In this document: positions 1-64,000 of the stretch, piece after piece
How the letters are laid out: the number at the start of each line of letters is the position of its first letter
Numbering within the stretch: position 1 is the stretch's first letter
Source of the DNA: Bacilli bacterium
GTDB taxonomy: Bacteria; Bacillota_I; Bacilli_A; RF39; UBA660
Direction of reading: 5' to 3'
NCBI GenBank assembly: GCA_017553685.1
Contig: JAFZKH010000003.1
Coordinates: forward strand, 62,001 to 126,000
DNA length: 64,000 bases
Made by a program: the position numbers and the translations under genes
Notes under the pieces: generated by a model
Databases searched by the model: none
Told to the model about the DNA's origin: nothing
Seen by the model: the letters and a program-made list of their open reading frames with translations, nothing else

Positions 1-1
1 T

Positions 2-517
2 AAACAAATAAATTGCAATAATGATTATGATTATTTCAAGAGTTATTCTGATATTATGACATCTACATCTATGTTATTATCTACATATTTTAATAAAAAA
101 ATAGATCCTATTGAAATATATAATAAAGCATTATCTAATGGTTTAATTAAATGCGGTGAACCTATTAATAAAGATAGTTTCTTCTATATGATTACAAATG
201 AATATAAAGTAAATTTTAAAGTGTTAGATAAAAGCGAATTAAGAAACTATGTATTAAATGGTAAACCTGTATTAATGGAAACTATAGGTAATGGTAGTTT
301 GTCTTGTTATCAAACATATTATTTAATATATGATATAAGTAATGCTGATCAATATTTATTATTGGATCCTAATAATAAATCATATAGATATATATGTCCT
401 GAAGGTACCAAAGGATTTGGTAATATATTAAAAGCTAACTATAATGAATTATCATTTGATTATTCAGAATTACTTAGTGATACAAGTAGATTTATTGTAA
501 TAGGAGGTACTAGATAA
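2..517 (+). CDS. C39-like papain-fold protein, 5' truncated
   Basis: The frame is open to the left edge of the window, so the ATG at 56 is probably internal and the true start lies upstream. The visible part resembles the peptidase C39 fold: a TSTSMLLSTYF stretch matches the helix that normally follows the catalytic Cys, and a YYLIYDI...YLLLDPN stretch matches the strand pair that normally carries His and Asp/Asn. The expected Cys before TSTSM and the His before the second strand are not seen, so the protein looks catalytically dead, or the Cys lies in the missing part. It overlaps the next lipoprotein gene by one base (TAATG), which suggests co-translation. The assignment rests on pattern only and is moderate to weak. 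Confidence 0.5.
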   Translation, partial: KQINCNNDYDYFKSYSDIMTSTSMLLSTYFNKKIDPIEIYNKALSNGLIKCGEPINKDSFFYMITNEYKVNFKVLDKSELRNYVLNGKPVLMETIGNGSLSCYQTYYLIYDISNADQYLLLDPNNKSYRYICPEGTKGFGNILKANYNELSFDYSELLSDTSRFIVIGGTR

Positions 518-1161
518 TGAAAAAGATTAAGATAGTATTCCTAGCATTATTATTACTATTAATTACTGGTTGTGCTGGAACATATAATTTGAATATAGAT
601 GAAAACCTAGCTGTTAAAGAAGAATTAAGCATTAATTTTATAGGTGAAGCATCTAATTATAATAAGATAAATGATTTATTAAAAAGAGAAGAAGTAAATG
701 AAGATGATTATACTTTAGTAGTAGAGGGAGATAATTTAAAATTAGATTATAGTCATGAATATGTTGATTTAGAAGAATATTTATTAAAGAGTTTATTATA
801 TAGACAATTATTTGATAGTATATCTTATAATTCTGATAATAAAGAAGTATCTTTATCCACAGGAAATATATTTAATGCATCTACTAATAAATTATATAAT
901 TCATATAATATAAAATCATTACAAATAAATGTAACTACTCCTTTAGAAGTAATTGAAGAAAATGCTGAGAAAATAAGTGAAAATACTTATTCTTGGACTA
1001 TTGATAATACTACTAGAGAAAAGTATATGTATTTAACATTTAATAAATCAGATAATTTACTTAATAAAGGAACAGTAATAGTACTTAGTGTATCTATTAT
1101 TGCAATAGCTATAATGGCTATTATAATTATAAAAAGACTATCAGAATCTAGAAAAATATAG
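517..1161 (+). CDS. Lipoprotein with C-terminal membrane segment, unknown function
   Basis: The N-terminus is a lipoprotein signal with the lipobox LITGC and the lipidated Cys at residue 19. The body (about residues 20-180) is acidic, rich in Asn, Tyr and Glu, and matches no family I can name. A hydrophobic segment at about 185-206 followed by KRLSESRK looks like a C-terminal transmembrane helix, so the protein would be held at both ends on the outer face of the membrane. It starts on the stop codon of the preceding C39-like gene and ends at a weak hairpin with a T-run. A TTATCCACA (DnaA-box consensus) lies inside the coding region near 854-862, probably by chance. Confidence 0.7.
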   Translation: MKKIKIVFLALLLLLITGCAGTYNLNIDENLAVKEELSINFIGEASNYNKINDLLKREEVNEDDYTLVVEGDNLKLDYSHEYVDLEEYLLKSLLYRQLFDSISYNSDNKEVSLSTGNIFNASTNKLYNSYNIKSLQINVTTPLEVIEENAEKISENTYSWTIDNTTREKYMYLTFNKSDNLLNKGTVIVLSVSIIAIAIMAIIIIKRLSESRKI

Positions 1162-1182
1162 GACTTAATAGTCTTTTTTTTT
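1162..1182 (+). terminator. Weak intrinsic terminator
   Basis: A short GACT/AGTC hairpin is followed by a run of nine T. The stem is only 4-5 bp, so termination may be leaky into secA. Confidence 0.5.
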
Positions 1183-1193
1183 ATGTAAAATAA

Positions 1194-1202
1194 TGGTATA
1201 AT
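1194..1202 (+). promoter_or_regulatory. Extended -10 promoter of secA
   Basis: TGGTATAAT is a TGn-extended -10 element that places the start of transcription about 16 nt before the secA ATG. No good -35 is visible; the T-run of the upstream terminator lies nearby. Confidence 0.6.
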
Positions 1203-1224
1203 GGTATAAAGGTGGATAAAAAAG

Positions 1225-3717
1225 ATGAGTATATTTAAGAAGTTGTTAGACACAGAATATAAAGAATTAAAAAGGTTTATGAAAATTGCTGATCAGATAG
1301 AAGCAAAAAGTGAAGAGTATGCTTCTTTAACTGATAAGCAATTACAAAATAAAACTAAAGAATTTAAAGAATTATTAGAAAATGGTAAAACTCTAGAAGA
1401 TATTTTAGTAGATGCTTTTGCTACTGCAAGAGAAGCTTCTAAAAGAGTTATTGGAGAATATCCATATTATGTACAAATACTTGGTGCATTAGCTATACAT
1501 TTTGGTAATATAGCAGAGATGAAGACTGGTGAAGGTAAAACATTAACATCAGTTATGCCTGCTTATTTAAATGCATTAGAAGGTAAAGGTGTACATATTG
1601 TAACTGTTAACGAATACCTAGCAGATCGTGATGCTCACTGGATGGGACAAATATATGAGTTCCTAGGTTTAACAGTAGGTATAAACGCTAGAGAGTTATC
1701 TCCTGAAGAAAAACAAGCAGCTTATAATGCTGATATTACTTATTCTACTAATAATGAAATAGGTTTTGACTACTTAAGAGATAACATGGTTGTTAGAAAA
1801 GAAGATAGAGTACAAAGACCTCTTAACTTTGCTATAGTAGACGAAGTAGACTCTGTATTAATTGATGAAGCTAGAACTCCGCTTATTATATCTGGCGGTT
1901 CTATGCATACATCTAATCAATATATGGATGCTCAAAGATTTGTTCAAAATCTTAAAGAAAATGAAGATTTTACTATTGATGAAAAAACTAAGAGTATTAG
2001 TTTAACTGATGTAGGTAGTAAAAAATGTGAACAATTCTATAAGATAGATAATATGTATGATGTTAATTATTCTGCATTAGTTCACCATGTAAATAATGCT
2101 TTAAGAGCAAACTTTATAATGCATAATGAAGTAGATTATATAGTTCAAGAAGGTGAAGTAATAATAGTAGATCCATTTACTGGACGTTTAATGCATGGAA
2201 GACAATTCTCAGAAGGATTACATCAAGCATTAGAAGCTAAAGAAGGAGTTAAAATTAATGAAGAAACTAAGACTTTAGCTACTATTACATTCCAAAATTT
2301 ATTTAGAATGTATAATAAATTAGCTGGTATGACAGGTACAGCTAAAACTGAAGAAGAAGAATTTAGAGAAATATATAACATGTATGTTATTGAAATTCCA
2401 ACTAATAGACCAGTTATTAGACAAGATATGGCAGATCTTATTTTTGCTACTAAGAAAGATAAATATGCTGCTATTATTAATGAAATTAAAGAAAGACATA
2501 AAACTGGTCAACCAGTACTAGTTGGTACTATAGCCGTTGAAACTTCTGAATTAATTAGTAATATGCTTACTAAAGAACATATTAAACATGAAGTATTAAA
2601 TGCTAAGAATCATGCTAGAGAAGCTGAAATAATAGCTAAAGCTGGTGAAAAAGGTTCTGTTACTATTGCTACTAACATGGCTGGTCGTGGTACCGACATT
2701 AAGTTAGGTGAAGGAGTTAAAGAACTTGGTGGTTTATGTGTAATTGGTACTGAAAGACATGAATCTAGACGTATAGATAATCAGTTAAGAGGACGTGCTG
2801 GTAGACAAGGTGATCCAGGATATTCTCAATTCTTTGTATCATTTGAAGATGAATTAATGGTTAGATTTGGTACTGATAGATTTAAAGAAGTTTTAGCTGC
2901 TGCAGGACTTGGTACTACAATTAATCTTAGAAGTAAAACTATGACTAAGAATGTTGAATCTGCTCAAAAGAGAGTTGAAGGAAACAACTATGATATAAGA
3001 AAGAGTTTACTTCAATATGATGATGTAATGGCTAAACAAAGAGAAATCATGTATGAAAGAAGAAATGAGATTCTTGATAGAGATTCTATTCATGATTCTA
3101 TTCTTAATTTAATAAAAGAACATATTGATGAAGTTGTAAAAGGACATCTAATTACATCTGGTGAACTAACTGAAAAAGATGTTGATGAAATTGCAGAATA
3201 TTGTAACGAAAACCTACTTAAAAATAAATCAATTAAAGTATCTGAAATAATCAATAAAAGATCTGAAGATGTTATAGAATCAGTTTATAATGTAGTTTCA
3301 GAAGAATATAATGAAAAAATTAGTGAATTACCTGAAGAAATAGTAGATAGTTTTGAAAAGGTAATAGCTCTAAGAGTTATAGATACTCACTGGATGGATC
3401 ATATTAATACTATGGACCATTTAAAAGAGGGTATTGGTCTTAGAAGCTATGCTCAAACTAATCCTTTAGTAGCCTATACTAAAGAAGGTTTTGATTTATT
3501 TGATCAAATGATTTCTATAATTAATAAAGAAACAACAATATACTTATTAAAGGCTGAAATTAAACAAAATCTTGAAAGAAAACAAGTTGAAAAACCAATA
3601 AAAGATAATGGTGGAAAAGAAACTAATAAGATTCAAAGAAAGTCTAATAAAATAGGAAGAAATGAACCATGCATCTGTGGTTCTGGTAAAAAATATAAGA
3701 ATTGCTGTGGAAAATAA
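1225..3717 (+). CDS. secA: Preprotein translocase ATPase SecA
   Basis: SecA is the motor that drives unfolded preproteins through SecYEG. The 830-residue length is normal for the family. Walker A is seen in MKTGEGKTL, and the DEAD-like box in IVDEVDSVLIDEARTPL. The second nucleotide-binding half carries TNMAGRGTDIKLG and LRGRAGRQGDPG. The C-terminus has the zinc-binding SEC-C motif CxCGSGKKYKxCC after a Lys/Asn-rich linker. The start follows a GGTGG ribosome-binding site. In many Bacillota secA is followed directly by prfB; here prfB lies 14 kb downstream, so the interval looks like an insertion. The repeat proteins in this window, with their signal peptides, are likely Sec substrates. Confidence 0.98.
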   Translation: MSIFKKLLDTEYKELKRFMKIADQIEAKSEEYASLTDKQLQNKTKEFKELLENGKTLEDILVDAFATAREASKRVIGEYPYYVQILGALAIHFGNIAEMKTGEGKTLTSVMPAYLNALEGKGVHIVTVNEYLADRDAHWMGQIYEFLGLTVGINARELSPEEKQAAYNADITYSTNNEIGFDYLRDNMVVRKEDRVQRPLNFAIVDEVDSVLIDEARTPLIISGGSMHTSNQYMDAQRFVQNLKENEDFTIDEKTKSISLTDVGSKKCEQFYKIDNMYDVNYSALVHHVNNALRANFIMHNEVDYIVQEGEVIIVDPFTGRLMHGRQFSEGLHQALEAKEGVKINEETKTLATITFQNLFRMYNKLAGMTGTAKTEEEEFREIYNMYVIEIPTNRPVIRQDMADLIFATKKDKYAAIINEIKERHKTGQPVLVGTIAVETSELISNMLTKEHIKHEVLNAKNHAREAEIIAKAGEKGSVTIATNMAGRGTDIKLGEGVKELGGLCVIGTERHESRRIDNQLRGRAGRQGDPGYSQFFVSFEDELMVRFGTDRFKEVLAAAGLGTTINLRSKTMTKNVESAQKRVEGNNYDIRKSLLQYDDVMAKQREIMYERRNEILDRDSIHDSILNLIKEHIDEVVKGHLITSGELTEKDVDEIAEYCNENLLKNKSIKVSEIINKRSEDVIESVYNVVSEEYNEKISELPEEIVDSFEKVIALRVIDTHWMDHINTMDHLKEGIGLRSYAQTNPLVAYTKEGFDLFDQMISIINKETTIYLLKAEIKQNLERKQVEKPIKDNGGKETNKIQRKSNKIGRNEPCICGSGKKYKNCCGK

Positions 3718-3720
3718 ATA

Positions 3721-3745
3721 AAGCTCATTTAATGAGCTTTTTTTA
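3721..3745 (+). terminator. Intrinsic terminator of secA
   Basis: The stem AAGCTCA/TGAGCTT with a TTTAA loop is followed by a T-run. It lies three bases after the secA stop. Confidence 0.9.
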
Positions 3746-3764
3746 TTTAAAATATTCTGTTTCA

Positions 3765-3773
3765 TGTTATAAT
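3765..3773 (+). promoter_or_regulatory. Extended -10 promoter
   Basis: TGTTATAAT lies 20 nt downstream of the secA terminator and 26 nt before the GTG start of the next lipoprotein gene. Confidence 0.6.
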
Positions 3774-3798
3774 GAAAGTAGAATAGGAGTGATTATTA

Positions 3799-4194
3799 GT
3801 GAAAAAAATATTATTAAGTTTAGTAATAATAATTGTGGGAGTAATAACTTTAACTGGTTGTGGTAAAGAATCTAAATATAATAGTATAGTTATCTCAAAT
3901 GTAGATAAAGATACAAGATGGGAAGCTATAACAAATTATGATATAACATTAGAATTTGAAAATGGTAAATGTATTTCAGAAAACTATAGATTAGAGTTTA
4001 TGAAAGAAGGTAATGCCATTGTTTATGGTATAAATATGGGTAATCAAACTTATATTGAGGATTATAATCAAGAAGGAAATATTGTTACTTATAAGCGTAC
4101 AGGAACAAATAATGAATTTTATGACAATTCAATAGATGAAGCATATGATAATGCAAAATTATTATATCCAAATGCAACTATAACAAAGAAATAA
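3799..4194 (+). CDS. Small lipoprotein, unknown function
   Basis: This 131-residue protein starts at GTG after AGGAG at a normal distance. It has a lipoprotein signal peptide with the lipobox LTGC and the lipidated Cys at residue 21. The mature part has a DITLEFENGKC...ENYRLEF pattern and a conserved-looking YPNATI end, reminiscent of small DUF1307-type lipoproteins, but I cannot assign it firmly. It is a single-gene transcription unit with its own extended -10 promoter and a strong terminator. It would sit on the outer face of the cytoplasmic membrane after processing by Lgt, which is encoded at 34.6 kb. Confidence 0.75.
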   Translation: MKKILLSLVIIIVGVITLTGCGKESKYNSIVISNVDKDTRWEAITNYDITLEFENGKCISENYRLEFMKEGNAIVYGINMGNQTYIEDYNQEGNIVTYKRTGTNNEFYDNSIDEAYDNAKLLYPNATITKK

Positions 4195-4198
4195 TATA

Positions 4199-4221
4199 AA
4201 GCCCATTAAATGGGCTTTTTT
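4199..4221 (+). terminator. Intrinsic terminator
   Basis: The stem AAGCCCA/TGGGCTT with a TTAAA loop is followed by a T-run. Confidence 0.9.
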
Positions 4222-4236
4222 ATGTTGTTTAATATG

Positions 4237-4245
4237 TGTTATAAT
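4237..4245 (+). promoter_or_regulatory. Extended -10 promoter
   Basis: TGTTATAAT lies 20 nt before the ATG of the phosphotransferase gene. Confidence 0.6.
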
Positions 4246-4264
4246 TTATTTAGGAGTTGATAGA

Positions 4265-5380
4265 ATGCCAGACTTTAATTTGAAAGACATAAATAATAGA
4301 ATATGTGACAGAAGTGATTGCTTTTATTGGCAAACCGATAGAAAAATAAGCGTAGAAGAAGCTGCTTCTATATGGAAGGATAGACATTCTGCTATTACAA
4401 ATGATGAATTATTCTCTAAAATAAATTCAGAGTTATCTAGTGATAAATTAAAATATATAGAGCCATTAGATTTAGATGCACAAACTAGTGTTGGAAATGT
4501 TAATTCAATTAGAATTGGAGTTTTAGAAAGTGGTAAACAAGTTATTATTAGATGTCATCCTAAAGGAGTTAAGAATGGTTATTTTTATTCTGAAAGTCTA
4601 GCTTCAAAATTAGCTTTAGATAATGGAATACCAGCATATAAAACTTATATTATTCATGATTTAAATAGTGATGATGATATTTCTTATCAAGTTATTGAAA
4701 AATTACCGGGTGATTCTATTGAGTTCTATTTAAAAGAACATCCAGAAAAAGAAGAACAACTAGTTTATGAAATGGGAAAAACAATGGCTAAACTTCATAG
4801 AATTAAAGTTGAAGGATTTGGTCCTTTTGATAACGAAGAAGCTAAAAATGGTCATTTAGTTGGTATTTTTAATACTCTTAATGAATCAATGAATGCGGGT
4901 TTAGATGAAAATTTAGATAGATTAGTTAAATATAATATTTTAACTAGTGAAATTGCTAAAAAGATGAAGTTATTATTTGAAAAGAATACTTTATTAGATT
5001 ATACTGATCCAGTTTTAATACATAATGATTTTGCTGACTGGAATTTATTAACAGATGGTAGTACTATATGCGGTGTTGTAGATTGGGATGAATGCGTTGG
5101 TGGACATCCCATTCAGGAAATAGCTTGTTGGTCTACTTTCTTTAATCCCGAAAGAATTAATTCATTTTTAAAGGGATACTATAGTGAAACTAAAAAACCA
5201 GATAATTTTGACGAATTATTTCAATTATTTAGACTCAGGTATACAATATCAAAAATGGCATTAAGAATTAAGAGATATACATATGAACAATCTCCTTTTA
5301 TAAAAGATATGATTGAAAAAGGAGAAAAACACTTAAAAGAATTATCAGAAATATTTAATCTTTCTGATGATATTAAATAA
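4265..5380 (+). CDS. Aminoglycoside/choline-kinase-type phosphotransferase
   Basis: This is a protein-kinase-like small-molecule phosphotransferase of 371 residues. The catalytic loop reads VLIHNDFADWNLL, the APH pattern HxDxxxxN with the base Asp, and is followed by the metal-binding GVVDWDE. The N-terminal ~70 residues, with a CDRSDCFYWQTDRKIS segment, are outside the kinase fold and not recognised. Members phosphorylate aminoglycosides, macrolides, choline, homoserine or sugars; nothing here identifies the substrate, so resistance should not be assumed. The next small gene follows after 15 nt with a strong RBS, so the two form a likely operon. Confidence 0.85.
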   Translation: MPDFNLKDINNRICDRSDCFYWQTDRKISVEEAASIWKDRHSAITNDELFSKINSELSSDKLKYIEPLDLDAQTSVGNVNSIRIGVLESGKQVIIRCHPKGVKNGYFYSESLASKLALDNGIPAYKTYIIHDLNSDDDISYQVIEKLPGDSIEFYLKEHPEKEEQLVYEMGKTMAKLHRIKVEGFGPFDNEEAKNGHLVGIFNTLNESMNAGLDENLDRLVKYNILTSEIAKKMKLLFEKNTLLDYTDPVLIHNDFADWNLLTDGSTICGVVDWDECVGGHPIQEIACWSTFFNPERINSFLKGYYSETKKPDNFDELFQLFRLRYTISKMALRIKRYTYEQSPFIKDMIEKGEKHLKELSEIFNLSDDIK

Positions 5381-5395
5381 TAGGAGGTATATATT

Positions 5396-5770
5396 ATGGG
5401 ATCATATATAGAAATGAATGATACATTACGAATAACTAGAGAACAAGGATTTCCAAAACAATTAGTTTTAGAAGAACATTTAAAAAAACCTTATACTGCA
5501 GAACAATTTAAAGATATGGTTTTTGAATTTTATGATAAGCCGAATATAAGAAATTATCATATGCCACCAGTAAGAAATTTTCTTGTAGAGGATATAGATG
5601 GAAAATGGTTATACTGGGGACAAATACATGTTTTAGAAATAAAACATGATTATGTTAATAGAACAACATCTGGAAAATATAAAATAATATATATTAATAA
5701 GCCTGAAGAAATGGAAATGGCACATAATTTAATTGATAGAAATAAAGATACTTTTTATGAAGTAAAATAA
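5396..5770 (+). CDS. Conserved hypothetical protein (124 aa)
   Basis: This soluble protein has no membrane segment. It begins GSYIEMNDTLRIT and contains a central YHMPPVRNFLVEDIDGKW stretch and a TTSGKYKIIYI strand near the end. The pattern looks like a compact beta-rich fold, but I do not recognise the family. It starts 15 nt after the phosphotransferase stop, behind a TAGGAGG RBS, and ends at a strong terminator, so it should be co-expressed with the phosphotransferase. It contains a few codons that are rare around it (CGA, CCG), a weak hint of transfer. Confidence 0.7.
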   Translation: MGSYIEMNDTLRITREQGFPKQLVLEEHLKKPYTAEQFKDMVFEFYDKPNIRNYHMPPVRNFLVEDIDGKWLYWGQIHVLEIKHDYVNRTTSGKYKIIYINKPEEMEMAHNLIDRNKDTFYEVK

Positions 5771-5794
5771 ACTCACATTAATGTGAGTTTTTTT
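5770..5794 (+). terminator. Intrinsic terminator fused to the next promoter
   Basis: The stem AACTCACA/TGTGAGTT is followed by seven T. The last T of the run is the first base of the TGTTATAAT promoter of the cysteine desulfurase gene. Confidence 0.9.
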
Positions 5795-5802
5795 GTTATA
5801 AT
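5794..5802 (+). promoter_or_regulatory. Extended -10 promoter of the desulfurase operon
   Basis: TGTTATAAT begins in the T-run of the upstream terminator, so the -35 region is the terminator hairpin itself. Confidence 0.6.
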
Positions 5803-5822
5803 ATAATTAGTAGGTGATATTT

Positions 5823-6959
5823 ATGGCAAACAAAATATATTTAGATAATAATGCTACTACTAAAGTAGATGAAGAAGTATTCAAAGTAATGGAACCATAT
5901 TTTAAAGAAGAGTATGGTAATCCAAGTAGTTCTTATAGTATTGGAAGAAATGTAAAAGAGGAAGTTACTAAGGCTAGAAATAATGTTGCTAAAATGTTAG
6001 GGGCAGATCCTAAAGATATAATATTTACTAGTTGTGGTTCTGAAAGTAATGTAACTGCTATAATGAATGCTGTTAGAAATAATCCTGATAAGAAACATGT
6101 TATTACTACTAAAGTAGAACATGCATCTATTATGGAAACTATGAGATATTTAGAAAAGAATGGATATAAAGTTACTTATGTAGGTGTAGATTCTTTAGGT
6201 AGATTAAATATGGATGAATTAAAGAATTCTATTACAGAAGATACTTGTTTAATAACAGTTATGTATGCTAATAATGAATTAGGTAATGTTTATCCAATAA
6301 ATGAAATATCTAAAATAGCACATGAGAAAAATATTTATTTTCATGTAGATGCAGTACAAGCAGCAGGTAAAATAAAAATAGATGTTAAAGATTTAGATGT
6401 AGATTCTTTATCTATATCAGGTCATAAAATAAATGCTCCTAAAGGTATTGGAGTACTATATATAAAAGATAGTTCTAAGTTTATTCCTTTAGTATTTGGT
6501 CATCAAGAAGATAATAGAAGAGGTGGAACTGAAAATACTGCTTATATTATTGGACTTGGTAAAGCAGCAGAAATGATTAATGATGATAACTTCTCTAAGG
6601 AAAAAGAAGTAGAAGCCCTAAGAAATTATATGGAAGAAGAAATTAAAAAGAATATAGAAGATATAAGAATATATGGTGATTTAGATAATAGGACTCCTAA
6701 TACATCTAGTATTGCATTTAAAGGTGTTAAAGCAGATGAATTAATGCTTTTATTAGAGTCATTTAATGTATTTGTGTCTACTGGATCTGCATGTAATTCT
6801 GTAATATCATTACCATCATATGTTTTAGCAGCATGCAAAGCAGATTTAAATAATTATAGTCCTATAAGAATTAGCTTAGGTAAATATAATACTAAAGAAG
6901 AAATAGATGAGTTTGTAAAAATTCTTAGTAACGCTGTTAATACGTTAAGGAGAAAGTAA
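5823..6959 (+). CDS. Cysteine desulfurase, NifS/IscS family
   Basis: This PLP enzyme takes sulfur from cysteine and passes it on as a persulfide for Fe-S clusters or tRNA thiolation. The ATG at 5823 (MANKIYLDNN) is chosen because the GTG at 5814 lies inside the RBS TAGGTG. The protein then has 378 residues, within the family range. Visible key residues are the PLP-stacking His at about 100, FHVDAVQ with the PLP Asp at about 176, SGHKINAPKG with the Schiff-base Lys at about 202, RRGGTENT, and the catalytic Cys at about 324 in STGSACNS. It is one base from the following ferredoxin-thioredoxin gene, which points to a shared Fe-S or sulfur-transfer job. Confidence 0.95.
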   Translation: MANKIYLDNNATTKVDEEVFKVMEPYFKEEYGNPSSSYSIGRNVKEEVTKARNNVAKMLGADPKDIIFTSCGSESNVTAIMNAVRNNPDKKHVITTKVEHASIMETMRYLEKNGYKVTYVGVDSLGRLNMDELKNSITEDTCLITVMYANNELGNVYPINEISKIAHEKNIYFHVDAVQAAGKIKIDVKDLDVDSLSISGHKINAPKGIGVLYIKDSSKFIPLVFGHQEDNRRGGTENTAYIIGLGKAAEMINDDNFSKEKEVEALRNYMEEEIKKNIEDIRIYGDLDNRTPNTSSIAFKGVKADELMLLLESFNVFVSTGSACNSVISLPSYVLAACKADLNNYSPIRISLGKYNTKEEIDEFVKILSNAVNTLRRK

Positions 6960-6960
6960 T

Positions 6961-7551
6961 ATGTCAGTACTAATAAACTTTAAAATATGTGATAATGCTA
7001 AAGAATGTGGTGGAATAGCAGTTTGTCCTACAGGAGCCTTATCATATGATAAAGAAAATGAAACAATCAAGATAGATAATGATAAATGCATTTCTTGTGG
7101 TGCTTGTGAAAGAAATTGCCCTATTGGTGCAATTAAAGTAGCTAGAACTATAGAGGAATATAATAAATATAAAGAAGAAATAGATAACGATCCTAGAACA
7201 GTTAAAGATTTATTTGTAGATAGATATGGGGCAACACCTTTATCTGAATTCTTTATGTGTTCTGAAAATGAAATAGAAAATAAATTAACTGACGGAATAG
7301 TATTAGTAGAGTTATATAATGATGATTCTATTGAATGTCTTTTAAAATCTATAAAGGAAATTACAATTGATATGCCATCAAATACATTATTCTATAAAGT
7401 GGAAGTATCTGATAATAAATATAATGTAACAGAGTTTCCTTCTTTATTAGTGTTTAAAAATAAAGAATTAAAAGGAATAGTAAATGGGTACTATACTATT
7501 GATAATAAGGAAGAATTAATAAACAAGATTAATGAAATATTAAAAGATTAG
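6961..7551 (+). CDS. Ferredoxin (2x 4Fe-4S) fused to a thioredoxin-like domain
   Basis: Residues 1-65 form a bacterial-type ferredoxin. One Cys set lies in CDNAKECGGIAVCPTGAL and a full CxxCxxCxxxCP set in CISCGACERNCPIGA. The first set has irregular spacing, so the first cluster may be altered. Residues of about 105-196 look like a thioredoxin fold: an IVLVELYND strand, then a TEFPSLLVF motif with the cis-proline loop, but no CxxC. The gene begins one base after the desulfurase stop, so the two proteins are probably translated together. An electron or sulfur carrier for the desulfurase is a reasonable inference; the fusion itself is directly visible. Confidence 0.75.
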   Translation: MSVLINFKICDNAKECGGIAVCPTGALSYDKENETIKIDNDKCISCGACERNCPIGAIKVARTIEEYNKYKEEIDNDPRTVKDLFVDRYGATPLSEFFMCSENEIENKLTDGIVLVELYNDDSIECLLKSIKEITIDMPSNTLFYKVEVSDNKYNVTEFPSLLVFKNKELKGIVNGYYTIDNKEELINKINEILKD

Positions 7552-7567
7552 AAATAATCTTTTTTTA
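7545..7567 (+). terminator. Intrinsic terminator overlapping the stop codon
   Basis: The stem AGATTA/TAATCT with a GAAA loop and a T-run contains the TAG stop of the ferredoxin-thioredoxin gene. Confidence 0.75.
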
Positions 7568-7621
7568 TTTACAAAGAAGTATTCCTTTAATATAATAAAA
7601 TTATCATAGGAGGAATGAGAA

Positions 7622-9196
7622 ATGCCTAAAGAAATAAAAAAGGAAGAAGTAAAAGAAGTTAAACAAAATGGAAAACCTAAAAAGATAGTATTAGTTATTT
7701 TTATTATTCTTCTTGGAATAATATTTGTTGGTATTGGTACTGTTATAGTATATAACTTTATTATTGGTGGATCAGAACCTATTGAACCTATACCAGTATT
7801 AGAACCTTTACCAAAACCAGAAGTAGATCCTTCAAGAGGAGATTTTGGTATAGATAAAAATATTAATATTGATACTATAGATAAGTATCTTGGTAGAGAA
7901 GATACAGTTTATAGAGATATGAGAATGTTAGAGGATCCAGCTACATATGAAAATATAGGTGGAGATAGTTTTCTATCTGGTTATATTAAAGGCTTTGAAG
8001 TAATTCCTCTTCCATATATTATTCCTGTTAGTGGATTACCTACTGAAGTTGGAGAAACTTATAGTGGTATAACTCTTTTCTATGAACAAGATGGCAAATA
8101 TATAGCAAACTATGAAGAATCTATGAAATTATTAGAAAAGTATTTTCCTAAAGATAAGAATATATTCTTAATGTGTGGTGGTGGTGGATATGCTGCTATG
8201 ATGAAGAATTTCTTAATTTCTATGGGATGGGATGAAAATAAAATATATAATATTGGTGGATATTGGTACTATAGTGGTGAAAATAATATAAATTTAAAAA
8301 GAGATAATGGCTCTTTAGATTTTAGTGATGTACCATATATATCTATTAATTTTAATGACTTAACTAAGGCTCCTGAATTTAAAGATGTTGGAGTAAAAGT
8401 TGAAAGCGTTAATGTTCATTCTAAAGAGTATACTGTAGAAGAAAAGATGTCTCAAAGAATTAGTTATTATATAATGCCAAATTTAGCATCTAATAAAGAA
8501 GTTATTTTCTCTAGTAGTAATGAAAAAGTAGCTACTGTATCTGAAACTGGATTTATTATAGGTATTAAAGAAGGAACTGCTGTTATTACTATAAAATCAG
8601 TAGACCAAGGAAAGACCGCTACTGTTACTGTAAAAGTTACAAAAAGAGTAGAAAACAAAGTTACTTTAGATGATGTTTCTAAAGAAAATAAAGAGTTTAA
8701 CGATGTTGATGTTAAAGGAATAATTGATAAGTATAGAAATATATTATATGATGAAACTGGTATTTTAAAAGCTGAGTATAATAATGATAGAGAAAAGTAT
8801 AAAGAAGTAGTAAGTCAAAGAGATACTGAACTTATTGAAGTATTCAAGGAAAGAGCAGCTATTATTAATAAATTAATTGAAGATAAAAAATCATTTGTTA
8901 TTGTATATAGTAGGGATACATGTGGTACAAGACCATATAATATTGCTGAAAGAGCACCTGAATTACTTAAAAAGAATGGATATACTTTTATTAAATTAGA
9001 TGATGATGTTGCAACATTTGATGGTGGAGAAACAATGTTTAATTATACTTTAGTTAAAAGAGAAGAAATTAAAGGTGGATCACTACTTATCTTTAAGAAT
9101 GGTAAATTAATTGATAGTATTGATACTGATGTAATTAATATTTATGATGAAGATGATTTTAAAACATATGTTACTAAGTATATAGATTTGAAATAG
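7622..9196 (+). CDS. Membrane-anchored rhodanese-like / Ig-like (BIG2) / thioredoxin-like protein
   Basis: A Lys-rich N-terminus precedes one transmembrane segment (about 21-45) and a Pro/Glu linker, so the rest is extracellular. Residues ~75-220 resemble a rhodanese: the IFLMCGGGGYAAMMKNFL loop holds the catalytic-type Cys185 before a helix, but the usual Arg-rich loop (CRxGxR) is replaced by glycines. Residues ~258-345 are a bacterial Ig-like group 2 domain (ISSSNEKVATVSETGFIIGI, then GTAVITIKS). Residues ~420-524 look thioredoxin-like, with a single Cys in YSRDTCGTRP and a LLIFKNGKLID strand. It has its own AGGAGG RBS and promoter region. The domain calls are by eye; the function is unknown, possibly surface sulfur or redox chemistry. 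Confidence 0.65.
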   Translation: MPKEIKKEEVKEVKQNGKPKKIVLVIFIILLGIIFVGIGTVIVYNFIIGGSEPIEPIPVLEPLPKPEVDPSRGDFGIDKNINIDTIDKYLGREDTVYRDMRMLEDPATYENIGGDSFLSGYIKGFEVIPLPYIIPVSGLPTEVGETYSGITLFYEQDGKYIANYEESMKLLEKYFPKDKNIFLMCGGGGYAAMMKNFLISMGWDENKIYNIGGYWYYSGENNINLKRDNGSLDFSDVPYISINFNDLTKAPEFKDVGVKVESVNVHSKEYTVEEKMSQRISYYIMPNLASNKEVIFSSSNEKVATVSETGFIIGIKEGTAVITIKSVDQGKTATVTVKVTKRVENKVTLDDVSKENKEFNDVDVKGIIDKYRNILYDETGILKAEYNNDREKYKEVVSQRDTELIEVFKERAAIINKLIEDKKSFVIVYSRDTCGTRPYNIAERAPELLKKNGYTFIKLDDDVATFDGGETMFNYTLVKREEIKGGSLLIFKNGKLIDSIDTDVINIYDEDDFKTYVTKYIDLK

Positions 9197-9204
9197 GAGA
9201 TAAT

Positions 9205-9690
9205 ATGAAAAAAGCTTTAATTATAATTGGAATTGCAATTGTTTTAATTATCGTAATGATAGTTCTTTGTATAGTTTTAAGTAATAGAAAAACAAAGATA
9301 TCTGAAATTAAACACTTTAGTTTTTCATACTCTCAAGGATATGCAGTTAACTCAAATATTATTTATACTCTTGATTATGAAAATAATATTTATACAGCTA
9401 CTGTTAAACCATATGGTATACCTGAAGAAGAGAAAAGAACTATATTTGTATCTACTGAAACAGTAAAAGGAATTGAGAAAGTATTAGATAAATATGATGT
9501 TGGTTCTTGGGATGGTTTTAAGAAGTCAGATAAGTATGTTTTAGACGGAGATTCATTTGGTTTATATGTTACCTTTAAAAATGGAGAAAGTATAAGTGCG
9601 AACGGCTATATGAGTTGGCCAAAAAACTATTCTAATGTAAGGAATGAGTTAGATAATATATTTATGAATTTATATAATTCAGTTTATTAA
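9205..9690 (+). CDS. Membrane-anchored extracytoplasmic protein, unknown
   Basis: One long hydrophobic helix at residues ~3-26 is followed by SNRKTK, so this is a signal anchor with the ~130-residue remainder outside. The outer part has an ENNIYTATVKPYGI strand pattern, a WDGFKKSD segment and a YVTFKNGESISANGY segment, which together suggest a small beta-rich domain. No family is recognised. It starts 8 nt after the rhodanese-like gene, so the two are co-transcribed and may act together at the cell surface. Confidence 0.7.
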   Translation: MKKALIIIGIAIVLIIVMIVLCIVLSNRKTKISEIKHFSFSYSQGYAVNSNIIYTLDYENNIYTATVKPYGIPEEEKRTIFVSTETVKGIEKVLDKYDVGSWDGFKKSDKYVLDGDSFGLYVTFKNGESISANGYMSWPKNYSNVRNELDNIFMNLYNSVY

Positions 9691-9722
9691 AAAAAATGCA
9701 TTAAAAAAATGCATTTTTTTTG
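9690..9722 (+). terminator. Intrinsic terminator, AT-only flanks
   Basis: AAAAAATGCA pairs with TGCATTTTTT around an A-rich loop and ends in a T-run. The symmetric A and T tracts could let it work in both directions. Confidence 0.85.
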
Positions 9723-9751
9723 TAAAAAATATGTTAATTTATCTTGATTAA

Positions 9752-9760
9752 TGATATAAT
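9752..9760 (+). promoter_or_regulatory. Extended -10 promoter of the 1573-aa repeat protein
   Basis: TGATATAAT lies 41 nt before the start codon. No convincing -35 is visible at the right distance. Confidence 0.6.
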
Positions 9761-9800
9761 TAAATAGAATAGAATAAATATAATAGAAAGGGTAGCGCAA

Positions 9801-12800
9801 ATGACTATATTACATAAAGAAAAAAATACTTTTATGAATAAATTAATGTCTGTTGTTTTTGCTATTATGGTGCTTGTTTCTTTATTTTTGGTAATTGGTG
9901 CTACTGCTGCTACTGAGATATTAAAAATAAATGAAGTAACTATAAAAGAAAAATCTACTACTGTTACTGGTAATATAACAGATGTTAGTAATGATGAAAT
10001 AGATAATAATTTTACTTTCCATGCTGTAGGAGACTATGTTATTTATAAAATAGTTCTTCAAAATAATAAAAATGATGAAGTAATTATTAATGATATAACT
10101 GATGATAACACTAATAGTTATATTGAATACACTTATGATAATCATTCTGGCGAAAAAATAGGTGCTAATGGTACTTTTGAATTTGAAGTAAAAGCTACTT
10201 ATAAGAATGAAGTAACTGATTTAGAAAAAAGAAATCAATCAACTGCTGTTAAATTTTTATTTGATTTAACTTATAATGGTAAAGATGAAGATTCATCTAT
10301 TATTATTAATCCTGTAACTGGAGATAAATTAATAATTAGTATTTTATTATTAATATTCTCATCACTTGGATTAATTGCTAGTTTAATAGTTAATAGAAGA
10401 TCTAAAGTTTCTAAAATACTTGTTATTATTGGATTATTATTAACACCATTTATTATTAAAGCAGCAACTTATGAATATGATATTTTATTAACTTCACAAT
10501 ATGGATTATATGATAAAGAGTTAGTTACTATAGAGGTAGATGGTGTTATATATACTCACACAGTACCATATAATGAATTAACTGCATTCCCTGATATTCC
10601 TGTATTAACTGGTTATGAATTTAAAGGATGGGTATATGAAGATGGTACTCCTTTTGATATAAATACAAAAATTACTGAAGATACTAAAATAAAAGCTTAT
10701 TATAAAGCAATTGAGTATGATATAGATTATGATTTAAAAGGTGGAAGTGCTTCTAATCCAACTAAATATACAATTGAAGATACAGTAACTTTAGAAAAAC
10801 CAAATCTTAATGGTTATACATTTACTGGATGGACTGGTACAGAATTAACTGAACCAGCTATGAGTGTTACATTTAGTAATAAAACTGGTAATAGAAGTTA
10901 TATTGCTAATTATAGTCCTATTTCTTATACAGTTAACTATAATGGTATAACAAGAGAATATGCTTTAAGTTTAGGAAATCCTGCTTCTTATACAATAGAA
11001 GACACTAATATAACATTAGTTAATCCTACAAAAGAAGGATATTCATTTACTGGATGGACTGGTTCAAATGGTAATACACCACAAACTAGTGTAACTATTC
11101 AATCTGGATCATATGGAGAAAAGAACTATACTGCTAATTTCTCTATAAATCAATATACATTAACTATTGATCCTGTTGGTGGTACATATGAAAATGTAGT
11201 AGGTGTTCAACAAAAAGTAGAAGACTATAATACAGTAATTGTATTATCTAATGCTTCTAAAGAAGGCTATACATTTGATGGTTGGACATTAACAGGAAAT
11301 GGAACATTATCTGGTAATTCATATACTTTTGAAGCTGGTAATGGAACAATAACTGCTAATTATACTCCAATCGAATATGAAATAGAATATAATGGATTAA
11401 CTCCTACAGAAGAAGCTGCTTTATTAAATCCAACAACTTATACAGTTGAGGATGCAACAATAACATTATATAATCCTGCTAATAGAGTTGATGGTGATGG
11501 TGATGTATACGAAGTATTTAGTGGATGGCAATATGGTTCTAGTACAACAACTGTAGCAACTATTCCACAAGGAAGTACTGGTAAGAAGACATTTACAGCA
11601 ATATTTACTCATGTAGATGTTGATACATATACTATTAGTTATGACTTACAAGATGGTGTATTAGCAGAATCTAATCCATTAACTTATACAATTAAAACTG
11701 AAACATTTACATTACATAATCCAACAAAAGATGGATATGACTTTGCTGGATGGACAGGAACTGGTTTATCAGCTCCAACAATAACAGTAACTATTCAAAA
11801 TAGATCTACAGGTGATAGATCATATGTGGCAACTTATACTCCAATTAATTACTCAATTACTTATAGTGGTATAACACAAAGCTATGCTGAATCTATTGGA
11901 AACCTTGGTCAATATAATATTGAAACTGGTGAATTTAGTTTAGTTGCTCCTACAAAAGAAGGATATACATTTACTGGATGGACTGGTTCAAATGGAACTA
12001 CTCCACAAACTAGTGTAACTGTTACAAATGGAACAACTGGTGACTTAAATTATACTGCTAACTTTACTCCAATTGATTATAGTATTTCTTATTCGGGTAT
12101 TGATGGTGCTACTGTTAACCCAGTAAATCCAACAACTTATAATATTGAATCTAGTACAATTACTTTAACTGAACCAGTTAAAGATGGATATGACTTTACT
12201 GGTTGGTCAGGAACTGGTTTAACTGGTGATAATAACAAAAATGTAACTATTCCAACTGGTTCTACTGGTATAAGATCTTATACTGCACACTTTACTCCAA
12301 CTGAATATAAGATTAACTATACAGGATTAACAGATTCTGAAGTTACTTCATATGGATTAATAACTGAATATACTATTGAATCTAATACATTTAATTTAGT
12401 AAATCCAAATAAACCTGGATATACATTTGATGGATGGACTGGTTCAAACGGAACTACTCCTCAAACAACTGTAACTATCCAAAGTGGTTCAACTGGAGAT
12501 AAAACTTATGCTCCAAACTTCACTATAATTGATTATGATATAACATATTCTGGTTTAACTGGAGCAACAGTTAATCCATCTAATCCAACTACATATAATG
12601 TAGAAACTGGTGTTATAGTATTAACTAAACCTACAAAAGTAGGATATAACTTTACTGGTTGGTCAGGAACTGATCTTACAGGTAATGATAATGTTGATGT
12701 AACAATACCTGCTAATTCAACAGGAAATAGAAGTTATACAGCACACTTTAGTTTAATTGAATACGACATTCATTATAATAACTTAACTAGTGTAGAAGTT

Positions 12801-14522
12801 AGTTCACTTGGATATCCAATAAAATATACAATTGAATCTAATTCATTTACTATATCTAGTCCTTCAAAAGTTGGATATACATTTACTGGATGGTCAGGAA
12901 CTGGTCTTACTGATAATAACAATATGACTATTACTGTTCCTACTGGATCAATTGGTGAAAGAACTTATACAGCAAACTTTGATATTATAGATTATCAAAT
13001 AACTTATACTGGAATTGAAGGTGCTACTATTAGTCCTGCTAATCCAACTACTTATAATGTAGAAACTGGTGTAATAACTTTAACTGATCCAGTAAAAACT
13101 GGTTATATATTTGATGGATGGTCAGGAACAGACCTTACTGGAAATAATAATACAAGTGTAACAATACCTGCTTTATCCACAGGAGATAGAGCTTATACAG
13201 CACATTTTACTGCTAATAAATACTATGTTGCATTTAATAAGAATCATGCTGATGCAACTGGTAATATGAATCCACAAGAGTTTACTTATGATGTTTCTCA
13301 AAACCTAACAAGTAATGCATTTGCTAGAACAGGTTTCTTATTTGATGGATGGAATACTGATCCTAATGGATTAGGAGATCCTTATGCAGATAATGCTAAT
13401 ATTACAAATTTAGCAACATCTGGAACAGTTAATCTATATGCTCAATGGATTGATGATTTAGTAACTATTTCATTTGATCCTAATGGTGGTAATACTGTTG
13501 CTGCTATGCCAACAAATAGAAATTTACCTGTAGGTACATTACCTACACCTACTAATAATGATGCTCATAAGATATTTGTTGGATGGGTTATTAATTCTAC
13601 TGATGTTACTGTACTTGATGGTACATATGCTCCATCAGGAGATATAACATTAACAGCTAGATGGAGAAATGACACAGATGTATGTGAAATGAATGGTATA
13701 TATTATGCTACTGTTCAAGATGCTGTTAATGCAGCTCCTGCATCTGAAACAGGAGATCCTGCTGATGCTCCGCAAGTAACTATAAATCTATTAGCAGACA
13801 TTCATATGGCTACTACTCAAAACTATGTTTTAGATATGTTTACTGAGGATAGTAATAATAATCATTTAAAAAATATTATTTTAGAAATGAATGGATATGG
13901 ATTCTATCAACCATCTGGTTCTAATAATAATAATTATATTATGAGAACAAAGGGATATCTTGAAATGAAAAATGGTTATGTAGAATCAAATAGTAAAAAA
14001 GGTTCCGTTGAAGCAGATGGTAATAAATCAAGACTTACTTTAAATAATATGCATATTGAAGCAAAACATAATACAGCAGACAATAGAAGACAAGCTGTAT
14101 ATAATGATGCTGGAACTATTTATATTATAGGTGGATGTGAACTTATAGCAGGTGCACCTGTATCTAGTTCTATGCCTCGTGGTACAGTTCATACATTAAA
14201 TGGTGGAACTACTTATATACTTGATGCTACTGTGACTACTAATAATGCTTCTGGATATGCTATATCTGCTGAAGGTGGTACTACTGTTCTTGGTACTAAA
14301 GATAATGCTTATGATACTTCTAAAATAACTGTATATGGTGGTGAATATGCTCTTTGGATTAAATCTGGTGCTAAAGCTAAGATTTATGATGGTTTATTAT
14401 TTAATTCAACTACTCCAGTTATTAATGATGAAACTAGAATTATAGATAAAGAAAATGGCTATGAAATAACTACAGATAACGATGGTACATATTATAGAAC
14501 ATATTATACTGTTACACCATAA
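9801..14522 (+). CDS. Large InlB-type repeat surface protein with internal NPVTG and two membrane helices
   Basis: The protein has 1573 residues. It begins with a signal peptide or anchor (about 12-36, ending in GATAATE), then a ~130-residue outer domain. At residues 170-174 there is NPVTG, followed by a hydrophobic helix and NRRSK, the layout of a sortase-sorting signal but far from the C-terminus. A second helix (about 207-225) returns the chain to the outside. Residues ~240-1290 hold about 14 B-repeat-like units with a GYxFxGW core (Flg_new / InlB_B style). The C-terminal ~250 residues, with TVQDAVNAAP and repeated short strands, look like a right-handed beta-helix. No C-terminal LPXTG is present. 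The likely role is an adhesin or surface-layer component (inference). Confidence 0.8.
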   Translation: MTILHKEKNTFMNKLMSVVFAIMVLVSLFLVIGATAATEILKINEVTIKEKSTTVTGNITDVSNDEIDNNFTFHAVGDYVIYKIVLQNNKNDEVIINDITDDNTNSYIEYTYDNHSGEKIGANGTFEFEVKATYKNEVTDLEKRNQSTAVKFLFDLTYNGKDEDSSIIINPVTGDKLIISILLLIFSSLGLIASLIVNRRSKVSKILVIIGLLLTPFIIKAATYEYDILLTSQYGLYDKELVTIEVDGVIYTHTVPYNELTAFPDIPVLTGYEFKGWVYEDGTPFDINTKITEDTKIKAYYKAIEYDIDYDLKGGSASNPTKYTIEDTVTLEKPNLNGYTFTGWTGTELTEPAMSVTFSNKTGNRSYIANYSPISYTVNYNGITREYALSLGNPASYTIEDTNITLVNPTKEGYSFTGWTGSNGNTPQTSVTIQSGSYGEKNYTANFSINQYTLTIDPVGGTYENVVGVQQKVEDYNTVIVLSNASKEGYTFDGWTLTGNGTLSGNSYTFEAGNGTITANYTPIEYEIEYNGLTPTEEAALLNPTTYTVEDATITLYNPANRVDGDGDVYEVFSGWQYGSSTTTVATIPQGSTGKKTFTAIFTHVDVDTYTISYDLQDGVLAESNPLTYTIKTETFTLHNPTKDGYDFAGWTGTGLSAPTITVTIQNRSTGDRSYVATYTPINYSITYSGITQSYAESIGNLGQYNIETGEFSLVAPTKEGYTFTGWTGSNGTTPQTSVTVTNGTTGDLNYTANFTPIDYSISYSGIDGATVNPVNPTTYNIESSTITLTEPVKDGYDFTGWSGTGLTGDNNKNVTIPTGSTGIRSYTAHFTPTEYKINYTGLTDSEVTSYGLITEYTIESNTFNLVNPNKPGYTFDGWTGSNGTTPQTTVTIQSGSTGDKTYAPNFTIIDYDITYSGLTGATVNPSNPTTYNVETGVIVLTKPTKVGYNFTGWSGTDLTGNDNVDVTIPANSTGNRSYTAHFSLIEYDIHYNNLTSVEVSSLGYPIKYTIESNSFTISSPSKVGYTFTGWSGTGLTDNNNMTITVPTGSIGERTYTANFDIIDYQITYTGIEGATISPANPTTYNVETGVITLTDPVKTGYIFDGWSGTDLTGNNNTSVTIPALSTGDRAYTAHFTANKYYVAFNKNHADATGNMNPQEFTYDVSQNLTSNAFARTGFLFDGWNTDPNGLGDPYADNANITNLATSGTVNLYAQWIDDLVTISFDPNGGNTVAAMPTNRNLPVGTLPTPTNNDAHKIFVGWVINSTDVTVLDGTYAPSGDITLTARWRNDTDVCEMNGIYYATVQDAVNAAPASETGDPADAPQVTINLLADIHMATTQNYVLDMFTEDSNNNHLKNIILEMNGYGFYQPSGSNNNNYIMRTKGYLEMKNGYVESNSKKGSVEADGNKSRLTLNNMHIEAKHNTADNRRQAVYNDAGTIYIIGGCELIAGAPVSSSMPRGTVHTLNGGTTYILDATVTTNNASGYAISAEGGTTVLGTKDNAYDTSKITVYGGEYALWIKSGAKAKIYDGLLFNSTTPVINDETRIIDKENGYEITTDNDGTYYRTYYTVTP
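11843..13212 (+). repeat. Alternating A/B tandem repeats within the 1573-aa protein
   Basis: Six units of about 225 nt alternate between two types. The A type (starts near 11843, 12300, 12756) ends in GWTGSNGTTPQTxVT. The B type (starts near 12071, 12528, 12987) carries NPTTYN and GWSGTxLTGxxN. The unit beginning near 12756 has an A-type front and a B-type back, so it looks like a recombinant. The growth unit is therefore a dimer of about 455 nt. Confidence 0.7.
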
Positions 14523-14526
14523 AATA

Positions 14527-14552
14527 AAAGACTAGAATTTCTAGTCTTTTTT
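14527..14552 (+). terminator. Intrinsic terminator of the repeat protein gene
   Basis: The stem AAAGACTAG/CTAGTCTTT with an AATTT loop is followed by a T-run. Confidence 0.9.
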
Positions 14553-14553
14553 C

Positions 14554-14581
14554 TTGCTTTTATATATATTTAGAGTATAAT
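14554..14581 (+). promoter_or_regulatory. Sigma-A promoter of the metal-binding lipoprotein gene
   Basis: TTGCTT (14554-14559) and TATAAT (14576-14581) are separated by 16 nt. The expected start of transcription falls at the edge of the palindrome at 14589-14603. Confidence 0.6.
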
Positions 14582-14588
14582 ATAAATA

Positions 14589-14603
14589 TGAAAATGATTT
14601 TCA
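14589..14603 (+). promoter_or_regulatory. Fur-family operator (7-1-7 palindrome)
   Basis: TGAAAATGATTTTCA is a perfect 7-1-7 inverted repeat (TGAAAAT-n-ATTTTCA), the architecture of Fur, Zur and PerR boxes in Bacillota. It covers the predicted transcription start of a metal ABC transporter binding protein, where a repressor would block initiation. The exact metal cannot be told from the site. Confidence 0.7.
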
Positions 14604-14616
14604 AATTGGAGGAATT

Positions 14617-15549
14617 ATGAAAAAGATAATTACAGCAATTATTTCTTTATTATTACTAATAACTATTACTGGTTGTAATACCGCTAAAAAAGACAATAAA
14701 TTAACCATTTTAACATCTAATTTTCCTAGTTATGACTTTGCTAGAGCAATTACTAAGGATGTACCTAATACATCTGTAGAAATGCTTTTAAAACCTGGTA
14801 CAGAGATGCATAATTATGAACCTACTCCTAAAGATATTATTAAAATATCTAAATCAGATATATTCATATATGTAGGTGGAGAATCTGATGAATGGATTGA
14901 TGATTTATTAGATAATATCGATACTAAAAAAGTAAAAGTAATTAAACTTATGGATTTAGTAAATACTGTAGAAGAAGAAACTGTTGAAGGTATGCAAACT
15001 GAGGAAGAAGAGGAAGAAAAAGAATATGATGAGCATGTATGGACTAGTCCTAAGAATGCTATTAAGATTGTTAATTCTTTAAAAGATGAAATAATTAAAC
15101 TTGATAAAGATAATAGTAATTTATATGAAATGAATTCAAATATATATATTAATGAATTAAATTCTATTGATTCAAAAATTAGAATTATTGTGGAAAATTC
15201 ATCTAGAAAAGAGTTAATATTTGCTGATAGATTTCCATTTAGATATTTAGCAGATGAATATGATCTAAAATACTATGCAGCATTTCCTGGATGTTCTTCT
15301 GAAACAGAAGCTAGTGCTAAAACAATATCTTTCTTAATAAATAAAGTAAAAGAAGATAATATACCTGTTATACTTACAATAGAGTTTTCTAATAAAAAAA
15401 TAGCTAATACTATATCAAAAGAAACAGGTGCTAAAATACTAGAATTAAATTCTGCTCATAATATATCAGAGGAAGATTTTAATAATGGTAAAACATATGT
15501 AGATATTATGAATGATAATATTGATGTATTAAAAGAGGCATTACAATAA
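14617..15549 (+). CDS. Metal ABC transporter substrate-binding lipoprotein (ZnuA/AdcA-like)
   Basis: This 310-residue lipoprotein has the lipobox TITGC with Cys20. It belongs to the cluster A-I binding proteins for Zn or Mn. Ligand candidates are His65 in GTEMHNYEP and His140 in DEHVWTSP, preceded by a Glu-rich loop (about 119-136) where other members have a His-rich loop. The third family His is not where expected: the segment reads FADRFPFRYL, with D204-R205 in its place. The end holds ELNSAHNIS. The gene stands alone; no permease or ATPase gene adjoins it, so partners must lie elsewhere. A Fur-type box sits at its promoter, so metal-dependent repression is likely. Confidence 0.88.
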   Translation: MKKIITAIISLLLLITITGCNTAKKDNKLTILTSNFPSYDFARAITKDVPNTSVEMLLKPGTEMHNYEPTPKDIIKISKSDIFIYVGGESDEWIDDLLDNIDTKKVKVIKLMDLVNTVEEETVEGMQTEEEEEEKEYDEHVWTSPKNAIKIVNSLKDEIIKLDKDNSNLYEMNSNIYINELNSIDSKIRIIVENSSRKELIFADRFPFRYLADEYDLKYYAAFPGCSSETEASAKTISFLINKVKEDNIPVILTIEFSNKKIANTISKETGAKILELNSAHNISEEDFNNGKTYVDIMNDNIDVLKEALQ

Positions 15550-15571
15550 GGCAAAAAATTTGCCTTTTTTT
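15548..15571 (+). terminator. Intrinsic terminator
   Basis: The stem AAGGCAAA/TTTGCCTT is followed by a T-run and includes the end of the lipoprotein stop codon. Confidence 0.9.
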
Positions 15572-15614
15572 GTTATTGTGATATAATATAAAGCAATTTT
15601 ATGGGGGTATTATT

Positions 15615-16415
15615 ATGTCAGATTTTGATACAATTAAGGCTGTCTTTGAACAAAAGAAAGAACATGGTTATACTATAGGTTTAACATATAATGATTCAAT
15701 TAGTATTAAAAAATCGCTAATAAAATTATATAATCTAGGTTTAAATGATCCAAAGGTAAAGCAATTATATGATGAAATGAGTGAAGTATATCGTATTCTA
15801 TTAAGAAATGGTGGAACTAATAAGTTCTCTAAAGCAAATAGAGATTATATTAAAGAACATGCTTTATTATTACCTTTAGTTTTAACTGATTCTAAAAAGT
15901 TGAATATAGATATTGTTAAAGATAGACCTATTCTTGAATGTAGACTTAGAACAGTTAATTCATATGATAATTTTATTACTATTAATGAATTAGATAACAG
16001 GTTTGTATCAGGGCCAGTTAATCATGAAAATATAGAAGAATTATATCCTGAAGTACAAAATGATTCAATTAGTTATGTTGGCGATAAATATAATAGAGGA
16101 TATAATGATTCACTAGAAATGTTATGTAGAATATATAATTTTAGATTACCTAATAAGAAATCTAAATTCCATGATTCTAAAATAGTAGAACTTGCTTCAA
16201 AATTTGTTAGTAGATTTAATTATGATGAAATTACAACTGTTCTTGATTGTGAAAGACGAATCTTAGAAGAAAATGGTTTTAAAGAAGTTGATGGTAAGGA
16301 TTTAGATTCTATATTTGGACCAAAAAAAGAAATAATAGAGAGAGTATATAGGGGAGAATTTGATCCAGAATTTGAATATGAAGAAGCCGAAAGAGTTCTT
16401 TTATTTAAAAAATAG
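15615..16415 (+). CDS. Hypothetical cytoplasmic protein (266 aa)
   Basis: This soluble protein has no signal peptide or membrane helix. It is rich in charged residues and predicted helices, with segments such as EMLCRIYNFRLP and DEITTVLDCERRILEENGFKE. I do not recognise the family. It is a single-gene unit between two terminators, with a GGGGGT RBS before the ATG. Nothing in its neighbours (metal lipoprotein, phosphofructokinase) hints at a shared job. Confidence 0.65.
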   Translation: MSDFDTIKAVFEQKKEHGYTIGLTYNDSISIKKSLIKLYNLGLNDPKVKQLYDEMSEVYRILLRNGGTNKFSKANRDYIKEHALLLPLVLTDSKKLNIDIVKDRPILECRLRTVNSYDNFITINELDNRFVSGPVNHENIEELYPEVQNDSISYVGDKYNRGYNDSLEMLCRIYNFRLPNKKSKFHDSKIVELASKFVSRFNYDEITTVLDCERRILEENGFKEVDGKDLDSIFGPKKEIIERVYRGEFDPEFEYEEAERVLLFKK

Positions 16416-16434
16416 TCTTAGGACTATTTTTTTG
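16409..16434 (+). terminator. Intrinsic terminator
   Basis: The stem AAAATAGTC/GACTATTTT with a TTAG loop is followed by a T-run and overlaps the stop of the preceding gene. Confidence 0.85.
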
Positions 16435-16462
16435 TTGTATAATATTTCTTGGAGGTAATAAT

Positions 16463-17668
16463 ATGAAAAATATAATTGTGGGACAATCTGGTGGTCCAAC
16501 AGCAGTTATTAACTCATCTGTAGTAGGTGTTTATGAGGCTGCTAAAGAACTTGGAAGTACTCATATTTATGGTATGGTACATGGTATAGAAGGTTTCTTA
16601 AAAGGAGAATATATTGATCTAAAAGATGTATTAGACGAAGAAAAAGTAGAGTTATTAAAGAGAACTCCATCTGCATATTTAGGATCTTGTAGATATAAAC
16701 TTCCATCATTTGAAAAGGATAAAGAAGTTTATGAAAAGATATTCAATAAATTAGATGAACTAGAAATAGAATATTTCTTCTATATAGGAGGAAATGATTC
16801 TATGGATACTATTAAAATGTTATCTGATTATGCAAAAGAGAATAATAAATCTCAAAGATTTATTGGTATTCCAAAGACAATAGATAATGATTTACCAATA
16901 ACAGATCATTGTCCTGGATACGGTAGTGCTGTTAAATATATAGCTACTTCTTTAAAAGAAATTATTAGAGATAATGAATCATTTGGAGTAGAAAAACCAA
17001 CAGTATGTATAGTTGAAATTATGGGAAGACATGCTGGATGGTTAACTGCTGGAGCTGCACTTGCTAAAGGTGATGATTGCTGCGGAGCAGATGCTATTTA
17101 TTTACCAGAAGAAGTATTTGATATAGATGAATTTAAAGCTAGAGTTAAACACTTAGCAGATACTAAATCTTCTGTAGTTATAGCTGTTTCAGAAGGTATT
17201 ACTACTGCTGATGGTAAATTTGTATGTGAATTAGAATCTGAAAATGCACCTGTTGATGCATTTGGCCATAAACAATTATCTGGTTGTGGTAAGACATTAG
17301 CAGACATTATTTATAATGAATTTGGTTTAAAAACAAGAGCAATAGAGTTTTCTACTCTACAAAGAGCTGCTACTCATTTAGCATCTTTAACAGATATAAA
17401 TGAAACTATCGAAGTAGGTAAACTTGCTGTTAAAGCTGCAGATGAAGGTAAAACTGGTATGATGATTACTATCCTTAAAGATAATAATTATAGTATTTAT
17501 GATATTCATGATATTGCTAATGTTGAAAAGAAGATTCCAACAGAATGGATTGACTCTGAAAATAAACAACTTAAACAAGAATATATTGACTATGCAAGAC
17601 CATTAATTCAAGGAGAATTATTACCAATCTTTAAAGATGGTGTAGTATGTCACTTAATAAGAAAATGA
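16463..17668 (+). CDS. pfp: Phosphofructokinase, PPi-dependent type
   Basis: This enzyme phosphorylates fructose 6-phosphate at C1 in glycolysis. The 401-residue length and two signature loops place it in the PPi-type branch: YIGGNDSMDT has Asp where ATP enzymes have Gly (GGDGS), and IPKTIDNDL has Lys where ATP enzymes have Gly (PGTIDND). EIMGRHAGWL forms part of the sugar-phosphate site. It starts after GGAGG and ends with TGA, one of the clear UGA stops in the window. PPi-dependent glycolysis is common in fermenting low-GC bacteria; the phosphate donor is inferred from the motifs only. Confidence 0.9.
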   Translation: MKNIIVGQSGGPTAVINSSVVGVYEAAKELGSTHIYGMVHGIEGFLKGEYIDLKDVLDEEKVELLKRTPSAYLGSCRYKLPSFEKDKEVYEKIFNKLDELEIEYFFYIGGNDSMDTIKMLSDYAKENNKSQRFIGIPKTIDNDLPITDHCPGYGSAVKYIATSLKEIIRDNESFGVEKPTVCIVEIMGRHAGWLTAGAALAKGDDCCGADAIYLPEEVFDIDEFKARVKHLADTKSSVVIAVSEGITTADGKFVCELESENAPVDAFGHKQLSGCGKTLADIIYNEFGLKTRAIEFSTLQRAATHLASLTDINETIEVGKLAVKAADEGKTGMMITILKDNNYSIYDIHDIANVEKKIPTEWIDSENKQLKQEYIDYARPLIQGELLPIFKDGVVCHLIRK

Positions 17669-17690
17669 TTATATATCATTTTCTTTTTTT
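17659..17690 (+). terminator. Intrinsic terminator containing the pfp stop codon
   Basis: The 11-bp stem AAGAAAATGAT/ATCATTTTCTT with a TATAT loop is followed by a T-run; the TGA stop lies in the left arm. Confidence 0.9.
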
Positions 17691-17699
17691 GACTTTTCA

Positions 17700-17708
17700 T
17701 GTTATAAT
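17700..17708 (+). promoter_or_regulatory. Extended -10 promoter of prfB
   Basis: TGTTATAAT lies 18 nt before the prfB ATG, close behind the pfp terminator. Confidence 0.6.
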
Positions 17709-17726
17709 GAATAATAGGTGAATAGT

Positions 17727-18795
17727 ATGAAAGATAAGATTAATAGTCTATTTAACAAGTTAGAAACTATATGGAGGTTACTTTGACTTAGATAATAAAA
17801 ATCTAAGATTAAAAGAACTAAAAGAGGAAAGTAATAATCCAGAGTTTTGGAATGATACTAAAAAAGCATCTTCAGTATCTAAAGAGATTAGTGATATTGA
17901 AAATGAAATAAACAGTATTAATAAGTTAAAAGAAGATCTTAAATCATATTTAGATTTAATAACAATCGATTCATCTTATGAAAGTGATATAGGGGAATAT
18001 ATTACTGATATAGAAAATAAAATAAATGAATTAGAATTTCAAACTAAATTATCAGGGAAATTTGATAAGAATAATGCAATTCTAGAAATACATCCTGGAG
18101 CAGGTGGAACAGAAAGTATGGATTGGGCATCTATGCTTCTTAGAATGTATACAAGATGGTGTGAAAGACATAATTATAAATATGAAATTGTTGAAAAACA
18201 AGATGGTGAAGAAGCTGGAATTAAAAGATGTACTGTTCTTATAAATGGTTTAAATGCTTATGGATATCTTAGAACTGAATCAGGTGTTCATAGACTTGTT
18301 AGAATATCACCATTTGATTCTAATAAAAGAAGACATACTTCATTTGCATCAGTAGAAGTTACACCTGAGATTAATGAAGACATTAATATAGAAATTAAAG
18401 AAGAAGATATAAGAGTAGATGTATATAGATCATCTGGAGCAGGAGGACAAGGAGTTAATACTACTGACTCTGCTGTTAGAATTACTCATATACCTACTAA
18501 TATAGTAGTAACTTGTCAAAATGAAAGAAGTCAACTTAAGAATAAAGAGACTGCTATGAATATCTTAAAATCTAAATTATATAATTTAGAACAAGAAAAA
18601 CTTTATGAAGAAAAGAATAATAGATTAGAGGGATTATCATCTATAAACTTTGGATCTCAAATCAGAAGTTATGTTATGCATCCATATTCTATGGTTAAAG
18701 ATCATAGAACTGAATATGAAACAAGTGATGTTAATAAAGTAATGGATGGATATATAGATGAATTTATAGAAGCTAGTCTAGAAAGGGGAATATAA
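17727..18795 (+). CDS. prfB: Peptide chain release factor 2, with programmed +1 frameshift
   Basis: RF2 releases the chain at UGA and UAA. The gene is split over two frames: 19 codons from ATG 17727 end at CTT TGA C (17781-17787), then a +1 shift continues from GAC at 17785 to TAA at 18795, giving about 355 residues. Family marks in the second part are the RF2-type anticodon tripeptide SPF in RISPFDSNKRRHTS and the catalytic GGQ (18442-18450) in SSGAGGQGVNTTDSAVRITH. Reading only from the ATG at 18118 would miss the N-terminal third. The YitT-family gene follows after one base, as in other Bacillota. Confidence 0.96.
17773..17787 (+). promoter_or_regulatory. RF2 autoregulatory frameshift site
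   Basis: GGAGG, three bases, then CTT TGA C: a Shine-Dalgarno-like element at the classical distance from the slippery CTT and a weak UGA-C stop. Low RF2 favours the +1 shift and so more RF2. Confidence 0.95.
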
Positions 18796-18796
18796 T

Positions 18797-19690
18797 ATGG
18801 CTAAAACTAGAAATATACTAAACCTAGTTGAGAAAAAAGGTTTAGTAAGAAGATATATTGTATTTGTTATTGGTTTATTTATAACTGCATTAGCATATAA
18901 TATATTTTTTTTAAAAACTGGTCTTATGCTAGGTGGTGCTGGTGGTATTGCTATTATTTTTAAAGATAAAATAGATCCATCATTAACAATACTTGCTATA
19001 TCTATTATTGGTTTAATATTAGGTGCAATATTCCTTGGAAAAGACTTTGCAATTAATTCTTTTGTAGGAGCCCTATTATATCCATTATTTGTTAAATTAA
19101 CATCAGATATAGTAGTTAGTATTCCTACTGATGATATGATGCTTGTTGCTATATGCGGTGCTGTATTAATAGGTATTGGTAATGGTTTAACTGCTAAAAC
19201 AGGTTTTTCATCTGGTGGTATAGATGCTATTATTCATATATTTCATAGAAAGAAATATATTTCTCATGGAACATTATACGCATTAATAAATGGTTTAATT
19301 ATTATTGCAGGTGGATTTGTTCTAGGTTATAGAGTTGTTCTATATGCAATAGTTCAATTATATATTATTAGTTTAATTACTGATAAAGTAACACTTGGTA
19401 TTTCAAGTAATAAAACATTCTTTATAGTAACTGATAAAATACAAGATGTTAAAGAATATATTTGTGAATATTTATCTAGAGGTGTTACTATAATTGATGC
19501 TAAAGGTGGATACAGTAAAGAAGATCAAGAAGTAATTATGGCTGTTATACCTACAGTTGAGTACTTTAAAGCAAAAGAAGGTATTTTAGAAATAGATCCT
19601 GATGCATTTATAACTATATGTGATTCATATCAGGTATATGGAGAATATTCAAATAAAAAACATAAAAAAAAGAAGGAGAGTGATAAATAG
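18797..19690 (+). CDS. YitT-family membrane protein (DUF161 + DUF2179)
   Basis: The 297-residue protein has about five or six hydrophobic helices in residues 15-200, including Gly-rich LMLGGAGGIAIIF and GFSSGGIDAIIHIF motifs typical of the YitT family. The C-terminal ~80 residues (GVTIIDAKGGYSKEDQEVIM...EIDPDAFITICD) match the soluble DUF2179 domain. The molecular role of the family is not established; transport is often proposed. It lies between prfB and ftsE, the conserved Bacillota arrangement, and its last base is shared with the GTG of ftsE. Confidence 0.9.
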   Translation: MAKTRNILNLVEKKGLVRRYIVFVIGLFITALAYNIFFLKTGLMLGGAGGIAIIFKDKIDPSLTILAISIIGLILGAIFLGKDFAINSFVGALLYPLFVKLTSDIVVSIPTDDMMLVAICGAVLIGIGNGLTAKTGFSSGGIDAIIHIFHRKKYISHGTLYALINGLIIIAGGFVLGYRVVLYAIVQLYIISLITDKVTLGISSNKTFFIVTDKIQDVKEYICEYLSRGVTIIDAKGGYSKEDQEVIMAVIPTVEYFKAKEGILEIDPDAFITICDSYQVYGEYSNKKHKKKKESDK

Positions 19691-20388
19691 TGGATTTTAT
19701 CATATTAAAAGATGTAACTAAAACTTATCCTACTGGAGTAACTGCTGTTAGTGGTTTAGATTTAACTATTAGAAAAGGTGATTTTGCTTTTATAATAGGA
19801 GCCTCTGGTTCAGGAAAAAGTACACTAATTAAAATGCTATATAGAGAAGAAAAACCTACATCTGGTGAAATATTAATTGGTGGTGTTAGAGTAGAAAAAC
19901 TTAAAAATAGAAAAGTATATAAATTAAGAAGAAAACTAGGAATAGTATTCCAAGACTTTAAACTATTACCTAAATTAACTGCTTATGAAAACGTAGCATT
20001 TGCTTTAGAAATGTATGGTTTAACTAAAGAAGAAATTAGAAATAAAACTCTAAAAGCATTAGATTTAGTTGGATTAAAAGAAAAAGCAAAGAGTTTTCCT
20101 GATGAATTATCTGGTGGAGAACAACAAAGAGTTTCAATAGCTAGAGCTATTGTTAATAGTCCTAAACTATTAATATGTGACGAACCTACTGGAAACCTAG
20201 ACCCAAATATGTCTATGGAGGTTATGAAAGCGCTTGAAGTAATTAATGAACTTGGAACTACTATATTAGTTGTTACTCACGATAAAGATATAGTTAATAA
20301 GATGAAAAAGAGAGTTATTACACTAGATCAAGGTAGAGTAGTAAATGATTCAGAGAAAGGAACATATACAGAAAATGAAAAACGTTAG
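19690..20388 (+). CDS. ftsE: Cell division ATP-binding protein FtsE
   Basis: FtsE is the ATPase of FtsEX, which controls wall hydrolases at the septum. The 232-residue protein has Walker A in IGASGSGKSTLIK, the ABC signature LSGGEQQRVSIARA and Walker B in LLICDEPTGNLDP, with the TYPTG N-terminus typical of FtsE. The start is GTG, sharing a base with the upstream stop. ftsX begins inside its last codons and an M23 hydrolase gene follows ftsX, so all three parts of the complex are linked. Confidence 0.96.
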   Translation: MDFIILKDVTKTYPTGVTAVSGLDLTIRKGDFAFIIGASGSGKSTLIKMLYREEKPTSGEILIGGVRVEKLKNRKVYKLRRKLGIVFQDFKLLPKLTAYENVAFALEMYGLTKEEIRNKTLKALDLVGLKEKAKSFPDELSGGEQQRVSIARAIVNSPKLLICDEPTGNLDPNMSMEVMKALEVINELGTTILVVTHDKDIVNKMKKRVITLDQGRVVNDSEKGTYTENEKR

Positions 20389-21274
20389 AATATTAGGAAG
20401 AAATTTCCGTGATGGATTTAAAAATGTATTTAGAAACTTTTCTTTATCATTTGCATCTATTTCATGTATAACAATTACTTTATTAGTAGTAGCAGTTGCT
20501 TTAATTGGATCTATAAATGTAGAAAACTTTACTAAACTAATATCTGATGATTTCACTATTGTTGCTTTCGTTAAGAATGATGCTAGTGAAGAAGATGAAG
20601 AAAAGATTGAAGCTAAATTAAATAAAATTGGTAATATTGAAAGTATTACATTTGTTTCTAAAGCAGAAACAAAAAAAGAAATGATGGAATCTTCTGAAAC
20701 ATTTAAAGGAATTATGTCTGCTTGGGAAGAAGAAGAAAATCCATTAAGTGATGCTTATCAAATAAAAGTAAAAGATATTGAAAAAATAGAAAAAACTGCT
20801 GAAAAAGTTAAGAATATTGATAATATTGAAATAGTTAAATATGGTGAAGGAATGGTAGATTCTATGGTATCTATATTTGACCTACTTAAAAAAGTATTAA
20901 TAGTTATAGTAGTTGCTTTAGTAATAGTAACTGCATTCTTAATTGTTAATACTATTAAGATTACAATCTTCAGTAGACAAAAAGAAATTGAAATCAAAAG
21001 ATTAGTTGGAGCTTCTAACTTCTCAATTAAACAACCATTTGTTATTGAAGGTTTAATAATTGGTTTACTTGGAAGTATTGTTCCAATTATAGTTACTATA
21101 TATGGTTATAATTATTTATATAACTATACTGGAGGAGTTATCTTCTCACAATTTATTAAATTAATTAAACCATTCCCATTTGTATTCTATGCATCAATAG
21201 TATTATTAGTCATTGGCGTTGTAGTTGGTATGATAGGAAGTAGAAGGGCAGTAAGTAAATACTTAAAGATATAA
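20375..21274 (+). CDS. ftsX: Cell division protein FtsX
   Basis: FtsX is the membrane part of FtsEX. The frame is open from 20345, but the ATG at 20375 (MKNVRILGRNFRDGFKN) gives the family-like N-terminus and a short 14-nt overlap with ftsE; the protein then has 299 residues. There is one N-terminal helix (about 25-45), an outer loop of ~120 residues (PLSDAYQIKV lies here) and three C-terminal helices with the QKEIEIKRLVGAS motif of the family. The stop overlaps the ATG of the wall hydrolase gene (ATAATG). Confidence 0.95.
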   Translation: MKNVRILGRNFRDGFKNVFRNFSLSFASISCITITLLVVAVALIGSINVENFTKLISDDFTIVAFVKNDASEEDEEKIEAKLNKIGNIESITFVSKAETKKEMMESSETFKGIMSAWEEEENPLSDAYQIKVKDIEKIEKTAEKVKNIDNIEIVKYGEGMVDSMVSIFDLLKKVLIVIVVALVIVTAFLIVNTIKITIFSRQKEIEIKRLVGASNFSIKQPFVIEGLIIGLLGSIVPIIVTIYGYNYLYNYTGGVIFSQFIKLIKPFPFVFYASIVLLVIGVVVGMIGSRRAVSKYLKI

Positions 21275-22461
21275 TGAAAAAGATTAAATATTTATTATCA
21301 ATATTACTTTTAGTAATATTACTTATTCCTATAAATACCAATGCCAAAACCTTAGGACAATATAGAAGTGAACTTGAAGAGTTACAAAGAAAACATAATG
21401 ATACAAGTAATCAAATACAATACAATGAATCTCAAATAGCTGCTGCTAAACAAAGAGTAAATGAAATATATGCTGAAATAGAGGCAGGAGAAAAAGAGAT
21501 GATTGAGTTAAATAAACAAATTGCTCAATTAAACGAAGATATTCTAAAGAAAAGAGAAGAAATAAAAAGTATCCTTAAGTATAATCAATATGCTAAAGGA
21601 GAATCAGCTTATCTAGAATATTTATTTAAAGCTAAATCAATAACAGATTTTATTTATAGAGCAACAGTTTCAGAACAAATGTCTAATTACAATAAGAATT
21701 TAATAAATGAAATGAATGCTATGATTAAGCAAAATGAAGAAAATATTAAACAATTACAAGAAAAAGAAAAACAATTAACTGCTAAAAGAGAAGAATTAAA
21801 TCAAAAGATTGCTATTCTTCAAAGTCAAAATAATAGTTTAGCAGATGAATCTATTTCTGAAGAAGAAGAAATTAAGGCTTCTCAAGAAGTAATTGCTTTC
21901 TATGAAAAAGCTGGATGTAAAGATGGAGATGAAGTTACAACTTGTGCTGCTAAACAATTACCTCCAGGAACTAAATTTTATAGACCATTTAATCGTGGAT
22001 ATGTTACATCTGAATATGAATATAGAGTAGATCCAATTACTGGAAGATATAGTTTCCATTCGGGTATAGATACTTCTACATATAGATCATGTTCTGAATG
22101 TCATAATATTTTATCAGTAGCTCCTGGTAAAGTAGCTTATACTGGTTATAATAGTTCAATGGGTAATTATATAGTTATTCACCATTATATAAGTGGAGGA
22201 TATTATTCATCTATGTATATGCATTTATCTAGAATAGATGTTAGAAAAGGTGATATAGTTACTAAAGATACTCAAATAGGTGTTATGGGTAATACAGGAT
22301 GGAGTACTGCTACTCACTTACATTTAACTATGTTTGCATGTTTATATTTAAGTGATTCTAGTTGTAAATATCCTGGTAGTACAGTTAATCCTAGAAACTA
22401 TATTAATTTCCCTTCAAATTATTATGTAGACTGGAATAATAGAACTAATTACTATGATTAA
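21274..22461 (+). CDS. PcsB/EnvC-like murein hydrolase (coiled coil + M23)
   Basis: The signal peptide (about 1-24, ending NTNA) is followed by a long coiled coil (about 28-205) and a C-terminal M23/LytM domain. The zinc ligands are intact: HSGID (His262, Asp266) and HLH (His348, His350), so this is probably an active endopeptidase rather than a degenerate activator. Four Cys in the domain (YRSCSEC, MFACLY, SSCKYP) could form disulfides. Translational coupling to ftsX supports control by FtsEX, as for PcsB in streptococci, though PcsB itself carries a CHAP domain. The substrate would be peptidoglycan, so this organism should have a wall. Confidence 0.9.
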   Translation: MKKIKYLLSILLLVILLIPINTNAKTLGQYRSELEELQRKHNDTSNQIQYNESQIAAAKQRVNEIYAEIEAGEKEMIELNKQIAQLNEDILKKREEIKSILKYNQYAKGESAYLEYLFKAKSITDFIYRATVSEQMSNYNKNLINEMNAMIKQNEENIKQLQEKEKQLTAKREELNQKIAILQSQNNSLADESISEEEEIKASQEVIAFYEKAGCKDGDEVTTCAAKQLPPGTKFYRPFNRGYVTSEYEYRVDPITGRYSFHSGIDTSTYRSCSECHNILSVAPGKVAYTGYNSSMGNYIVIHHYISGGYYSSMYMHLSRIDVRKGDIVTKDTQIGVMGNTGWSTATHLHLTMFACLYLSDSSCKYPGSTVNPRNYINFPSNYYVDWNNRTNYYD

Positions 22462-22484
22462 GGCTTTTAAAGCCTTTTTCTTTT
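22460..22484 (+). terminator. Intrinsic terminator of the ftsEX operon
   Basis: AAGGCTTT/AAAGCCTT around a short loop, followed by a T-rich run. Confidence 0.85.
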
Positions 22485-22529
22485 GCATTTTTATAAAAAA
22501 AGTATATAATATTTATCAAGGTGAAAAAC

Positions 22530-23249
22530 ATGGAAGAAATAAGCATTAAAGACATTATTTTTAGCTTTAGACACATGTATTTAGAGAACTTAGAAAAGCT
22601 TAATAAAAAGCTTAAAAAACATATATCTATAGATAGTAGGTTAATAGATGACATTACTATGTATTTTGATAATAGTAAATATAATGAAAGTAGTATTAAA
22701 GCTAAATTTAGATTTAAACATAGATCTTTTGGTAGATTAATATGTAATATTAGTGAGTCTTTAGGTAAGTATTCTTATTTAAGATATCCTGCTCAAATAA
22801 AAAGAGTAGCAGAAGATAAATATGCTGCTACTAAAGGAATAAGTGTTAAAGATCAAAAAATAGCTAGAGAGATAGAATGTCTTTTAAAAGATGAGTTCTA
22901 TAAACTAATAAAAGGTTCTTTTTATAATAAAGATTATAGAATTAATTTTACTTCTTATGATATAACTATTTCATCACCTAGGTTTATTATTTGTTATAAT
23001 TGTGTTGGAGATGTAATTTATGTTTATACACCAGAAAATATAACTATGAAAGAAATATTAAATACAAAAATAGATACATCTATTTTTGATGAATATCATA
23101 AATCAAATACTAAAGTAATAGATAGAATAGTAGATACTGAATCATTAGATGATGATCCATATAATCCTGGAGATTATACTATTAAACAACAAGAAAATAC
23201 TATTACTTTAATTAGATTAAAAAAAGATAGTCTATCAAGATATATTTAG
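22530..23249 (+). CDS. Hypothetical protein (239 aa)
   Basis: The ATG at 22530 is chosen because the GTG at 22521 lies inside the RBS AAGGTG. The protein is soluble and basic in its first half (KRVAEDKYAATKGISVK) and has a beta-rich middle (INFTSYDITISSPRFIICY). I do not recognise a family. The next gene follows after 8 nt behind AGGAGG, so the two form an operon. Confidence 0.65.
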   Translation: MEEISIKDIIFSFRHMYLENLEKLNKKLKKHISIDSRLIDDITMYFDNSKYNESSIKAKFRFKHRSFGRLICNISESLGKYSYLRYPAQIKRVAEDKYAATKGISVKDQKIAREIECLLKDEFYKLIKGSFYNKDYRINFTSYDITISSPRFIICYNCVGDVIYVYTPENITMKEILNTKIDTSIFDEYHKSNTKVIDRIVDTESLDDDPYNPGDYTIKQQENTITLIRLKKDSLSRYI

Positions 23250-23257
23250 GAGGCATT

Positions 23258-23611
23258 ATGGAAAAATATAGAATAGCAAAAAATGTAACTGTTGATGACC
23301 TAAAAAAAGTTGGTTTTGAAGAAGGACCTAAAGGAAGAATATTTAAACATTTAGAATTTAAAACAACAATACTTAAAGATACCCATTTTGTATTAGATGT
23401 TACAAGACTAGGTAGATTTCTTTTTTATAGTAATTCTAGAGGACCAAAATTATATATAAGTAATCCATTCTTATATTCATGCCATCCATCTAAATTGGAA
23501 GGAATGACTCATGGATTTAAAGCTATTTTTACAGGTTATGAAAAAGAAATGGGAAAACTAGAGGATAAAGGTATATTTACAAAAGTATATAAACCAGGAA
23601 AGAAGAAGTAA
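23258..23611 (+). CDS. Hypothetical protein (117 aa)
   Basis: This is a small soluble basic protein without signal or membrane segment. Segments include VTVDDLKKVGFEEGPKGRIF and LDVTRLGRFLFYS. No family is recognised. It is the second gene of a two-gene operon ending at a terminator that overlaps its Lys-rich C-terminus. Confidence 0.6.
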   Translation: MEKYRIAKNVTVDDLKKVGFEEGPKGRIFKHLEFKTTILKDTHFVLDVTRLGRFLFYSNSRGPKLYISNPFLYSCHPSKLEGMTHGFKAIFTGYEKEMGKLEDKGIFTKVYKPGKKK

Positions 23612-23624
23612 TTCTTCTTTTTTT
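23600..23624 (+). terminator. Intrinsic terminator
   Basis: AGAAGAA/TTCTTCT around GTAA, followed by a T-run. Confidence 0.8.
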
Positions 23625-23625
23625 A

Positions 23626-23634
23626 TGTTATAAT
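23626..23634 (+). promoter_or_regulatory. Extended -10 promoter
   Basis: TGTTATAAT begins two bases after the terminator T-run and 26 nt before the ATP-grasp ATG. Confidence 0.6.
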
Positions 23635-23651
23635 TTATATAGGTGATAAAT

Positions 23652-24644
23652 ATGGGACTAATTAGTTTTGCTCTTAGAGGCAGTTATAAAAGATATTGGA
23701 ATAATCTAAAAAATTTATCTAAGACTGTTAATAAAGGACCTCTAACTATGTTTTTAGATACTTGTTTATGTACTATAGTAACAGGTTCTGGTATGCAAGA
23801 TTATTTAAATTATAAATTTTATAATAAAACTTGGAAAGAAAGAAAAGAATATGCTACTATTGGATATCAAGCTAAGTTTTATAAAAAGACTGCTAGTATT
23901 GAATATGCTCCATTCTTTTCAAATAAGATTAATTTTCATAAGAACTTTAAAAAGTTTGTAAAAAGAGATTGTGTTTCTTATGAAGATGGATTTAAAAAAG
24001 TAGAAAAGTTTATAAAAGATAGAGATGCTATAGTAGTTAAACCTATATCAGGATTAGGTGGCGGTGGAGTTAGAAAAGTAGAAACTAAATCTATAAAGGA
24101 TATTAAAAAGTTTTATGAAGATTTAAAAGAGAATAATGAATTTATTGAAGAATTAGTTATTCAAAATAAAGAATGGGATAAACTTAATCCTGGAAGTATT
24201 AATACTTTAAGGGTATATACTTATGCTTTAAACGGTAAATCTAGAATACTTTATGCATGTTCTAGAATAGGATCATCTGATGCTATTGTAGATAATTTCC
24301 ATTCTGGTGGAGTAGGAGTCCTAGTAGATGTAGATAAAGGTTGTTTAGTGGGGAAAGCAATTAATAAAGCAAATGAAGTATCAGATGTAACACCTAGAAC
24401 TAAAGTAAAAGTAGATGGTTATAAGATTCCTATGTGGAATGAAGTAAAAAAGATGGTTTTAGAAGCTGCACTTGTTAATGATAAAGTAAATATTGTTGGA
24501 TGGGATGTAGCATTATCTAATAAAGGACCTCTTTTAATAGAAGGTAATAGAGGACCTGGTTGGGATTTACCTCAAGTATTATTAAATAGGGGTGTTAAAA
24601 AAGAACTAGATCAAATAGCAAAAGAAGTTAAAGGTAATAAATAA
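23652..24644 (+). CDS. ATP-grasp protein, sugar-transfer-associated type
   Basis: The ATG at 23652 is preferred over the GTG at 23643, which lies in the RBS AGGTG. The 330-residue protein has the ATP-grasp layout: AIVVKPISGLGGGGVRKVE for the nucleotide-binding loop, SINTLRVYTYAL, and the C-terminal metal-binding LLIEGNRGPGWDLPQ. This pattern matches the ATPgrasp_ST group often found near polysaccharide or cell-surface synthesis genes. Such enzymes ligate a carboxylate to an amine or thiol; the substrate is unknown here. The next small gene overlaps its stop by one base. Confidence 0.8.
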   Translation: MGLISFALRGSYKRYWNNLKNLSKTVNKGPLTMFLDTCLCTIVTGSGMQDYLNYKFYNKTWKERKEYATIGYQAKFYKKTASIEYAPFFSNKINFHKNFKKFVKRDCVSYEDGFKKVEKFIKDRDAIVVKPISGLGGGGVRKVETKSIKDIKKFYEDLKENNEFIEELVIQNKEWDKLNPGSINTLRVYTYALNGKSRILYACSRIGSSDAIVDNFHSGGVGVLVDVDKGCLVGKAINKANEVSDVTPRTKVKVDGYKIPMWNEVKKMVLEAALVNDKVNIVGWDVALSNKGPLLIEGNRGPGWDLPQVLLNRGVKKELDQIAKEVKGNK

Positions 24645-24931
24645 TGATAAAAATTACTAGAGAACAATATGATGAATATTTAAAGTATGCACTTAAAGAA
24701 GAAAAAATGGTAGATATATTAGCTAGAGCACATAATAAAGTAAAGAATAAAATACCTGAGAGTATTAGTTTCAGAAGTTATACAGTTAAGCATTTATTAA
24801 CTAGACTTAGAATAATAGGAAAAGTAGATACTGATCCTATTTATTTAGATTATAAAGATTATGAGACTCTAGAAAGATATAAAACCTATATTACTTTAGA
24901 TGATGATTCAAAATCAGTAAAGAAAAAGTAA
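24644..24931 (+). CDS. Small hypothetical protein (95 aa)
   Basis: This small basic soluble protein has the segments REQYDEYLKYALKEEKMVD and SFRSYTVKHLLTRLRIIG. No family is recognised. Its ATG overlaps the stop of the ATP-grasp gene (TAATG), so the two are translationally coupled and probably act together. Confidence 0.6.
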   Translation: MIKITREQYDEYLKYALKEEKMVDILARAHNKVKNKIPESISFRSYTVKHLLTRLRIIGKVDTDPIYLDYKDYETLERYKTYITLDDDSKSVKKK

Positions 24932-24955
24932 AGAATAGTGTTAACTATTCTTTTT
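24930..24955 (+). terminator. Intrinsic terminator
   Basis: AAGAATAGT/ACTATTCTT around GTTA, followed by five T. Confidence 0.85.
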
Positions 24956-25029
24956 GAATGTTAAAATAAAATAAAAGATGTGTGCAAATTTTATTTTAAA
25001 TTATATAAATACAAGAAAGGGGAAAGTAT

Positions 25030-25755
25030 ATGCTATTATTTCCAATTTTATTTAAATATAATATGCATGATAGTAGAGTAGGATGGTTAAGACAATATTG
25101 CAAACTATCAAAAAGAGAGAGAGGAAAATTCTTAAACGATTTAGAGCAAGCACTAGATTTGAACATTAAATTGAGAGATGCTTATAAAGAAATTGGTCCA
25201 TTTGATACGGGTTTACTAAAAAATGAAGGTGTTAGTTATTATAGTATATCAACAGATATAGAAAACATTAAAAGAATCATAAGAATAATTAATGAACAGG
25301 TTGATACCTATGCTGAGTTAAGTACAGGAGATGAAGAAGTTACTAAAATTGTACATGATGATATTCAACGTAATCCGATGATATATGTTGGAAGAAAAAT
25401 AAAGACTCCTGATGGTAAAATAAAACCCGTAAAAATGGTAAGATTCTTTGAAATAGGAAAGAATGGAGAAAAAAGCAATGTTTCAGGATGGTATCACTTT
25501 GATACTATAGTAATGACTGTTGAACAAGCTTATTCCAAATTAAATGAAGCACTATTAGTCAATAGACATTATGCACCTGAAAGTGAAAAAGAGGCTGTAA
25601 CGGAAAAATATGAAAGACTATTAAGCGATGTTGGTAATATATCAGACCAATATGAAAAAATAGGCTTTGAATATGATAAAAATGGTGAATTATCTATTAA
25701 GGGTGCTCGTGAAAATGATATAGGTATTAAGCTCAACAAAACAGGTAAAAAATAA
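25030..25755 (+). CDS. Hypothetical protein (241 aa)
   Basis: This soluble, largely helical protein has N-terminal segments VGWLRQYCKLSKRERGKFLND and a central NPMIYVGRKIKTPDGKIKPV beta-like stretch. I do not recognise it. Codon use differs a little from its neighbours (several CCG, CCC, CGT and ACG codons), so it may be acquired. It is a single-gene unit with an AAGGGG RBS and its own terminator, just upstream of uvrB. Confidence 0.6.
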   Translation: MLLFPILFKYNMHDSRVGWLRQYCKLSKRERGKFLNDLEQALDLNIKLRDAYKEIGPFDTGLLKNEGVSYYSISTDIENIKRIIRIINEQVDTYAELSTGDEEVTKIVHDDIQRNPMIYVGRKIKTPDGKIKPVKMVRFFEIGKNGEKSNVSGWYHFDTIVMTVEQAYSKLNEALLVNRHYAPESEKEAVTEKYERLLSDVGNISDQYEKIGFEYDKNGELSIKGARENDIGIKLNKTGKK

Positions 25756-25778
25756 CAAGGTAATAACCTTGTTTTTTT
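25754..25778 (+). terminator. Intrinsic terminator
   Basis: AACAAGGT/AACCTTGTT around a 3-nt loop, followed by seven T. Confidence 0.9.
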
Positions 25779-25820
25779 GTTATCTATTTGATAATATATA
25801 TCTAGTTATGGAGGTCCCTT

Positions 25821-27776
25821 ATGGATAAATTTAAATTAGTTTCAAAGTATAAACCATCTGGTGACCAACCAGAGGCAATAGATGCTTTAGTAGAGGGAAT
25901 AAATACTGGTAAAAAGAGTCAAGTATTACTTGGTGCTACTGGTACAGGTAAAACATTTACTATTGCAAACGTAATAGATAGGGTAAATAAGCCTACTTTA
26001 GTTCTTGCCCATAATAAGACACTAGCAGGTCAATTATACTCTGAATTAAAGGAATTATTCCCTGAAAATAGGGTAGAATACTTTGTTTCTTATTATGATT
26101 ATTATCAACCTGAAGCTTATGTACCATCTAGTGATACTTATATTGAAAAAGATGCCTCAATTAATGATGAAATAGATGAATTAAGACATAGTGCTACATC
26201 AGCATTAGTATCTAGAAATGATGTAATTGTAGTAGCATCAGTATCTTGTATATATTCTTTAGGAGAAAAAGAAGAATATGAACATCAAACTTTAACTCTT
26301 CATACAGGAGATAAAATTGAAAGAGATGATATTCTAAAGAAATTAGTAGATATGCTTTATGAAAGAAATAATTTAGAACTTACCAGAGGTACATTTAGAA
26401 CTAAAGGGGATACTATAGAAATAATGCCTTCTTATACAAGTTCTTATGCTTATAGAGTAGAACTATTTGGAGATGAAATAGAAAATATTATTCAGTTTGA
26501 TACTGTAACTGGGGCTGTTATAGAAAGAAAGATAACTATTACTTTATTTGCAGCTTCTCACTTTGTTACTTCTAATGAAAAGATAAAACTAGCTTGTGCT
26601 AATATTAGAAAAGAATTAGAAGATAGACTTAAATACTTTAAAGAGAATAATAAGTATTTAGAATATGAAAGACTTAGTCAAAGAACTAATTATGATCTAG
26701 AATTAATGGAAGAAACTGGATTCTGCAAAGGAATAGAGAATTATTCAAGACATTTAGCATTTAGAAAACCGGGTGAAACACCTTGTACTCTTATAGATTT
26801 CTTTCCTAAAGATTTTCTTTTAGTAGTAGATGAATCCCATGTAACACTTCCACAAGTTCGTGCTATGTTTAATGGAGATAGAGCAAGAAAACAAATACTT
26901 GTAGATTATGGTTTTAGATTACCTAGTGCATTAGATAATAGACCTCTTACATTTGATGAGTTTAATTCTAAATTAAATGATGTAATATATGTATCTGCTA
27001 CTCCTGGAGATTATGAAATAGAAGTATCTAACAATAGAGTAGTAGAACAAATAATTAGACCTACTGGATTACTTGATCCAACTATTGATGTAAGGCCATC
27101 TGAGAATCAAATTGAAGACCTAATTAATGAAATAGATGAAAGAATTAATAAGAATGAAAGAGTACTTATTACTACTTTAACTATTCGTATGAGTGAAGAA
27201 TTAACTGATTACTTAAAAGAAAGAGGTATAAAAGTAGCTTATCTTCATAATGAGATAAAAACTCTAGAAAGAATAGAAATAGTTAGAGACTTAAGACTAG
27301 GTAAATATGATGTAATAGTAGGAGTTAACCTTCTTAGAGAAGGTATAGATATACCAGAAGTATCTTTAATAGCAATATTAGATGCTGATAAACAAGGATT
27401 CTTAAGAAGTACTAGATCTCTTATTCAAACTATTGGTAGAGCAGCTAGAAATGCTAATGGTAAAGTAATAATGTATGCTGATATGATATCTGATTCTATG
27501 AAAGAAGCTATAGATGAAACTAATAGAAGAAGATCTATTCAAGAAGCATATAACGAAAAGAATGGTATTACTCCAACTACTATAGTTAAACCTATAGCAG
27601 ATATAATTCGTAATAAGGCTAAAGATAGTAGCGAAAAGGACTTTAAGTATTCTAAGACAGAAAAAGAGAAACTAATGAAAGAAATAGAAAAAGAGATGCT
27701 TGAAGCTGCTAAAGAATTAGATTTTGAAAGAGCTACAGAGCTTCGTGATATATTATTTGAAATGAAGGCTGAATAA
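25821..27776 (+). CDS. uvrB: Excinuclease ABC subunit B
   Basis: UvrB verifies DNA damage and loads UvrC in nucleotide excision repair. The 651-residue protein has the full family layout: Walker [12 protein letters not shown], the damage-probing hairpin [20 protein letters not shown], motif [15 protein letters not shown], motif [10 protein letters not shown] and the C-terminal UVR motif [12 protein letters not shown]. The start follows GGAGG. uvrA, its usual direct neighbour, is 3.8 kb downstream because five other genes lie between. Confidence 0.98.
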
Positions 27777-27798
27777 AGGAGAGTATATACTCTCCTTT
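27775..27798 (+). terminator. 24-bp perfect palindrome after uvrB
   Basis: AAAGGAGAGTAT pairs perfectly with ATACTCTCCTTT. It begins inside the uvrB stop codon and lacks a long T-run, so it may be a weak terminator, a transcript-end stabiliser or a protein site. Confidence 0.6.
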
Positions 27799-27803
27799 AA
27801 TTA

Positions 27804-27812
27804 TGTTATAAT
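27804..27812 (+). promoter_or_regulatory. Extended -10 promoter
   Basis: TGTTATAAT lies 17 nt before the ATG of the tandem-HEPN gene, right after the palindrome. Confidence 0.6.
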
Positions 27813-27828
27813 TAGACTAGGTGATAAC

Positions 27829-29268
27829 ATGGTATCGATGGAAAAAGATAAAATGATTACATATTTATTTGATTATGCTTGTTTATCAAACTTAATGATA
27901 GATAATCCAGATAAATCAGTAAAAGAATTATTTGATAAATATGTTATAGAAAATGGCATTTGTTATTATAATACTGAATCTGAATATTATGATGTAATGA
28001 GACGAACATTTACCGCATACAATATATTTAGGTATTATTCAATAATAGAAGACTTTTTGTTAAATAGAGATGATTTTATAAGTAATAATGATTTAAATGG
28101 TCTTGAATCAAGTTTTACTATAATTGAGGCACCACATGATTTAATAAATAAAAAGTTAATTCAATATATTAGGAACGCATTTAATCATAATAGTGATGAC
28201 GTAGAAAGATTTAAAATGTCTGCTAATGGTAGAAATTTTGAAATTAACTTAAGAGATACAAGAACTCAAAAAGAAAAAGATAATGGTGTTTCACCTAAAC
28301 CAGTAAGAATAAAGTTTAATTTTGGTAGCTTATTGAAAACAATTGATAAAATGAGTGAAAAAAGACAAAATACTCTTTATTTAAGTTTTGATATCCCTGA
28401 AGATTTTGATTTTAATACTGATGATTTAGATAATGAATTAGATAAGATAAAATTTGTTCATTATTATTTTCCGAGAAAAATGGATAGCTCAGTTACTAAT
28501 AGATTTGATCAATTAAATGATACAAAAGATTTAGATGAGAAGGAATTATTTGAAAGAAGTGATGAAGTAAATGCTTATGCTTCACAAATTAATCCTCCTA
28601 CTGTATTTAATTTGGATAATGATCAAAAAAAATGTTTAAAAGATATGATTGAAAAGTTTAGAATTCGAATACAACCTACTAAAATAGAAAAATATAGTCA
28701 TGTATGTGGTTATATGTTTTATTTCTTATCAAAGGTTATACCAGTTCCCGGATTAAAAATAACAGATATAGAACAGCAAATATTCTTATGTGGTAATTAT
28801 TTATTAGATACCAATCTCACATATAAAGAAATATTAAATCGTTTAATTAAGGTTGTACGTAATGATCCCAAACCTGACTATTATGATGAAATAGATTGCA
28901 ATATTCATGATTCTTTGGTTAATAAAGGTGGTAGCTATCCATATAGATTCTTAGAAAACATGATAGATGGGTCTTTTACAAGGTTAATGCCTGCTATAAC
29001 TTTTGTTGATGCATTTGTAACTCATTATTATAATGAAAGTACTATAGAAATTGATGGACAAATATATGATAGGGAAAAAATTAGGAATTCTTTTGTTCAT
29101 CAAAGATGGTATATCGATAAAGACTATAATATTTGTATGTATGATGCAGATCCTAGAAATATAAATGATTATGATTTGGAATTTGTTGGTAAGATTAATA
29201 TTGGTAGTTTTACTCAATGGGCATATAATATTCTAAATAATAAAAATGTATTAAAAAGAACTCTTTAA
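27829..29268 (+). CDS. Protein with two HEPN-type RX4H motifs
   Basis: This 479-residue soluble protein is helical by composition. It has two copies of the HEPN ribonuclease signature, R followed by a polar residue, three more, then H: RNAFNH (115-120) after the helix LINKKLIQYI, and RNSFVH (419-424) after DGQIYDREKI. The middle (about 130-330) has a beta-rich part and a Lys/Asp-rich linker. HEPN motifs of this type cut RNA in many toxins and phage-defence proteins; whether this protein does so is inference. It has its own promoter, sits between uvrB and uvrA where other Bacillota have nothing, and uses CGA, CGT and CCG codons more than its neighbours, which hints at transfer. No antitoxin-like partner adjoins it. 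Confidence 0.6.
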   Translation: MVSMEKDKMITYLFDYACLSNLMIDNPDKSVKELFDKYVIENGICYYNTESEYYDVMRRTFTAYNIFRYYSIIEDFLLNRDDFISNNDLNGLESSFTIIEAPHDLINKKLIQYIRNAFNHNSDDVERFKMSANGRNFEINLRDTRTQKEKDNGVSPKPVRIKFNFGSLLKTIDKMSEKRQNTLYLSFDIPEDFDFNTDDLDNELDKIKFVHYYFPRKMDSSVTNRFDQLNDTKDLDEKELFERSDEVNAYASQINPPTVFNLDNDQKKCLKDMIEKFRIRIQPTKIEKYSHVCGYMFYFLSKVIPVPGLKITDIEQQIFLCGNYLLDTNLTYKEILNRLIKVVRNDPKPDYYDEIDCNIHDSLVNKGGSYPYRFLENMIDGSFTRLMPAITFVDAFVTHYYNESTIEIDGQIYDREKIRNSFVHQRWYIDKDYNICMYDADPRNINDYDLEFVGKINIGSFTQWAYNILNNKNVLKRTL

Positions 29269-29279
29269 TAACATATTTG

Positions 29280-29288
29280 TGCTATAAT
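29280..29288 (+). promoter_or_regulatory. Extended -10 promoter of the diguanylate cyclase gene
   Basis: TGCTATAAT lies 22 nt before the ATG at 29311. Confidence 0.55.
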
Positions 29289-29310
29289 TTAATTATAAGG
29301 AACATAAGTT

Positions 29311-30375
29311 ATGGACTTTTATAAGAATTTATTTAAAAACAGAAATACTTATAACGGAAGATTAAACATGGCCGTATTTTATATCAATATATTCTTAGTA
29401 TTGGTACATGTTTTTCTTTCGGTTTTTTATTTTTTAGCAGGTCATAAACTTATGATATTTTTTAATATAGGATCTATAGTATTTTATTTATTAGGATTCT
29501 TATATTGTATAAAACATAGAAATTTATTTTTACAATTTGCTTTTGTTGAAATATGGCTACATACATTATTTGCTATATGTTCATTTGGGTGGGGAGCATA
29601 TTTTCAAAACTGGATATTTGCTTTACTTGCAGCAGTATTCTTACCTACATTTAATCCAGAAAACTTTAAACAATCATATAAACAAACATATTTTTTAAGT
29701 GCAGTATTATTTATATCTTATTTTGGATTTGCATATTTAATTCATACTCATACTTTCTCATTTACTATGGAATTAAGTACTAATATGAGAACTATAATAT
29801 TTGTTTTAAATAATTTTATAGCATTTATATCTATTATTATGTTTGCAGTTACTTATACTAAAAATAAAGAATCTAAAGAAATAGAATTAGTTAAAAAAGC
29901 TAACTTTGATGAATTAACTGGAATATATAATAGACATGGTATAGATATTATAGAAGAAGCTCTTCTTAAAAGAAGTAAAAAGTATTCAATTGCTATATTA
30001 GATTTAGATTTCTTTAAACCTGTTAATGATACTTATGGTCATAAATCAGGAGATATAGTTTTAAGTAAGATTGGTCAAATATTGGCATCTTATACTAGTA
30101 AAAATATATCTGTTGGTAGATGGGGTGGAGAAGAATTCATAATAGTAGGTAATTCAGATATTAAGTATTCTGATTTTGTAAATACTTTAGAGGATATAAG
30201 AAAGACTGTGGAAAAAACAAAATATCAGATTAATAAAAAGAAAAAAATTAATATAACAGTATCTATAGGAAGTAAATATATAAAAGATGGTAAATCTATA
30301 GAAGAAGGGGTATCAAGAGCGGATATAAATTTATATAAAGCAAAACAAACAGGCAGAAATAAAGTTATATCGTAA
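29311..30375 (+). CDS. Membrane diguanylate cyclase (GGDEF)
   Basis: About six hydrophobic helices in residues 20-185 form an unrecognised membrane sensor. The C-terminal GGDEF domain (about 195-354) is complete: DELTGIYNRHG, DLDFFKPVNDTYGHKSGD with the metal-binding Asp, and GRWGGEEFIIVG as the active site. The five residues before GGEEF do not contain the RxxD inhibitory site, so product feedback may be absent. It makes c-di-GMP from GTP. No EAL or HD-GYP protein and no c-di-GMP riboswitch was recognised in this window. Two small membrane-protein genes follow. Confidence 0.9.
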   Translation: MDFYKNLFKNRNTYNGRLNMAVFYINIFLVLVHVFLSVFYFLAGHKLMIFFNIGSIVFYLLGFLYCIKHRNLFLQFAFVEIWLHTLFAICSFGWGAYFQNWIFALLAAVFLPTFNPENFKQSYKQTYFLSAVLFISYFGFAYLIHTHTFSFTMELSTNMRTIIFVLNNFIAFISIIMFAVTYTKNKESKEIELVKKANFDELTGIYNRHGIDIIEEALLKRSKKYSIAILDLDFFKPVNDTYGHKSGDIVLSKIGQILASYTSKNISVGRWGGEEFIIVGNSDIKYSDFVNTLEDIRKTVEKTKYQINKKKKINITVSIGSKYIKDGKSIEEGVSRADINLYKAKQTGRNKVIS

Positions 30376-30392
30376 AAGAAAGGAGGTAAAAT

Positions 30393-30665
30393 ATGAGAAA
30401 GAGTGGTATACTTGGAACAATTACTTGGATATTTGGTATAATCCTAATAATTATAGCTGTTCTATCACTATTTTCAGGACATATTGCTTTATTAGATAAT
30501 ATTGCTAATATTCTTAGAATAGTTAATTACTTTGGACCTATTCCATTTATAATAATTGGTATTATAGCTATAATAATTGGTTCTAATAGAAATAGAGCCA
30601 TCAATGGATTAATATTCATTGCTATTGCTTATTTAATTCCAATAATAGCTGGATTCTTTAATTAA
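30393..30665 (+). CDS. Small membrane protein (90 aa)
   Basis: Three hydrophobic segments (about 8-30, 45-63, 68-86) make up nearly the whole protein. It starts after a strong AAGGAGG, 17 nt downstream of the diguanylate cyclase gene, so the two are probably co-transcribed. The neighbouring 88-residue protein has the same size and layout (Gly-Thr-rich start, three helices, short loop with Asn/Lys); the two could be distant paralogues. The function is unknown. Confidence 0.7.
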   Translation: MRKSGILGTITWIFGIILIIIAVLSLFSGHIALLDNIANILRIVNYFGPIPFIIIGIIAIIIGSNRNRAINGLIFIAIAYLIPIIAGFFN

Positions 30666-30688
30666 AACAATCGAAAGATTGTTTTTTT
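30665..30688 (+). terminator. Intrinsic terminator
   Basis: AAACAATC/GATTGTTT around GAAA, followed by a T-run. Confidence 0.9.
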
Positions 30689-30749
30689 ATGTAAAACAAT
30701 ATTTATTATAGTTTAGTAATATGTAATAATTAAAATAGGAGGAAATAAT

Positions 30750-31016
30750 ATGAAGAAGGGAACTTTAGGATTAATTGCTTTTATAGTAGGTATTGTTTGT
30801 TTTGCATTAGCAGTAGTTGCAGGATTCTATTCAGATGCTACAATGCTTTCAATTGGATGGTTTGCAAGATTTGGACAATTATTTTGGGTTGCTCCAGTTG
30901 TATTAGGTATTATTGCTTGTGTTAAAAAATCAAATACTAAATTAGCAATTATTGGTATTGTACTTGGTGCTTTATCATTTGTAGCACCTTTTATCGTAGG
31001 TATTTTTACTAAATAA
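30750..31016 (+). CDS. Small membrane protein (88 aa)
   Basis: Three hydrophobic segments (about 6-28, 43-57, 65-86) are joined by a short loop with VKKSNTK. It follows an AGGAGG RBS and has its own terminator. Its layout matches the preceding 90-residue membrane protein, with limited sequence likeness (GTLG/GTIT at the start, PVVLGII/PFIIIGII in the middle, API-VGIF/IIAGFF at the end). The role is unknown. Confidence 0.7.
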   Translation: MKKGTLGLIAFIVGIVCFALAVVAGFYSDATMLSIGWFARFGQLFWVAPVVLGIIACVKKSNTKLAIIGIVLGALSFVAPFIVGIFTK

Positions 31017-31041
31017 AAACAATCAATTTGATTGTTTTTTT
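31017..31041 (+). terminator. Intrinsic terminator
   Basis: AAACAATCAA/TTGATTGTTT hairpin followed by a T-run. It shares its stem with the terminators at 30665 and 31569 (AACAATC/GATTGTT). Confidence 0.9.
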
Positions 31042-31076
31042 ATTTTTGAGTATAATATATATAGGAAGTGATTATT

Positions 31077-31568
31077 ATGGCAGAAAAATCAGTTTTAGAA
31101 ATAATTAAAGAATATATTAATGAAGCATCTGATTTGTTATATATGGAAGATGCTGTTAAAAATAGCTATGAAAGTACAGAAGTAATAAGCGAGTATACTA
31201 ATTCTGATATTCCTTCTTGTAAAAGAAGAATGGATAATTTAAAAAAAGAATTATTAAAACAACCTGTTATACTTCTTGTTAAGTATAGAGATTCTTCAAA
31301 TGAAGAATATGAAATGCTTGACCATGAAATAGATAATAATAATAGACTTCTTCGTAATGATAACTTATTACCTCAAGATAGAAAAAGACTTGAAGAAGTA
31401 CAGAAGAAACTTGAGTCAGAAAGAAGTGCAGCAGAAATTGAAGTAACAATATTAGAAGAAGCTTTATTTACTTTAGGTTATGAAGAACCAAAAGAAGAAA
31501 ATGATATAGATGATGATTCTGTTGATCCAGGATCACAAGGGTTTGGTTCTAAATCGTTTCATAATTAA
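31077..31568 (+). CDS. Coiled-coil protein (163 aa), unknown
   Basis: The ATG at 31077 is chosen because the GTG at 31068 is part of the RBS AGGAAGTG. The protein is highly charged and helical; residues of about 40-125 (CKRRMDNLKKELLKQ, then DRKRLEEVQKKLESER) should form coiled coils. The tail is acidic and glycine-rich (DDDSVDPGSQGFGSK). No signal peptide is present. It lies just upstream of uvrA in its own unit. Confidence 0.65.
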   Translation: MAEKSVLEIIKEYINEASDLLYMEDAVKNSYESTEVISEYTNSDIPSCKRRMDNLKKELLKQPVILLVKYRDSSNEEYEMLDHEIDNNNRLLRNDNLLPQDRKRLEEVQKKLESERSAAEIEVTILEEALFTLGYEEPKEENDIDDDSVDPGSQGFGSKSFHN

Positions 31569-31593
31569 AAAACAATCTGTTCGATTGTTTTTT
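31569..31593 (+). terminator. Intrinsic terminator
   Basis: AACAATC/GATTGTT around a short loop, followed by a T-run. Confidence 0.88.
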
Positions 31594-31635
31594 TATTATA
31601 TTTTGGTATAATATCATATGTTTGGAAGTGATATT

Positions 31636-34446
31636 ATGAACGATAAGATTACTGTTAGAGGAGCAAGAGAAAACAATTTAAAGAATGTTAATATTGATTT
31701 ACCAAAGAATAAACTAATCGTAATGACTGGTGTATCTGGATCTGGTAAATCTTCTTTAGCGTTTGATACTATATATGCTGAAGGTCAAAGAAGATATGTA
31801 GAAAGTTTATCTAGTTATGCTAGACAATTCTTAGGAGTCCAAGAAAAACCTGATGTAGATTCTATTGAAGGTTTATCTCCATCAATAAGTATTGATCAAA
31901 AGACTACTAATAACAATCCTAGATCTACAGTAGGTACTATAACTGAAATATATGACTATTTTAGACTATTATTTGCTAGAATTGGTACTCCATACTGTCC
32001 AGAACATAATATCCCTATAAAGAGTCAATCTATAGAAGAAATGACTAATAAAATACTTAAATTAGATGTTGATACTAAGATAATGATTATGTCTCCTGTT
32101 ATAAAAGGAGATAAAGGTACTCATAAAGATACTTTAGATTATTTAAGAAAAGAAGGATACTCTAGAGTAAGAGTAGATGGTGAAATATTAGATTTATCTG
32201 AAGATATAAATCTAGAAAAGAATAAAAAACATATTATAGATGTAGTAGTAGATAGATTAATTATTAAAGATGGTATAAGAAGTCGTTTATTTGAAGACTT
32301 AGAAGTAGCTACTAAATTATCTAAAGGTAAAGTAGTAATAGATGTAGTAGGTGGCGAAGAACTAATCTATAGTGAAAACTATGCTTGTCCATATTGTGAT
32401 TATTCATTAAGTGAATTAGAACCAAGAATATTTTCATTTAATGCCCCATTTGGTGCATGTCCTGATTGTAAGGGATTAGGATTCAAAGATAAGATGAATG
32501 GTGATTTAGTTTTAGATAAGGATAAATCATTAAATGAAGGTGCTATACTTCCATTCAAGAATATGGATGAAGCTAATATTAATATCCAAAAACTAGAAAT
32601 ATTATGTAAGCATTATGGTATAGATATGAATAAACCAGTATCAAAGCTTTCTAAAAAAGAATTAGATATAGTTATGAATGGTGATGGTGAAGTAATTCAT
32701 TATAACTTTAAAACTAGAAGTGGTAATGTATTAAATAATATTGAGGAAAACATTGGTGTACTTGGTTATCTAGAAAGAAGATATATGGAAACTACTAGTG
32801 ATTTTGTTAGAGAATGGCTTAAAAACTATGTAGTTCAAATGGAATGTCCTACATGTCATGGATCTAGATTACAACCTGGTGTACTAAATATATTTATTAA
32901 TAAAAAGAATATTAATGATGTATGTCATATGAGTATAGAAAAACTATATGAATTTGTATGTAATTTAAAATTAACTAAAGAGGAAGAAGAAATATCTAGA
33001 TTAATAGTTAAAGATATAAAAGATAGACTTTCGTTCTTAATAAATGTAGGTCTTGATTATTTAACTTTAGGTAGAACAGCCTCTACTTTATCTGGTGGAG
33101 AAAGTCAAAGAATAAGATTAGCTACTCAAATAGGTTCTAGATTATCTGGAATATTATATGTACTTGATGAACCAAGTATTGGTCTTCATCAAAGAGATAA
33201 TGATAGATTAATTAACTCTTTAAAACAAATGAGAGACCTAGGTAATACTTTAATAGTAGTAGAACATGATCTAGACACTATGAGAGAATCAGATTATCTT
33301 GTGGATATAGGACCTGGTGCTGGTGATAATGGTGGTATTGTTATAGCAGAAGGTACTCCAGAAGAAGTAATGAAGAATAAAGATAGCATAACTGCTAAGT
33401 ATTTAAATGGTGAATTAGCAATAGAAATACCTAAAAAAAGAAGAAAAGGTAATGGAAAATCTATTGAAATAAAAGGTGCATCTGAGAATAACTTAAAGAA
33501 TATTAATGTTAAGTTCCCATTAGGTAAATTTGTATGTGTAACAGGTGTATCTGGATCTGGTAAAAGTACTTTAGTTAATGAAATATTATATAAAGCATTA
33601 AAGAATAAAGTATATAAGAGTAAGGAAAATCCAGGTAAATATAAGTCTATTACAGGAATAGATGATATAGATAAAGTAGTACTTATATCTCAAGATCCAA
33701 TAGGAAGAAGTCCTAGAAGTAATCCTGCTACTTATATTGGAGTATTTGATGATATAAGAGATGTATTTGCTTTAACTAAAGAATCTAAGATTAGAGGTTA
33801 TGAAAAAGGTAGATTCTCATTTAATGTTAAAGGTGGAAGATGTGAAGATTGTTGGGGAGACGGTGTAAAAAGAATAGAAATGCACTTCTTACCAGATGTT
33901 TATGTACCTTGTGAAGTATGTCATGGTACTAGATATAATAGTGAAACTCTTCAAATTAAGTATAAAGGTAAGAATATTGCTGAAGTATTAGATATGAGAG
34001 TAGATGAAGCACTTACTTTCTTTGAAAACTTCCCTAAAATTAAACATAAACTAGAAACACTTCATGATGTAGGACTTGGTTATATTAAATTAGGACAAAG
34101 TGCCACTGAACTTTCTGGTGGTGAAGCTGCTAGAGTTAAACTTGCTAAAGAGCTTCAAAAGAAACCTACAGGTAAGAGTGTATTTATACTTGATGAACCT
34201 TCTACTGGACTTCATATACATGATGTTAAGAAACTTTTAGACATCTTAAATAGAATAGTAGATAATGGTGATACAGTTATAGTTATAGAACATAATTTAG
34301 ATATAATTAAGACTGCTGATCATATTATAGATTTAGGCCCTGAAGGTGGAGATAAAGGTGGAACTGTTATATTTACAGGTACTCCAGAAGAAATAATCAA
34401 AGATAAATCTAGTTATACTGGTGAATACTTAAAGAAGATAATGTAA
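31636..34446 (+). CDS. uvrA: Excinuclease ABC subunit A
   Basis: UvrA finds DNA lesions and hands them to UvrB. The ATG at 31636 follows GGAAGTGAT; the ATG at 31618 lies before that RBS. The protein then has 936 residues. It has two ABC modules: Walker A GVSGSGKSSLAFDTIYAEG with LSGGESQRIRLATQIGS, and GVSGSGKSTLVNEIL with LSGGEAARVKLAKEL. Zinc-binding Cys pairs are seen in CPYCDYS...CPDCKG and CEDCWGDG...CEVCHG. It is monocistronic and ends before a long AT-stem terminator. Confidence 0.98.
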   Translation: MNDKITVRGARENNLKNVNIDLPKNKLIVMTGVSGSGKSSLAFDTIYAEGQRRYVESLSSYARQFLGVQEKPDVDSIEGLSPSISIDQKTTNNNPRSTVGTITEIYDYFRLLFARIGTPYCPEHNIPIKSQSIEEMTNKILKLDVDTKIMIMSPVIKGDKGTHKDTLDYLRKEGYSRVRVDGEILDLSEDINLEKNKKHIIDVVVDRLIIKDGIRSRLFEDLEVATKLSKGKVVIDVVGGEELIYSENYACPYCDYSLSELEPRIFSFNAPFGACPDCKGLGFKDKMNGDLVLDKDKSLNEGAILPFKNMDEANINIQKLEILCKHYGIDMNKPVSKLSKKELDIVMNGDGEVIHYNFKTRSGNVLNNIEENIGVLGYLERRYMETTSDFVREWLKNYVVQMECPTCHGSRLQPGVLNIFINKKNINDVCHMSIEKLYEFVCNLKLTKEEEEISRLIVKDIKDRLSFLINVGLDYLTLGRTASTLSGGESQRIRLATQIGSRLSGILYVLDEPSIGLHQRDNDRLINSLKQMRDLGNTLIVVEHDLDTMRESDYLVDIGPGAGDNGGIVIAEGTPEEVMKNKDSITAKYLNGELAIEIPKKRRKGNGKSIEIKGASENNLKNINVKFPLGKFVCVTGVSGSGKSTLVNEILYKALKNKVYKSKENPGKYKSITGIDDIDKVVLISQDPIGRSPRSNPATYIGVFDDIRDVFALTKESKIRGYEKGRFSFNVKGGRCEDCWGDGVKRIEMHFLPDVYVPCEVCHGTRYNSETLQIKYKGKNIAEVLDMRVDEALTFFENFPKIKHKLETLHDVGLGYIKLGQSATELSGGEAARVKLAKELQKKPTGKSVFILDEPSTGLHIHDVKKLLDILNRIVDNGDTVIVIEHNLDIIKTADHIIDLGPEGGDKGGTVIFTGTPEEIIKDKSSYTGEYLKKIM

Positions 34447-34494
34447 ACACCGGGAGTGATTGTAAAGAACACTTATATAATAAAAAGAAAAAAA

Positions 34495-34531
34495 TAGGAA
34501 GATATTTTATAAAATATCTTCCTTATTTTTT
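34495..34531 (+). terminator. Intrinsic terminator of uvrA
   Basis: A 13-bp stem, AGGAAGATATTTT/AAAATATCTTCCT, is followed by TTATTTTTT. The 48 nt before it hold no clear feature. Confidence 0.9.
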
Positions 34532-34538
34532 GATTAAA

Positions 34539-34547
34539 TGCTATAAT
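34539..34547 (+). promoter_or_regulatory. Extended -10 promoter of lgt-whiA
   Basis: TGCTATAAT lies 27 nt before the lgt ATG. Confidence 0.55.
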
Positions 34548-34573
34548 TAAGTGGGGTATAAAGGTAGGTAATT

Positions 34574-35365
34574 ATGATAAATAGTTTTAATATTTTTGGT
34601 TTAACAATTCATTTTTATTCTTTATGTATATTACTAGGTATAATAATTGCCTATATAGTAATTAGATTAGAAGGTCATAATCAAAGACTTGATAAAGATT
34701 ATATATTTAATGTGGTCTTCTATGGATTAATTATTGGTATATTAGGAGCTAGACTCCATTATGTATTATTTAATTTAGATTTTTATTTAAAATATCCCAT
34801 GGAAATAATTAAGATATGGCATGGTGGACTTGCAATACATGGTGGAATAATAGCAACTACTATATTTGTTTATTTTTATTCTACAAAAAGATATAAAACA
34901 AGTTTTTTAAGAACTACAGATGTAATATTACCTGGTGTAATACTTGCTCAAGCAATTGGAAGATGGGGTAATTTCTTTAATCAAGAAGCATATGGTATAG
35001 AAGTATCAGAAAAACTATTACATAAGTTATTTATTCCAAATTTTGTTATTAAAGGTATGTTTATAGATGGTTCTTATCATTTACCTACATTCTATATAGA
35101 ATCAGTATTATGTATTATTGGATTTTTAATAATATTATTAATAAGAACAAGACTTAATAATAGAGTTGGTCATATTACTAGTTTCTATTTAATATGGTAT
35201 GGAATAATAAGATTTATAATAGAATTATTTAGAACTGATAGTCTTATGTTATTTAATATAAAGGTAGCATGTGTTATTTCAGTTATATTTATAATTCTAG
35301 GTATAGTGTTATGGTACTATACTACATTTAAGAAAAATATTAGATATAGGAGGACAATGGTATGA
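34574..35365 (+). CDS. lgt: Prolipoprotein diacylglyceryl transferase
   Basis: Lgt attaches diacylglycerol to the lipobox Cys of prolipoproteins, so it serves the lipoproteins at 517, 3799 and 14617. The 263-residue membrane protein has about seven helices. Family motifs are HGGLAIHGGIIA with the essential His, and GRWGNFFNQEAYG with the conserved Arg and Asn. It ends with TGA, and its last four bases overlap the whiA start (ATGGTATGA region), so the two are coupled. Confidence 0.95.
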   Translation: MINSFNIFGLTIHFYSLCILLGIIIAYIVIRLEGHNQRLDKDYIFNVVFYGLIIGILGARLHYVLFNLDFYLKYPMEIIKIWHGGLAIHGGIIATTIFVYFYSTKRYKTSFLRTTDVILPGVILAQAIGRWGNFFNQEAYGIEVSEKLLHKLFIPNFVIKGMFIDGSYHLPTFYIESVLCIIGFLIILLIRTRLNNRVGHITSFYLIWYGIIRFIIELFRTDSLMLFNIKVACVISVIFIILGIVLWYYTTFKKNIRYRRTMV

Positions 35366-36297
35366 CATTCTCATATAGAATAAAAGAAGAAATATCAAAA
35401 TTAGAATGTTCAAAGATCGAATATATATCAGAGTTATCTGGTATTCTTTGTACATCATCAGATTTAAAGTTATATTCTATTAAAGTTCAAACAGAAAATA
35501 TTAATGCCGCAAACAGAATATTTGACATAGTTCATGATATTTATTCGGTAACAAGTAATATAGCTGTTAAAAAGAATTATAATTTTAAGAAAAATGAAAT
35601 GTATGTTATTGAAGTTAAAAAAGATGTACCTGAAATATTAAAGGATCTTGGTTTAATAACAGATAATAGTTTTAAAATTAGAAATTGTCCTATGAATGAA
35701 ATAGTTGATGATGAAGAACTAAAAGCAGCATTTATTAGAGGTTGTTTCTTAATAGCAGGATCTGTTAATGATCCAAAGACATCTAGATACCATTTAGAAT
35801 TTATTATAAATAATGAGGAATTTGCTAATTTCTTAAAAGATGTACTTAATTCTTATGAATTAAATGCTAAGACTCTTAGAAGAGCTAAAGGATATATGGT
35901 ATATATTAAAGAGTCTGAAAAGATTAGTGATCTTCTTAGAATTATTAAAGCTTATAATGCAGTTTTATATTATGAAGATATTAGAGTTCTTAGAGAAAAA
36001 CAAAATATGAATAATCGTATTAATAACTGTGAACAAGCTAACGTAGAGAAGTCTATGGCATCATCTAATAAGCAAATTGAAGATATTAATTATATTAAAG
36101 TAGAAGATGCATATGATTTACTTGATGAAAAAGTAAGAAAAGTAGCAGATTATAGACTTAAATATCCTGAAAATTCATTAATAGAACTTAGTAAGATTAT
36201 TTCAGTTGAAACTGGTGAAACAATTACTAAATCATGTGTTAATCATAGACTTAGAAAGATAAGAGAACTTGCTGATAGATTAAGAGAAAGCAGGTAG
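35362..36297 (+). CDS. whiA: WhiA DNA-binding protein
   Basis: WhiA is a DNA-binding protein of Gram-positive bacteria with a LAGLIDADG-like N-terminal part and a C-terminal helix-turn-helix. Here the first part carries IRGCFLIAGSVNDPKTSRYHLEF. The HTH lies in SLIELSKIISVETGETITKSCVNHRLRKIRELADRLR, typical for the family. The length of 311 is usual. It overlaps lgt by four bases, and the Abi_2 gene follows after 8 nt. Confidence 0.95.
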   Translation: MTFSYRIKEEISKLECSKIEYISELSGILCTSSDLKLYSIKVQTENINAANRIFDIVHDIYSVTSNIAVKKNYNFKKNEMYVIEVKKDVPEILKDLGLITDNSFKIRNCPMNEIVDDEELKAAFIRGCFLIAGSVNDPKTSRYHLEFIINNEEFANFLKDVLNSYELNAKTLRRAKGYMVYIKESEKISDLLRIIKAYNAVLYYEDIRVLREKQNMNNRINNCEQANVEKSMASSNKQIEDINYIKVEDAYDLLDEKVRKVADYRLKYPENSLIELSKIISVETGETITKSCVNHRLRKIRELADRLRESR

Positions 36298-36305
36298 GTG
36301 AACTT

Positions 36306-37223
36306 ATGAATAAAAAGGAATTTAGAACATTAGATGAACAAATAGATATCTTAAGAAATAAAGGATTAACTATTAATGATGAAGAAGCTGCTAAAGATGT
36401 TCTTTTAAGAGAAAATTATTTCTTTGTTAATGGATATAGAAATATTCTTTATACAAAAGATAGAAAATTTATTAAGGGAACTACTTTTGAAGAGTTATAT
36501 TCAGTTTTCTTATTTGATAGAACTTTTAGAAATATATTATTTAAGAATTTATTAATAATAGAAAATAATATTAAAAGTATTATTAGTTATCAATTAAGTA
36601 AGAAATATGGTTATAAAGAATCTGATTATTTAAAACCATCTAATTTTAATCAAAATTTTACTGATAGTAGAAGAGTTATAGATGTTATTAATAAAATGAA
36701 GAGACAAATTAGAGTAAATGGTGATAAGCATACAGCTACTTCTCACTATATTAGTAAGTATGGATATATTCCATTATGGATTTTAGTAAAAGTACTCTCA
36801 TTTGGGCTTATAAATGAGTTATATGGCATATTAAAAGAAGAAGATAGAAAAGAAATAGCAGATATTTATGGATTAGATCCTGAAACATTAAAAACATATC
36901 TATCTTTATTAGCAAATTATAGAAATTTATGTGCTCATGAAGATATAGTATATGAACATAGAACTCAGGTTAGTATTCCAGATACAATATATCATGAGAG
37001 ATTAGGTATAGAAAAATATGAAGGCGAATATGTAAAAGGAAAAAATGATTTATTCGCTGTTGTAATTATGTTTAAAACATTATTAACAAAAAGTAAATTC
37101 TCTGATTTTATGGATGAAATTAATAGGGCTATAAAAGTATTTGATAAGAATATAGGGATAATAGATAATGATAAATTACTAGATAGAATGGGATTCCCTA
37201 GTAATTATGAAGAAATATTATAG
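36306..37223 (+). CDS. Abi_2 family protein (AbiD/AbiF-like HEPN)
   Basis: The 305-residue protein has the Abi_2 layout: LLRENYFFVNGYRNILY near residues 33-50, FEELYSVFLFDRTFRNILF at 61-79, and the RX4H signature RNLCAH at 206-211 followed by EDIVYE. Members of this family cause abortive infection in lactococci and belong to the HEPN group of putative RNases. The gene sits 8 nt after whiA and 11 nt before htrA with normal RBSs, so it is read with housekeeping genes and has no room for a separate RNA gene in its flanks. The role as defence is family knowledge; activity here is inference. Confidence 0.85.
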   Translation: MNKKEFRTLDEQIDILRNKGLTINDEEAAKDVLLRENYFFVNGYRNILYTKDRKFIKGTTFEELYSVFLFDRTFRNILFKNLLIIENNIKSIISYQLSKKYGYKESDYLKPSNFNQNFTDSRRVIDVINKMKRQIRVNGDKHTATSHYISKYGYIPLWILVKVLSFGLINELYGILKEEDRKEIADIYGLDPETLKTYLSLLANYRNLCAHEDIVYEHRTQVSIPDTIYHERLGIEKYEGEYVKGKNDLFAVVIMFKTLLTKSKFSDFMDEINRAIKVFDKNIGIIDNDKLLDRMGFPSNYEEIL

Positions 37224-37234
37224 GAGATGATTAT

Positions 37235-38305
37235 ATGAATACTAAAAAAACAATATTAATTTGTTTTATTACATTTGTTATAACAGTTACTACTTCAGTA
37301 GTAGCAGTTATACTATATACAAAATTTTATCCAATAGAATCAAAGATTATTACTGAAAATATTAATAGAACTGAAGTTATAGAAAGTGCTATAAGTGACT
37401 CTATAGAACAAGTATTTGATGCTGTTGTTACTGTTAAAAGTTATTATAATGGGAAAGCAATAGGAACAGGATCTGGTTTTGTTTATAAAACTGATGATAA
37501 ATTTGGTTATATATTAACTAATAATCATGTTATTGAGTATGCTAATAGTGTTGAAATATTATTACAAAATGGTGAAACAGTTAATGCTAATATACTTGGA
37601 GCAGATTCATATTCAGATTTAGCAGTTTTATCTATATCTAAAGATAAAGTACTTAAAGTAGCAACTTTAGGTGATAGTGATAATATATATCTTGGAGAAA
37701 CAGTATTTACTGTAGGTAGTCCTATGGGTGAAGAATATTCTGGATCTATTACTAAAGGTATTATATCTGCAAAAGAAAGAACTATAGAAACTGAAAGTGT
37801 AGTTACTAAAGTTATTCAAACAGATGCTGCTATTAACCCAGGTAATAGTGGTGGACCATTAGTTAGTTTATCTGGTGAAGTAATAGGTATTACTTCAATG
37901 AAATTAGCAGATGAATCTATAGAAGGTATGGGTTTTGCTATACCTATAAATGAAGCTAAAATGTATGCTTCTTATTTAGAACAAAATAAAGAAGTATCTA
38001 GACCATATTTAGGAGTTTCTTTAATAGATGTTAATGATACTTATAAATTATATTATTATAGATTAAATGTTGATCAAAACTTAACTTATGGTACAGTAAT
38101 AGCTTCTTTAGACAAGAACTCTAATACTGCTAAAGCAGGATTAGAAGTAGGAGATGTAATTTTAAAAATAAATAATGATAAAATAACAAGTGTTTCTAAA
38201 CTAAGATATTACTTATATCAATATAATATAGGTGATGAAGTAGAAATAACTTATAATAGAAATGGTAAAGAAAAAACTGTAAAAGTTGTTTTAGAGGGTA
38301 AATAA
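37235..38305 (+). CDS. HtrA/DegP-type serine protease
   Basis: One N-terminal membrane helix (about 8-28) anchors a trypsin-like protease outside the cell. The triad is intact: His98 in LTNNHVIEYA, Asp128 in DSYSDLAVL and Ser205 in NPGNSGGPL. The C-terminal ~100 residues (RPYLGVSLIDV...AGLEVGDVILKIN) are a PDZ domain. HtrA proteases degrade or refold misfolded exported proteins, which suits a cell making very large surface proteins. The stop overlaps the ATG of the next gene (AATAATG). Confidence 0.93.
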   Translation: MNTKKTILICFITFVITVTTSVVAVILYTKFYPIESKIITENINRTEVIESAISDSIEQVFDAVVTVKSYYNGKAIGTGSGFVYKTDDKFGYILTNNHVIEYANSVEILLQNGETVNANILGADSYSDLAVLSISKDKVLKVATLGDSDNIYLGETVFTVGSPMGEEYSGSITKGIISAKERTIETESVVTKVIQTDAAINPGNSGGPLVSLSGEVIGITSMKLADESIEGMGFAIPINEAKMYASYLEQNKEVSRPYLGVSLIDVNDTYKLYYYRLNVDQNLTYGTVIASLDKNSNTAKAGLEVGDVILKINNDKITSVSKLRYYLYQYNIGDEVEITYNRNGKEKTVKVVLEGK

Positions 38306-38733
38306 TGAAAGCAAAAAGAGTAGGAAAAGTAATAGCAACTATATTTCTAATATTATTTATATTAGTACTTGGATATTTAGTATATAGTTATTTCTTTGGT
38401 GGAACAGATGAACAAAGAATAGAAAGAAAACTAAATAAGATGGCTAAAGATTTCTATGAAAAATGTTATTATGATGAATTAGTAGAACAAAAAGGATCTG
38501 CTAGTGATGCTATAGAGTATTTAAAAGACTATAAAGATAAAGGTTTAAAGGTAAGTTATAGTAGTTTAAAAGAATACTATGATGAATTTGGAAGTAAAAT
38601 GAATTATACTGAATTATCAGTATGTGATGAAGACAATACTTATGTATTAATCTATCCAAAATCACCATATGGTAAAACTGATTTTACTGTAGGATATAAA
38701 CTAAATTGCAAGTTAGAAAAGAAGAACAAGTAA
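38305..38733 (+). CDS. Membrane-anchored protein (142 aa), unknown
   Basis: A single hydrophobic helix (about 9-31) follows KAKRVGK, and the ~110-residue remainder is outside. It has KMAKDFYEKCYYDEL and a C-terminal TDFTVGYKLNCKLEKK, with three Cys in the outer part. Its ATG overlaps the HtrA stop, so it is co-translated with the protease and may be a partner or substrate (inference). Confidence 0.7.
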   Translation: MKAKRVGKVIATIFLILFILVLGYLVYSYFFGGTDEQRIERKLNKMAKDFYEKCYYDELVEQKGSASDAIEYLKDYKDKGLKVSYSSLKEYYDEFGSKMNYTELSVCDEDNTYVLIYPKSPYGKTDFTVGYKLNCKLEKKNK

Positions 38734-38748
38734 TTGTTTTTCTTTTTA
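38719..38748 (+). terminator. Intrinsic terminator
   Basis: AAGAAGAACAA pairs with TTGTTTTTCTT (one G-U pair) around GTAA, followed by a T-run. It ends the lgt-whiA-Abi_2-HtrA row. Confidence 0.75.
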
Positions 38749-38791
38749 TTTTATGGTAATATATTAAAACTTTTGATGGAAGGAGATAAAT

Positions 38792-39934
38792 ATGAGAATA
38801 GATAATTTAAAAACAGCAAAAGGATATAATTTTAGATTTAATAAAGATCAAATAATGCCTATAGTAGATGAAATAGAGAACTTTCTTATATCAGTTCCTT
38901 CATTAAAAAAGGTAAAGTTTAAACAAGAAATACCTAAAGAAATTCAATCAAACAATAAAATTGAAGGTATTGATGATGATATTGAGGAAATAAATAGGAT
39001 TATTAAAAGAAGACCTGTTAATAGTATAATTGATTATGAAGATGATAGTGTTGCAAGAAGAGTAGTTAATCTTTTTGGTGCATATAATTTTATTTTGCAA
39101 AAGAAAGAAATAAATAAAGATACATTAGGAGAATTATATAATCAAATAAGTAATGGATTAATTAAACCTGTAGATTTAGCAAGTATGGGAGAATACTATA
39201 GAAAAGATGCAGTATGTATTACAAATAAACCATATTTTGATGAAAAAAATGAAGGCATTAAATATTATTTAATAGATGAATATATGGACTATTTATTTGA
39301 TTATATTAATAATAGTGAAGCAATTGATTATACTGATTATTTTATTATTTCTCAAATTATTCATTTCTATTTTGTTTATGTTCATCCTTATTTTGATTGT
39401 AATGGTAGAACATCTAGAATAGTATCATTATGGTATTTATTAAATAATAAAGCAAATGCATTTTTAAACTTTAATAGATCTATACCATTTTCTAAGGGTC
39501 AATATTGTCATGCTATTGAGTCTTCTAGAAGAACTTGTAATATTACACATTTTATTAAATATATGTTAGAAATAGAAAAAGCTCAATTAGAAAAAGAATA
39601 CTTAATATCTGCTGTTGAAAAAGGACTAAAGTATAGATTAACTGATGAAGAATATCTAATATTAGAATATTATTTAAGTAATAACCAAGAACAAACATTA
39701 TTATCTTTAACTCAGTTATTTAATAGAGTTAATAATCGTAGTTTTAAACCTTTACAAGTAGAGCAAAGAATAAAAGAGTTTAAAGAAAAAGGTATTATAT
39801 TAGAAGTTGGTAATTCAAGTAGATTTCTTAGAGACGGTAGATTTAATCCAAAATATAGAATTAATAGAGATTTAATTGATATAGATGAGTCACTAATTAA
39901 AAGATTACAACTTTCAAATTATGTTAATAAATAA
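38792..39934 (+). CDS. Fic domain protein with C-terminal winged helix
   Basis: Fic proteins transfer AMP or other nucleotide parts to target proteins. The active loop is HPYFDCNGRTSR (198-209), matching HxFxxxNGRxxR. An IEG (57-59) near the N-terminus sits where an inhibitory helix with (S/T)xxxE(G/N) is found in self-inhibited members; here the Ser/Thr is Asn. The last ~90 residues look like a winged helix (LLSLTQLFNRVNNRSFKPLQVEQRIKE read in part). It is a single gene with a GAAGGAG RBS. Targets are unknown. Confidence 0.88.
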   Translation: MRIDNLKTAKGYNFRFNKDQIMPIVDEIENFLISVPSLKKVKFKQEIPKEIQSNNKIEGIDDDIEEINRIIKRRPVNSIIDYEDDSVARRVVNLFGAYNFILQKKEINKDTLGELYNQISNGLIKPVDLASMGEYYRKDAVCITNKPYFDEKNEGIKYYLIDEYMDYLFDYINNSEAIDYTDYFIISQIIHFYFVYVHPYFDCNGRTSRIVSLWYLLNNKANAFLNFNRSIPFSKGQYCHAIESSRRTCNITHFIKYMLEIEKAQLEKEYLISAVEKGLKYRLTDEEYLILEYYLSNNQEQTLLSLTQLFNRVNNRSFKPLQVEQRIKEFKEKGIILEVGNSSRFLRDGRFNPKYRINRDLIDIDESLIKRLQLSNYVNK

Positions 39935-39963
39935 TTGAAAAAGGACAAAGAATATGTTATTAT
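39935..39963 (+). promoter_or_regulatory. Candidate promoter of tRNA-Trp
   Basis: TTGAAA (39935-39940), a 17-nt spacer and TATTAT (39958-39963) precede the tRNA by 18 nt. An AAGGACAAA/TTTGTCCTT stem (39941-39975) overlaps it and may instead end the Fic transcript. Confidence 0.45.
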
Positions 39964-39981
39964 TTATTTGTCCTTGAATTT

Positions 39982-40055
39982 AGGGGATTAGTTAAATGGT
40001 ATAATAATGGTCTCCAAAACCACTGTTGGGAGTTCGATTCTCTCATCCCCTGCCA
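39982..40055 (+). tRNA. tRNA-Trp (CCA anticodon)
   Basis: The cloverleaf reads with a 7-bp acceptor (AGGGGAT/ATCCCCT), anticodon loop CTCCAAA with CCA at 40014-40016, a T-arm GGGAG-TTCGATT-CTCTC, discriminator G and an encoded CCA end. The lowest anticodon-stem pair is A-C, a mismatch. The CCA anticodon reads UGG only, which agrees with UGA being a stop codon here. Confidence 0.95.
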
Positions 40056-40064
40056 TATAAAAAT

Positions 40065-40092
40065 AAAACACTAACTATTGTTAGTGTTTTTT
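40065..40092 (+). terminator. Bidirectional terminator between tRNA-Trp and the GrpB-family gene
   Basis: AAAACACTAAC/GTTAGTGTTTT around TATT has A and T tracts on both sides. It can end the tRNA transcript and the opposite-strand gene, whose stop lies in the stem. Confidence 0.88.
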
Positions 40093-40583
40093 AATACTTC
40101 TTGTATAAAATCATTTTTAGATTTTGTATACATTCTTCTATCATCTGAGTATTCTTTTGACAATTTAGTTTTTAATTTTTTGTATTCTTCTAATATATCA
40201 GGGTTATTATTTAAAATATCTCTAAATTTAATTAGATTTGTAAAAGTTGAATTGTTTTTTGGAATAATATGCACTAAAAAGAATGTTTCTTTTTCATCTT
40301 CTTTTATAAGAAGAATTTCTTCTCTTTCAGTATTTGGTTTTACTGTATATAACTTAGACAACATGCCTAAATATTTATCTATACCATTTAGAGAACTTAC
40401 TCCGATAGCTATATCTACTATCGGTTTAGCAGGTAATCCTTTAACAGCAGTTGATCCTATATGTTCATAAACGAAGTCCTCATCTTTAAATATTTCTTTT
40501 AAAATATTTACTTCTTCTTCATACATGTTTTTCCATGATTCATAATTATCTTCTAATATAACAGTCCCATTAATTAAACCCAT
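40071..40583 (-). CDS. GrpB family protein (UPF0157)
   Basis: The 170-residue protein has the nucleotidyltransferase-like GrpB core: an EHIGSTAVKGLPAKPIVDIAIG motif (read in part) holding the GS and the D-x-D-like acidic pair. Family members resemble minimal nucleotidyltransferases and appear in antibiotic or CoA contexts, but no function is firmly known. It is transcribed against its neighbours, divergent from the beta-lactamase-fold gene and convergent to tRNA-Trp. Confidence 0.85.
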   Translation of the reverse strand: MGLINGTVILEDNYESWKNMYEEEVNILKEIFKDEDFVYEHIGSTAVKGLPAKPIVDIAIGVSSLNGIDKYLGMLSKLYTVKPNTEREEILLIKEDEKETFFLVHIIPKNNSTFTNLIKFRDILNNNPDILEEYKKLKTKLSKEYSDDRRMYTKSKNDFIQEVLKNTNNS

Positions 40584-40635
40584 ATTTATACCTCTAAACG
40601 TATTATAACATGATATGGTGATAATAAATAATATA

Positions 40636-40644
40636 TGCTATAAT
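40636..40644 (+). promoter_or_regulatory. Extended -10 promoter
   Basis: TGCTATAAT lies 19 nt before the ATG of the serine hydrolase gene, within an 80-nt divergent intergenic region. Confidence 0.6.
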
Positions 40645-40663
40645 TTTTTTGGAGGATACTCTT

Positions 40664-41500
40664 ATGGATTATAATATAAATATTAATATTAATGGATTAA
40701 GTAAAGAAATAATAAATGAATTATTACCAGATTTAAAAGAATTATCTTATATGTATTTAGATGAGTCTTTTAAAGGAAATAAAGTTGCTTTTTGTTATAA
40801 AGATATAAATAATAATTATATGATTTCATATAACTATTCTATATGTTTTTATGCTGCTAGTACTATTAAAATACTTGCTTGTTTAATGGTATTAGAAAAG
40901 GCATTAAATAAAGAGTTAGACTTAGATGAAAAGATATTAATTACATCTAAAGATTTAAAACAAGATACTGGAATTATTAAATATCAAAAAGAAGATACTT
41001 ATTATACTCTTGAAGATTTAGTTAGATTATCTATAGTAGAAAGCGATAATACAGCATATTTAAAACTAGTAGAAATACTTGGAAAAGATAAAATAAAAGA
41101 ATATGGTAATTCTTTAGGTGCAGAGTATACTATGATTGGAAGAGAAACTGATTCATTTGGTATTGTTAATTCTAAAGATATGTTGATATATTTTGAAGCT
41201 GTAAAGAAATTTATTGCTGAAGATAATATATATTCTAAAAGATTTAAAGAATGGTTATCTAATCCAACAGTTAAGTTTATAAATGATGATTCAATAGATA
41301 ATTTAAATTATGTTAGAAAATATGGATCATGGGATATTGCATATCATGAAGCAGGATATGTAGAAGATAAAGATCCATATTATTTAATAGTATTAACTCA
41401 ATTAAATAAATTTGATTATAAAGAAGAGTTTATTAATGAAACTGCTAAGAAAATAAATATGTTACATAAAAAAATAAATGATATGTTAATAAAACACTAA
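40664..41500 (+). CDS. Beta-lactamase-fold serine hydrolase (class A-like)
   Basis: The ATG at 40664 follows GGAGG; the in-frame TTG at 40649 lies before that site. The 278-residue protein has the penicillin-recognising triad: STIK (Ser66, Lys69), SDN (127-129) and a KYG in place of KTG near the C-terminus. It has no signal peptide, so it would be cytoplasmic unless exported otherwise, which is unusual for a true beta-lactamase. It could be an amide or ester hydrolase of the same fold. Resistance should not be inferred. Confidence 0.8.
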   Translation: MDYNINININGLSKEIINELLPDLKELSYMYLDESFKGNKVAFCYKDINNNYMISYNYSICFYAASTIKILACLMVLEKALNKELDLDEKILITSKDLKQDTGIIKYQKEDTYYTLEDLVRLSIVESDNTAYLKLVEILGKDKIKEYGNSLGAEYTMIGRETDSFGIVNSKDMLIYFEAVKKFIAEDNIYSKRFKEWLSNPTVKFINDDSIDNLNYVRKYGSWDIAYHEAGYVEDKDPYYLIVLTQLNKFDYKEEFINETAKKINMLHKKINDMLIKH

Positions 41501-41520
41501 CTAATGTTAGTGTTTATTTT
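41491..41520 (+). terminator. Bidirectional terminator between convergent genes
   Basis: AAAACACTAAC/GTTAGTGTTT around TAAT; its stem is nearly the same as that at 40065. It sits between the serine hydrolase and the C39-like gene. Confidence 0.85.
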
Positions 41521-42185
41521 TTCTCTACTATATATATTGTATTCTTTTCAAAAATACCAAATGCAAAAGCAAATTTCAAAAATAATGGCATATTTTCATA
41601 AGATTCAAAAGTTGTTCTATTAATGAATTCTTCAATAGTAATTTTTTCTGTATATCCATATGGATTTGCTATTGTTACTTTATTATTTGGAACATCTAAT
41701 CCTGTAATTAATGAATAATGTAATGTCCATTCATTTTCATATTTAGCAGCCCATTCTACTGGTACAGGTATACCTTTAGATAAACTAGTATATACTTTAT
41801 CTATTAAATCTGAACTATTTAAATATTTATACATTGTAGTTTTATATTCAGGAAATTGTTTATTCATTTCTTTTTCAAATGCTTTTCCTGTTGATGTAAC
41901 TACTTTTCCATAATTATTATATAAAGATTGTTCAGTGATATTACCATTATTCCACTTAGAAAACATTTCTATAACTGCATATCCACAGGATACATCTTGC
42001 TTGAATACTTCAACATTATCTACTTGAACTGGCTCTTTATATTTATCATTGTTATATATTGAACTATAATCATCTTGTATTTTATTTGTTTTATATTTTA
42101 ATATTCCAAATGCTATTCCTATTACTAAAAGTAGTATTGCAAGTATAATTAGTATTATTATTAATACTTTTTTTATTACTTTCAT
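41514..42185 (-). CDS. C39-like cysteine peptidase, membrane-anchored
   Basis: One N-terminal helix (about 5-27) anchors a ~190-residue outer domain. The catalytic pattern of a C39/papain-like peptidase is present: QDVSCGYAVIEMF with the Gln and Cys, TLHYSLITGLD with the His, and VTIANPYG with the Asn/Asp position. The gene has its own TATAAT promoter and an RBS CTGGAGG. It is divergent from the gene at 42261. Unlike the truncated relative at the left edge, it keeps its catalytic residues. Possible jobs are leader-peptide processing or surface-protein trimming (inference). Confidence 0.75.
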   Translation of the reverse strand: MKVIKKVLIIILIILAILLLVIGIAFGILKYKTNKIQDDYSSIYNNDKYKEPVQVDNVEVFKQDVSCGYAVIEMFSKWNNGNITEQSLYNNYGKVVTSTGKAFEKEMNKQFPEYKTTMYKYLNSSDLIDKVYTSLSKGIPVPVEWAAKYENEWTLHYSLITGLDVPNNKVTIANPYGYTEKITIEEFINRTTFESYENMPLFLKFAFAFGIFEKNTIYIVEKK

Positions 42186-42260
42186 ATATACACCTCCAGT
42201 ATATTATAACATAGAAAATATATATAATATATGTTATACTTATAATAGTGAGGTAAGTAT

Positions 42261-43214
42261 ATGAATAATGATAATATATTTAATCAAAATACTGATGAAA
42301 AATTAAAAGAAAGTATTAATTTAAAAAGCATTAAGGATATAACACTTGCTAATGGAAAAAGAATGCTTGTTATGTATGAAGGGAATTCTTATGAACCAAT
42401 AGTAATTAATATTGATTATAATTTAGATTTACTTAATGAAATATATGGCAGAATGAAAGAGAATCCAAATTATCAAGGCGGAGATCCTACTGAAAATACT
42501 AAAGCAATAATAGAGGAAATAGCAAAAGAACAAAATGGTTTTGAAACAGTTATTCCTATTGAAATGGATAAAATAAATGAAGCTTTAAAGCATTATATGA
42601 ATGATCCTGAAAAATTAAAAGCAATTTCTGCTTTAGTAAAAGATGTTGAAAAAAAGAATCTTATTTTACCAGAACATGAAAAATATGCTTATATTGATTT
42701 AGAAAATGAATTTGTTATTTCTAATTCTGGTAAAGTTTTAGAAGCAAAAAAGAATGAAAAAGATGAACTTGTAGTTCAATCTCCAGAATATGCATCTGAA
42801 TATAAAGATGAAGATATTAATCCTGATGAATTTAATGGTGGATCAAAGATTACTGAGTTATCTTCTTCAGATGCTACTTTAAAGGATGCAGAGTATACAG
42901 AAGATGAAATAGAAAATGTGTATGATGAAGTGTTTAGTAAAGGCGGAGTTCCTGATGAATTAAAGGCAGGTATTATCTCTAAACTTAAAGCAATTGGTGA
43001 AGATCCTAATCTTCTTGAAAATAGATCTGTTATTTCTTCTGAAGAAAAGGCATGGTTCTATGAAGCTTATTCAAGAATGGAAGAACTTAAAAAGAAAAAG
43101 ACTAAGACTCTTACATATGAAAAAGAAGCTGGAATTTCAAGTTATGTATATATAGCATTAGTAGTTTTAGTAATAGTATTTGCTATATTTATGTTTATTG
43201 TTTTTAGAAGGTAA
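42261..43214 (+). CDS. Tail-anchored protein (317 aa), unknown
   Basis: The first ~285 residues are soluble, acidic and helical, and the last ~25 form a hydrophobic helix ending in VFRR, so the bulk would lie in the cytoplasm (tail anchor). Segments include TLANGKRMLVMYEGNSYEPI and DEVFSKGGVPDELKAGI. No family is recognised. Its stop is 3 nt before the next gene, and the RBS of that gene lies inside its last codons, so the two are coupled. Confidence 0.65.
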   Translation: MNNDNIFNQNTDEKLKESINLKSIKDITLANGKRMLVMYEGNSYEPIVINIDYNLDLLNEIYGRMKENPNYQGGDPTENTKAIIEEIAKEQNGFETVIPIEMDKINEALKHYMNDPEKLKAISALVKDVEKKNLILPEHEKYAYIDLENEFVISNSGKVLEAKKNEKDELVVQSPEYASEYKDEDINPDEFNGGSKITELSSSDATLKDAEYTEDEIENVYDEVFSKGGVPDELKAGIISKLKAIGEDPNLLENRSVISSEEKAWFYEAYSRMEELKKKKTKTLTYEKEAGISSYVYIALVVLVIVFAIFMFIVFRR

Positions 43215-43217
43215 TTT

Positions 43218-44708
43218 ATGAATGATGTAATAACAAAGTCATTATATTGTAGTTTATTATCATGTGATAGATATGCTTGGCTTAGTAGACATAAACCAGA
43301 AAAATATGTTGAAAAGAAGGAAGAAGATGTTCTTCAAAATGGTAAAGAAGTAGGAGAACTAGCAAGAAATCTATTTGGGGATTTTGATTTAATAGAATTT
43401 AATAAAAATATTAATACTATGATAGATGAAACACAAGAAAGTGTTGAAAGAGGAACCCATATAATTGCTGAGGCTTCCTTTAGATTTGAAAATGCATTTT
43501 GTTCTGTGGATATTTTAAAAAATGATATAGACGGAGTAGAGGTTTATGAAGTAAAAAGTTCTACTGAAGTTCAAGATATTTATTTAGATGACGTAGCTTT
43601 TCAAGTATATATTTTAAAACATTTAGGTTATAGAGTTAAAAAAGCTAATATAGTTTATTTAAACTCTGAATATGTAAGACAAGGAGATCTTGAATTAGAT
43701 AAATTATTTGTAATAGAAGACATAACTGATTTAATTAAACCAAGAGAAGCCCTAGTTAAAGATAATATTACAAGAATTTTAAAGAGTTTAAATAATAAAG
43801 AAGAAATTACAAATGATATAGATTCATATTGCTTTAAACCATATGAATGTCCATTTATTGAATATTGTATGAAAGATTTACCTAAACCTAATGTATTTGA
43901 TATAAGAAGAATGAAAATAACTGATAAATTAAAACTATATAAAGCAGGTAAAATATCTTTTGATGATTTAATTAATGAAAATATTAATGAAAAATACTTA
44001 CAACAAATAGATTTTGAGTTAAATGATAAAGATGATTATATAAATAAAGATAATATAAAAGATTTCTTAAATACTTTAAGCTATCCTTTATATTTTCTTG
44101 ATTTTGAGACATATCAACAAGCAATTCCTTTATTTGATGGAGTTAGTCCTTATATGCAAATACCATTTCAATATTCACTTCATTATATAAATGAAGGGGT
44201 ATTAGAACATAGTGAATTCTTAGGAGAAGAAGGAACAGATCCAAGAAGAAAACTTGCATTAAAACTAATTAGTGATATAAAACCAAATACATGCGTACTT
44301 GCATATAATATGTCATTTGAAAAAGGAGTTATTAAGAATCTTGCTAAGATTTATCCTGATTTATCAGATAGTTTAATGAATATACATGATCATATAGTAG
44401 ATTTAATGGTACCTTTCTATAATAGAGATTATTATAATAAAGACATGAAAGGATCATATTCAATTAAATATGTGTTACCTGCATTATTCCCTGATGATCC
44501 ATCATTAAATTATCATAATTTAAAGCTAATACATAATGGTTCTGAGGCTATGAATGCATTTAATACATTAGTAGATTATAATGATGAACAAAGAAAAATA
44601 ATCAGAAAGAATTTGCTTGAGTATTGTAAGCTTGATACATTTGCTATGGTAAAAATATGGCAAAAATTAAATGAAATATGTGGAAATAACATTGATATTA
44701 GTATATAA
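43218..44708 (+). CDS. DUF2779 protein: Cas4-like nuclease + DEDD exonuclease-like domain
   Basis: The N-terminal ~230 residues resemble a Cas4/RecB-type PD-(D/E)xK nuclease: DILKNDIDGVEVYEVKSS has the D...ExK pattern, and Cys residues near the start (YCSLLSC) and in CFKPYECPFIEYC could bind an Fe-S cluster. The C-terminal half (about 285-490) has the DUF2779 layout of an RNase-H-like DEDD exonuclease: FLDFETYQQAIP, LAYNMSFEKGVIKN and CKLDTFAMVKIW. The combination suggests DNA or RNA end processing. No CRISPR array or cas gene is near. It is coupled to the tail-anchored gene upstream. Confidence 0.8.
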   Translation: MNDVITKSLYCSLLSCDRYAWLSRHKPEKYVEKKEEDVLQNGKEVGELARNLFGDFDLIEFNKNINTMIDETQESVERGTHIIAEASFRFENAFCSVDILKNDIDGVEVYEVKSSTEVQDIYLDDVAFQVYILKHLGYRVKKANIVYLNSEYVRQGDLELDKLFVIEDITDLIKPREALVKDNITRILKSLNNKEEITNDIDSYCFKPYECPFIEYCMKDLPKPNVFDIRRMKITDKLKLYKAGKISFDDLINENINEKYLQQIDFELNDKDDYINKDNIKDFLNTLSYPLYFLDFETYQQAIPLFDGVSPYMQIPFQYSLHYINEGVLEHSEFLGEEGTDPRRKLALKLISDIKPNTCVLAYNMSFEKGVIKNLAKIYPDLSDSLMNIHDHIVDLMVPFYNRDYYNKDMKGSYSIKYVLPALFPDDPSLNYHNLKLIHNGSEAMNAFNTLVDYNDEQRKIIRKNLLEYCKLDTFAMVKIWQKLNEICGNNIDISI

Positions 44709-44730
44709 TATTATAAGAAAGAAGGTAATT

Positions 44731-45381
44731 ATGAAGAAATTAAGTTATTTATTAGTAGCAGCTATAATTTTATTATTTCCTTTTGTAGCTAGTGCTAAAG
44801 ACAAAGTTAATGTCTATATTTTTAGAGGAGAAGGTTGTCCTCATTGTGAAGAAGCTTTAGAATTTTTTGATAATTTATCAAATGATGATGAATATAAAGA
44901 TCTTTACAAATTAGTTACTTATGAAGTTTGGTATGATGAAAATAATTCTAAACTTATGAGTGATGTTGCTGATGCTTTAGGAGATCAAGTATCAGGAGTT
45001 CCTTATATAGTTATTGGAACTAAAACATTTGCAGGTTATGCAGCTGCATATGATGATAAGATTAAAGATGCAATTAAAACTGCTTATGAAGATGATGAAT
45101 ATAAAGATGTAGTAAAACAAGTAAAAGGTGGAAAATATACTCCAGAAAAGTATAAATTCCCTATTGTACCAGTTGCTATTGTTGCTGGTGTTGTAGTTTT
45201 AGCAGTTATTGGAATGGTAATATTTACTTCTGAAAAAGATGATGAAGTAGAAGTTAAAGAAGTTAAGAAAGAAGTAGTTAAAGAAGAACCTAAAAAAGAA
45301 GAAAAGAAAGCTACTCCTAAGAAAACAACTTCTAAAAAAGCACCTGCTAAGAAAACAACTAAAAAAACTAATAAAAAATAA
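44731..45381 (+). CDS. Thioredoxin-like exported protein with C-terminal helix and Lys-rich tail
   Basis: The ATG at 44731 follows GAAGG; the frame is open 60 bases upstream, but that part overlaps the previous gene and has no RBS. The signal peptide (about 1-22, ending VASA) leads to a thioredoxin-like domain with CPHC (36-39) and a cis-Pro in SGVPYIVIG. A hydrophobic helix (about 147-170) follows, and then a ~45-residue cytoplasmic tail of acidic and then Lys/Thr/Pro/Ala repeats (KKTTSKKAPAKKTTKK). The redox domain would be outside and the tail inside. Confidence 0.82.
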   Translation: MKKLSYLLVAAIILLFPFVASAKDKVNVYIFRGEGCPHCEEALEFFDNLSNDDEYKDLYKLVTYEVWYDENNSKLMSDVADALGDQVSGVPYIVIGTKTFAGYAAAYDDKIKDAIKTAYEDDEYKDVVKQVKGGKYTPEKYKFPIVPVAIVAGVVVLAVIGMVIFTSEKDDEVEVKEVKKEVVKEEPKKEEKKATPKKTTSKKAPAKKTTKKTNKK

Positions 45382-45402
45382 AAAGACTTATGTCTTTTTT
45401 TT
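45380..45402 (+). terminator. Intrinsic terminator directly before tRNA-Glu
   Basis: AAAAAGAC/GTCTTTTT around TTAT ends in a T-run that touches the first base of the tRNA. The tRNA may therefore be made by read-through or from a promoter inside the gene. Confidence 0.75.
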
Positions 45403-45479
45403 GGCCCGTTGGTGAAGTGGTTTAACACATCGCCCTCTCAAGGCGACATTCATGGGTTCAAATCCCGTACGGGTCACCA
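45403..45479 (+). tRNA. tRNA-Glu (CTC anticodon)
   Basis: The acceptor GGCCCGT/ACGGGTC, the 5-bp anticodon stem TCGCC/GGCGA with loop CTCTCAA (anticodon 45437-45439) and an encoded CCA are clear. The body matches Bacillota tRNA-Glu, whose usual anticodon is TTC. Here it is CTC, which reads GAG, a minor Glu codon in this AT-rich sequence, so a second tRNA-Glu (TTC) should exist elsewhere. Confidence 0.92.
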
Positions 45480-45492
45480 TTTAATAAATAAT

Positions 45493-45520
45493 AAAGAACT
45501 TTGATTAAAGTTCTTTTTTT
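45493..45520 (+). terminator. Intrinsic terminator of tRNA-Glu
   Basis: AAAGAACTTT/AAAGTTCTTT with a short loop and a T-run. Confidence 0.88.
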
Positions 45521-45533
45521 GTATAAAAATATA

Positions 45534-45542
45534 TGCTATAAT
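45534..45542 (+). promoter_or_regulatory. Extended -10 promoter
   Basis: TGCTATAAT lies 30 nt before the ATG at 45573. Confidence 0.6.
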
Positions 45543-45572
45543 TATATAGAAAATAGGGAGAATGGTGAATAC

Positions 45573-46157
45573 ATGAGATATAGTAAGAAAAAGAAAATTA
45601 CAATTGCTGTTATAAGTGTTATTTGTGTTTTACTTGTTGGTTTTGTAATAACTAAAGGTATAGTAGATTCTATGAAAATATCTGATAATGCTGAACCTAC
45701 TAAATCTAAGTCAAGTATAGTAGCTTCTGTTAGCAAATTACTTAAAAAATCAAAGAAAAAAGAAGAAACAAATGAACCTGTTAATAAAGTAAAGAAGTCT
45801 ACTAAAGACGTTAGAAAGTCTGAAAAGGAATCACAAAAAGTAAAAGAAGTAGAAGAAAGTTTTTCAGATGAAAGAGAAGAATCTTTAGCAGGTACTTATA
45901 CAATAACAGAACTTAAAATTGGTGATAAAAAGTACACTAATTCTGAAATTAAAAAGCTTAAAGAAGGCGGATATTCATTATATCTAGAAATGACTAAAGA
46001 TGGTACTGCTAATGTATCAGTTTTATATATTAATAAATTATATGCTTATAATAATGAAGTGTTTGATGATGGTACTAATCAAATAGAGTATAAACATAGT
46101 GGAAAAAAAATTAAGATAAAAATAGATGATGCCGAAATGGTATTTAAAAAAGATTAA
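45573..46157 (+). CDS. Membrane-anchored lipocalin-like protein
   Basis: The ATG at 45573 follows GGGAG at a longer spacing than usual; upstream in-frame starts lie before the promoter. The 194-residue protein has one N-terminal helix (about 9-29), a Lys/Ser/Glu-rich linker (about 35-100), and a C-terminal beta-domain (LAGTYTITELKIGDKKYTN... YSLYLEMTKDGTANVSV) of the small lipocalin-like type common in gut Bacillota. The next gene follows after 11 nt. Confidence 0.65.
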   Translation: MRYSKKKKITIAVISVICVLLVGFVITKGIVDSMKISDNAEPTKSKSSIVASVSKLLKKSKKKEETNEPVNKVKKSTKDVRKSEKESQKVKEVEESFSDEREESLAGTYTITELKIGDKKYTNSEIKKLKEGGYSLYLEMTKDGTANVSVLYINKLYAYNNEVFDDGTNQIEYKHSGKKIKIKIDDAEMVFKKD

Positions 46158-46168
46158 GAGGTGTAATT

Positions 46169-48157
46169 ATGGAGTTGGATAATTTAGTTGAGATACTAGA
46201 AGCAAAAAAAGAAGATTTTGCTAAACAAAATAATTTAAAGAAATTCTATAAAGAAACTTTAACAGAAGAAGAATATAAGAATTTTGAAAAATTATTAAAA
46301 ACTAAAAAAGAAGAAATATCTGAGCTAGAGACTGTAGTTAAAAAAATGAATACATATTCAGATCAATATGAATATGAAAGAATTATGGCTATGTCTGAAG
46401 CAGAATTTGATTATATTAAGGACTCTATTATTGAAGAAAAGAAAGCAGAAATTAGAAAACATAATAAAGATATAGATGAACAAAATAGGTCTTTTAATAG
46501 TGAAATAAATGCTTTATTAGAAGAAAACACATCTTTAAAACGTGAATTAGAGGAAATTACTAATGAAATAGGTTCAACTGGTAAATATACTAAAGATACT
46601 GTTAATAGAGCTAAAACAATAAAAGAAAAGATTCAAAAGAATAATGAAAAAATAGAAGAATGTAAGAATTCTATTCTAGATAATGATAAAAAGGTAATTG
46701 TAGGAGGAGAAATCACTCTTGATTTTGAGTCTTATAGAAATGAAAAACTAGGAGAATTGTCTCCTAAGAAGTACTTAAAAGAGATACCTGAAGTATCTGT
46801 GATGGATGAATTCTTATGTAAGTTACAAAAACAAGGTAAGACTCCAGATGAAATAGAAACTTCTTTAAATGGATTTAAAAAGTCTTATATTGGTGGTTAT
46901 GAAAAAGAAGGATATGAGTATTTTGATCCTATTTATAGAGCAGATTTTGATTGCTTAGATGAATTTGATAAAGAAGCTGAAGATACTACTGAATTATTAG
47001 AAAAGTATTTTGAAGTAACTGAAAAGGGTAAGAATATCTTTATTGGAAAAGGTATTATAGAAAGAAATATGAAAGTTGCTTATAATACTAATAGAAAACA
47101 TAATATATCTGAAGTAACTAAAGCAGAATTATTACAAGAATTAATAGATGGAGCACCATTTTATGGCTCTTTAAATGAAAATTCTATTATAACTAATGGA
47201 TGTTTCTTAAATCTAAAAGATAGAATTATTACACAAAAAGAAAGAATAAATAGAGTAATAGCATGGAAAAATTCTGATAAAGGCAATACTACACTTGCAA
47301 AAGTAGCTACTCATATAGGTAATTATAATGAATTATCTAAAACAAGAGAATCTGAAGAAGAAAATATTTCTGAAATAGAAAAAATATTTGAAAAATTAAG
47401 AAGATATTTTGAAGAAGAATGCTTTGATGAAAGTAATGAAGCTATTGAATTTACTACTTTATATGATGAACTTGCTAAATCTTGCGGTGAATTAAAAGAA
47501 TTAACTGAAGAAAAAGATAGATTAGAAGGTAAAAAAGTAGTAATTAATAAAAAAGGACAAGCTAAAGATTTAGAAGAGGTTCTAAATGAATTAGAAGATA
47601 AAAAAGAATATATAAAAGAGATTCATAAGAGAATGAAGGCTGATATATCAGCAGTTTTTGCTTATGTTACTGAGATTTTAAGTGAACCAGAAAAGATTAT
47701 GTATCCTGAAGTATCTGAAGAAGAGACAATTGATAATATATTTAGTATGATTCATAGAAAGAATGAATCTGTAGAGTTTTCTTTACAAGATGAAGAAGAC
47801 TATTTATATGAATTAGAATCTGATTTTAAAAATGCTATTATGCTTCTTGAAAAATATGAAGATAATAAAACAAATAATAAGAAAAGAGCAGTTGTTAAAT
47901 TATGCTCTGATCTAGGTATTACTTCTATATCTGAAAGTATAGTTGATGCTTTAGTTGAAGAAAAAGATAAAAAAGAATTATTTAAGGCATCAGATATATC
48001 TAAACGCATAAATGAAGCAAGAGTTAATATTTATTTAAGAGAACAAAAAGAAAAAGCCAATAATGAGGCTTCAAAGGCAAAATCAGAGATCTTAGGTGCA
48101 TTAGTTAATCATCTAGATTTAGATGCAACTAAGACTGATATTTTTGCAGCAATATAA
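46169..48157 (+). CDS. Long coiled-coil protein (662 aa), unknown
   Basis: The protein has no signal or membrane helix and is dominated by Glu/Lys-rich helices. Strong coiled-coil stretches lie at about 30-60, 85-175, 405-500 and 570-650. A less repetitive middle (about 180-400) contains GGEITLDFESYRNEKLGEL and DGAPFYGSLNENSIITNGCFLN. The overall form is SMC-like without ATPase motifs. It follows the lipocalin-like gene by 11 nt and faces the cohesin-like gene across a bidirectional terminator. Confidence 0.65.
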   Translation: MELDNLVEILEAKKEDFAKQNNLKKFYKETLTEEEYKNFEKLLKTKKEEISELETVVKKMNTYSDQYEYERIMAMSEAEFDYIKDSIIEEKKAEIRKHNKDIDEQNRSFNSEINALLEENTSLKRELEEITNEIGSTGKYTKDTVNRAKTIKEKIQKNNEKIEECKNSILDNDKKVIVGGEITLDFESYRNEKLGELSPKKYLKEIPEVSVMDEFLCKLQKQGKTPDEIETSLNGFKKSYIGGYEKEGYEYFDPIYRADFDCLDEFDKEAEDTTELLEKYFEVTEKGKNIFIGKGIIERNMKVAYNTNRKHNISEVTKAELLQELIDGAPFYGSLNENSIITNGCFLNLKDRIITQKERINRVIAWKNSDKGNTTLAKVATHIGNYNELSKTRESEEENISEIEKIFEKLRRYFEEECFDESNEAIEFTTLYDELAKSCGELKELTEEKDRLEGKKVVINKKGQAKDLEEVLNELEDKKEYIKEIHKRMKADISAVFAYVTEILSEPEKIMYPEVSEEETIDNIFSMIHRKNESVEFSLQDEEDYLYELESDFKNAIMLLEKYEDNKTNNKKRAVVKLCSDLGITSISESIVDALVEEKDKKELFKASDISKRINEARVNIYLREQKEKANNEASKAKSEILGALVNHLDLDATKTDIFAAI

Positions 48158-48160
48158 AAT

Positions 48161-48190
48161 AAAAAAGTAGCTTAAATTAAGCTACTTTTT
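48161..48190 (+). terminator. Bidirectional terminator between convergent genes
   Basis: AAAAAAGTAGCTTAA pairs with TTAAGCTACTTTTTT, perfect and symmetric. It ends both the coiled-coil gene and the opposite cohesin-like gene. Confidence 0.92.
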
Positions 48191-48884
48191 TAAATAGTTT
48201 TTTAAAGAATTTACTTACTTTCTTAAGTAAGTTTTTTTCTGTTTTAGTAGCCTTTTTAGCTACTTTTTTAGTAGTTTTAACAGTTTTAACTACTTCTTTT
48301 TCTTCTTTAATTTCAATATTTTCTTCTATAACACTTTCAGGTGTTTGTGTTTTTTCTTCTTTATAAACAACATTTACTGGTTTAACTTCTTCTTTTACTT
48401 CTTCCACAGCATTTACAACTGGGTTAATAGTAACATTCAAACCATTAGTAGTAACATCTAATTCTTCAGCAGTTTTATCTACTAATTCTCCATCTCTTAG
48501 AGTAATAGTAGTATTACCTTCATTAATAGTTCTAAATGTAATTTCATATACGTTTGATCTGTTATAAATACCATTTTCTAATGAATAGTCTAAACCAATA
48601 ATTTTATCAATGTTTTTATTTCTAACAACATCAAAGTATTCATTAGCACTTTTAGCATCTACTATTTCTAGTAAATCTTTATCATATGATATATAACCAC
48701 CAAAAGCTACTATACCACCTTCAGCTTTAGAAACATTGTCGATAACCATATTAACTTTAAATTCATCACCAACATTAACATTTTGATTTCCTTCGAATCT
48801 AATAGATCCTGCTCCCTTAGCATATGCATATGATGGAATACATAATAATGTTACTAATGCTCCTACAAATATTCCTTTTTTCAT
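48177..48884 (-). CDS. Cohesin-like exported protein with Lys-rich tail
   Basis: The ATG at 48884 follows GAGGGGG; the frame extends 18 bases further without an RBS. The signal peptide ends in YAYAKG. Residues ~25-155 match the cohesin/CBM-like jelly-roll: VNVGDEFKVNMVIDNVSK, an FGGYISYDKDLLEIV strand, NVYEITFRTINEG and GNTTITLRDGELV. The remaining ~80 residues are Glu/Val-rich, then Lys/Thr-rich (KKVAKKATKTEKN), ending KFFKKLFKKVA. Cohesin domains bind dockerins or act as general surface modules; no dockerin pair is obvious in the window. The promoter region carries unusual inverted repeats. Confidence 0.78.
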   Translation of the reverse strand: MKKGIFVGALVTLLCIPSYAYAKGAGSIRFEGNQNVNVGDEFKVNMVIDNVSKAEGGIVAFGGYISYDKDLLEIVDAKSANEYFDVVRNKNIDKIIGLDYSLENGIYNRSNVYEITFRTINEGNTTITLRDGELVDKTAEELDVTTNGLNVTINPVVNAVEEVKEEVKPVNVVYKEEKTQTPESVIEENIEIKEEKEVVKTVKTTKKVAKKATKTEKNLLKKVSKFFKKLFKKVA

Positions 48885-48901
48885 AATATAATTCCCCCTC
48901 A

Positions 48902-48934
48902 AAATTTATGCCGTAGTATCTCTCTACATAAATT
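48902..48934 (-). promoter_or_regulatory. 5' stem-loop in the leader of the cohesin-like gene
   Basis: AAATTTAT/ATAAATTT plus GTAG/CTAC (3-nt bulge) form a 12-bp stem that starts right at the predicted transcription start and ends just before the GAGGGGG RBS. It could protect the 5' end or tune translation. Confidence 0.6.
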
Positions 48935-48942
48935 TGCTGGCT

Positions 48943-48971
48943 ATTATAGCATAGTCTTTTAAATAATGCAA
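48943..48971 (-). promoter_or_regulatory. Sigma-A promoter of the cohesin-like gene
   Basis: On the minus strand TTGCAT (48971-48966), a 17-nt spacer and TATAAT (48948-48943) give a good promoter with a start near 48936. Confidence 0.7.
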
Positions 48972-49012
48972 ATTTTTTACAAGTTTTAAAAAATGACATA
49001 ATTTGCATTATT
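48962..49012. repeat. 13-bp inverted repeat over the -35 of the cohesin-like gene
   Basis: AATAATGCAAATT (48962-48974) and AATTTGCATTATT (49000-49012) are perfect inverted copies 25 nt apart. The left arm covers the -35 element, so a bound dimer could block the promoter. Confidence 0.65.
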
Positions 49013-49046
49013 CCTTTTGATATCAATAAATATTAGTCATTTACTG

Positions 49047-49064
49047 ATGTCAAATGTTTGACAT
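49047..49064. repeat. 18-bp palindrome, possible operator
   Basis: ATGTCAAA-TG-TTTGACAT has perfect 8-bp arms. It lies upstream of the cohesin-like promoter and just past the end of the ORF6N gene; no T-run follows, so it is not a standard terminator. Confidence 0.5.
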
Positions 49065-49088
49065 ATTTTCTACCATAAATATAACACA

Positions 49089-50021
49089 TTAATTTAAAAA
49101 AGTAAAATCAATTGTTTTTAACAGTTTATTTATTTCATCTTTATTGTTAATTCTGCTTATATAACAAGTCTTTTTACCGGCATCTTTAATTGATGAACCT
49201 ATATTAAAAACTATTTCTTTATCAATGATAATAAACCTATCATGTATAGAGTTATTAATAATAAAAATAATATATGAATATTCTTTCTTAAACTTACTAA
49301 TTAAAGGAGTTTCTTCTTTAGTTACCATTATTACTTTAGATTTTAAGTCTTTAACTAAATCTAATAATTCTTTATTTATGTAATTATCAACAATAATTAT
49401 TTCATTTTTGCTTATATTAAATAAATCTAATATAAATGAATATGCACTATATATTTCTCCTTTTATAAATACTTTTTCTATTTGTTTATATTCATTTATA
49501 CTTGATTCCACTGTGGAAAGTCTATTATCAAACTCAAGTAATTTATTTTCTTGTTTTAATACAAGATTATTAATATATGATTGATCAATTACACTACCAT
49601 TCATTAAATAGTCTTTCATTTCTTTAAAAATTTTTATTAGTAGTTTATGTTGATTAATGGCTTTTTCTCCTTTTAATACGGATATAAGCATATATATTCC
49701 TTCTTCAGTAAATGCATATGGAAGAGTTGTTCTTCCACCACGTTTTTCATCATTTTTTGCTATCAAATTTTTTGATAGCAAATTCGTATTTGTTGAGATG
49801 CAAATTTTGTACCTCAAAACTCTATATTCTTCATCTGTTAATTGAAACCTATATTCATCATCAAATCTTTCAATATTATTTTTTACTTGTTGATTAAATG
49901 CACTGGTAGAATATCCATATATTTTAGCTAGATCTGAATCTATCATTACCTGTTTTCCACGTATAGTGTATATTTTATTCTTAATGTCTTCTTCTTTTAA
50001 TAGAATGATTTCATTTTTCAT
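49089..50021 (-). CDS. ORF6N-domain protein with C-terminal PLD-like domain
   Basis: The ATG at 50021 follows AAGGAG and lies after the promoter at 50116-50088; the longer frame to 50105 would start before the -10 element. Residues ~1-125 are an ORF6N domain: IYTIRGKQVMIDSDLAKIYG, then NNIERFDDEYRFQL and TTLPYAFTEEGIYML. The C-terminal part (about 190-310) ends in a SIHDRFIIID...IGSSIKDAG pattern like the HxD/HxK half-site of phospholipase D-like proteins. ORF6N domains are known from phage regulators. The protein may bind DNA and is divergent from the giant gene, so it could regulate it (inference). Confidence 0.78.
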   Translation of the reverse strand: MKNEIILLKEEDIKNKIYTIRGKQVMIDSDLAKIYGYSTSAFNQQVKNNIERFDDEYRFQLTDEEYRVLRYKICISTNTNLLSKNLIAKNDEKRGGRTTLPYAFTEEGIYMLISVLKGEKAINQHKLLIKIFKEMKDYLMNGSVIDQSYINNLVLKQENKLLEFDNRLSTVESSINEYKQIEKVFIKGEIYSAYSFILDLFNISKNEIIIVDNYINKELLDLVKDLKSKVIMVTKEETPLISKFKKEYSYIIFIINNSIHDRFIIIDKEIVFNIGSSIKDAGKKTCYISRINNKDEINKLLKTIDFTFLN

Positions 50022-50087
50022 TGTTTTCTCCTTTTTATAAAATGAGTATCTATATTTTTTATTCTCTTTTTTACTGAAATATCCCTT

Positions 50088-50116
50088 TATATACATTTTC
50101 CACAATAATTTGTCAA
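50088..50116 (-). promoter_or_regulatory. Sigma-A promoter of the ORF6N gene with a DnaA-box-like spacer
   Basis: On the minus strand TTGACA (50116-50111), 17 nt and TATATA (50093-50088). The spacer contains TGTGGAAAA (50104-50096), one base from the DnaA-box consensus. Confidence 0.7.
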
Positions 50117-50209
50117 AAATCGTGTAAAATTAAAATTTAGGTGTTTTTTAACATGTAAATTTTTACTCATAAAAAGGTAGTTTTCCACAAGAAAAAATCC
50201 TGTGGATAA
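50096..50209. other. Cluster of three DnaA-box-like sites
   Basis: TTTTCCACA at 50096-50104 and at 50181-50189 (one mismatch each to TTATCCACA) and a perfect inverted box TGTGGATAA at 50201-50209. The last two lie between the divergent promoters in very AT-rich DNA. Confidence 0.55.
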
Positions 50210-50255
50210 ATTGCCATTTTTTGTTGAAAAATAAAGAAAAAATAGTATTTTTTTC

Positions 50256-50285
50256 TTGACAAAATTGACTAAAAAAAGGTATAAT
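50256..50285 (+). promoter_or_regulatory. Near-ideal sigma-A promoter of the giant gene
   Basis: TTGACA (50256-50261) and TATAAT (50280-50285), both perfect, are separated by 18 nt. Transcription should start near 50292, leaving a leader of about 165 nt. This is the strongest promoter by sequence in the window. Confidence 0.82.
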
Positions 50286-50291
50286 GATAAT

Positions 50292-50457
50292 AGAATAATA
50301 GGATAGTATAGTGAGAGTATATAACTATACCTTGATATTACAAGGAAAACACTATATTAACTATGTGTTTTTCGTGGTGGGATAATTACGCCCGTCACTT
50401 AAATTAATTAAAAAGGGAAAGAATTTTTTAGAAAATAAAAAATGAGAGGTGTTTTTT
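50292..50457 (+). promoter_or_regulatory. Structured 5' leader of the giant gene
   Basis: Hairpins are visible: TATAGT/ACTATA near 50310-50330, AAAACAC/GTGTTTT near 50346-50372, and GTG-GGG/CCC-CAC near 50374-50398. It matches no riboswitch I can name. The RBS GAGAGGTG lies just before the ATG at 50458. Confidence 0.5.
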
Positions 50458-53400
50458 ATGGGTAGATTTAGAAAAGGAAAAATATTAGTATTTGCATTCT
50501 TAATGACGTTTATATCATTCTTTGCATATACTGGAAAGGCAAAAGCAGCATTTGTATTTGATTATTGTAACAAAACTGCTTGTAAGAATCCTGTAACTGT
50601 TCATCTATGGGTTAATGGCACTGAATTGGAATCTACCATGACTGATGATAATGGGAAAAAAGTATATTACGGTGTATCAAAAAAAATTAATAGTGAATAT
50701 ATTACACGAGTTGATTTACCAGAAGCAACACCAAACTATGGTCAAAGTGATATGCAATATAATCGTATTGTATTTAACGGTGAGGGTGTAGTTGCATGGT
50801 ATGATAATCCAAATTTTGAGGGTGAACCAGTTAAGTCTATTTATCCTGCAAAGAAAAGCCAAGCATATGAATATAATTTTTATGCTAAAATGGGAAAGAT
50901 TATTGACATATATGTTGATGGTTACAAGAGATCAGTTGTAGTAGGAAGAACATATAATCCAACTTATCTTGATGCTTATTATTTTGTTGTTCCTGGTAAT
51001 AAGATTGAAAACACTATTTTTGAACCTGATGAAGGAACTCAATTTATAAAATATGAAAAATATTATCCAATTACTACTGCATCTTCTTATTACAGAAACG
51101 TAAATGAAGGAAAAACTTGTACAAATAATAATGACTGTGGTAGTTATACTAAGTCTGCAAGAGAGGATGATAATTACGTTTATTATGATAATACAGCTTT
51201 ACTTCCTATCACTGCTCTTAACACTAGATATGAGTGGGCAGATGGAGAAGTTACATATTCTATAATTCATCCAAAAACAGGAAAAGCAGTTAGTTCTTAT
51301 ACAATGCTTGGAAAACAAATTATTCCTAGACTTTTTGAATATTTGGGATTTATTGATTCACAAGGAAAAATGTATGATCCTATAATAGAAATGAAAGAAG
51401 AATATGATGGATTATCTTTAACATCAGTTGTAGATTCTAAAATGTCTTGTTCTGCACAATCAGTAGATAATTTTGCAAATGCAGTCCATTCAATTGGTTA
51501 TTATTATGATTATACTAGATTGAATTATCCTAGAGTAATTTTGAACTCAGAATATGACGCAAGATATCTATCTAAAAAGAATGATTATATATATTATCCG
51601 AGAGAGCTAATATATTCTTCAGTTCCTGAATGGGGACAAACTCTTGAAGACCCATATATTGCTTATAAATTTAACTCATGCGTCCCTTTTGATATAAATA
51701 TATCAATGGAATATGAATTGTATGATGTTCCTGAAGTAACAATTGTTATTGATAATGGCACACCTCATAATGTAGTAAGAAATTCTACTTATACATTACC
51801 ATCTTCTGGTAAAACTAAAGCTGCAGAGGCATTTTCTGTAACATTTAAATATCAAGACGGAAAAACAGCTGATAAAACACAAGCTTATACAAAAGTTTAT
51901 ACGCCAAACGGTTTTAAAATAAATGGTGTACATTATAACTTTGGTGAAGAAATAATAGTTGATAGAAGTATATATATTGAAACAGACTATGATGTAACAA
52001 TTACTGGTCCAGCATTTCCGACACCTACAAGACAAAACTATACATTTAAAGGATGGTATGATGCAACAGTTGGTGGTCATATTGTAGAAAATGCTAACCT
52101 TGGAAATTCAATGACTGTATATGCTCAATGGGCTGATAAAGACCGCGTTGTAATTATTAGACCTGATGGTATATCCGTAGAAGTTGAAAAAGGTAGTGAA
52201 TATACTATTCCTGATATACCATATAAATATGATTCGGTTGTATCAAATGTTGCGTTTAATCATAATGATGGAACTGGTAAAGTAGAATATGGTACTGTAA
52301 CTAAAAAATATACTAAAGCTGGAGTTAAAGTTAAAGAAACAGGGGATATCTATTCTGTCGGACAAGTTATTATTGCTAATAGAAATATGACTCTTCTTGG
52401 AAATTATACAGAAACTGTTAAACCTGCCAAGTTCCCTAGTAATCCTACTAGAGAAGGCCATGAATTTATTGGATGGTTTAATCAAATAGAAGGTGGAACA
52501 GAATATACTAGTTATTCTGGAGACCAAGACCTTGCTTTATATGCACAATGGCTTGGAGATAATTCTGTTGTTAGAATTGTTTATCCAGATGGAGCATGTG
52601 TTGATAATTCTACTTGCTACGATAGCAATTATTCAGATAATGTAGACAAGGATTCTAATTATACATTAAAGAATAACAAGTCTGTAAGTTCAAGATATGA
52701 TGTAATATTTAAATTTGAAGACGGAGTTACACAAGATCAAACTGGTTTTGTAGTTGAAAGAAAAACAGGCAATGGTTGGTATATAGACGGAACTCATTAT
52801 GAACAAGGACAAACAATAGTTGCAAATAGAAGTATGACTGTAAATGCCGACTATGTAAGTGTTATAGTTGCTTCTACTTTTCCTAAAACACCAACTAGAT
52901 CAGGATATAAATTCTTAGGATGGTTTGATTCTAATGGGACAAAGTATACAAAATATGATAAACCTGAAAACATCACATTATATGCTCATTGGGAATTAGA
53001 AACTTCTTATGTACTTCCAGAAATACCAGCTAAGAACGCTGAAAATATAGCTACAGTTACATTAAAATTTCAAGATGATAAAACTAAAGATAAAGTATTA
53101 TATGTTCAAAAACTATATAGTGCTGTAGATTATACTGTTAATGGTGGTTCATATAATAATGCACATTATAATGTTGGCGACACAATAAACATGACTGATG
53201 GTGTTACTATTACGCCAAATTATAATGAAATAATATTAGAAGTAGACTTATTAAGTGCTACAAGAGATGGATATTATTTCTTAGGATGGTTTGATGCACC
53301 AGAAAATGGTACTAAATATACTACATATAGTGGTACTCGAGATAAAACATTCTATGCTCATTGGACTACAGATGTTATAACTACATTATGTAAGAGAGCA

Positions 53401-56400
53401 AAAACACTTCATACTGATTCAAATGGAACTCCATATGGACGTTTAGGAACAGAAGGGGAATTAGTTGTTGGAGATGCATTTGACTGTGATGTTAATGGCG
53501 ATGGAATATATGATGCAGAAACTGAAAGATTCTATTATGTTAATGATTTCTATGATACTGTTACAATGGAATATGATCATTCTATAGCATCATTAATTTA
53601 CTATACTGATTATATGGGACATCCAATAACAAATTTAAATGACGAAACATACACTGTTTGGAATAATACTACTCCGCTTGATGGACCAACAGTAGCAATG
53701 ACATATTTACCAACTGAAGAAGAGTGGCCAAATGCTCATTTATATAAAACTGAAAGATACCCAGGTTCTCAAAGCACTAGGGTAGGACCAACAAATATTG
53801 TTGATTATACTGGATATGCAGCAAGAATGCTTGATACTAGAGAAGTAATAGATAGCGGTTGTGTATATAATTACAATAATAGAATTAAGAGGGTATTCTA
53901 TAACTTTAACCACACATGTGATTTCTTAGGAGAAAATATTAGATATAACAATAAAGGTAAAGCTCCTAAGGAAAGAGGATATTGGTTAGAAAATCATGGT
54001 GGTTATTGTGAAGGATTACCTGATTGTGATGATAATAGACATTATGCTTGGAATTTAATTATGGATAATGGAATGTCTGAAGGTTGGGATGGATTACATA
54101 TTCAAATGAGAGAAACTAACTATGGAAGAGGAGTTAGACCTGTTATCGATGTTCCAAGAAATCAAATAGAAGATAATCCAGGTGAAACTATAATGCATAC
54201 TATTACTTATCCAGAAGGAATAGAACAAAAAGCATTACATAAATCAACATTTGTATTTGGTGATGTAAACACAAGCAGTGGAGTATCAACTAATTATACA
54301 GTTACATTTAAATATCAAGATGATGTAACTGCTGATACTACTTCAAAAGTAAAAGTACAACGTATACCTACTGCTTATAAAATAGGTAACACTCGTTATA
54401 ATAAAGGCGATAGTTTAATAGTACTTGATGATTATCAATTAGAATACATTTATGTGGATACTACATCTCCTGCTACATTCCCAAGTAATCCTACAAGAGA
54501 AGGTTATACATTTGTTGGTTGGTTTGATGCTCAGTATGGTGGTAATGAATATACATCATATGCTGAAGCAGAAGATATAACATTATATGCTCATTGGGAA
54601 GGTGGACCTACTCCAGGACCAGATCCAAATAATATCTTATGTAGAAAAGCTACAAGACTTCATACAGAAAGATGTACAAATACTACATTTGAGGATACTA
54701 ATCTTACATGTATAGGAAACGGCTATTCTCTTAATTCGACTGTAACTTTTGGTAATATTCCAACAGACGGACAATTAGTTACTGGAGATGCATTTGACTG
54801 TGACGTTAATGGCGATGGAGTATATAATTCTACTACAGAAAGATTCTATTACATAAGTGATTATTATGATACTTTAACGGCAGAATTTGATAGTAGTTAT
54901 GCTACATTAGTTTATTATATAAATGTTGAAAATGGAAGTATAAATGCTGGATCATCAGATTACTATTATAAAGATTCACAAAACCCAAATTCAGATATAA
55001 ACTATATGGGACCAGGAACTGCATATGTTCATATGCCAACTACTACACAATGGAGTAATGCAACACTTAAAGAATCAAATAGACAAATTCGTGGTGAATA
55101 TGGAAGTCTACATCATCAATTGAAAAACAAAAGTAATAAAGCATATGTAAGATTTGAATATACAGATCGTGCTGCAAGACTATTAACAATACAAGAAATA
55201 TTGAATGGTTGTGAAATATCTGAAGCTTTGTATGGATCTGATGGATATCCTAATTTAATTTCAAAATGTCTCTTCTTATTTGAAAATACAGGGTTTACAA
55301 CAAATCCTACTAGTGCCCAAAATGCTGCTTTTTATACAACTTTACTTGAAACACCTGCAAACGGAGATACATCTAATCGTGGTACAAATATTTTTGCACT
55401 AGATAATGGAGGAAGGCATTTAAAAACTTGGTCACCAAGATCAAAAGCAGGTGTTAGACCTACAATAGATGTTCCAAAGAGTAGGTTAGATATTACATTG
55501 TCTAATACTCATACAGTAACTTTACCTGATAGAGTAGATACTGTACCTCACGAGGCACCATATACTATTCCAAAGAATAAATATGATAAAGATTCTGATG
55601 AAGGAGCAACTATCACATTTAAAAATAATAATGGACAAGAAGATACTGAATTACATGTTATAAATGAATATACAAATAATGGATTTACTATTGATGATGT
55701 TCATTATGATACTAATGATATATATGTAGTATTAAAAGATATAATTTTAGTTCCTGATTATACTATTAATAGAACTAGCCCTGAATTTCCTATTCCTATA
55801 AAAGATGGATATGAATTTGATGGTTGGTATACAGAAAATGAAGAAGGTACTTTAGTTGAATCATATAATGGTTCTGAAGATATAACATTATATGCTCACT
55901 GGACATTTGATCCCGGAAATACAATTACTTTACCTGTTAATAATGAAACTAAAACACCTGAAATTAAAACTGTAACATTTAAACCTGAAAATGAAGAGGA
56001 AGATATTGTTGAAACTATAACTGTTACTTATAGACCAAATGGATGGTTAGTAAATGGAATCCACCATAATGCAGGTGATCAAATTAGATTATATGATAAT
56101 ACTATAATTGAACCTAGTTTTGAAGTTGATGAGGTAACACAAGTAACATTCCCTAGTGATCCTACAAAGGAAGGTTATACATTTATTGGATGGTTTGATT
56201 CACAAATAAATGGTGGTAATAAATACACATCATATAATAAGCCATATGATATAACATTATATGCTCATTATTCAGAAAACAATGTGGTATTACCTAGAAA
56301 TGATATACCAAAAGATAGTGAAATACTTGGTACAATTACATTTGTTTATCATAATGGACAGCCAAATACTACTTCAAATGTAATTAAAACATTTAAACCA

Positions 56401-59400
56401 AACGGATGGTTAATAGATGGAGTTCATTATAAAATTGGGGATGTAGTTGATATGACTACAGTAACTTCAATAGAACCAGACTATGATGAGTTCATACAAC
56501 ATGCAGAATTCCCAGCTAATCCAACAAAAGAAGGATATGAATTTGTTGGTTGGTATACTCTAGAAACTGGTGGAGAAATAGTGACTACTGCTAGAGAAGC
56601 AGGCGATATAACTGTACATGCTCAATATACTAATGATTATGCATTATTAATGACTGGTGGATATAGTTCTGAAGAAAATTCAATGCGTTATAAATTAAGA
56701 GATTTAGTTGATTCGTATACATATTCTGCTCCTGGTTTAACATTTAGAAGAGCTAATTTAGATGAGTATAATGAAGTTAAAAATACTTTAACTAGCGATA
56801 ATCTTATTTCTGATGCTAACTCGCCTAAACCAGTATATGCTTGGTTTACTGGAACAGAATTATTATATTATTCTGCTGCTAATGTTATATTTGCACATCA
56901 AAATTCATCTTACTATTTTACAAATGGAAAAATAGGTTATCTTGATGTATCTGGTATTAATACTAGTAAAGTAACTGATATGTCATATATGTTCTGGGGT
57001 GCTAAAGGTGAAATAAACTTATCTAATTTTGATACTCATAATGTAACTAATATGTCAGATATGTTTCTTTCAGTAAGCGTAGCTCCTGATTTAAGTAGTT
57101 TCAACACAAGCAAAGTTACTAATATGAGTTCTATGTTCTACTGTGCAAAATTTTCTACTATAGATGTTAGTTATTTAGATACTCATAATGTAACTACTAT
57201 GTCATATATGTTTGCAGGATCTGGTAATGGATCTCCAAGTAGAATTACAGAGTTAGACTTAAGTACATTTGATACAAGCAATGTTACAACTTTCAGCCAT
57301 ACATTCTATGATGCAGAATATTTAACTACATTAGATGTTAGTACATGGGATGTTTCTAATGCTACTTCTGGTGAAGGCTTGACTGATATGTTTGACTGGG
57401 TTAATAGATTAACTGGCGTTGATGTAATTAACTGGGATGTTAGCAAAATTAAAGATATGTATAATTTATTCCGTAGAGCATATAGTATAACAGAATTAGA
57501 TTTAAGTTCATGGGATACTAGTAGTGTTACAAATATGGGTGGTATGTTTGAAAATGATGGCAGATTAACAACAGTATATGTATCAGAAAAATGGACAACT
57601 GATAAAGTTGACCGTAGTTCCCTAATGTTTGTTGGCAACACAAGCATTGTTGGACAAAAGGGAACAACTTATGATTCAAATTATATTGATAAAACATATG
57701 CTATTATTGATGATGCGCCAGAACATCCAGGATACTTAACATATAAAAAATCAAGTAATTTACATATTATTACTCTTCCTGATAGAGTTGATGAAGTTGA
57801 ACATGGTTCTGAATATACTATTCCTACAAATACTTATGATAAGAGTAGTGAAAACGGAGCGACAGTAACTTTAGATTATCAAGATGGTAGAGAAAACACT
57901 ATTTTATATGTTAGAAAAGATTATATTAATTCTGGATTTAATGACGGAGAGAATCATTATAATGATGGTCAAATAATCACAGTATTAAAAAATATGACTT
58001 TAAATCCTGATTATATAGAAACAACTATTGGAGTTGATTTATCAAATCCAACAAGAGAAGGTTATATATTTAATGGTTGGTATACTGAACCAGATGGAAA
58101 TGGAGAATTAGTTAAATCATATAATGCAGAAGAAGATATTACATTCTATGCACAATGGGTTCCATTTACTCCAACACCTGGTGAATATACATTACCTACA
58201 AATAGAGCTTTTAAACCAGATGAAGTTATCTCAACAGTTACATTCTATTATCATAATGGACAACCTAACACTACAAGTAATGTTGTAAGGAGATATACTC
58301 CAAGTGGATGGCTAGTAGATGGTAAATATTGTGCTGATGGAACTACAATCACTGTTACAGAAGATACTGTAATAGAGGAGAGATTTATTTCTACTATAAC
58401 TCATGCAAATTTCCCAACAGATCCAACTAAAGAAGGATATGAATTTACTGGTTGGTATACTGAAGAAACTGGGGGAACTAAAGTAACTGTATTATCAAGC
58501 GATGATGATATGATTGTTCATGCTCAATATACTAATGATTACGCTAAGTTAGATACTGGATCTATGATTAATTCTAAGCTTAGTAATATCATATCTTCAC
58601 ATGATGCAACCGATATTATATTTAGAAAAGCTACTGCAGAAGAATATGCTAGCGTATCAGAATCCTTAACAACTAGTAATATTATTTCTGCTACTCTTTC
58701 ACCAAATGTAGTATATCTATGGCTAGATGATAATAAACTATTATTCTATTCTAATGCTAGTACAATATTTGCAAATGAATATACTCAAAGAATGTTTGCC
58801 TCTTCATCAAAAATTGTTTCTATTGATATGAGAGGTATTAATACTATTAAATCTAAAAACATGAATCAATTATTCGGTTATTGTAGGAACTTAGTTGATT
58901 TAAATATTAGTGAATTAGATACAAAAAATACTACTGATATGAGTTATATGTTTACCGACTTAGACAGTATGTTAGAATTAGATGTAAGTAATTTAGAAAC
59001 AAGTAATGCTACAAATATGGAGCATATGTTCTCTAGTATGAAAAATGCAACCCAAATAAATTTAGGTATATTTGATACTAGCAAAGTTACTCGTATGGGT
59101 GGTATGTTCTCGGGAGATAAAAATTTAACCTCAATAGATTTAAGTAATTTTAATACGAGTAATGTAACTAATTTTGAATCTATGTTCTATAATGCAAATT
59201 TACTTAAAGAAATAGATGTTAGTTCATTTGATACAAAAAATGCAATTTATTTCAGTAACATGTTCGACGGTTGTAGTAGTTTAGAATCTATAGATGTTAC
59301 TACTTGGGATACAAGTAATGCTATTTACATGTCTAGTATGTTTTATGGTGATAAAAAGTTAACAGAAATAGATTTAAGTAATTTTAATACAAGTAAAGTT

Positions 59401-62400
59401 CAATACATGGCATCTATGTTCTCTTATTGTACTTTATTGAAGACTATATATGTTTCTGAAAAATGGGATACTACTTCGGTAACAAATTCAAATAACATGT
59501 TCTATAAATCTACAAATCTAGTTGGACAAGGAGGTACTACATATAATGCATCATATATAAATAAAACTTATGCACGTATAGATTATCCTGATAGAAACCA
59601 AAAAGGATATTTAACATATTATATTAATTATGATGTAGTATATCCTGATTATTCTATGAAAGTAGGAAAACAAGGAACACATACTATTAGAACAAATAGT
59701 ATTGAAAAGGATCCTGAAACATTTACAGTTACTTTTGATGCTCAAAATGGAAAAACACCTACTGATGTAACTGGAAGTGTAATATATTTACCTAGTGGCT
59801 GGTTATATGAAGATAATCATTATAATCCTGGTGAATATATGATTATAGAAAAGAGTGTTACATTTGAACCAGATTATGTAACTACCACTGAAGCGATTGA
59901 GTTCCCAGAAGATCCTACAAAAGAAGGATATACATTTGTAGGCTGGTTTGATGCTATATCAGGTGGTAATAAATATACTTCATATTCTGAAGCAAAAGAT
60001 ATAACTTTATATGCTCACTATATAGGAACAACTGGTCATACAGTTACTCTTCCTGATTATGTTGATTATGTAGAACATGGTACAAACTATGTAATACCTA
60101 ATAATACATATGATAAAAATAGTGAAGAAGCTGCTACAGTAACATTTAAACTTCAAAATGGAGAAGAAGATATTATAAGAACAAATACCAAGTCATATAT
60201 TAATAATGGATTCACTATTGATGATGTTCATTATAACTCAGGTGCAACTTACAAGGTATTAAAAGATATTACCTTAATACCTGATTATACAGAATCTATT
60301 TCTAATGTTGAGTTCCCAAAAAATCCTACTCAAGAAGGATATACATTTGTAGGCTGGTTCGATTCAATGAATGGTGGTAATGAATATTCTTCATATAATG
60401 GTAAAACTAATATAACATTATATGCTCATTATAAAACTGTTGAACCTGATCCTGGATATTATAGACTTTCAGTTAATAATCTTCCAAAAGATGATGAAAT
60501 AATTTCTACAGTAACATTTAAATATCATAATGGTACTGCAGATACTACAAGTAATGTTGTAAAGAAATTCATTCCTCATGGATGGCTTGTTGATGGTGAA
60601 CCAAAAGCCGATGGTGAAATTATTCCATATACTGAAGAAACTGTAATAGAAAGAAACTATGTTGAAACTATTCAAAATGCGTCGTTCCCAACAAACCCAG
60701 TTAAGAGTGAATATGAATTTGTTGGTTGGTTTACTCTTGAAAATGGTGGCGAACAAGTTACTGTTTTAAATAGTCATGAAGATATAGTTTTACATGCACA
60801 TTATACTAATAGTTATGCATATTTAATCGTAGGAAATCAATTTAGTCGAATATACAAAAACTTTAGACCACAATTAACTACAGGAGCTTCATTTAGAAAA
60901 GCAACAACTGAAGAATTTGCTTTAGTATCCGGTGATCTATCATCTCTACAAATAATTTCAACAAATGACTCACCAAATCCTGTTTATATGTGGACTTCAG
61001 AAAATACAATATTATATTATTCTAATGCAGATGTAATATTTGCAAATGAAAATACTTATTATATGTTTCATCAAAATGATACTTCGGCTGGTAGATATCC
61101 AATTTATTATGTTGATGTTTCTGGAATAAACTTTTCAAAAACAACATCAATGGAAGATATGTTTGGTGATGGTTGGGGTCATAATGGATATAGAACAATT
61201 ACTTTAGGAAATTTTGATACACATAATGTTACAAATATGAAACGAATGTTTTTTGGATGTAATAATATTACATCGCTTGATTTAAGCGGAATTGATACAA
61301 GTAACGTTACAAATATGAATTTAATGTTTGGAGAATATTCTTTTGAAGAATTAGACGTAAGTAATTTTGATACACATAATGTTACTGATATGTCACTTAT
61401 GTTTGCCTATATTACAAATTTAAGAGAATTAGATCTAAGTAATTTTGATACAAGAAAAGTAACAACAATGGCAGCAATGTTTCAAGCTAATGCTGATCTA
61501 GAGAGTGTAGATTTAAGCAGCTTTGATACAAGTAATGTAACAGGTATGTCAAACATGTTTAGAGATTGTGCAAATTTAAGAGAATTAGATTTAAGCAATT
61601 TTGATACAAGTAAGGTAACAAGTTTTACTTATATGCTTGGAGGAACTACTAATTTAACAAGCATCGATTTAAGCAATTTTGATACAAGTAGTGCAACAGA
61701 AATGAACTCAATGTTTCAAAATAGTAATTTAACTACAATCTATGTTTCTGACAAATGGAAAACTACAAATGTTACTAGTTCTACGAAGATGTTTACTAAT
61801 GCAGTTAACATTGTAGGTCAAGAAGGAACAATTTATGACGAAAATCATATAGATAAAGAATATGCAAGAGTCGATGAAGTTAGTAAGGGTAGACCAGGAT
61901 ATTTAACATATAAACGACAACCTATATTAACACATAATGTTACACTTCCTGATAGAGTCGATGAAGTTCCTCATGGAGAATCATATACAATACCTAATAA
62001 TAAGTATGATAAAGATCCTGAAGATTTAGCTACAGTAACTTTTGTATATGGTGATGATAGAGAAAATACTGTTTCACATGTACAAAATGGATATTTAAAT
62101 ACAGGATTTACTATTGGAGAAGACCATGTTAATGATGGAGATGTAATTGTAGTAAACGAAGATATTACTTTAGTTCCAGATTATTCTGAAACTACTCTAG
62201 GAGCTGAGTTTCCAGAAGAACCAACTAGAAATGGTTATGTATTTACTGGTTGGTATACTGATCCAGAAGATGGTGAAGAAGTAACTTCATATTATGAAAC
62301 AGAAGATATTACTTTATATGCACATTGGACAGATAAGTATGTTAGATTAACTGTTGATGGAGAAACTACTAATGTCCGTCAAGGAACAGAATATACTGTA

Positions 62401-64000
62401 CCTTCTAGTAAGGAAGATTCTATTACATTTACACTTGATGAAAATTATGATGGTGGAAGTGTAACAGATTATACATTAGAAAGTACTTCATATATTGATT
62501 ATCAAACTATTAATGGGGTTAATCATTATCCAAATGATACTGTAACTATTAATGAAGATACAGTAGTAATAAGTTCATTTGGTGAATTAGAAAGTACTAT
62601 GACTCCAGAATATAATAAACCTGAAAGAAATGGATATATCTTTAAAGGTTGGTTATATGATAATAAAGAAGTATTTGTAGAAGATATTAAATCTTCTGAT
62701 AAGTACTTAGATGGAGAAACATTAACTGCTTCTTGGGAAGAAATAGAGAGTGGTAATGTAGTACTTCATGTAACAGGTAGATTTACTTATGACATGCAAG
62801 TGCCTGCAGGATCTGAAGTTGTTATTGATGATGCTACATTTAAAAAAGAGTTTAATTATTCTATAGATTTAAGAGATAGTTTAAATGATAAAAACTATAG
62901 AATGATGTTATGGAGTAGTTATTCTCCATATAAAGGAACATATGAAGGAGTAAATGTAAATAAGGAAGATACTATAGTAGTAAATTCTGAATCTACATTG
63001 AATCTTACATATACAAATAGTGAAGAAAGCAACTTTAGTGTAGGAACACCTGTATATATAATGGAACAAGATCCTCCAGTAGTTTTAGATGATGTAACAT
63101 ATGTTGGAGTATTTACTGAAGATAATAATACTTCTACAAAAATAGATGTTAGAAATATTAAATATGATAATAGAATTCATTATGGTAAAACATACTATAT
63201 AAGATATGTTTATAATGAAGCAACTGTAATAGTTACTCTTGATGGAGAAGCCTATGTAGTAGAAAAAGGACCAGGTAACTTACCTAGTGCTACTACTAAA
63301 GATAATGATATTAAGAAAGCTACATTTATTAATAATGGTAAATCTAGAACTTATGATATAGTTAAATCTTATGAATTTGTTCAATTCTATGTATCAGTAC
63401 CTGATGAAAGTTCTAATGTTTCTGGTAATTATTATGCAGAAGATGAATTTAACTATGATACTAATACAGATATAACAAGTATATTTGTTAGTTCAGTTAA
63501 TTATCCAGAAGTACCAATAGTAAGTGATATATCATTTATTGGATGGTATACAGAACCTAATGGCGGAGATAAAGTAACTGAAATTAATGAATTTAAAGAT
63601 TATACATTATATGCTAGATATGATAATGTTCCAGTACATGTAACAATTGAAGATCAAACATATGAAGTAGATTATGGTGAAGAATTTACATTCCCAAGTT
63701 GGAATGATAAGACATCAGATTCTATTACATTAACTCTTGATATAGATGGAGAAACATCTAGTGAGACTATTACTACAAACTATACATTTACTTCATTTGA
63801 ATATGAAGGAACTACTTATAATCCTAATGATACTATGGTAGTAACTGAGGATAGAGTAGTAACAGTTAATTATGATGAATCAACTGTATTTAACCCAGAA
63901 TATACTGAACCTTCTATTGAAGGAAAAGTATTCATTGAATGGTTAGATGAAAACAATAATAAAGTTGATATTACTAAATTAACTGGTAAAGATAGTAACT
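50458..64000 (+). CDS. Giant secreted modular surface protein (InlB B-repeats + DUF285), 3' end beyond window
   Basis: One reading frame runs from ATG 50458 to the window edge with no stop: at least 4514 codons. Residues 1-30 are a signal peptide (KGKILVFAFL core, GKAKA at the cut). About 31-510 is a unique N-terminal part. From about 515 on there are at least 16 InlB-type B-repeats with the pattern FPxxPTxEGYxFxGWxD...ITLYAHW. Two related modules (about 978-1238 and 1394-1675) share FDCDVNGDG and GVRPxIDVP. Three DUF285 blocks (about 2062-2435, 2695-3055, 3455-3822) have repeated LDLSNFDTSNVTNMxxMF units. The C-terminus, and so any anchor, is outside the window. The likely role is an adhesin or surface fibre (inference). 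Codon use matches the host. Confidence 0.93.
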   Translation, partial: MGRFRKGKILVFAFLMTFISFFAYTGKAKAAFVFDYCNKTACKNPVTVHLWVNGTELESTMTDDNGKKVYYGVSKKINSEYITRVDLPEATPNYGQSDMQYNRIVFNGEGVVAWYDNPNFEGEPVKSIYPAKKSQAYEYNFYAKMGKIIDIYVDGYKRSVVVGRTYNPTYLDAYYFVVPGNKIENTIFEPDEGTQFIKYEKYYPITTASSYYRNVNEGKTCTNNNDCGSYTKSAREDDNYVYYDNTALLPITALNTRYEWADGEVTYSIIHPKTGKAVSSYTMLGKQIIPRLFEYLGFIDSQGKMYDPIIEMKEEYDGLSLTSVVDSKMSCSAQSVDNFANAVHSIGYYYDYTRLNYPRVILNSEYDARYLSKKNDYIYYPRELIYSSVPEWGQTLEDPYIAYKFNSCVPFDINISMEYELYDVPEVTIVIDNGTPHNVVRNSTYTLPSSGKTKAAEAFSVTFKYQDGKTADKTQAYTKVYTPNGFKINGVHYNFGEEIIVDRSIYIETDYDVTITGPAFPTPTRQNYTFKGWYDATVGGHIVENANLGNSMTVYAQWADKDRVVIIRPDGISVEVEKGSEYTIPDIPYKYDSVVSNVAFNHNDGTGKVEYGTVTKKYTKAGVKVKETGDIYSVGQVIIANRNMTLLGNYTETVKPAKFPSNPTREGHEFIGWFNQIEGGTEYTSYSGDQDLALYAQWLGDNSVVRIVYPDGACVDNSTCYDSNYSDNVDKDSNYTLKNNKSVSSRYDVIFKFEDGVTQDQTGFVVERKTGNGWYIDGTHYEQGQTIVANRSMTVNADYVSVIVASTFPKTPTRSGYKFLGWFDSNGTKYTKYDKPENITLYAHWELETSYVLPEIPAKNAENIATVTLKFQDDKTKDKVLYVQKLYSAVDYTVNGGSYNNAHYNVGDTINMTDGVTITPNYNEIILEVDLLSATRDGYYFLGWFDAPENGTKYTTYSGTRDKTFYAHWTTDVITTLCKRAKTLHTDSNGTPYGRLGTEGELVVGDAFDCDVNGDGIYDAETERFYYVNDFYDTVTMEYDHSIASLIYYTDYMGHPITNLNDETYTVWNNTTPLDGPTVAMTYLPTEEEWPNAHLYKTERYPGSQSTRVGPTNIVDYTGYAARMLDTREVIDSGCVYNYNNRIKRVFYNFNHTCDFLGENIRYNNKGKAPKERGYWLENHGGYCEGLPDCDDNRHYAWNLIMDNGMSEGWDGLHIQMRETNYGRGVRPVIDVPRNQIEDNPGETIMHTITYPEGIEQKALHKSTFVFGDVNTSSGVSTNYTVTFKYQDDVTADTTSKVKVQRIPTAYKIGNTRYNKGDSLIVLDDYQLEYIYVDTTSPATFPSNPTREGYTFVGWFDAQYGGNEYTSYAEAEDITLYAHWEGGPTPGPDPNNILCRKATRLHTERCTNTTFEDTNLTCIGNGYSLNSTVTFGNIPTDGQLVTGDAFDCDVNGDGVYNSTTERFYYISDYYDTLTAEFDSSYATLVYYINVENGSINAGSSDYYYKDSQNPNSDINYMGPGTAYVHMPTTTQWSNATLKESNRQIRGEYGSLHHQLKNKSNKAYVRFEYTDRAARLLTIQEILNGCEISEALYGSDGYPNLISKCLFLFENTGFTTNPTSAQNAAFYTTLLETPANGDTSNRGTNIFALDNGGRHLKTWSPRSKAGVRPTIDVPKSRLDITLSNTHTVTLPDRVDTVPHEAPYTIPKNKYDKDSDEGATITFKNNNGQEDTELHVINEYTNNGFTIDDVHYDTNDIYVVLKDIILVPDYTINRTSPEFPIPIKDGYEFDGWYTENEEGTLVESYNGSEDITLYAHWTFDPGNTITLPVNNETKTPEIKTVTFKPENEEEDIVETITVTYRPNGWLVNGIHHNAGDQIRLYDNTIIEPSFEVDEVTQVTFPSDPTKEGYTFIGWFDSQINGGNKYTSYNKPYDITLYAHYSENNVVLPRNDIPKDSEILGTITFVYHNGQPNTTSNVIKTFKPNGWLIDGVHYKIGDVVDMTTVTSIEPDYDEFIQHAEFPANPTKEGYEFVGWYTLETGGEIVTTAREAGDITVHAQYTNDYALLMTGGYSSEENSMRYKLRDLVDSYTYSAPGLTFRRANLDEYNEVKNTLTSDNLISDANSPKPVYAWFTGTELLYYSAANVIFAHQNSSYYFTNGKIGYLDVSGINTSKVTDMSYMFWGAKGEINLSNFDTHNVTNMSDMFLSVSVAPDLSSFNTSKVTNMSSMFYCAKFSTIDVSYLDTHNVTTMSYMFAGSGNGSPSRITELDLSTFDTSNVTTFSHTFYDAEYLTTLDVSTWDVSNATSGEGLTDMFDWVNRLTGVDVINWDVSKIKDMYNLFRRAYSITELDLSSWDTSSVTNMGGMFENDGRLTTVYVSEKWTTDKVDRSSLMFVGNTSIVGQKGTTYDSNYIDKTYAIIDDAPEHPGYLTYKKSSNLHIITLPDRVDEVEHGSEYTIPTNTYDKSSENGATVTLDYQDGRENTILYVRKDYINSGFNDGENHYNDGQIITVLKNMTLNPDYIETTIGVDLSNPTREGYIFNGWYTEPDGNGELVKSYNAEEDITFYAQWVPFTPTPGEYTLPTNRAFKPDEVISTVTFYYHNGQPNTTSNVVRRYTPSGWLVDGKYCADGTTITVTEDTVIEERFISTITHANFPTDPTKEGYEFTGWYTEETGGTKVTVLSSDDDMIVHAQYTNDYAKLDTGSMINSKLSNIISSHDATDIIFRKATAEEYASVSESLTTSNIISATLSPNVVYLWLDDNKLLFYSNASTIFANEYTQRMFASSSKIVSIDMRGINTIKSKNMNQLFGYCRNLVDLNISELDTKNTTDMSYMFTDLDSMLELDVSNLETSNATNMEHMFSSMKNATQINLGIFDTSKVTRMGGMFSGDKNLTSIDLSNFNTSNVTNFESMFYNANLLKEIDVSSFDTKNAIYFSNMFDGCSSLESIDVTTWDTSNAIYMSSMFYGDKKLTEIDLSNFNTSKVQYMASMFSYCTLLKTIYVSEKWDTTSVTNSNNMFYKSTNLVGQGGTTYNASYINKTYARIDYPDRNQKGYLTYYINYDVVYPDYSMKVGKQGTHTIRTNSIEKDPETFTVTFDAQNGKTPTDVTGSVIYLPSGWLYEDNHYNPGEYMIIEKSVTFEPDYVTTTEAIEFPEDPTKEGYTFVGWFDAISGGNKYTSYSEAKDITLYAHYIGTTGHTVTLPDYVDYVEHGTNYVIPNNTYDKNSEEAATVTFKLQNGEEDIIRTNTKSYINNGFTIDDVHYNSGATYKVLKDITLIPDYTESISNVEFPKNPTQEGYTFVGWFDSMNGGNEYSSYNGKTNITLYAHYKTVEPDPGYYRLSVNNLPKDDEIISTVTFKYHNGTADTTSNVVKKFIPHGWLVDGEPKADGEIIPYTEETVIERNYVETIQNASFPTNPVKSEYEFVGWFTLENGGEQVTVLNSHEDIVLHAHYTNSYAYLIVGNQFSRIYKNFRPQLTTGASFRKATTEEFALVSGDLSSLQIISTNDSPNPVYMWTSENTILYYSNADVIFANENTYYMFHQNDTSAGRYPIYYVDVSGINFSKTTSMEDMFGDGWGHNGYRTITLGNFDTHNVTNMKRMFFGCNNITSLDLSGIDTSNVTNMNLMFGEYSFEELDVSNFDTHNVTDMSLMFAYITNLRELDLSNFDTRKVTTMAAMFQANADLESVDLSSFDTSNVTGMSNMFRDCANLRELDLSNFDTSKVTSFTYMLGGTTNLTSIDLSNFDTSSATEMNSMFQNSNLTTIYVSDKWKTTNVTSSTKMFTNAVNIVGQEGTIYDENHIDKEYARVDEVSKGRPGYLTYKRQPILTHNVTLPDRVDEVPHGESYTIPNNKYDKDPEDLATVTFVYGDDRENTVSHVQNGYLNTGFTIGEDHVNDGDVIVVNEDITLVPDYSETTLGAEFPEEPTRNGYVFTGWYTDPEDGEEVTSYYETEDITLYAHWTDKYVRLTVDGETTNVRQGTEYTVPSSKEDSITFTLDENYDGGSVTDYTLESTSYIDYQTINGVNHYPNDTVTINEDTVVISSFGELESTMTPEYNKPERNGYIFKGWLYDNKEVFVEDIKSSDKYLDGETLTASWEEIESGNVVLHVTGRFTYDMQVPAGSEVVIDDATFKKEFNYSIDLRDSLNDKNYRMMLWSSYSPYKGTYEGVNVNKEDTIVVNSESTLNLTYTNSEESNFSVGTPVYIMEQDPPVVLDDVTYVGVFTEDNNTSTKIDVRNIKYDNRIHYGKTYYIRYVYNEATVIVTLDGEAYVVEKGPGNLPSATTKDNDIKKATFINNGKSRTYDIVKSYEFVQFYVSVPDESSNVSGNYYAEDEFNYDTNTDITSIFVSSVNYPEVPIVSDISFIGWYTEPNGGDKVTEINEFKDYTLYARYDNVPVHVTIEDQTYEVDYGEEFTFPSWNDKTSDSITLTLDIDGETSSETITTNYTFTSFEYEGTTYNPNDTMVVTEDRVVTVNYDESTVFNPEYTEPSIEGKVFIEWLDENNNKVDITKLTGKDSN
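52000..53370 (+). repeat. InlB B-repeat array 1 (four units)
   Basis: Four GYxFxGW units with ends YAQW, YAQW, YAHW and YAHW, each with an upstream segment starting at a VTFKYQDG- or VIFKFEDG-like strand. The whole unit is about 120-140 residues. Confidence 0.75.
53390..54170 (+). repeat. Module C, copy 1 (FDCDVNGDG ... GVRPVIDVP)
   Basis: It starts at CKRAKTLHTD, has GDAFDCDVNGDGIYDAETERFYY (a DxNxDG Ca-binding-like loop), a YAARMLDTREV segment, and ends GVRPVIDVP. The end resembles GVRP motifs of domains in other gut Bacillota surface proteins; the family is not certain. Confidence 0.65.
54637..55480 (+). repeat. Module C, copy 2
   Basis: It starts at CRKATRLHTE, has GDAFDCDVNGDGVYNSTTERFYY and RAARLLTIQEILNGC, and ends GVRPTIDVP. 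It is separated from copy 1 by one B-repeat and has diverged clearly. Confidence 0.65.
56640..57760 (+). repeat. DUF285 block 1
   Basis: It opens with YTNDYALLMTGG and FRRANLDEY, holds repeats of about 22 residues with the pattern LDxSxxDTxxVTxMxxMF, then VSEKWTTDKV, VGQKGTTYDSNYIDKTYA and PGYLTYK. Confidence 0.75.
58540..59620 (+). repeat. DUF285 block 2
   Basis: Same order as block 1: YTNDYAKLDTGS, FRKATAEEY, the LDxSxxDT repeats, VSEKWDTTSV, VGQGGTTYNASYINKTYA and KGYLTYY. Confidence 0.75.
60820..61920 (+). repeat. DUF285 block 3
   Basis: Same order again: YTNSYAYLIVGN, FRKATTEEF, the LDLSNFDTSNVT repeats (more regular than in the other blocks), VSDKWKTTNV, VGQEGTIYDENHIDKEYA and PGYLTYK. 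Confidence 0.75.
61940..64000 (+). repeat. InlB B-repeat-like array at the right edge
   Basis: Units end near 62330 (YAHW), 62740 (TASW) and 63620 (YARY), and a fourth is cut by the window end (GKVFIEWLDENN). They are more diverged than the earlier units. Confidence 0.65.

Follow-up and report, generated by a model that had tools for sequence, protein, structure and literature searches.

The HEPN superfamily is recognised by an RX4-6H motif located at the end of helix-3 and followed by a loop and helix-4, and, in those members that have them, by an acidic residue in helix-2 and a polar residue after the arginine, and Csx1 (MJ1666) is listed among the proteins with the HEPN dyad (PMC3710099). 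Cas13 is thought to derive from the fusion of two defence-associated HEPN proteins, and Cas13an is a compact type VI CRISPR effector of 429-577 amino acids (PMC12165695). The same work reports twelve clusters of AlphaFold-DB in which the HEPN dimer is intramolecular, and two of these clusters are Cas13an. A further HEPN protein, AbiF, is toxic in both C. difficile and E. coli and possesses an RNA antitoxin (PMC12373285). In the present study we have analysed a gene from a stretch of 64 kb of bacterial DNA (hereafter the window), whose product carries two HEPN motifs in one chain. It probably represents an undescribed family of defence proteins that cut RNA and are self-contained.

The double-HEPN gene occupies positions 27829-29268 of the forward strand and encodes a protein of 479 amino acids, an assignment supported by 18 homologues with the same architecture. 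An earlier sequence-only reading of this DNA had given the positions of the ORF and of both motifs exactly, and had placed the gene between uvrB and uvrA. This placement is right, although the neighbour on the downstream side is a GGDEF gene (29311-30375), and three small genes also intervene before uvrA, which starts at 31618. On the upstream side uvrB (25821-27776) ends in a terminator-like hairpin (27774-27799, forward strand) that sets the double-HEPN gene apart, and behind it an extended -10 promoter, TGTTATAAT (27804-27812, forward strand), lies 16 nt ahead of the start codon. The promoter of its own that had been claimed for the gene is supported. Of the 18 homologues, 13 carry an extended -10 no more than 60 nt from the start, but 21 of the 43 genes of the window do as well. 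The gene is a single, monocistronic transcription unit, with intergenic gaps of only 52 nt on the 5' side, which include the uvrB terminator and the promoter, and about 43 nt on the 3' side. Its codon use, described before as slightly foreign, is not foreign (codon score z = -1.3, GC3 z = +1.3, GC z = -0.4), and we have dropped that claim. The adjoining genes are housekeeping or ordinary ones. An atypical codon use (z = -3.4) was observed elsewhere in the window, in an ORF of 241 amino acids on the 5' side of uvrB (25030-25755) that matches no family.

The first motif, RNAFNH (amino acids 115-120; 28171-28188, forward strand), contains R115 and H120, and the second, RNSFVHQRW (29083-29109, forward strand), which occurs a single time in the window, comprises RNSFVH (amino acids 419-424; 29083-29100) with R419, N420 and H424, followed by R426 and W427. 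The spacing between the two is about 300 amino acids. An alignment of 18 intact homologues of 425-604 amino acids, with identities to the window protein down to about 20%, leaves just eight invariant residues, namely D75, R115, H120, R419, N420, H424, R426 and D439, W427 being retained in 17 of the 18 sequences. This small set includes the arginine and the histidine of both motifs, which the sequence-only reading had proposed as the four catalytic positions, and by simple arithmetic the odds of a random draw placing all four among 8 of 479 columns are about 3e-8. Of the two further acidic residues, D75 (28051-28053, forward strand) belongs to the helix preceding motif 1, which is the position described for HEPN helix-2, and D439 (29143-29145, forward strand) lies in the strand after motif 2. 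In the first half the residue after the motif arginine may be N, D or Y, and in the second half N420 is invariant. Separately, one copy (L019, G048:C4) is split by an internal stop, and each of its halves retains a motif (IRDAFSH and LRNAFAHGRW). Conservation is a stronger argument for the motifs than chance statistics, as two RX4H motifs alone are unremarkable: they appear in 4.7% of shuffled sequences of the same composition, and two RNxxxH motifs in 0.02%. The first of these frequencies, together with the absence of any sequence-family or Foldseek match, could be taken to mean that the motifs are structural or coincidental and that the protein does not belong to the HEPN nucleases at all; the presence of both motifs among so few invariant residues at such low identity, each lying where it should with respect to the helices, makes this explanation hardly credible.

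The placement of the motifs was analysed in an AlphaFold2 model of the window protein built with six sequences (mean pLDDT 83.1, pTM 0.86, the latter indicating a confident overall arrangement). The model shows a HEPN-like domain 1 (amino acids 1-181; 27829-28371, forward strand) with helices 6-25, 31-41, 50-76, 107-119 and 165-178 and strands within 128-164, and a HEPN-like domain 2 (amino acids 307-479; 28747-29265, forward strand) with helices 307-326, 332-343, 382-400, 415-423 and 458-478 and strands within 405-457, of which those after the motif span 427-457 and include the strand 434-439. In both halves the motif closes a helix (107-119 and 415-423, respectively), and an extended stretch then leads into a last helix, so that the helical surroundings expected for the motifs are found in the model in a HEPN-like order. 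The acidic residue of helix-2 is represented in the first half by the invariant D75, at the end of helix 50-76; in the second half the helix 382-400 carries an acidic residue (D394) in most members, displaced by one turn in some. As modelled, half 1 fits the described HEPN features entirely, D75 included, and half 2 fits them with N420 as the polar residue after the arginine. When the profiles of the two halves were compared they aligned in register at RX4H with a score of 26.7, whereas the best of 200 column shuffles reached 19.6. With 15 sequences the signal was weaker and a reversed control equalled it (19.3 and 19.4, respectively); for this reason the profile comparison suggests, rather than demonstrates, a common descent of the two halves by internal duplication. 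Between the halves lies a middle region of mixed alpha/beta structure (amino acids 182-306; 28372-28746, forward strand), which is the least-occupied region of the alignment and somewhat more variable than the halves (mean column entropy 2.34 versus 2.06 and 2.26) and is a candidate sensor or linker. When PDB and BFVD were searched by Foldseek for folds like that of the full model, no match was returned. This negative result is weak, since Foldseek and profile searches likewise did not link Cas13an to Cas13 (PMC12165695). The AlphaFold2 model of the Abi_2 protein of the window (pLDDT 50) was too poor to serve as a positive control for Foldseek.

The sequence-only reading had found no family for this protein, and the searches agree with it. 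For the window protein, neither Pfam nor PADLOC nor the PDB sequences gave a match, and the whole family gives only chance-level matches in Pfam, PADLOC, PHROGs and NCBIfam. In function the protein might be likened to a compact Cas13 (Cas13an) without its guide. Both are single chains of similar size (425-604 versus 429-577 amino acids) in which a pair of HEPN motifs would be expected to build a single site, here two conserved motifs each with HEPN-like helices, and in neither is a large guide-binding lobe expected. Unlike Cas13an, however, no homologue has a CRISPR array beside it or an evident guide RNA, and the family is without sequence match to the PADLOC models of Cas13. Since the defining CRISPR feature is missing, no array being present in the 64 kb window or at any homologue locus, the double-HEPN family cannot be filed as Cas13. 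The correspondence in length and in motifs per chain with Cas13an (PMC12165695) would also be expected of a guide-RNA-dependent effector, Cas13an-like or preceding Cas13, whose array or ncRNA is encoded elsewhere. Besides the missing arrays and Cas13 matches, Cas1 is absent from 15 of the 17 carrier genomes and the promoter leader is very short, with no space for an adjacent ncRNA at the window locus, and we regard such an effector as quite improbable. The remaining clusters with an intramolecular HEPN dimer in AlphaFold-DB resemble the present family in having two HEPN domains per chain and no CRISPR reported (PMC12165695), and the family may be one of these uncharacterised clusters.

Other HEPN systems are also distinct. 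With Abi_2/AbiD/AbiF (PF07751) the family shares the RNxxxH motif, a solo HEPN protein and an association with defence, and hhalign pairs RNxxxH with RNxxxH, although at E values (0.53 and 0.047) that are not significant; the Abi proteins, however, have one HEPN domain per chain, and none of 15 family members matched PF07751. As to the RNA partner of these proteins, Rfam gave no match for the abiF RNA motif (RF03085) at the locus. Csx1/Csm6 and HEPN/MNT (HepT/MntA, with RX4-6H) belong to the same class of HEPN ribonucleases that is predicted here. The family differs from the former in lacking any detected CARF/Rossmann domain (Pfam, PADLOC) or type III CRISPR association at its loci, and from the latter in having two motifs in one chain and no MNT partner gene, the neighbours being uvrB and the GGDEF gene at this locus and no gene of any kind being common beside most homologues. 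By the features compared, the family is therefore not AbiD/F, HEPN/MNT or Csx1/Csm6 either. The window itself contains an Abi_2 (AbiD/F) HEPN gene with the motif RNLCAH after whiA (36306-37223). Since 16 of 17 related genomes have Abi_2, usually in a single copy, this supposed abortive-infection gene looks resident in these small genomes. In one genome (G410:C24:11404-11961, L097) a protein of 502 amino acids with a weak Abi_2 match and the motif RNSLAH possibly represents another HEPN family.

Homologues were found in other whole genomes of the same taxonomic family. Public metagenome-assembled genomes of Bacilli also contain them, sheep rumen and goat cecum being two of the sources. The sampled genomes of the taxonomic family contained 14 carriers among 386, one of which (L038 in G226) was later dropped as a false match to MurG, and the order sample contained 8 among 288. 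In the phylum-wide sample the sole further match was a marginal one of 18 bits; a marginal 18-bit match in G137 (L045) was not used. No homologue was detected in viral contigs or in phage or plasmid records. In a close relative with a UvrB 98% identical (G007) the site is empty, uvrB being followed straight by the GGDEF gene with no remnant, and in another (G010, UvrB 92% identical) a double-HEPN gene stands at the same place with an identity of only 61%. Between the window genome (G000) and G010 the double-HEPN gene shows dN 0.28 and dS 0.88 (dN/dS about 0.32) and uvrB dN 0.059 and dS 0.59, a roughly fivefold difference in dN; the gene is under purifying selection and yet evolves fast. The neighbouring GGDEF protein is also fast-evolving (69% identity to G010, versus 92% for UvrB and UvrA). 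In the gene tree the window protein and that of G010 join a protein from a different genus (G395) with full support, leaving the same-genus G001 outside the group, and the same-genus pairs G410/G248 and G313/G389 carry distant versions. One genome (G277) possesses two paralogues. These observations show that the double-HEPN gene has been gained, lost and moved among related bacteria. They also bear on the proposal that the protein is a cellular HEPN protein for RNA processing or RNA binding, with a role in housekeeping regulation and neither in defence nor as a toxin. The core-gene neighbours at the window, the occupation of the same locus in G010 and the core-like appearance of the resident Abi_2 HEPN gene speak for it; the gene is nevertheless missing from most relatives, including the one with the nearly identical UvrB, and its two paralogues in G277, its fast evolution and the defence neighbours in several genomes speak against it, so that we judge this proposal rather unlikely.

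Such neighbours comprise GmrSD-HNH and PD-T7-3 at one locus (L007), a type III restriction-modification methyltransferase at another (L009), AIPR at a third (L034), and NERD, an AAA ATPase and MzaCDE within about 22 kb of the member in G313. AIPR genes number just two in the 17 carrier genomes, each 2-18 kb from a member; background counts for defence genes were limited to AIPR, GmrSD and Abi_2. As at the window locus, the majority of the homologues have ordinary genes around them. An AbiD neighbour at L008 was rejected as a signal of a defence island, because all but one of the 17 genomes have this Abi_2 gene and it stands after whiA in both loci examined (the window and L008). A common island was observed at L006, L030 (G410) and L035 (G248), made of a membrane-anchored protein of about 155 amino acids, a GNAT protein, a protein of 143 amino acids and a peptidase MA-like protein. 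The position of the double-HEPN gene within this island varies, or the version present is a highly divergent one. The view of the gene as a candidate new RNase toxin or defence gene, put forward in the sequence-only reading, finds support in the conservation of the motifs and their placement on helices; neither of the two results named beforehand as refuting it, unconserved motifs or motifs outside HEPN helices, was obtained. A defence gene in particular would fit, because its presence is sporadic, the site is empty in a close relative, the gene tree conflicts with the genus and several neighbours are defence genes.

It might instead be the toxin of a toxin-antitoxin pair with an unrecognised antitoxin, either a protein or an RNA as for the AbiF of C. 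difficile, serving in stress or in the maintenance of an element and not in defence against phages. Many HEPN proteins are toxins, AbiF with its RNA antitoxin (PMC12373285) offers a precedent, and both the patchy distribution and a phage integrase near one member (L006) agree with such a role. Against it, the short gaps on either side of the gene leave little space for an RNA antitoxin like that of AbiF or for a small antitoxin gene; Rfam gave no match and no adjacent ncRNA at the window locus, and no gene is common beside most members, no guide, antitoxin or partner consistently adjoining them, in agreement with the lack of a recognisable partner noticed from the sequence before. We thus consider a toxin-antitoxin pair possible but unlikely.

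The interpretation that we favour as a whole, with a confidence somewhat above even, is that of a stand-alone double-HEPN endoribonuclease with a composite active site, acting in abortive-infection defence. The protein is very probably an endoribonuclease, and a role in abortive infection is the most likely one. In this mechanism the enzyme would consist of two diverged HEPN domains in a single chain, R115/H120 and R419/H424 most likely meeting in one composite, metal-independent RNase site that would take the place of the homodimer formed by single-HEPN proteins. The enzyme would probably be held inactive in the healthy cell until a trigger, either derived from a phage or arising from stress, turns it on; the middle region may be what senses this trigger. 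Once activated it may cut host RNA, phage RNA or both, with the consequence that the infection would be stopped by abortive infection.

A more speculative proposal, which we put forward as an outside chance, is that the protein may be a CRISPR-free single-chain HEPN heterodimer from the kind of defence ribonuclease ancestral to Cas13, in the fused state before the gain of a guide RNA, with either a phage product as its direct trigger or a yet unrecognised small RNA. Given the derivation of Cas13 from fused defence-associated HEPN proteins (PMC12165695), a double-HEPN family that is small, stands alone and has no CRISPR would exemplify this fused state in nature, and would turn the trigger of a guide-free HEPN pair into a testable question. 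The host is a small gut or rumen bacterium, and this rapidly evolving and patchily distributed family would add an undescribed and probably defence-related one to host-associated Bacilli with very small genomes.
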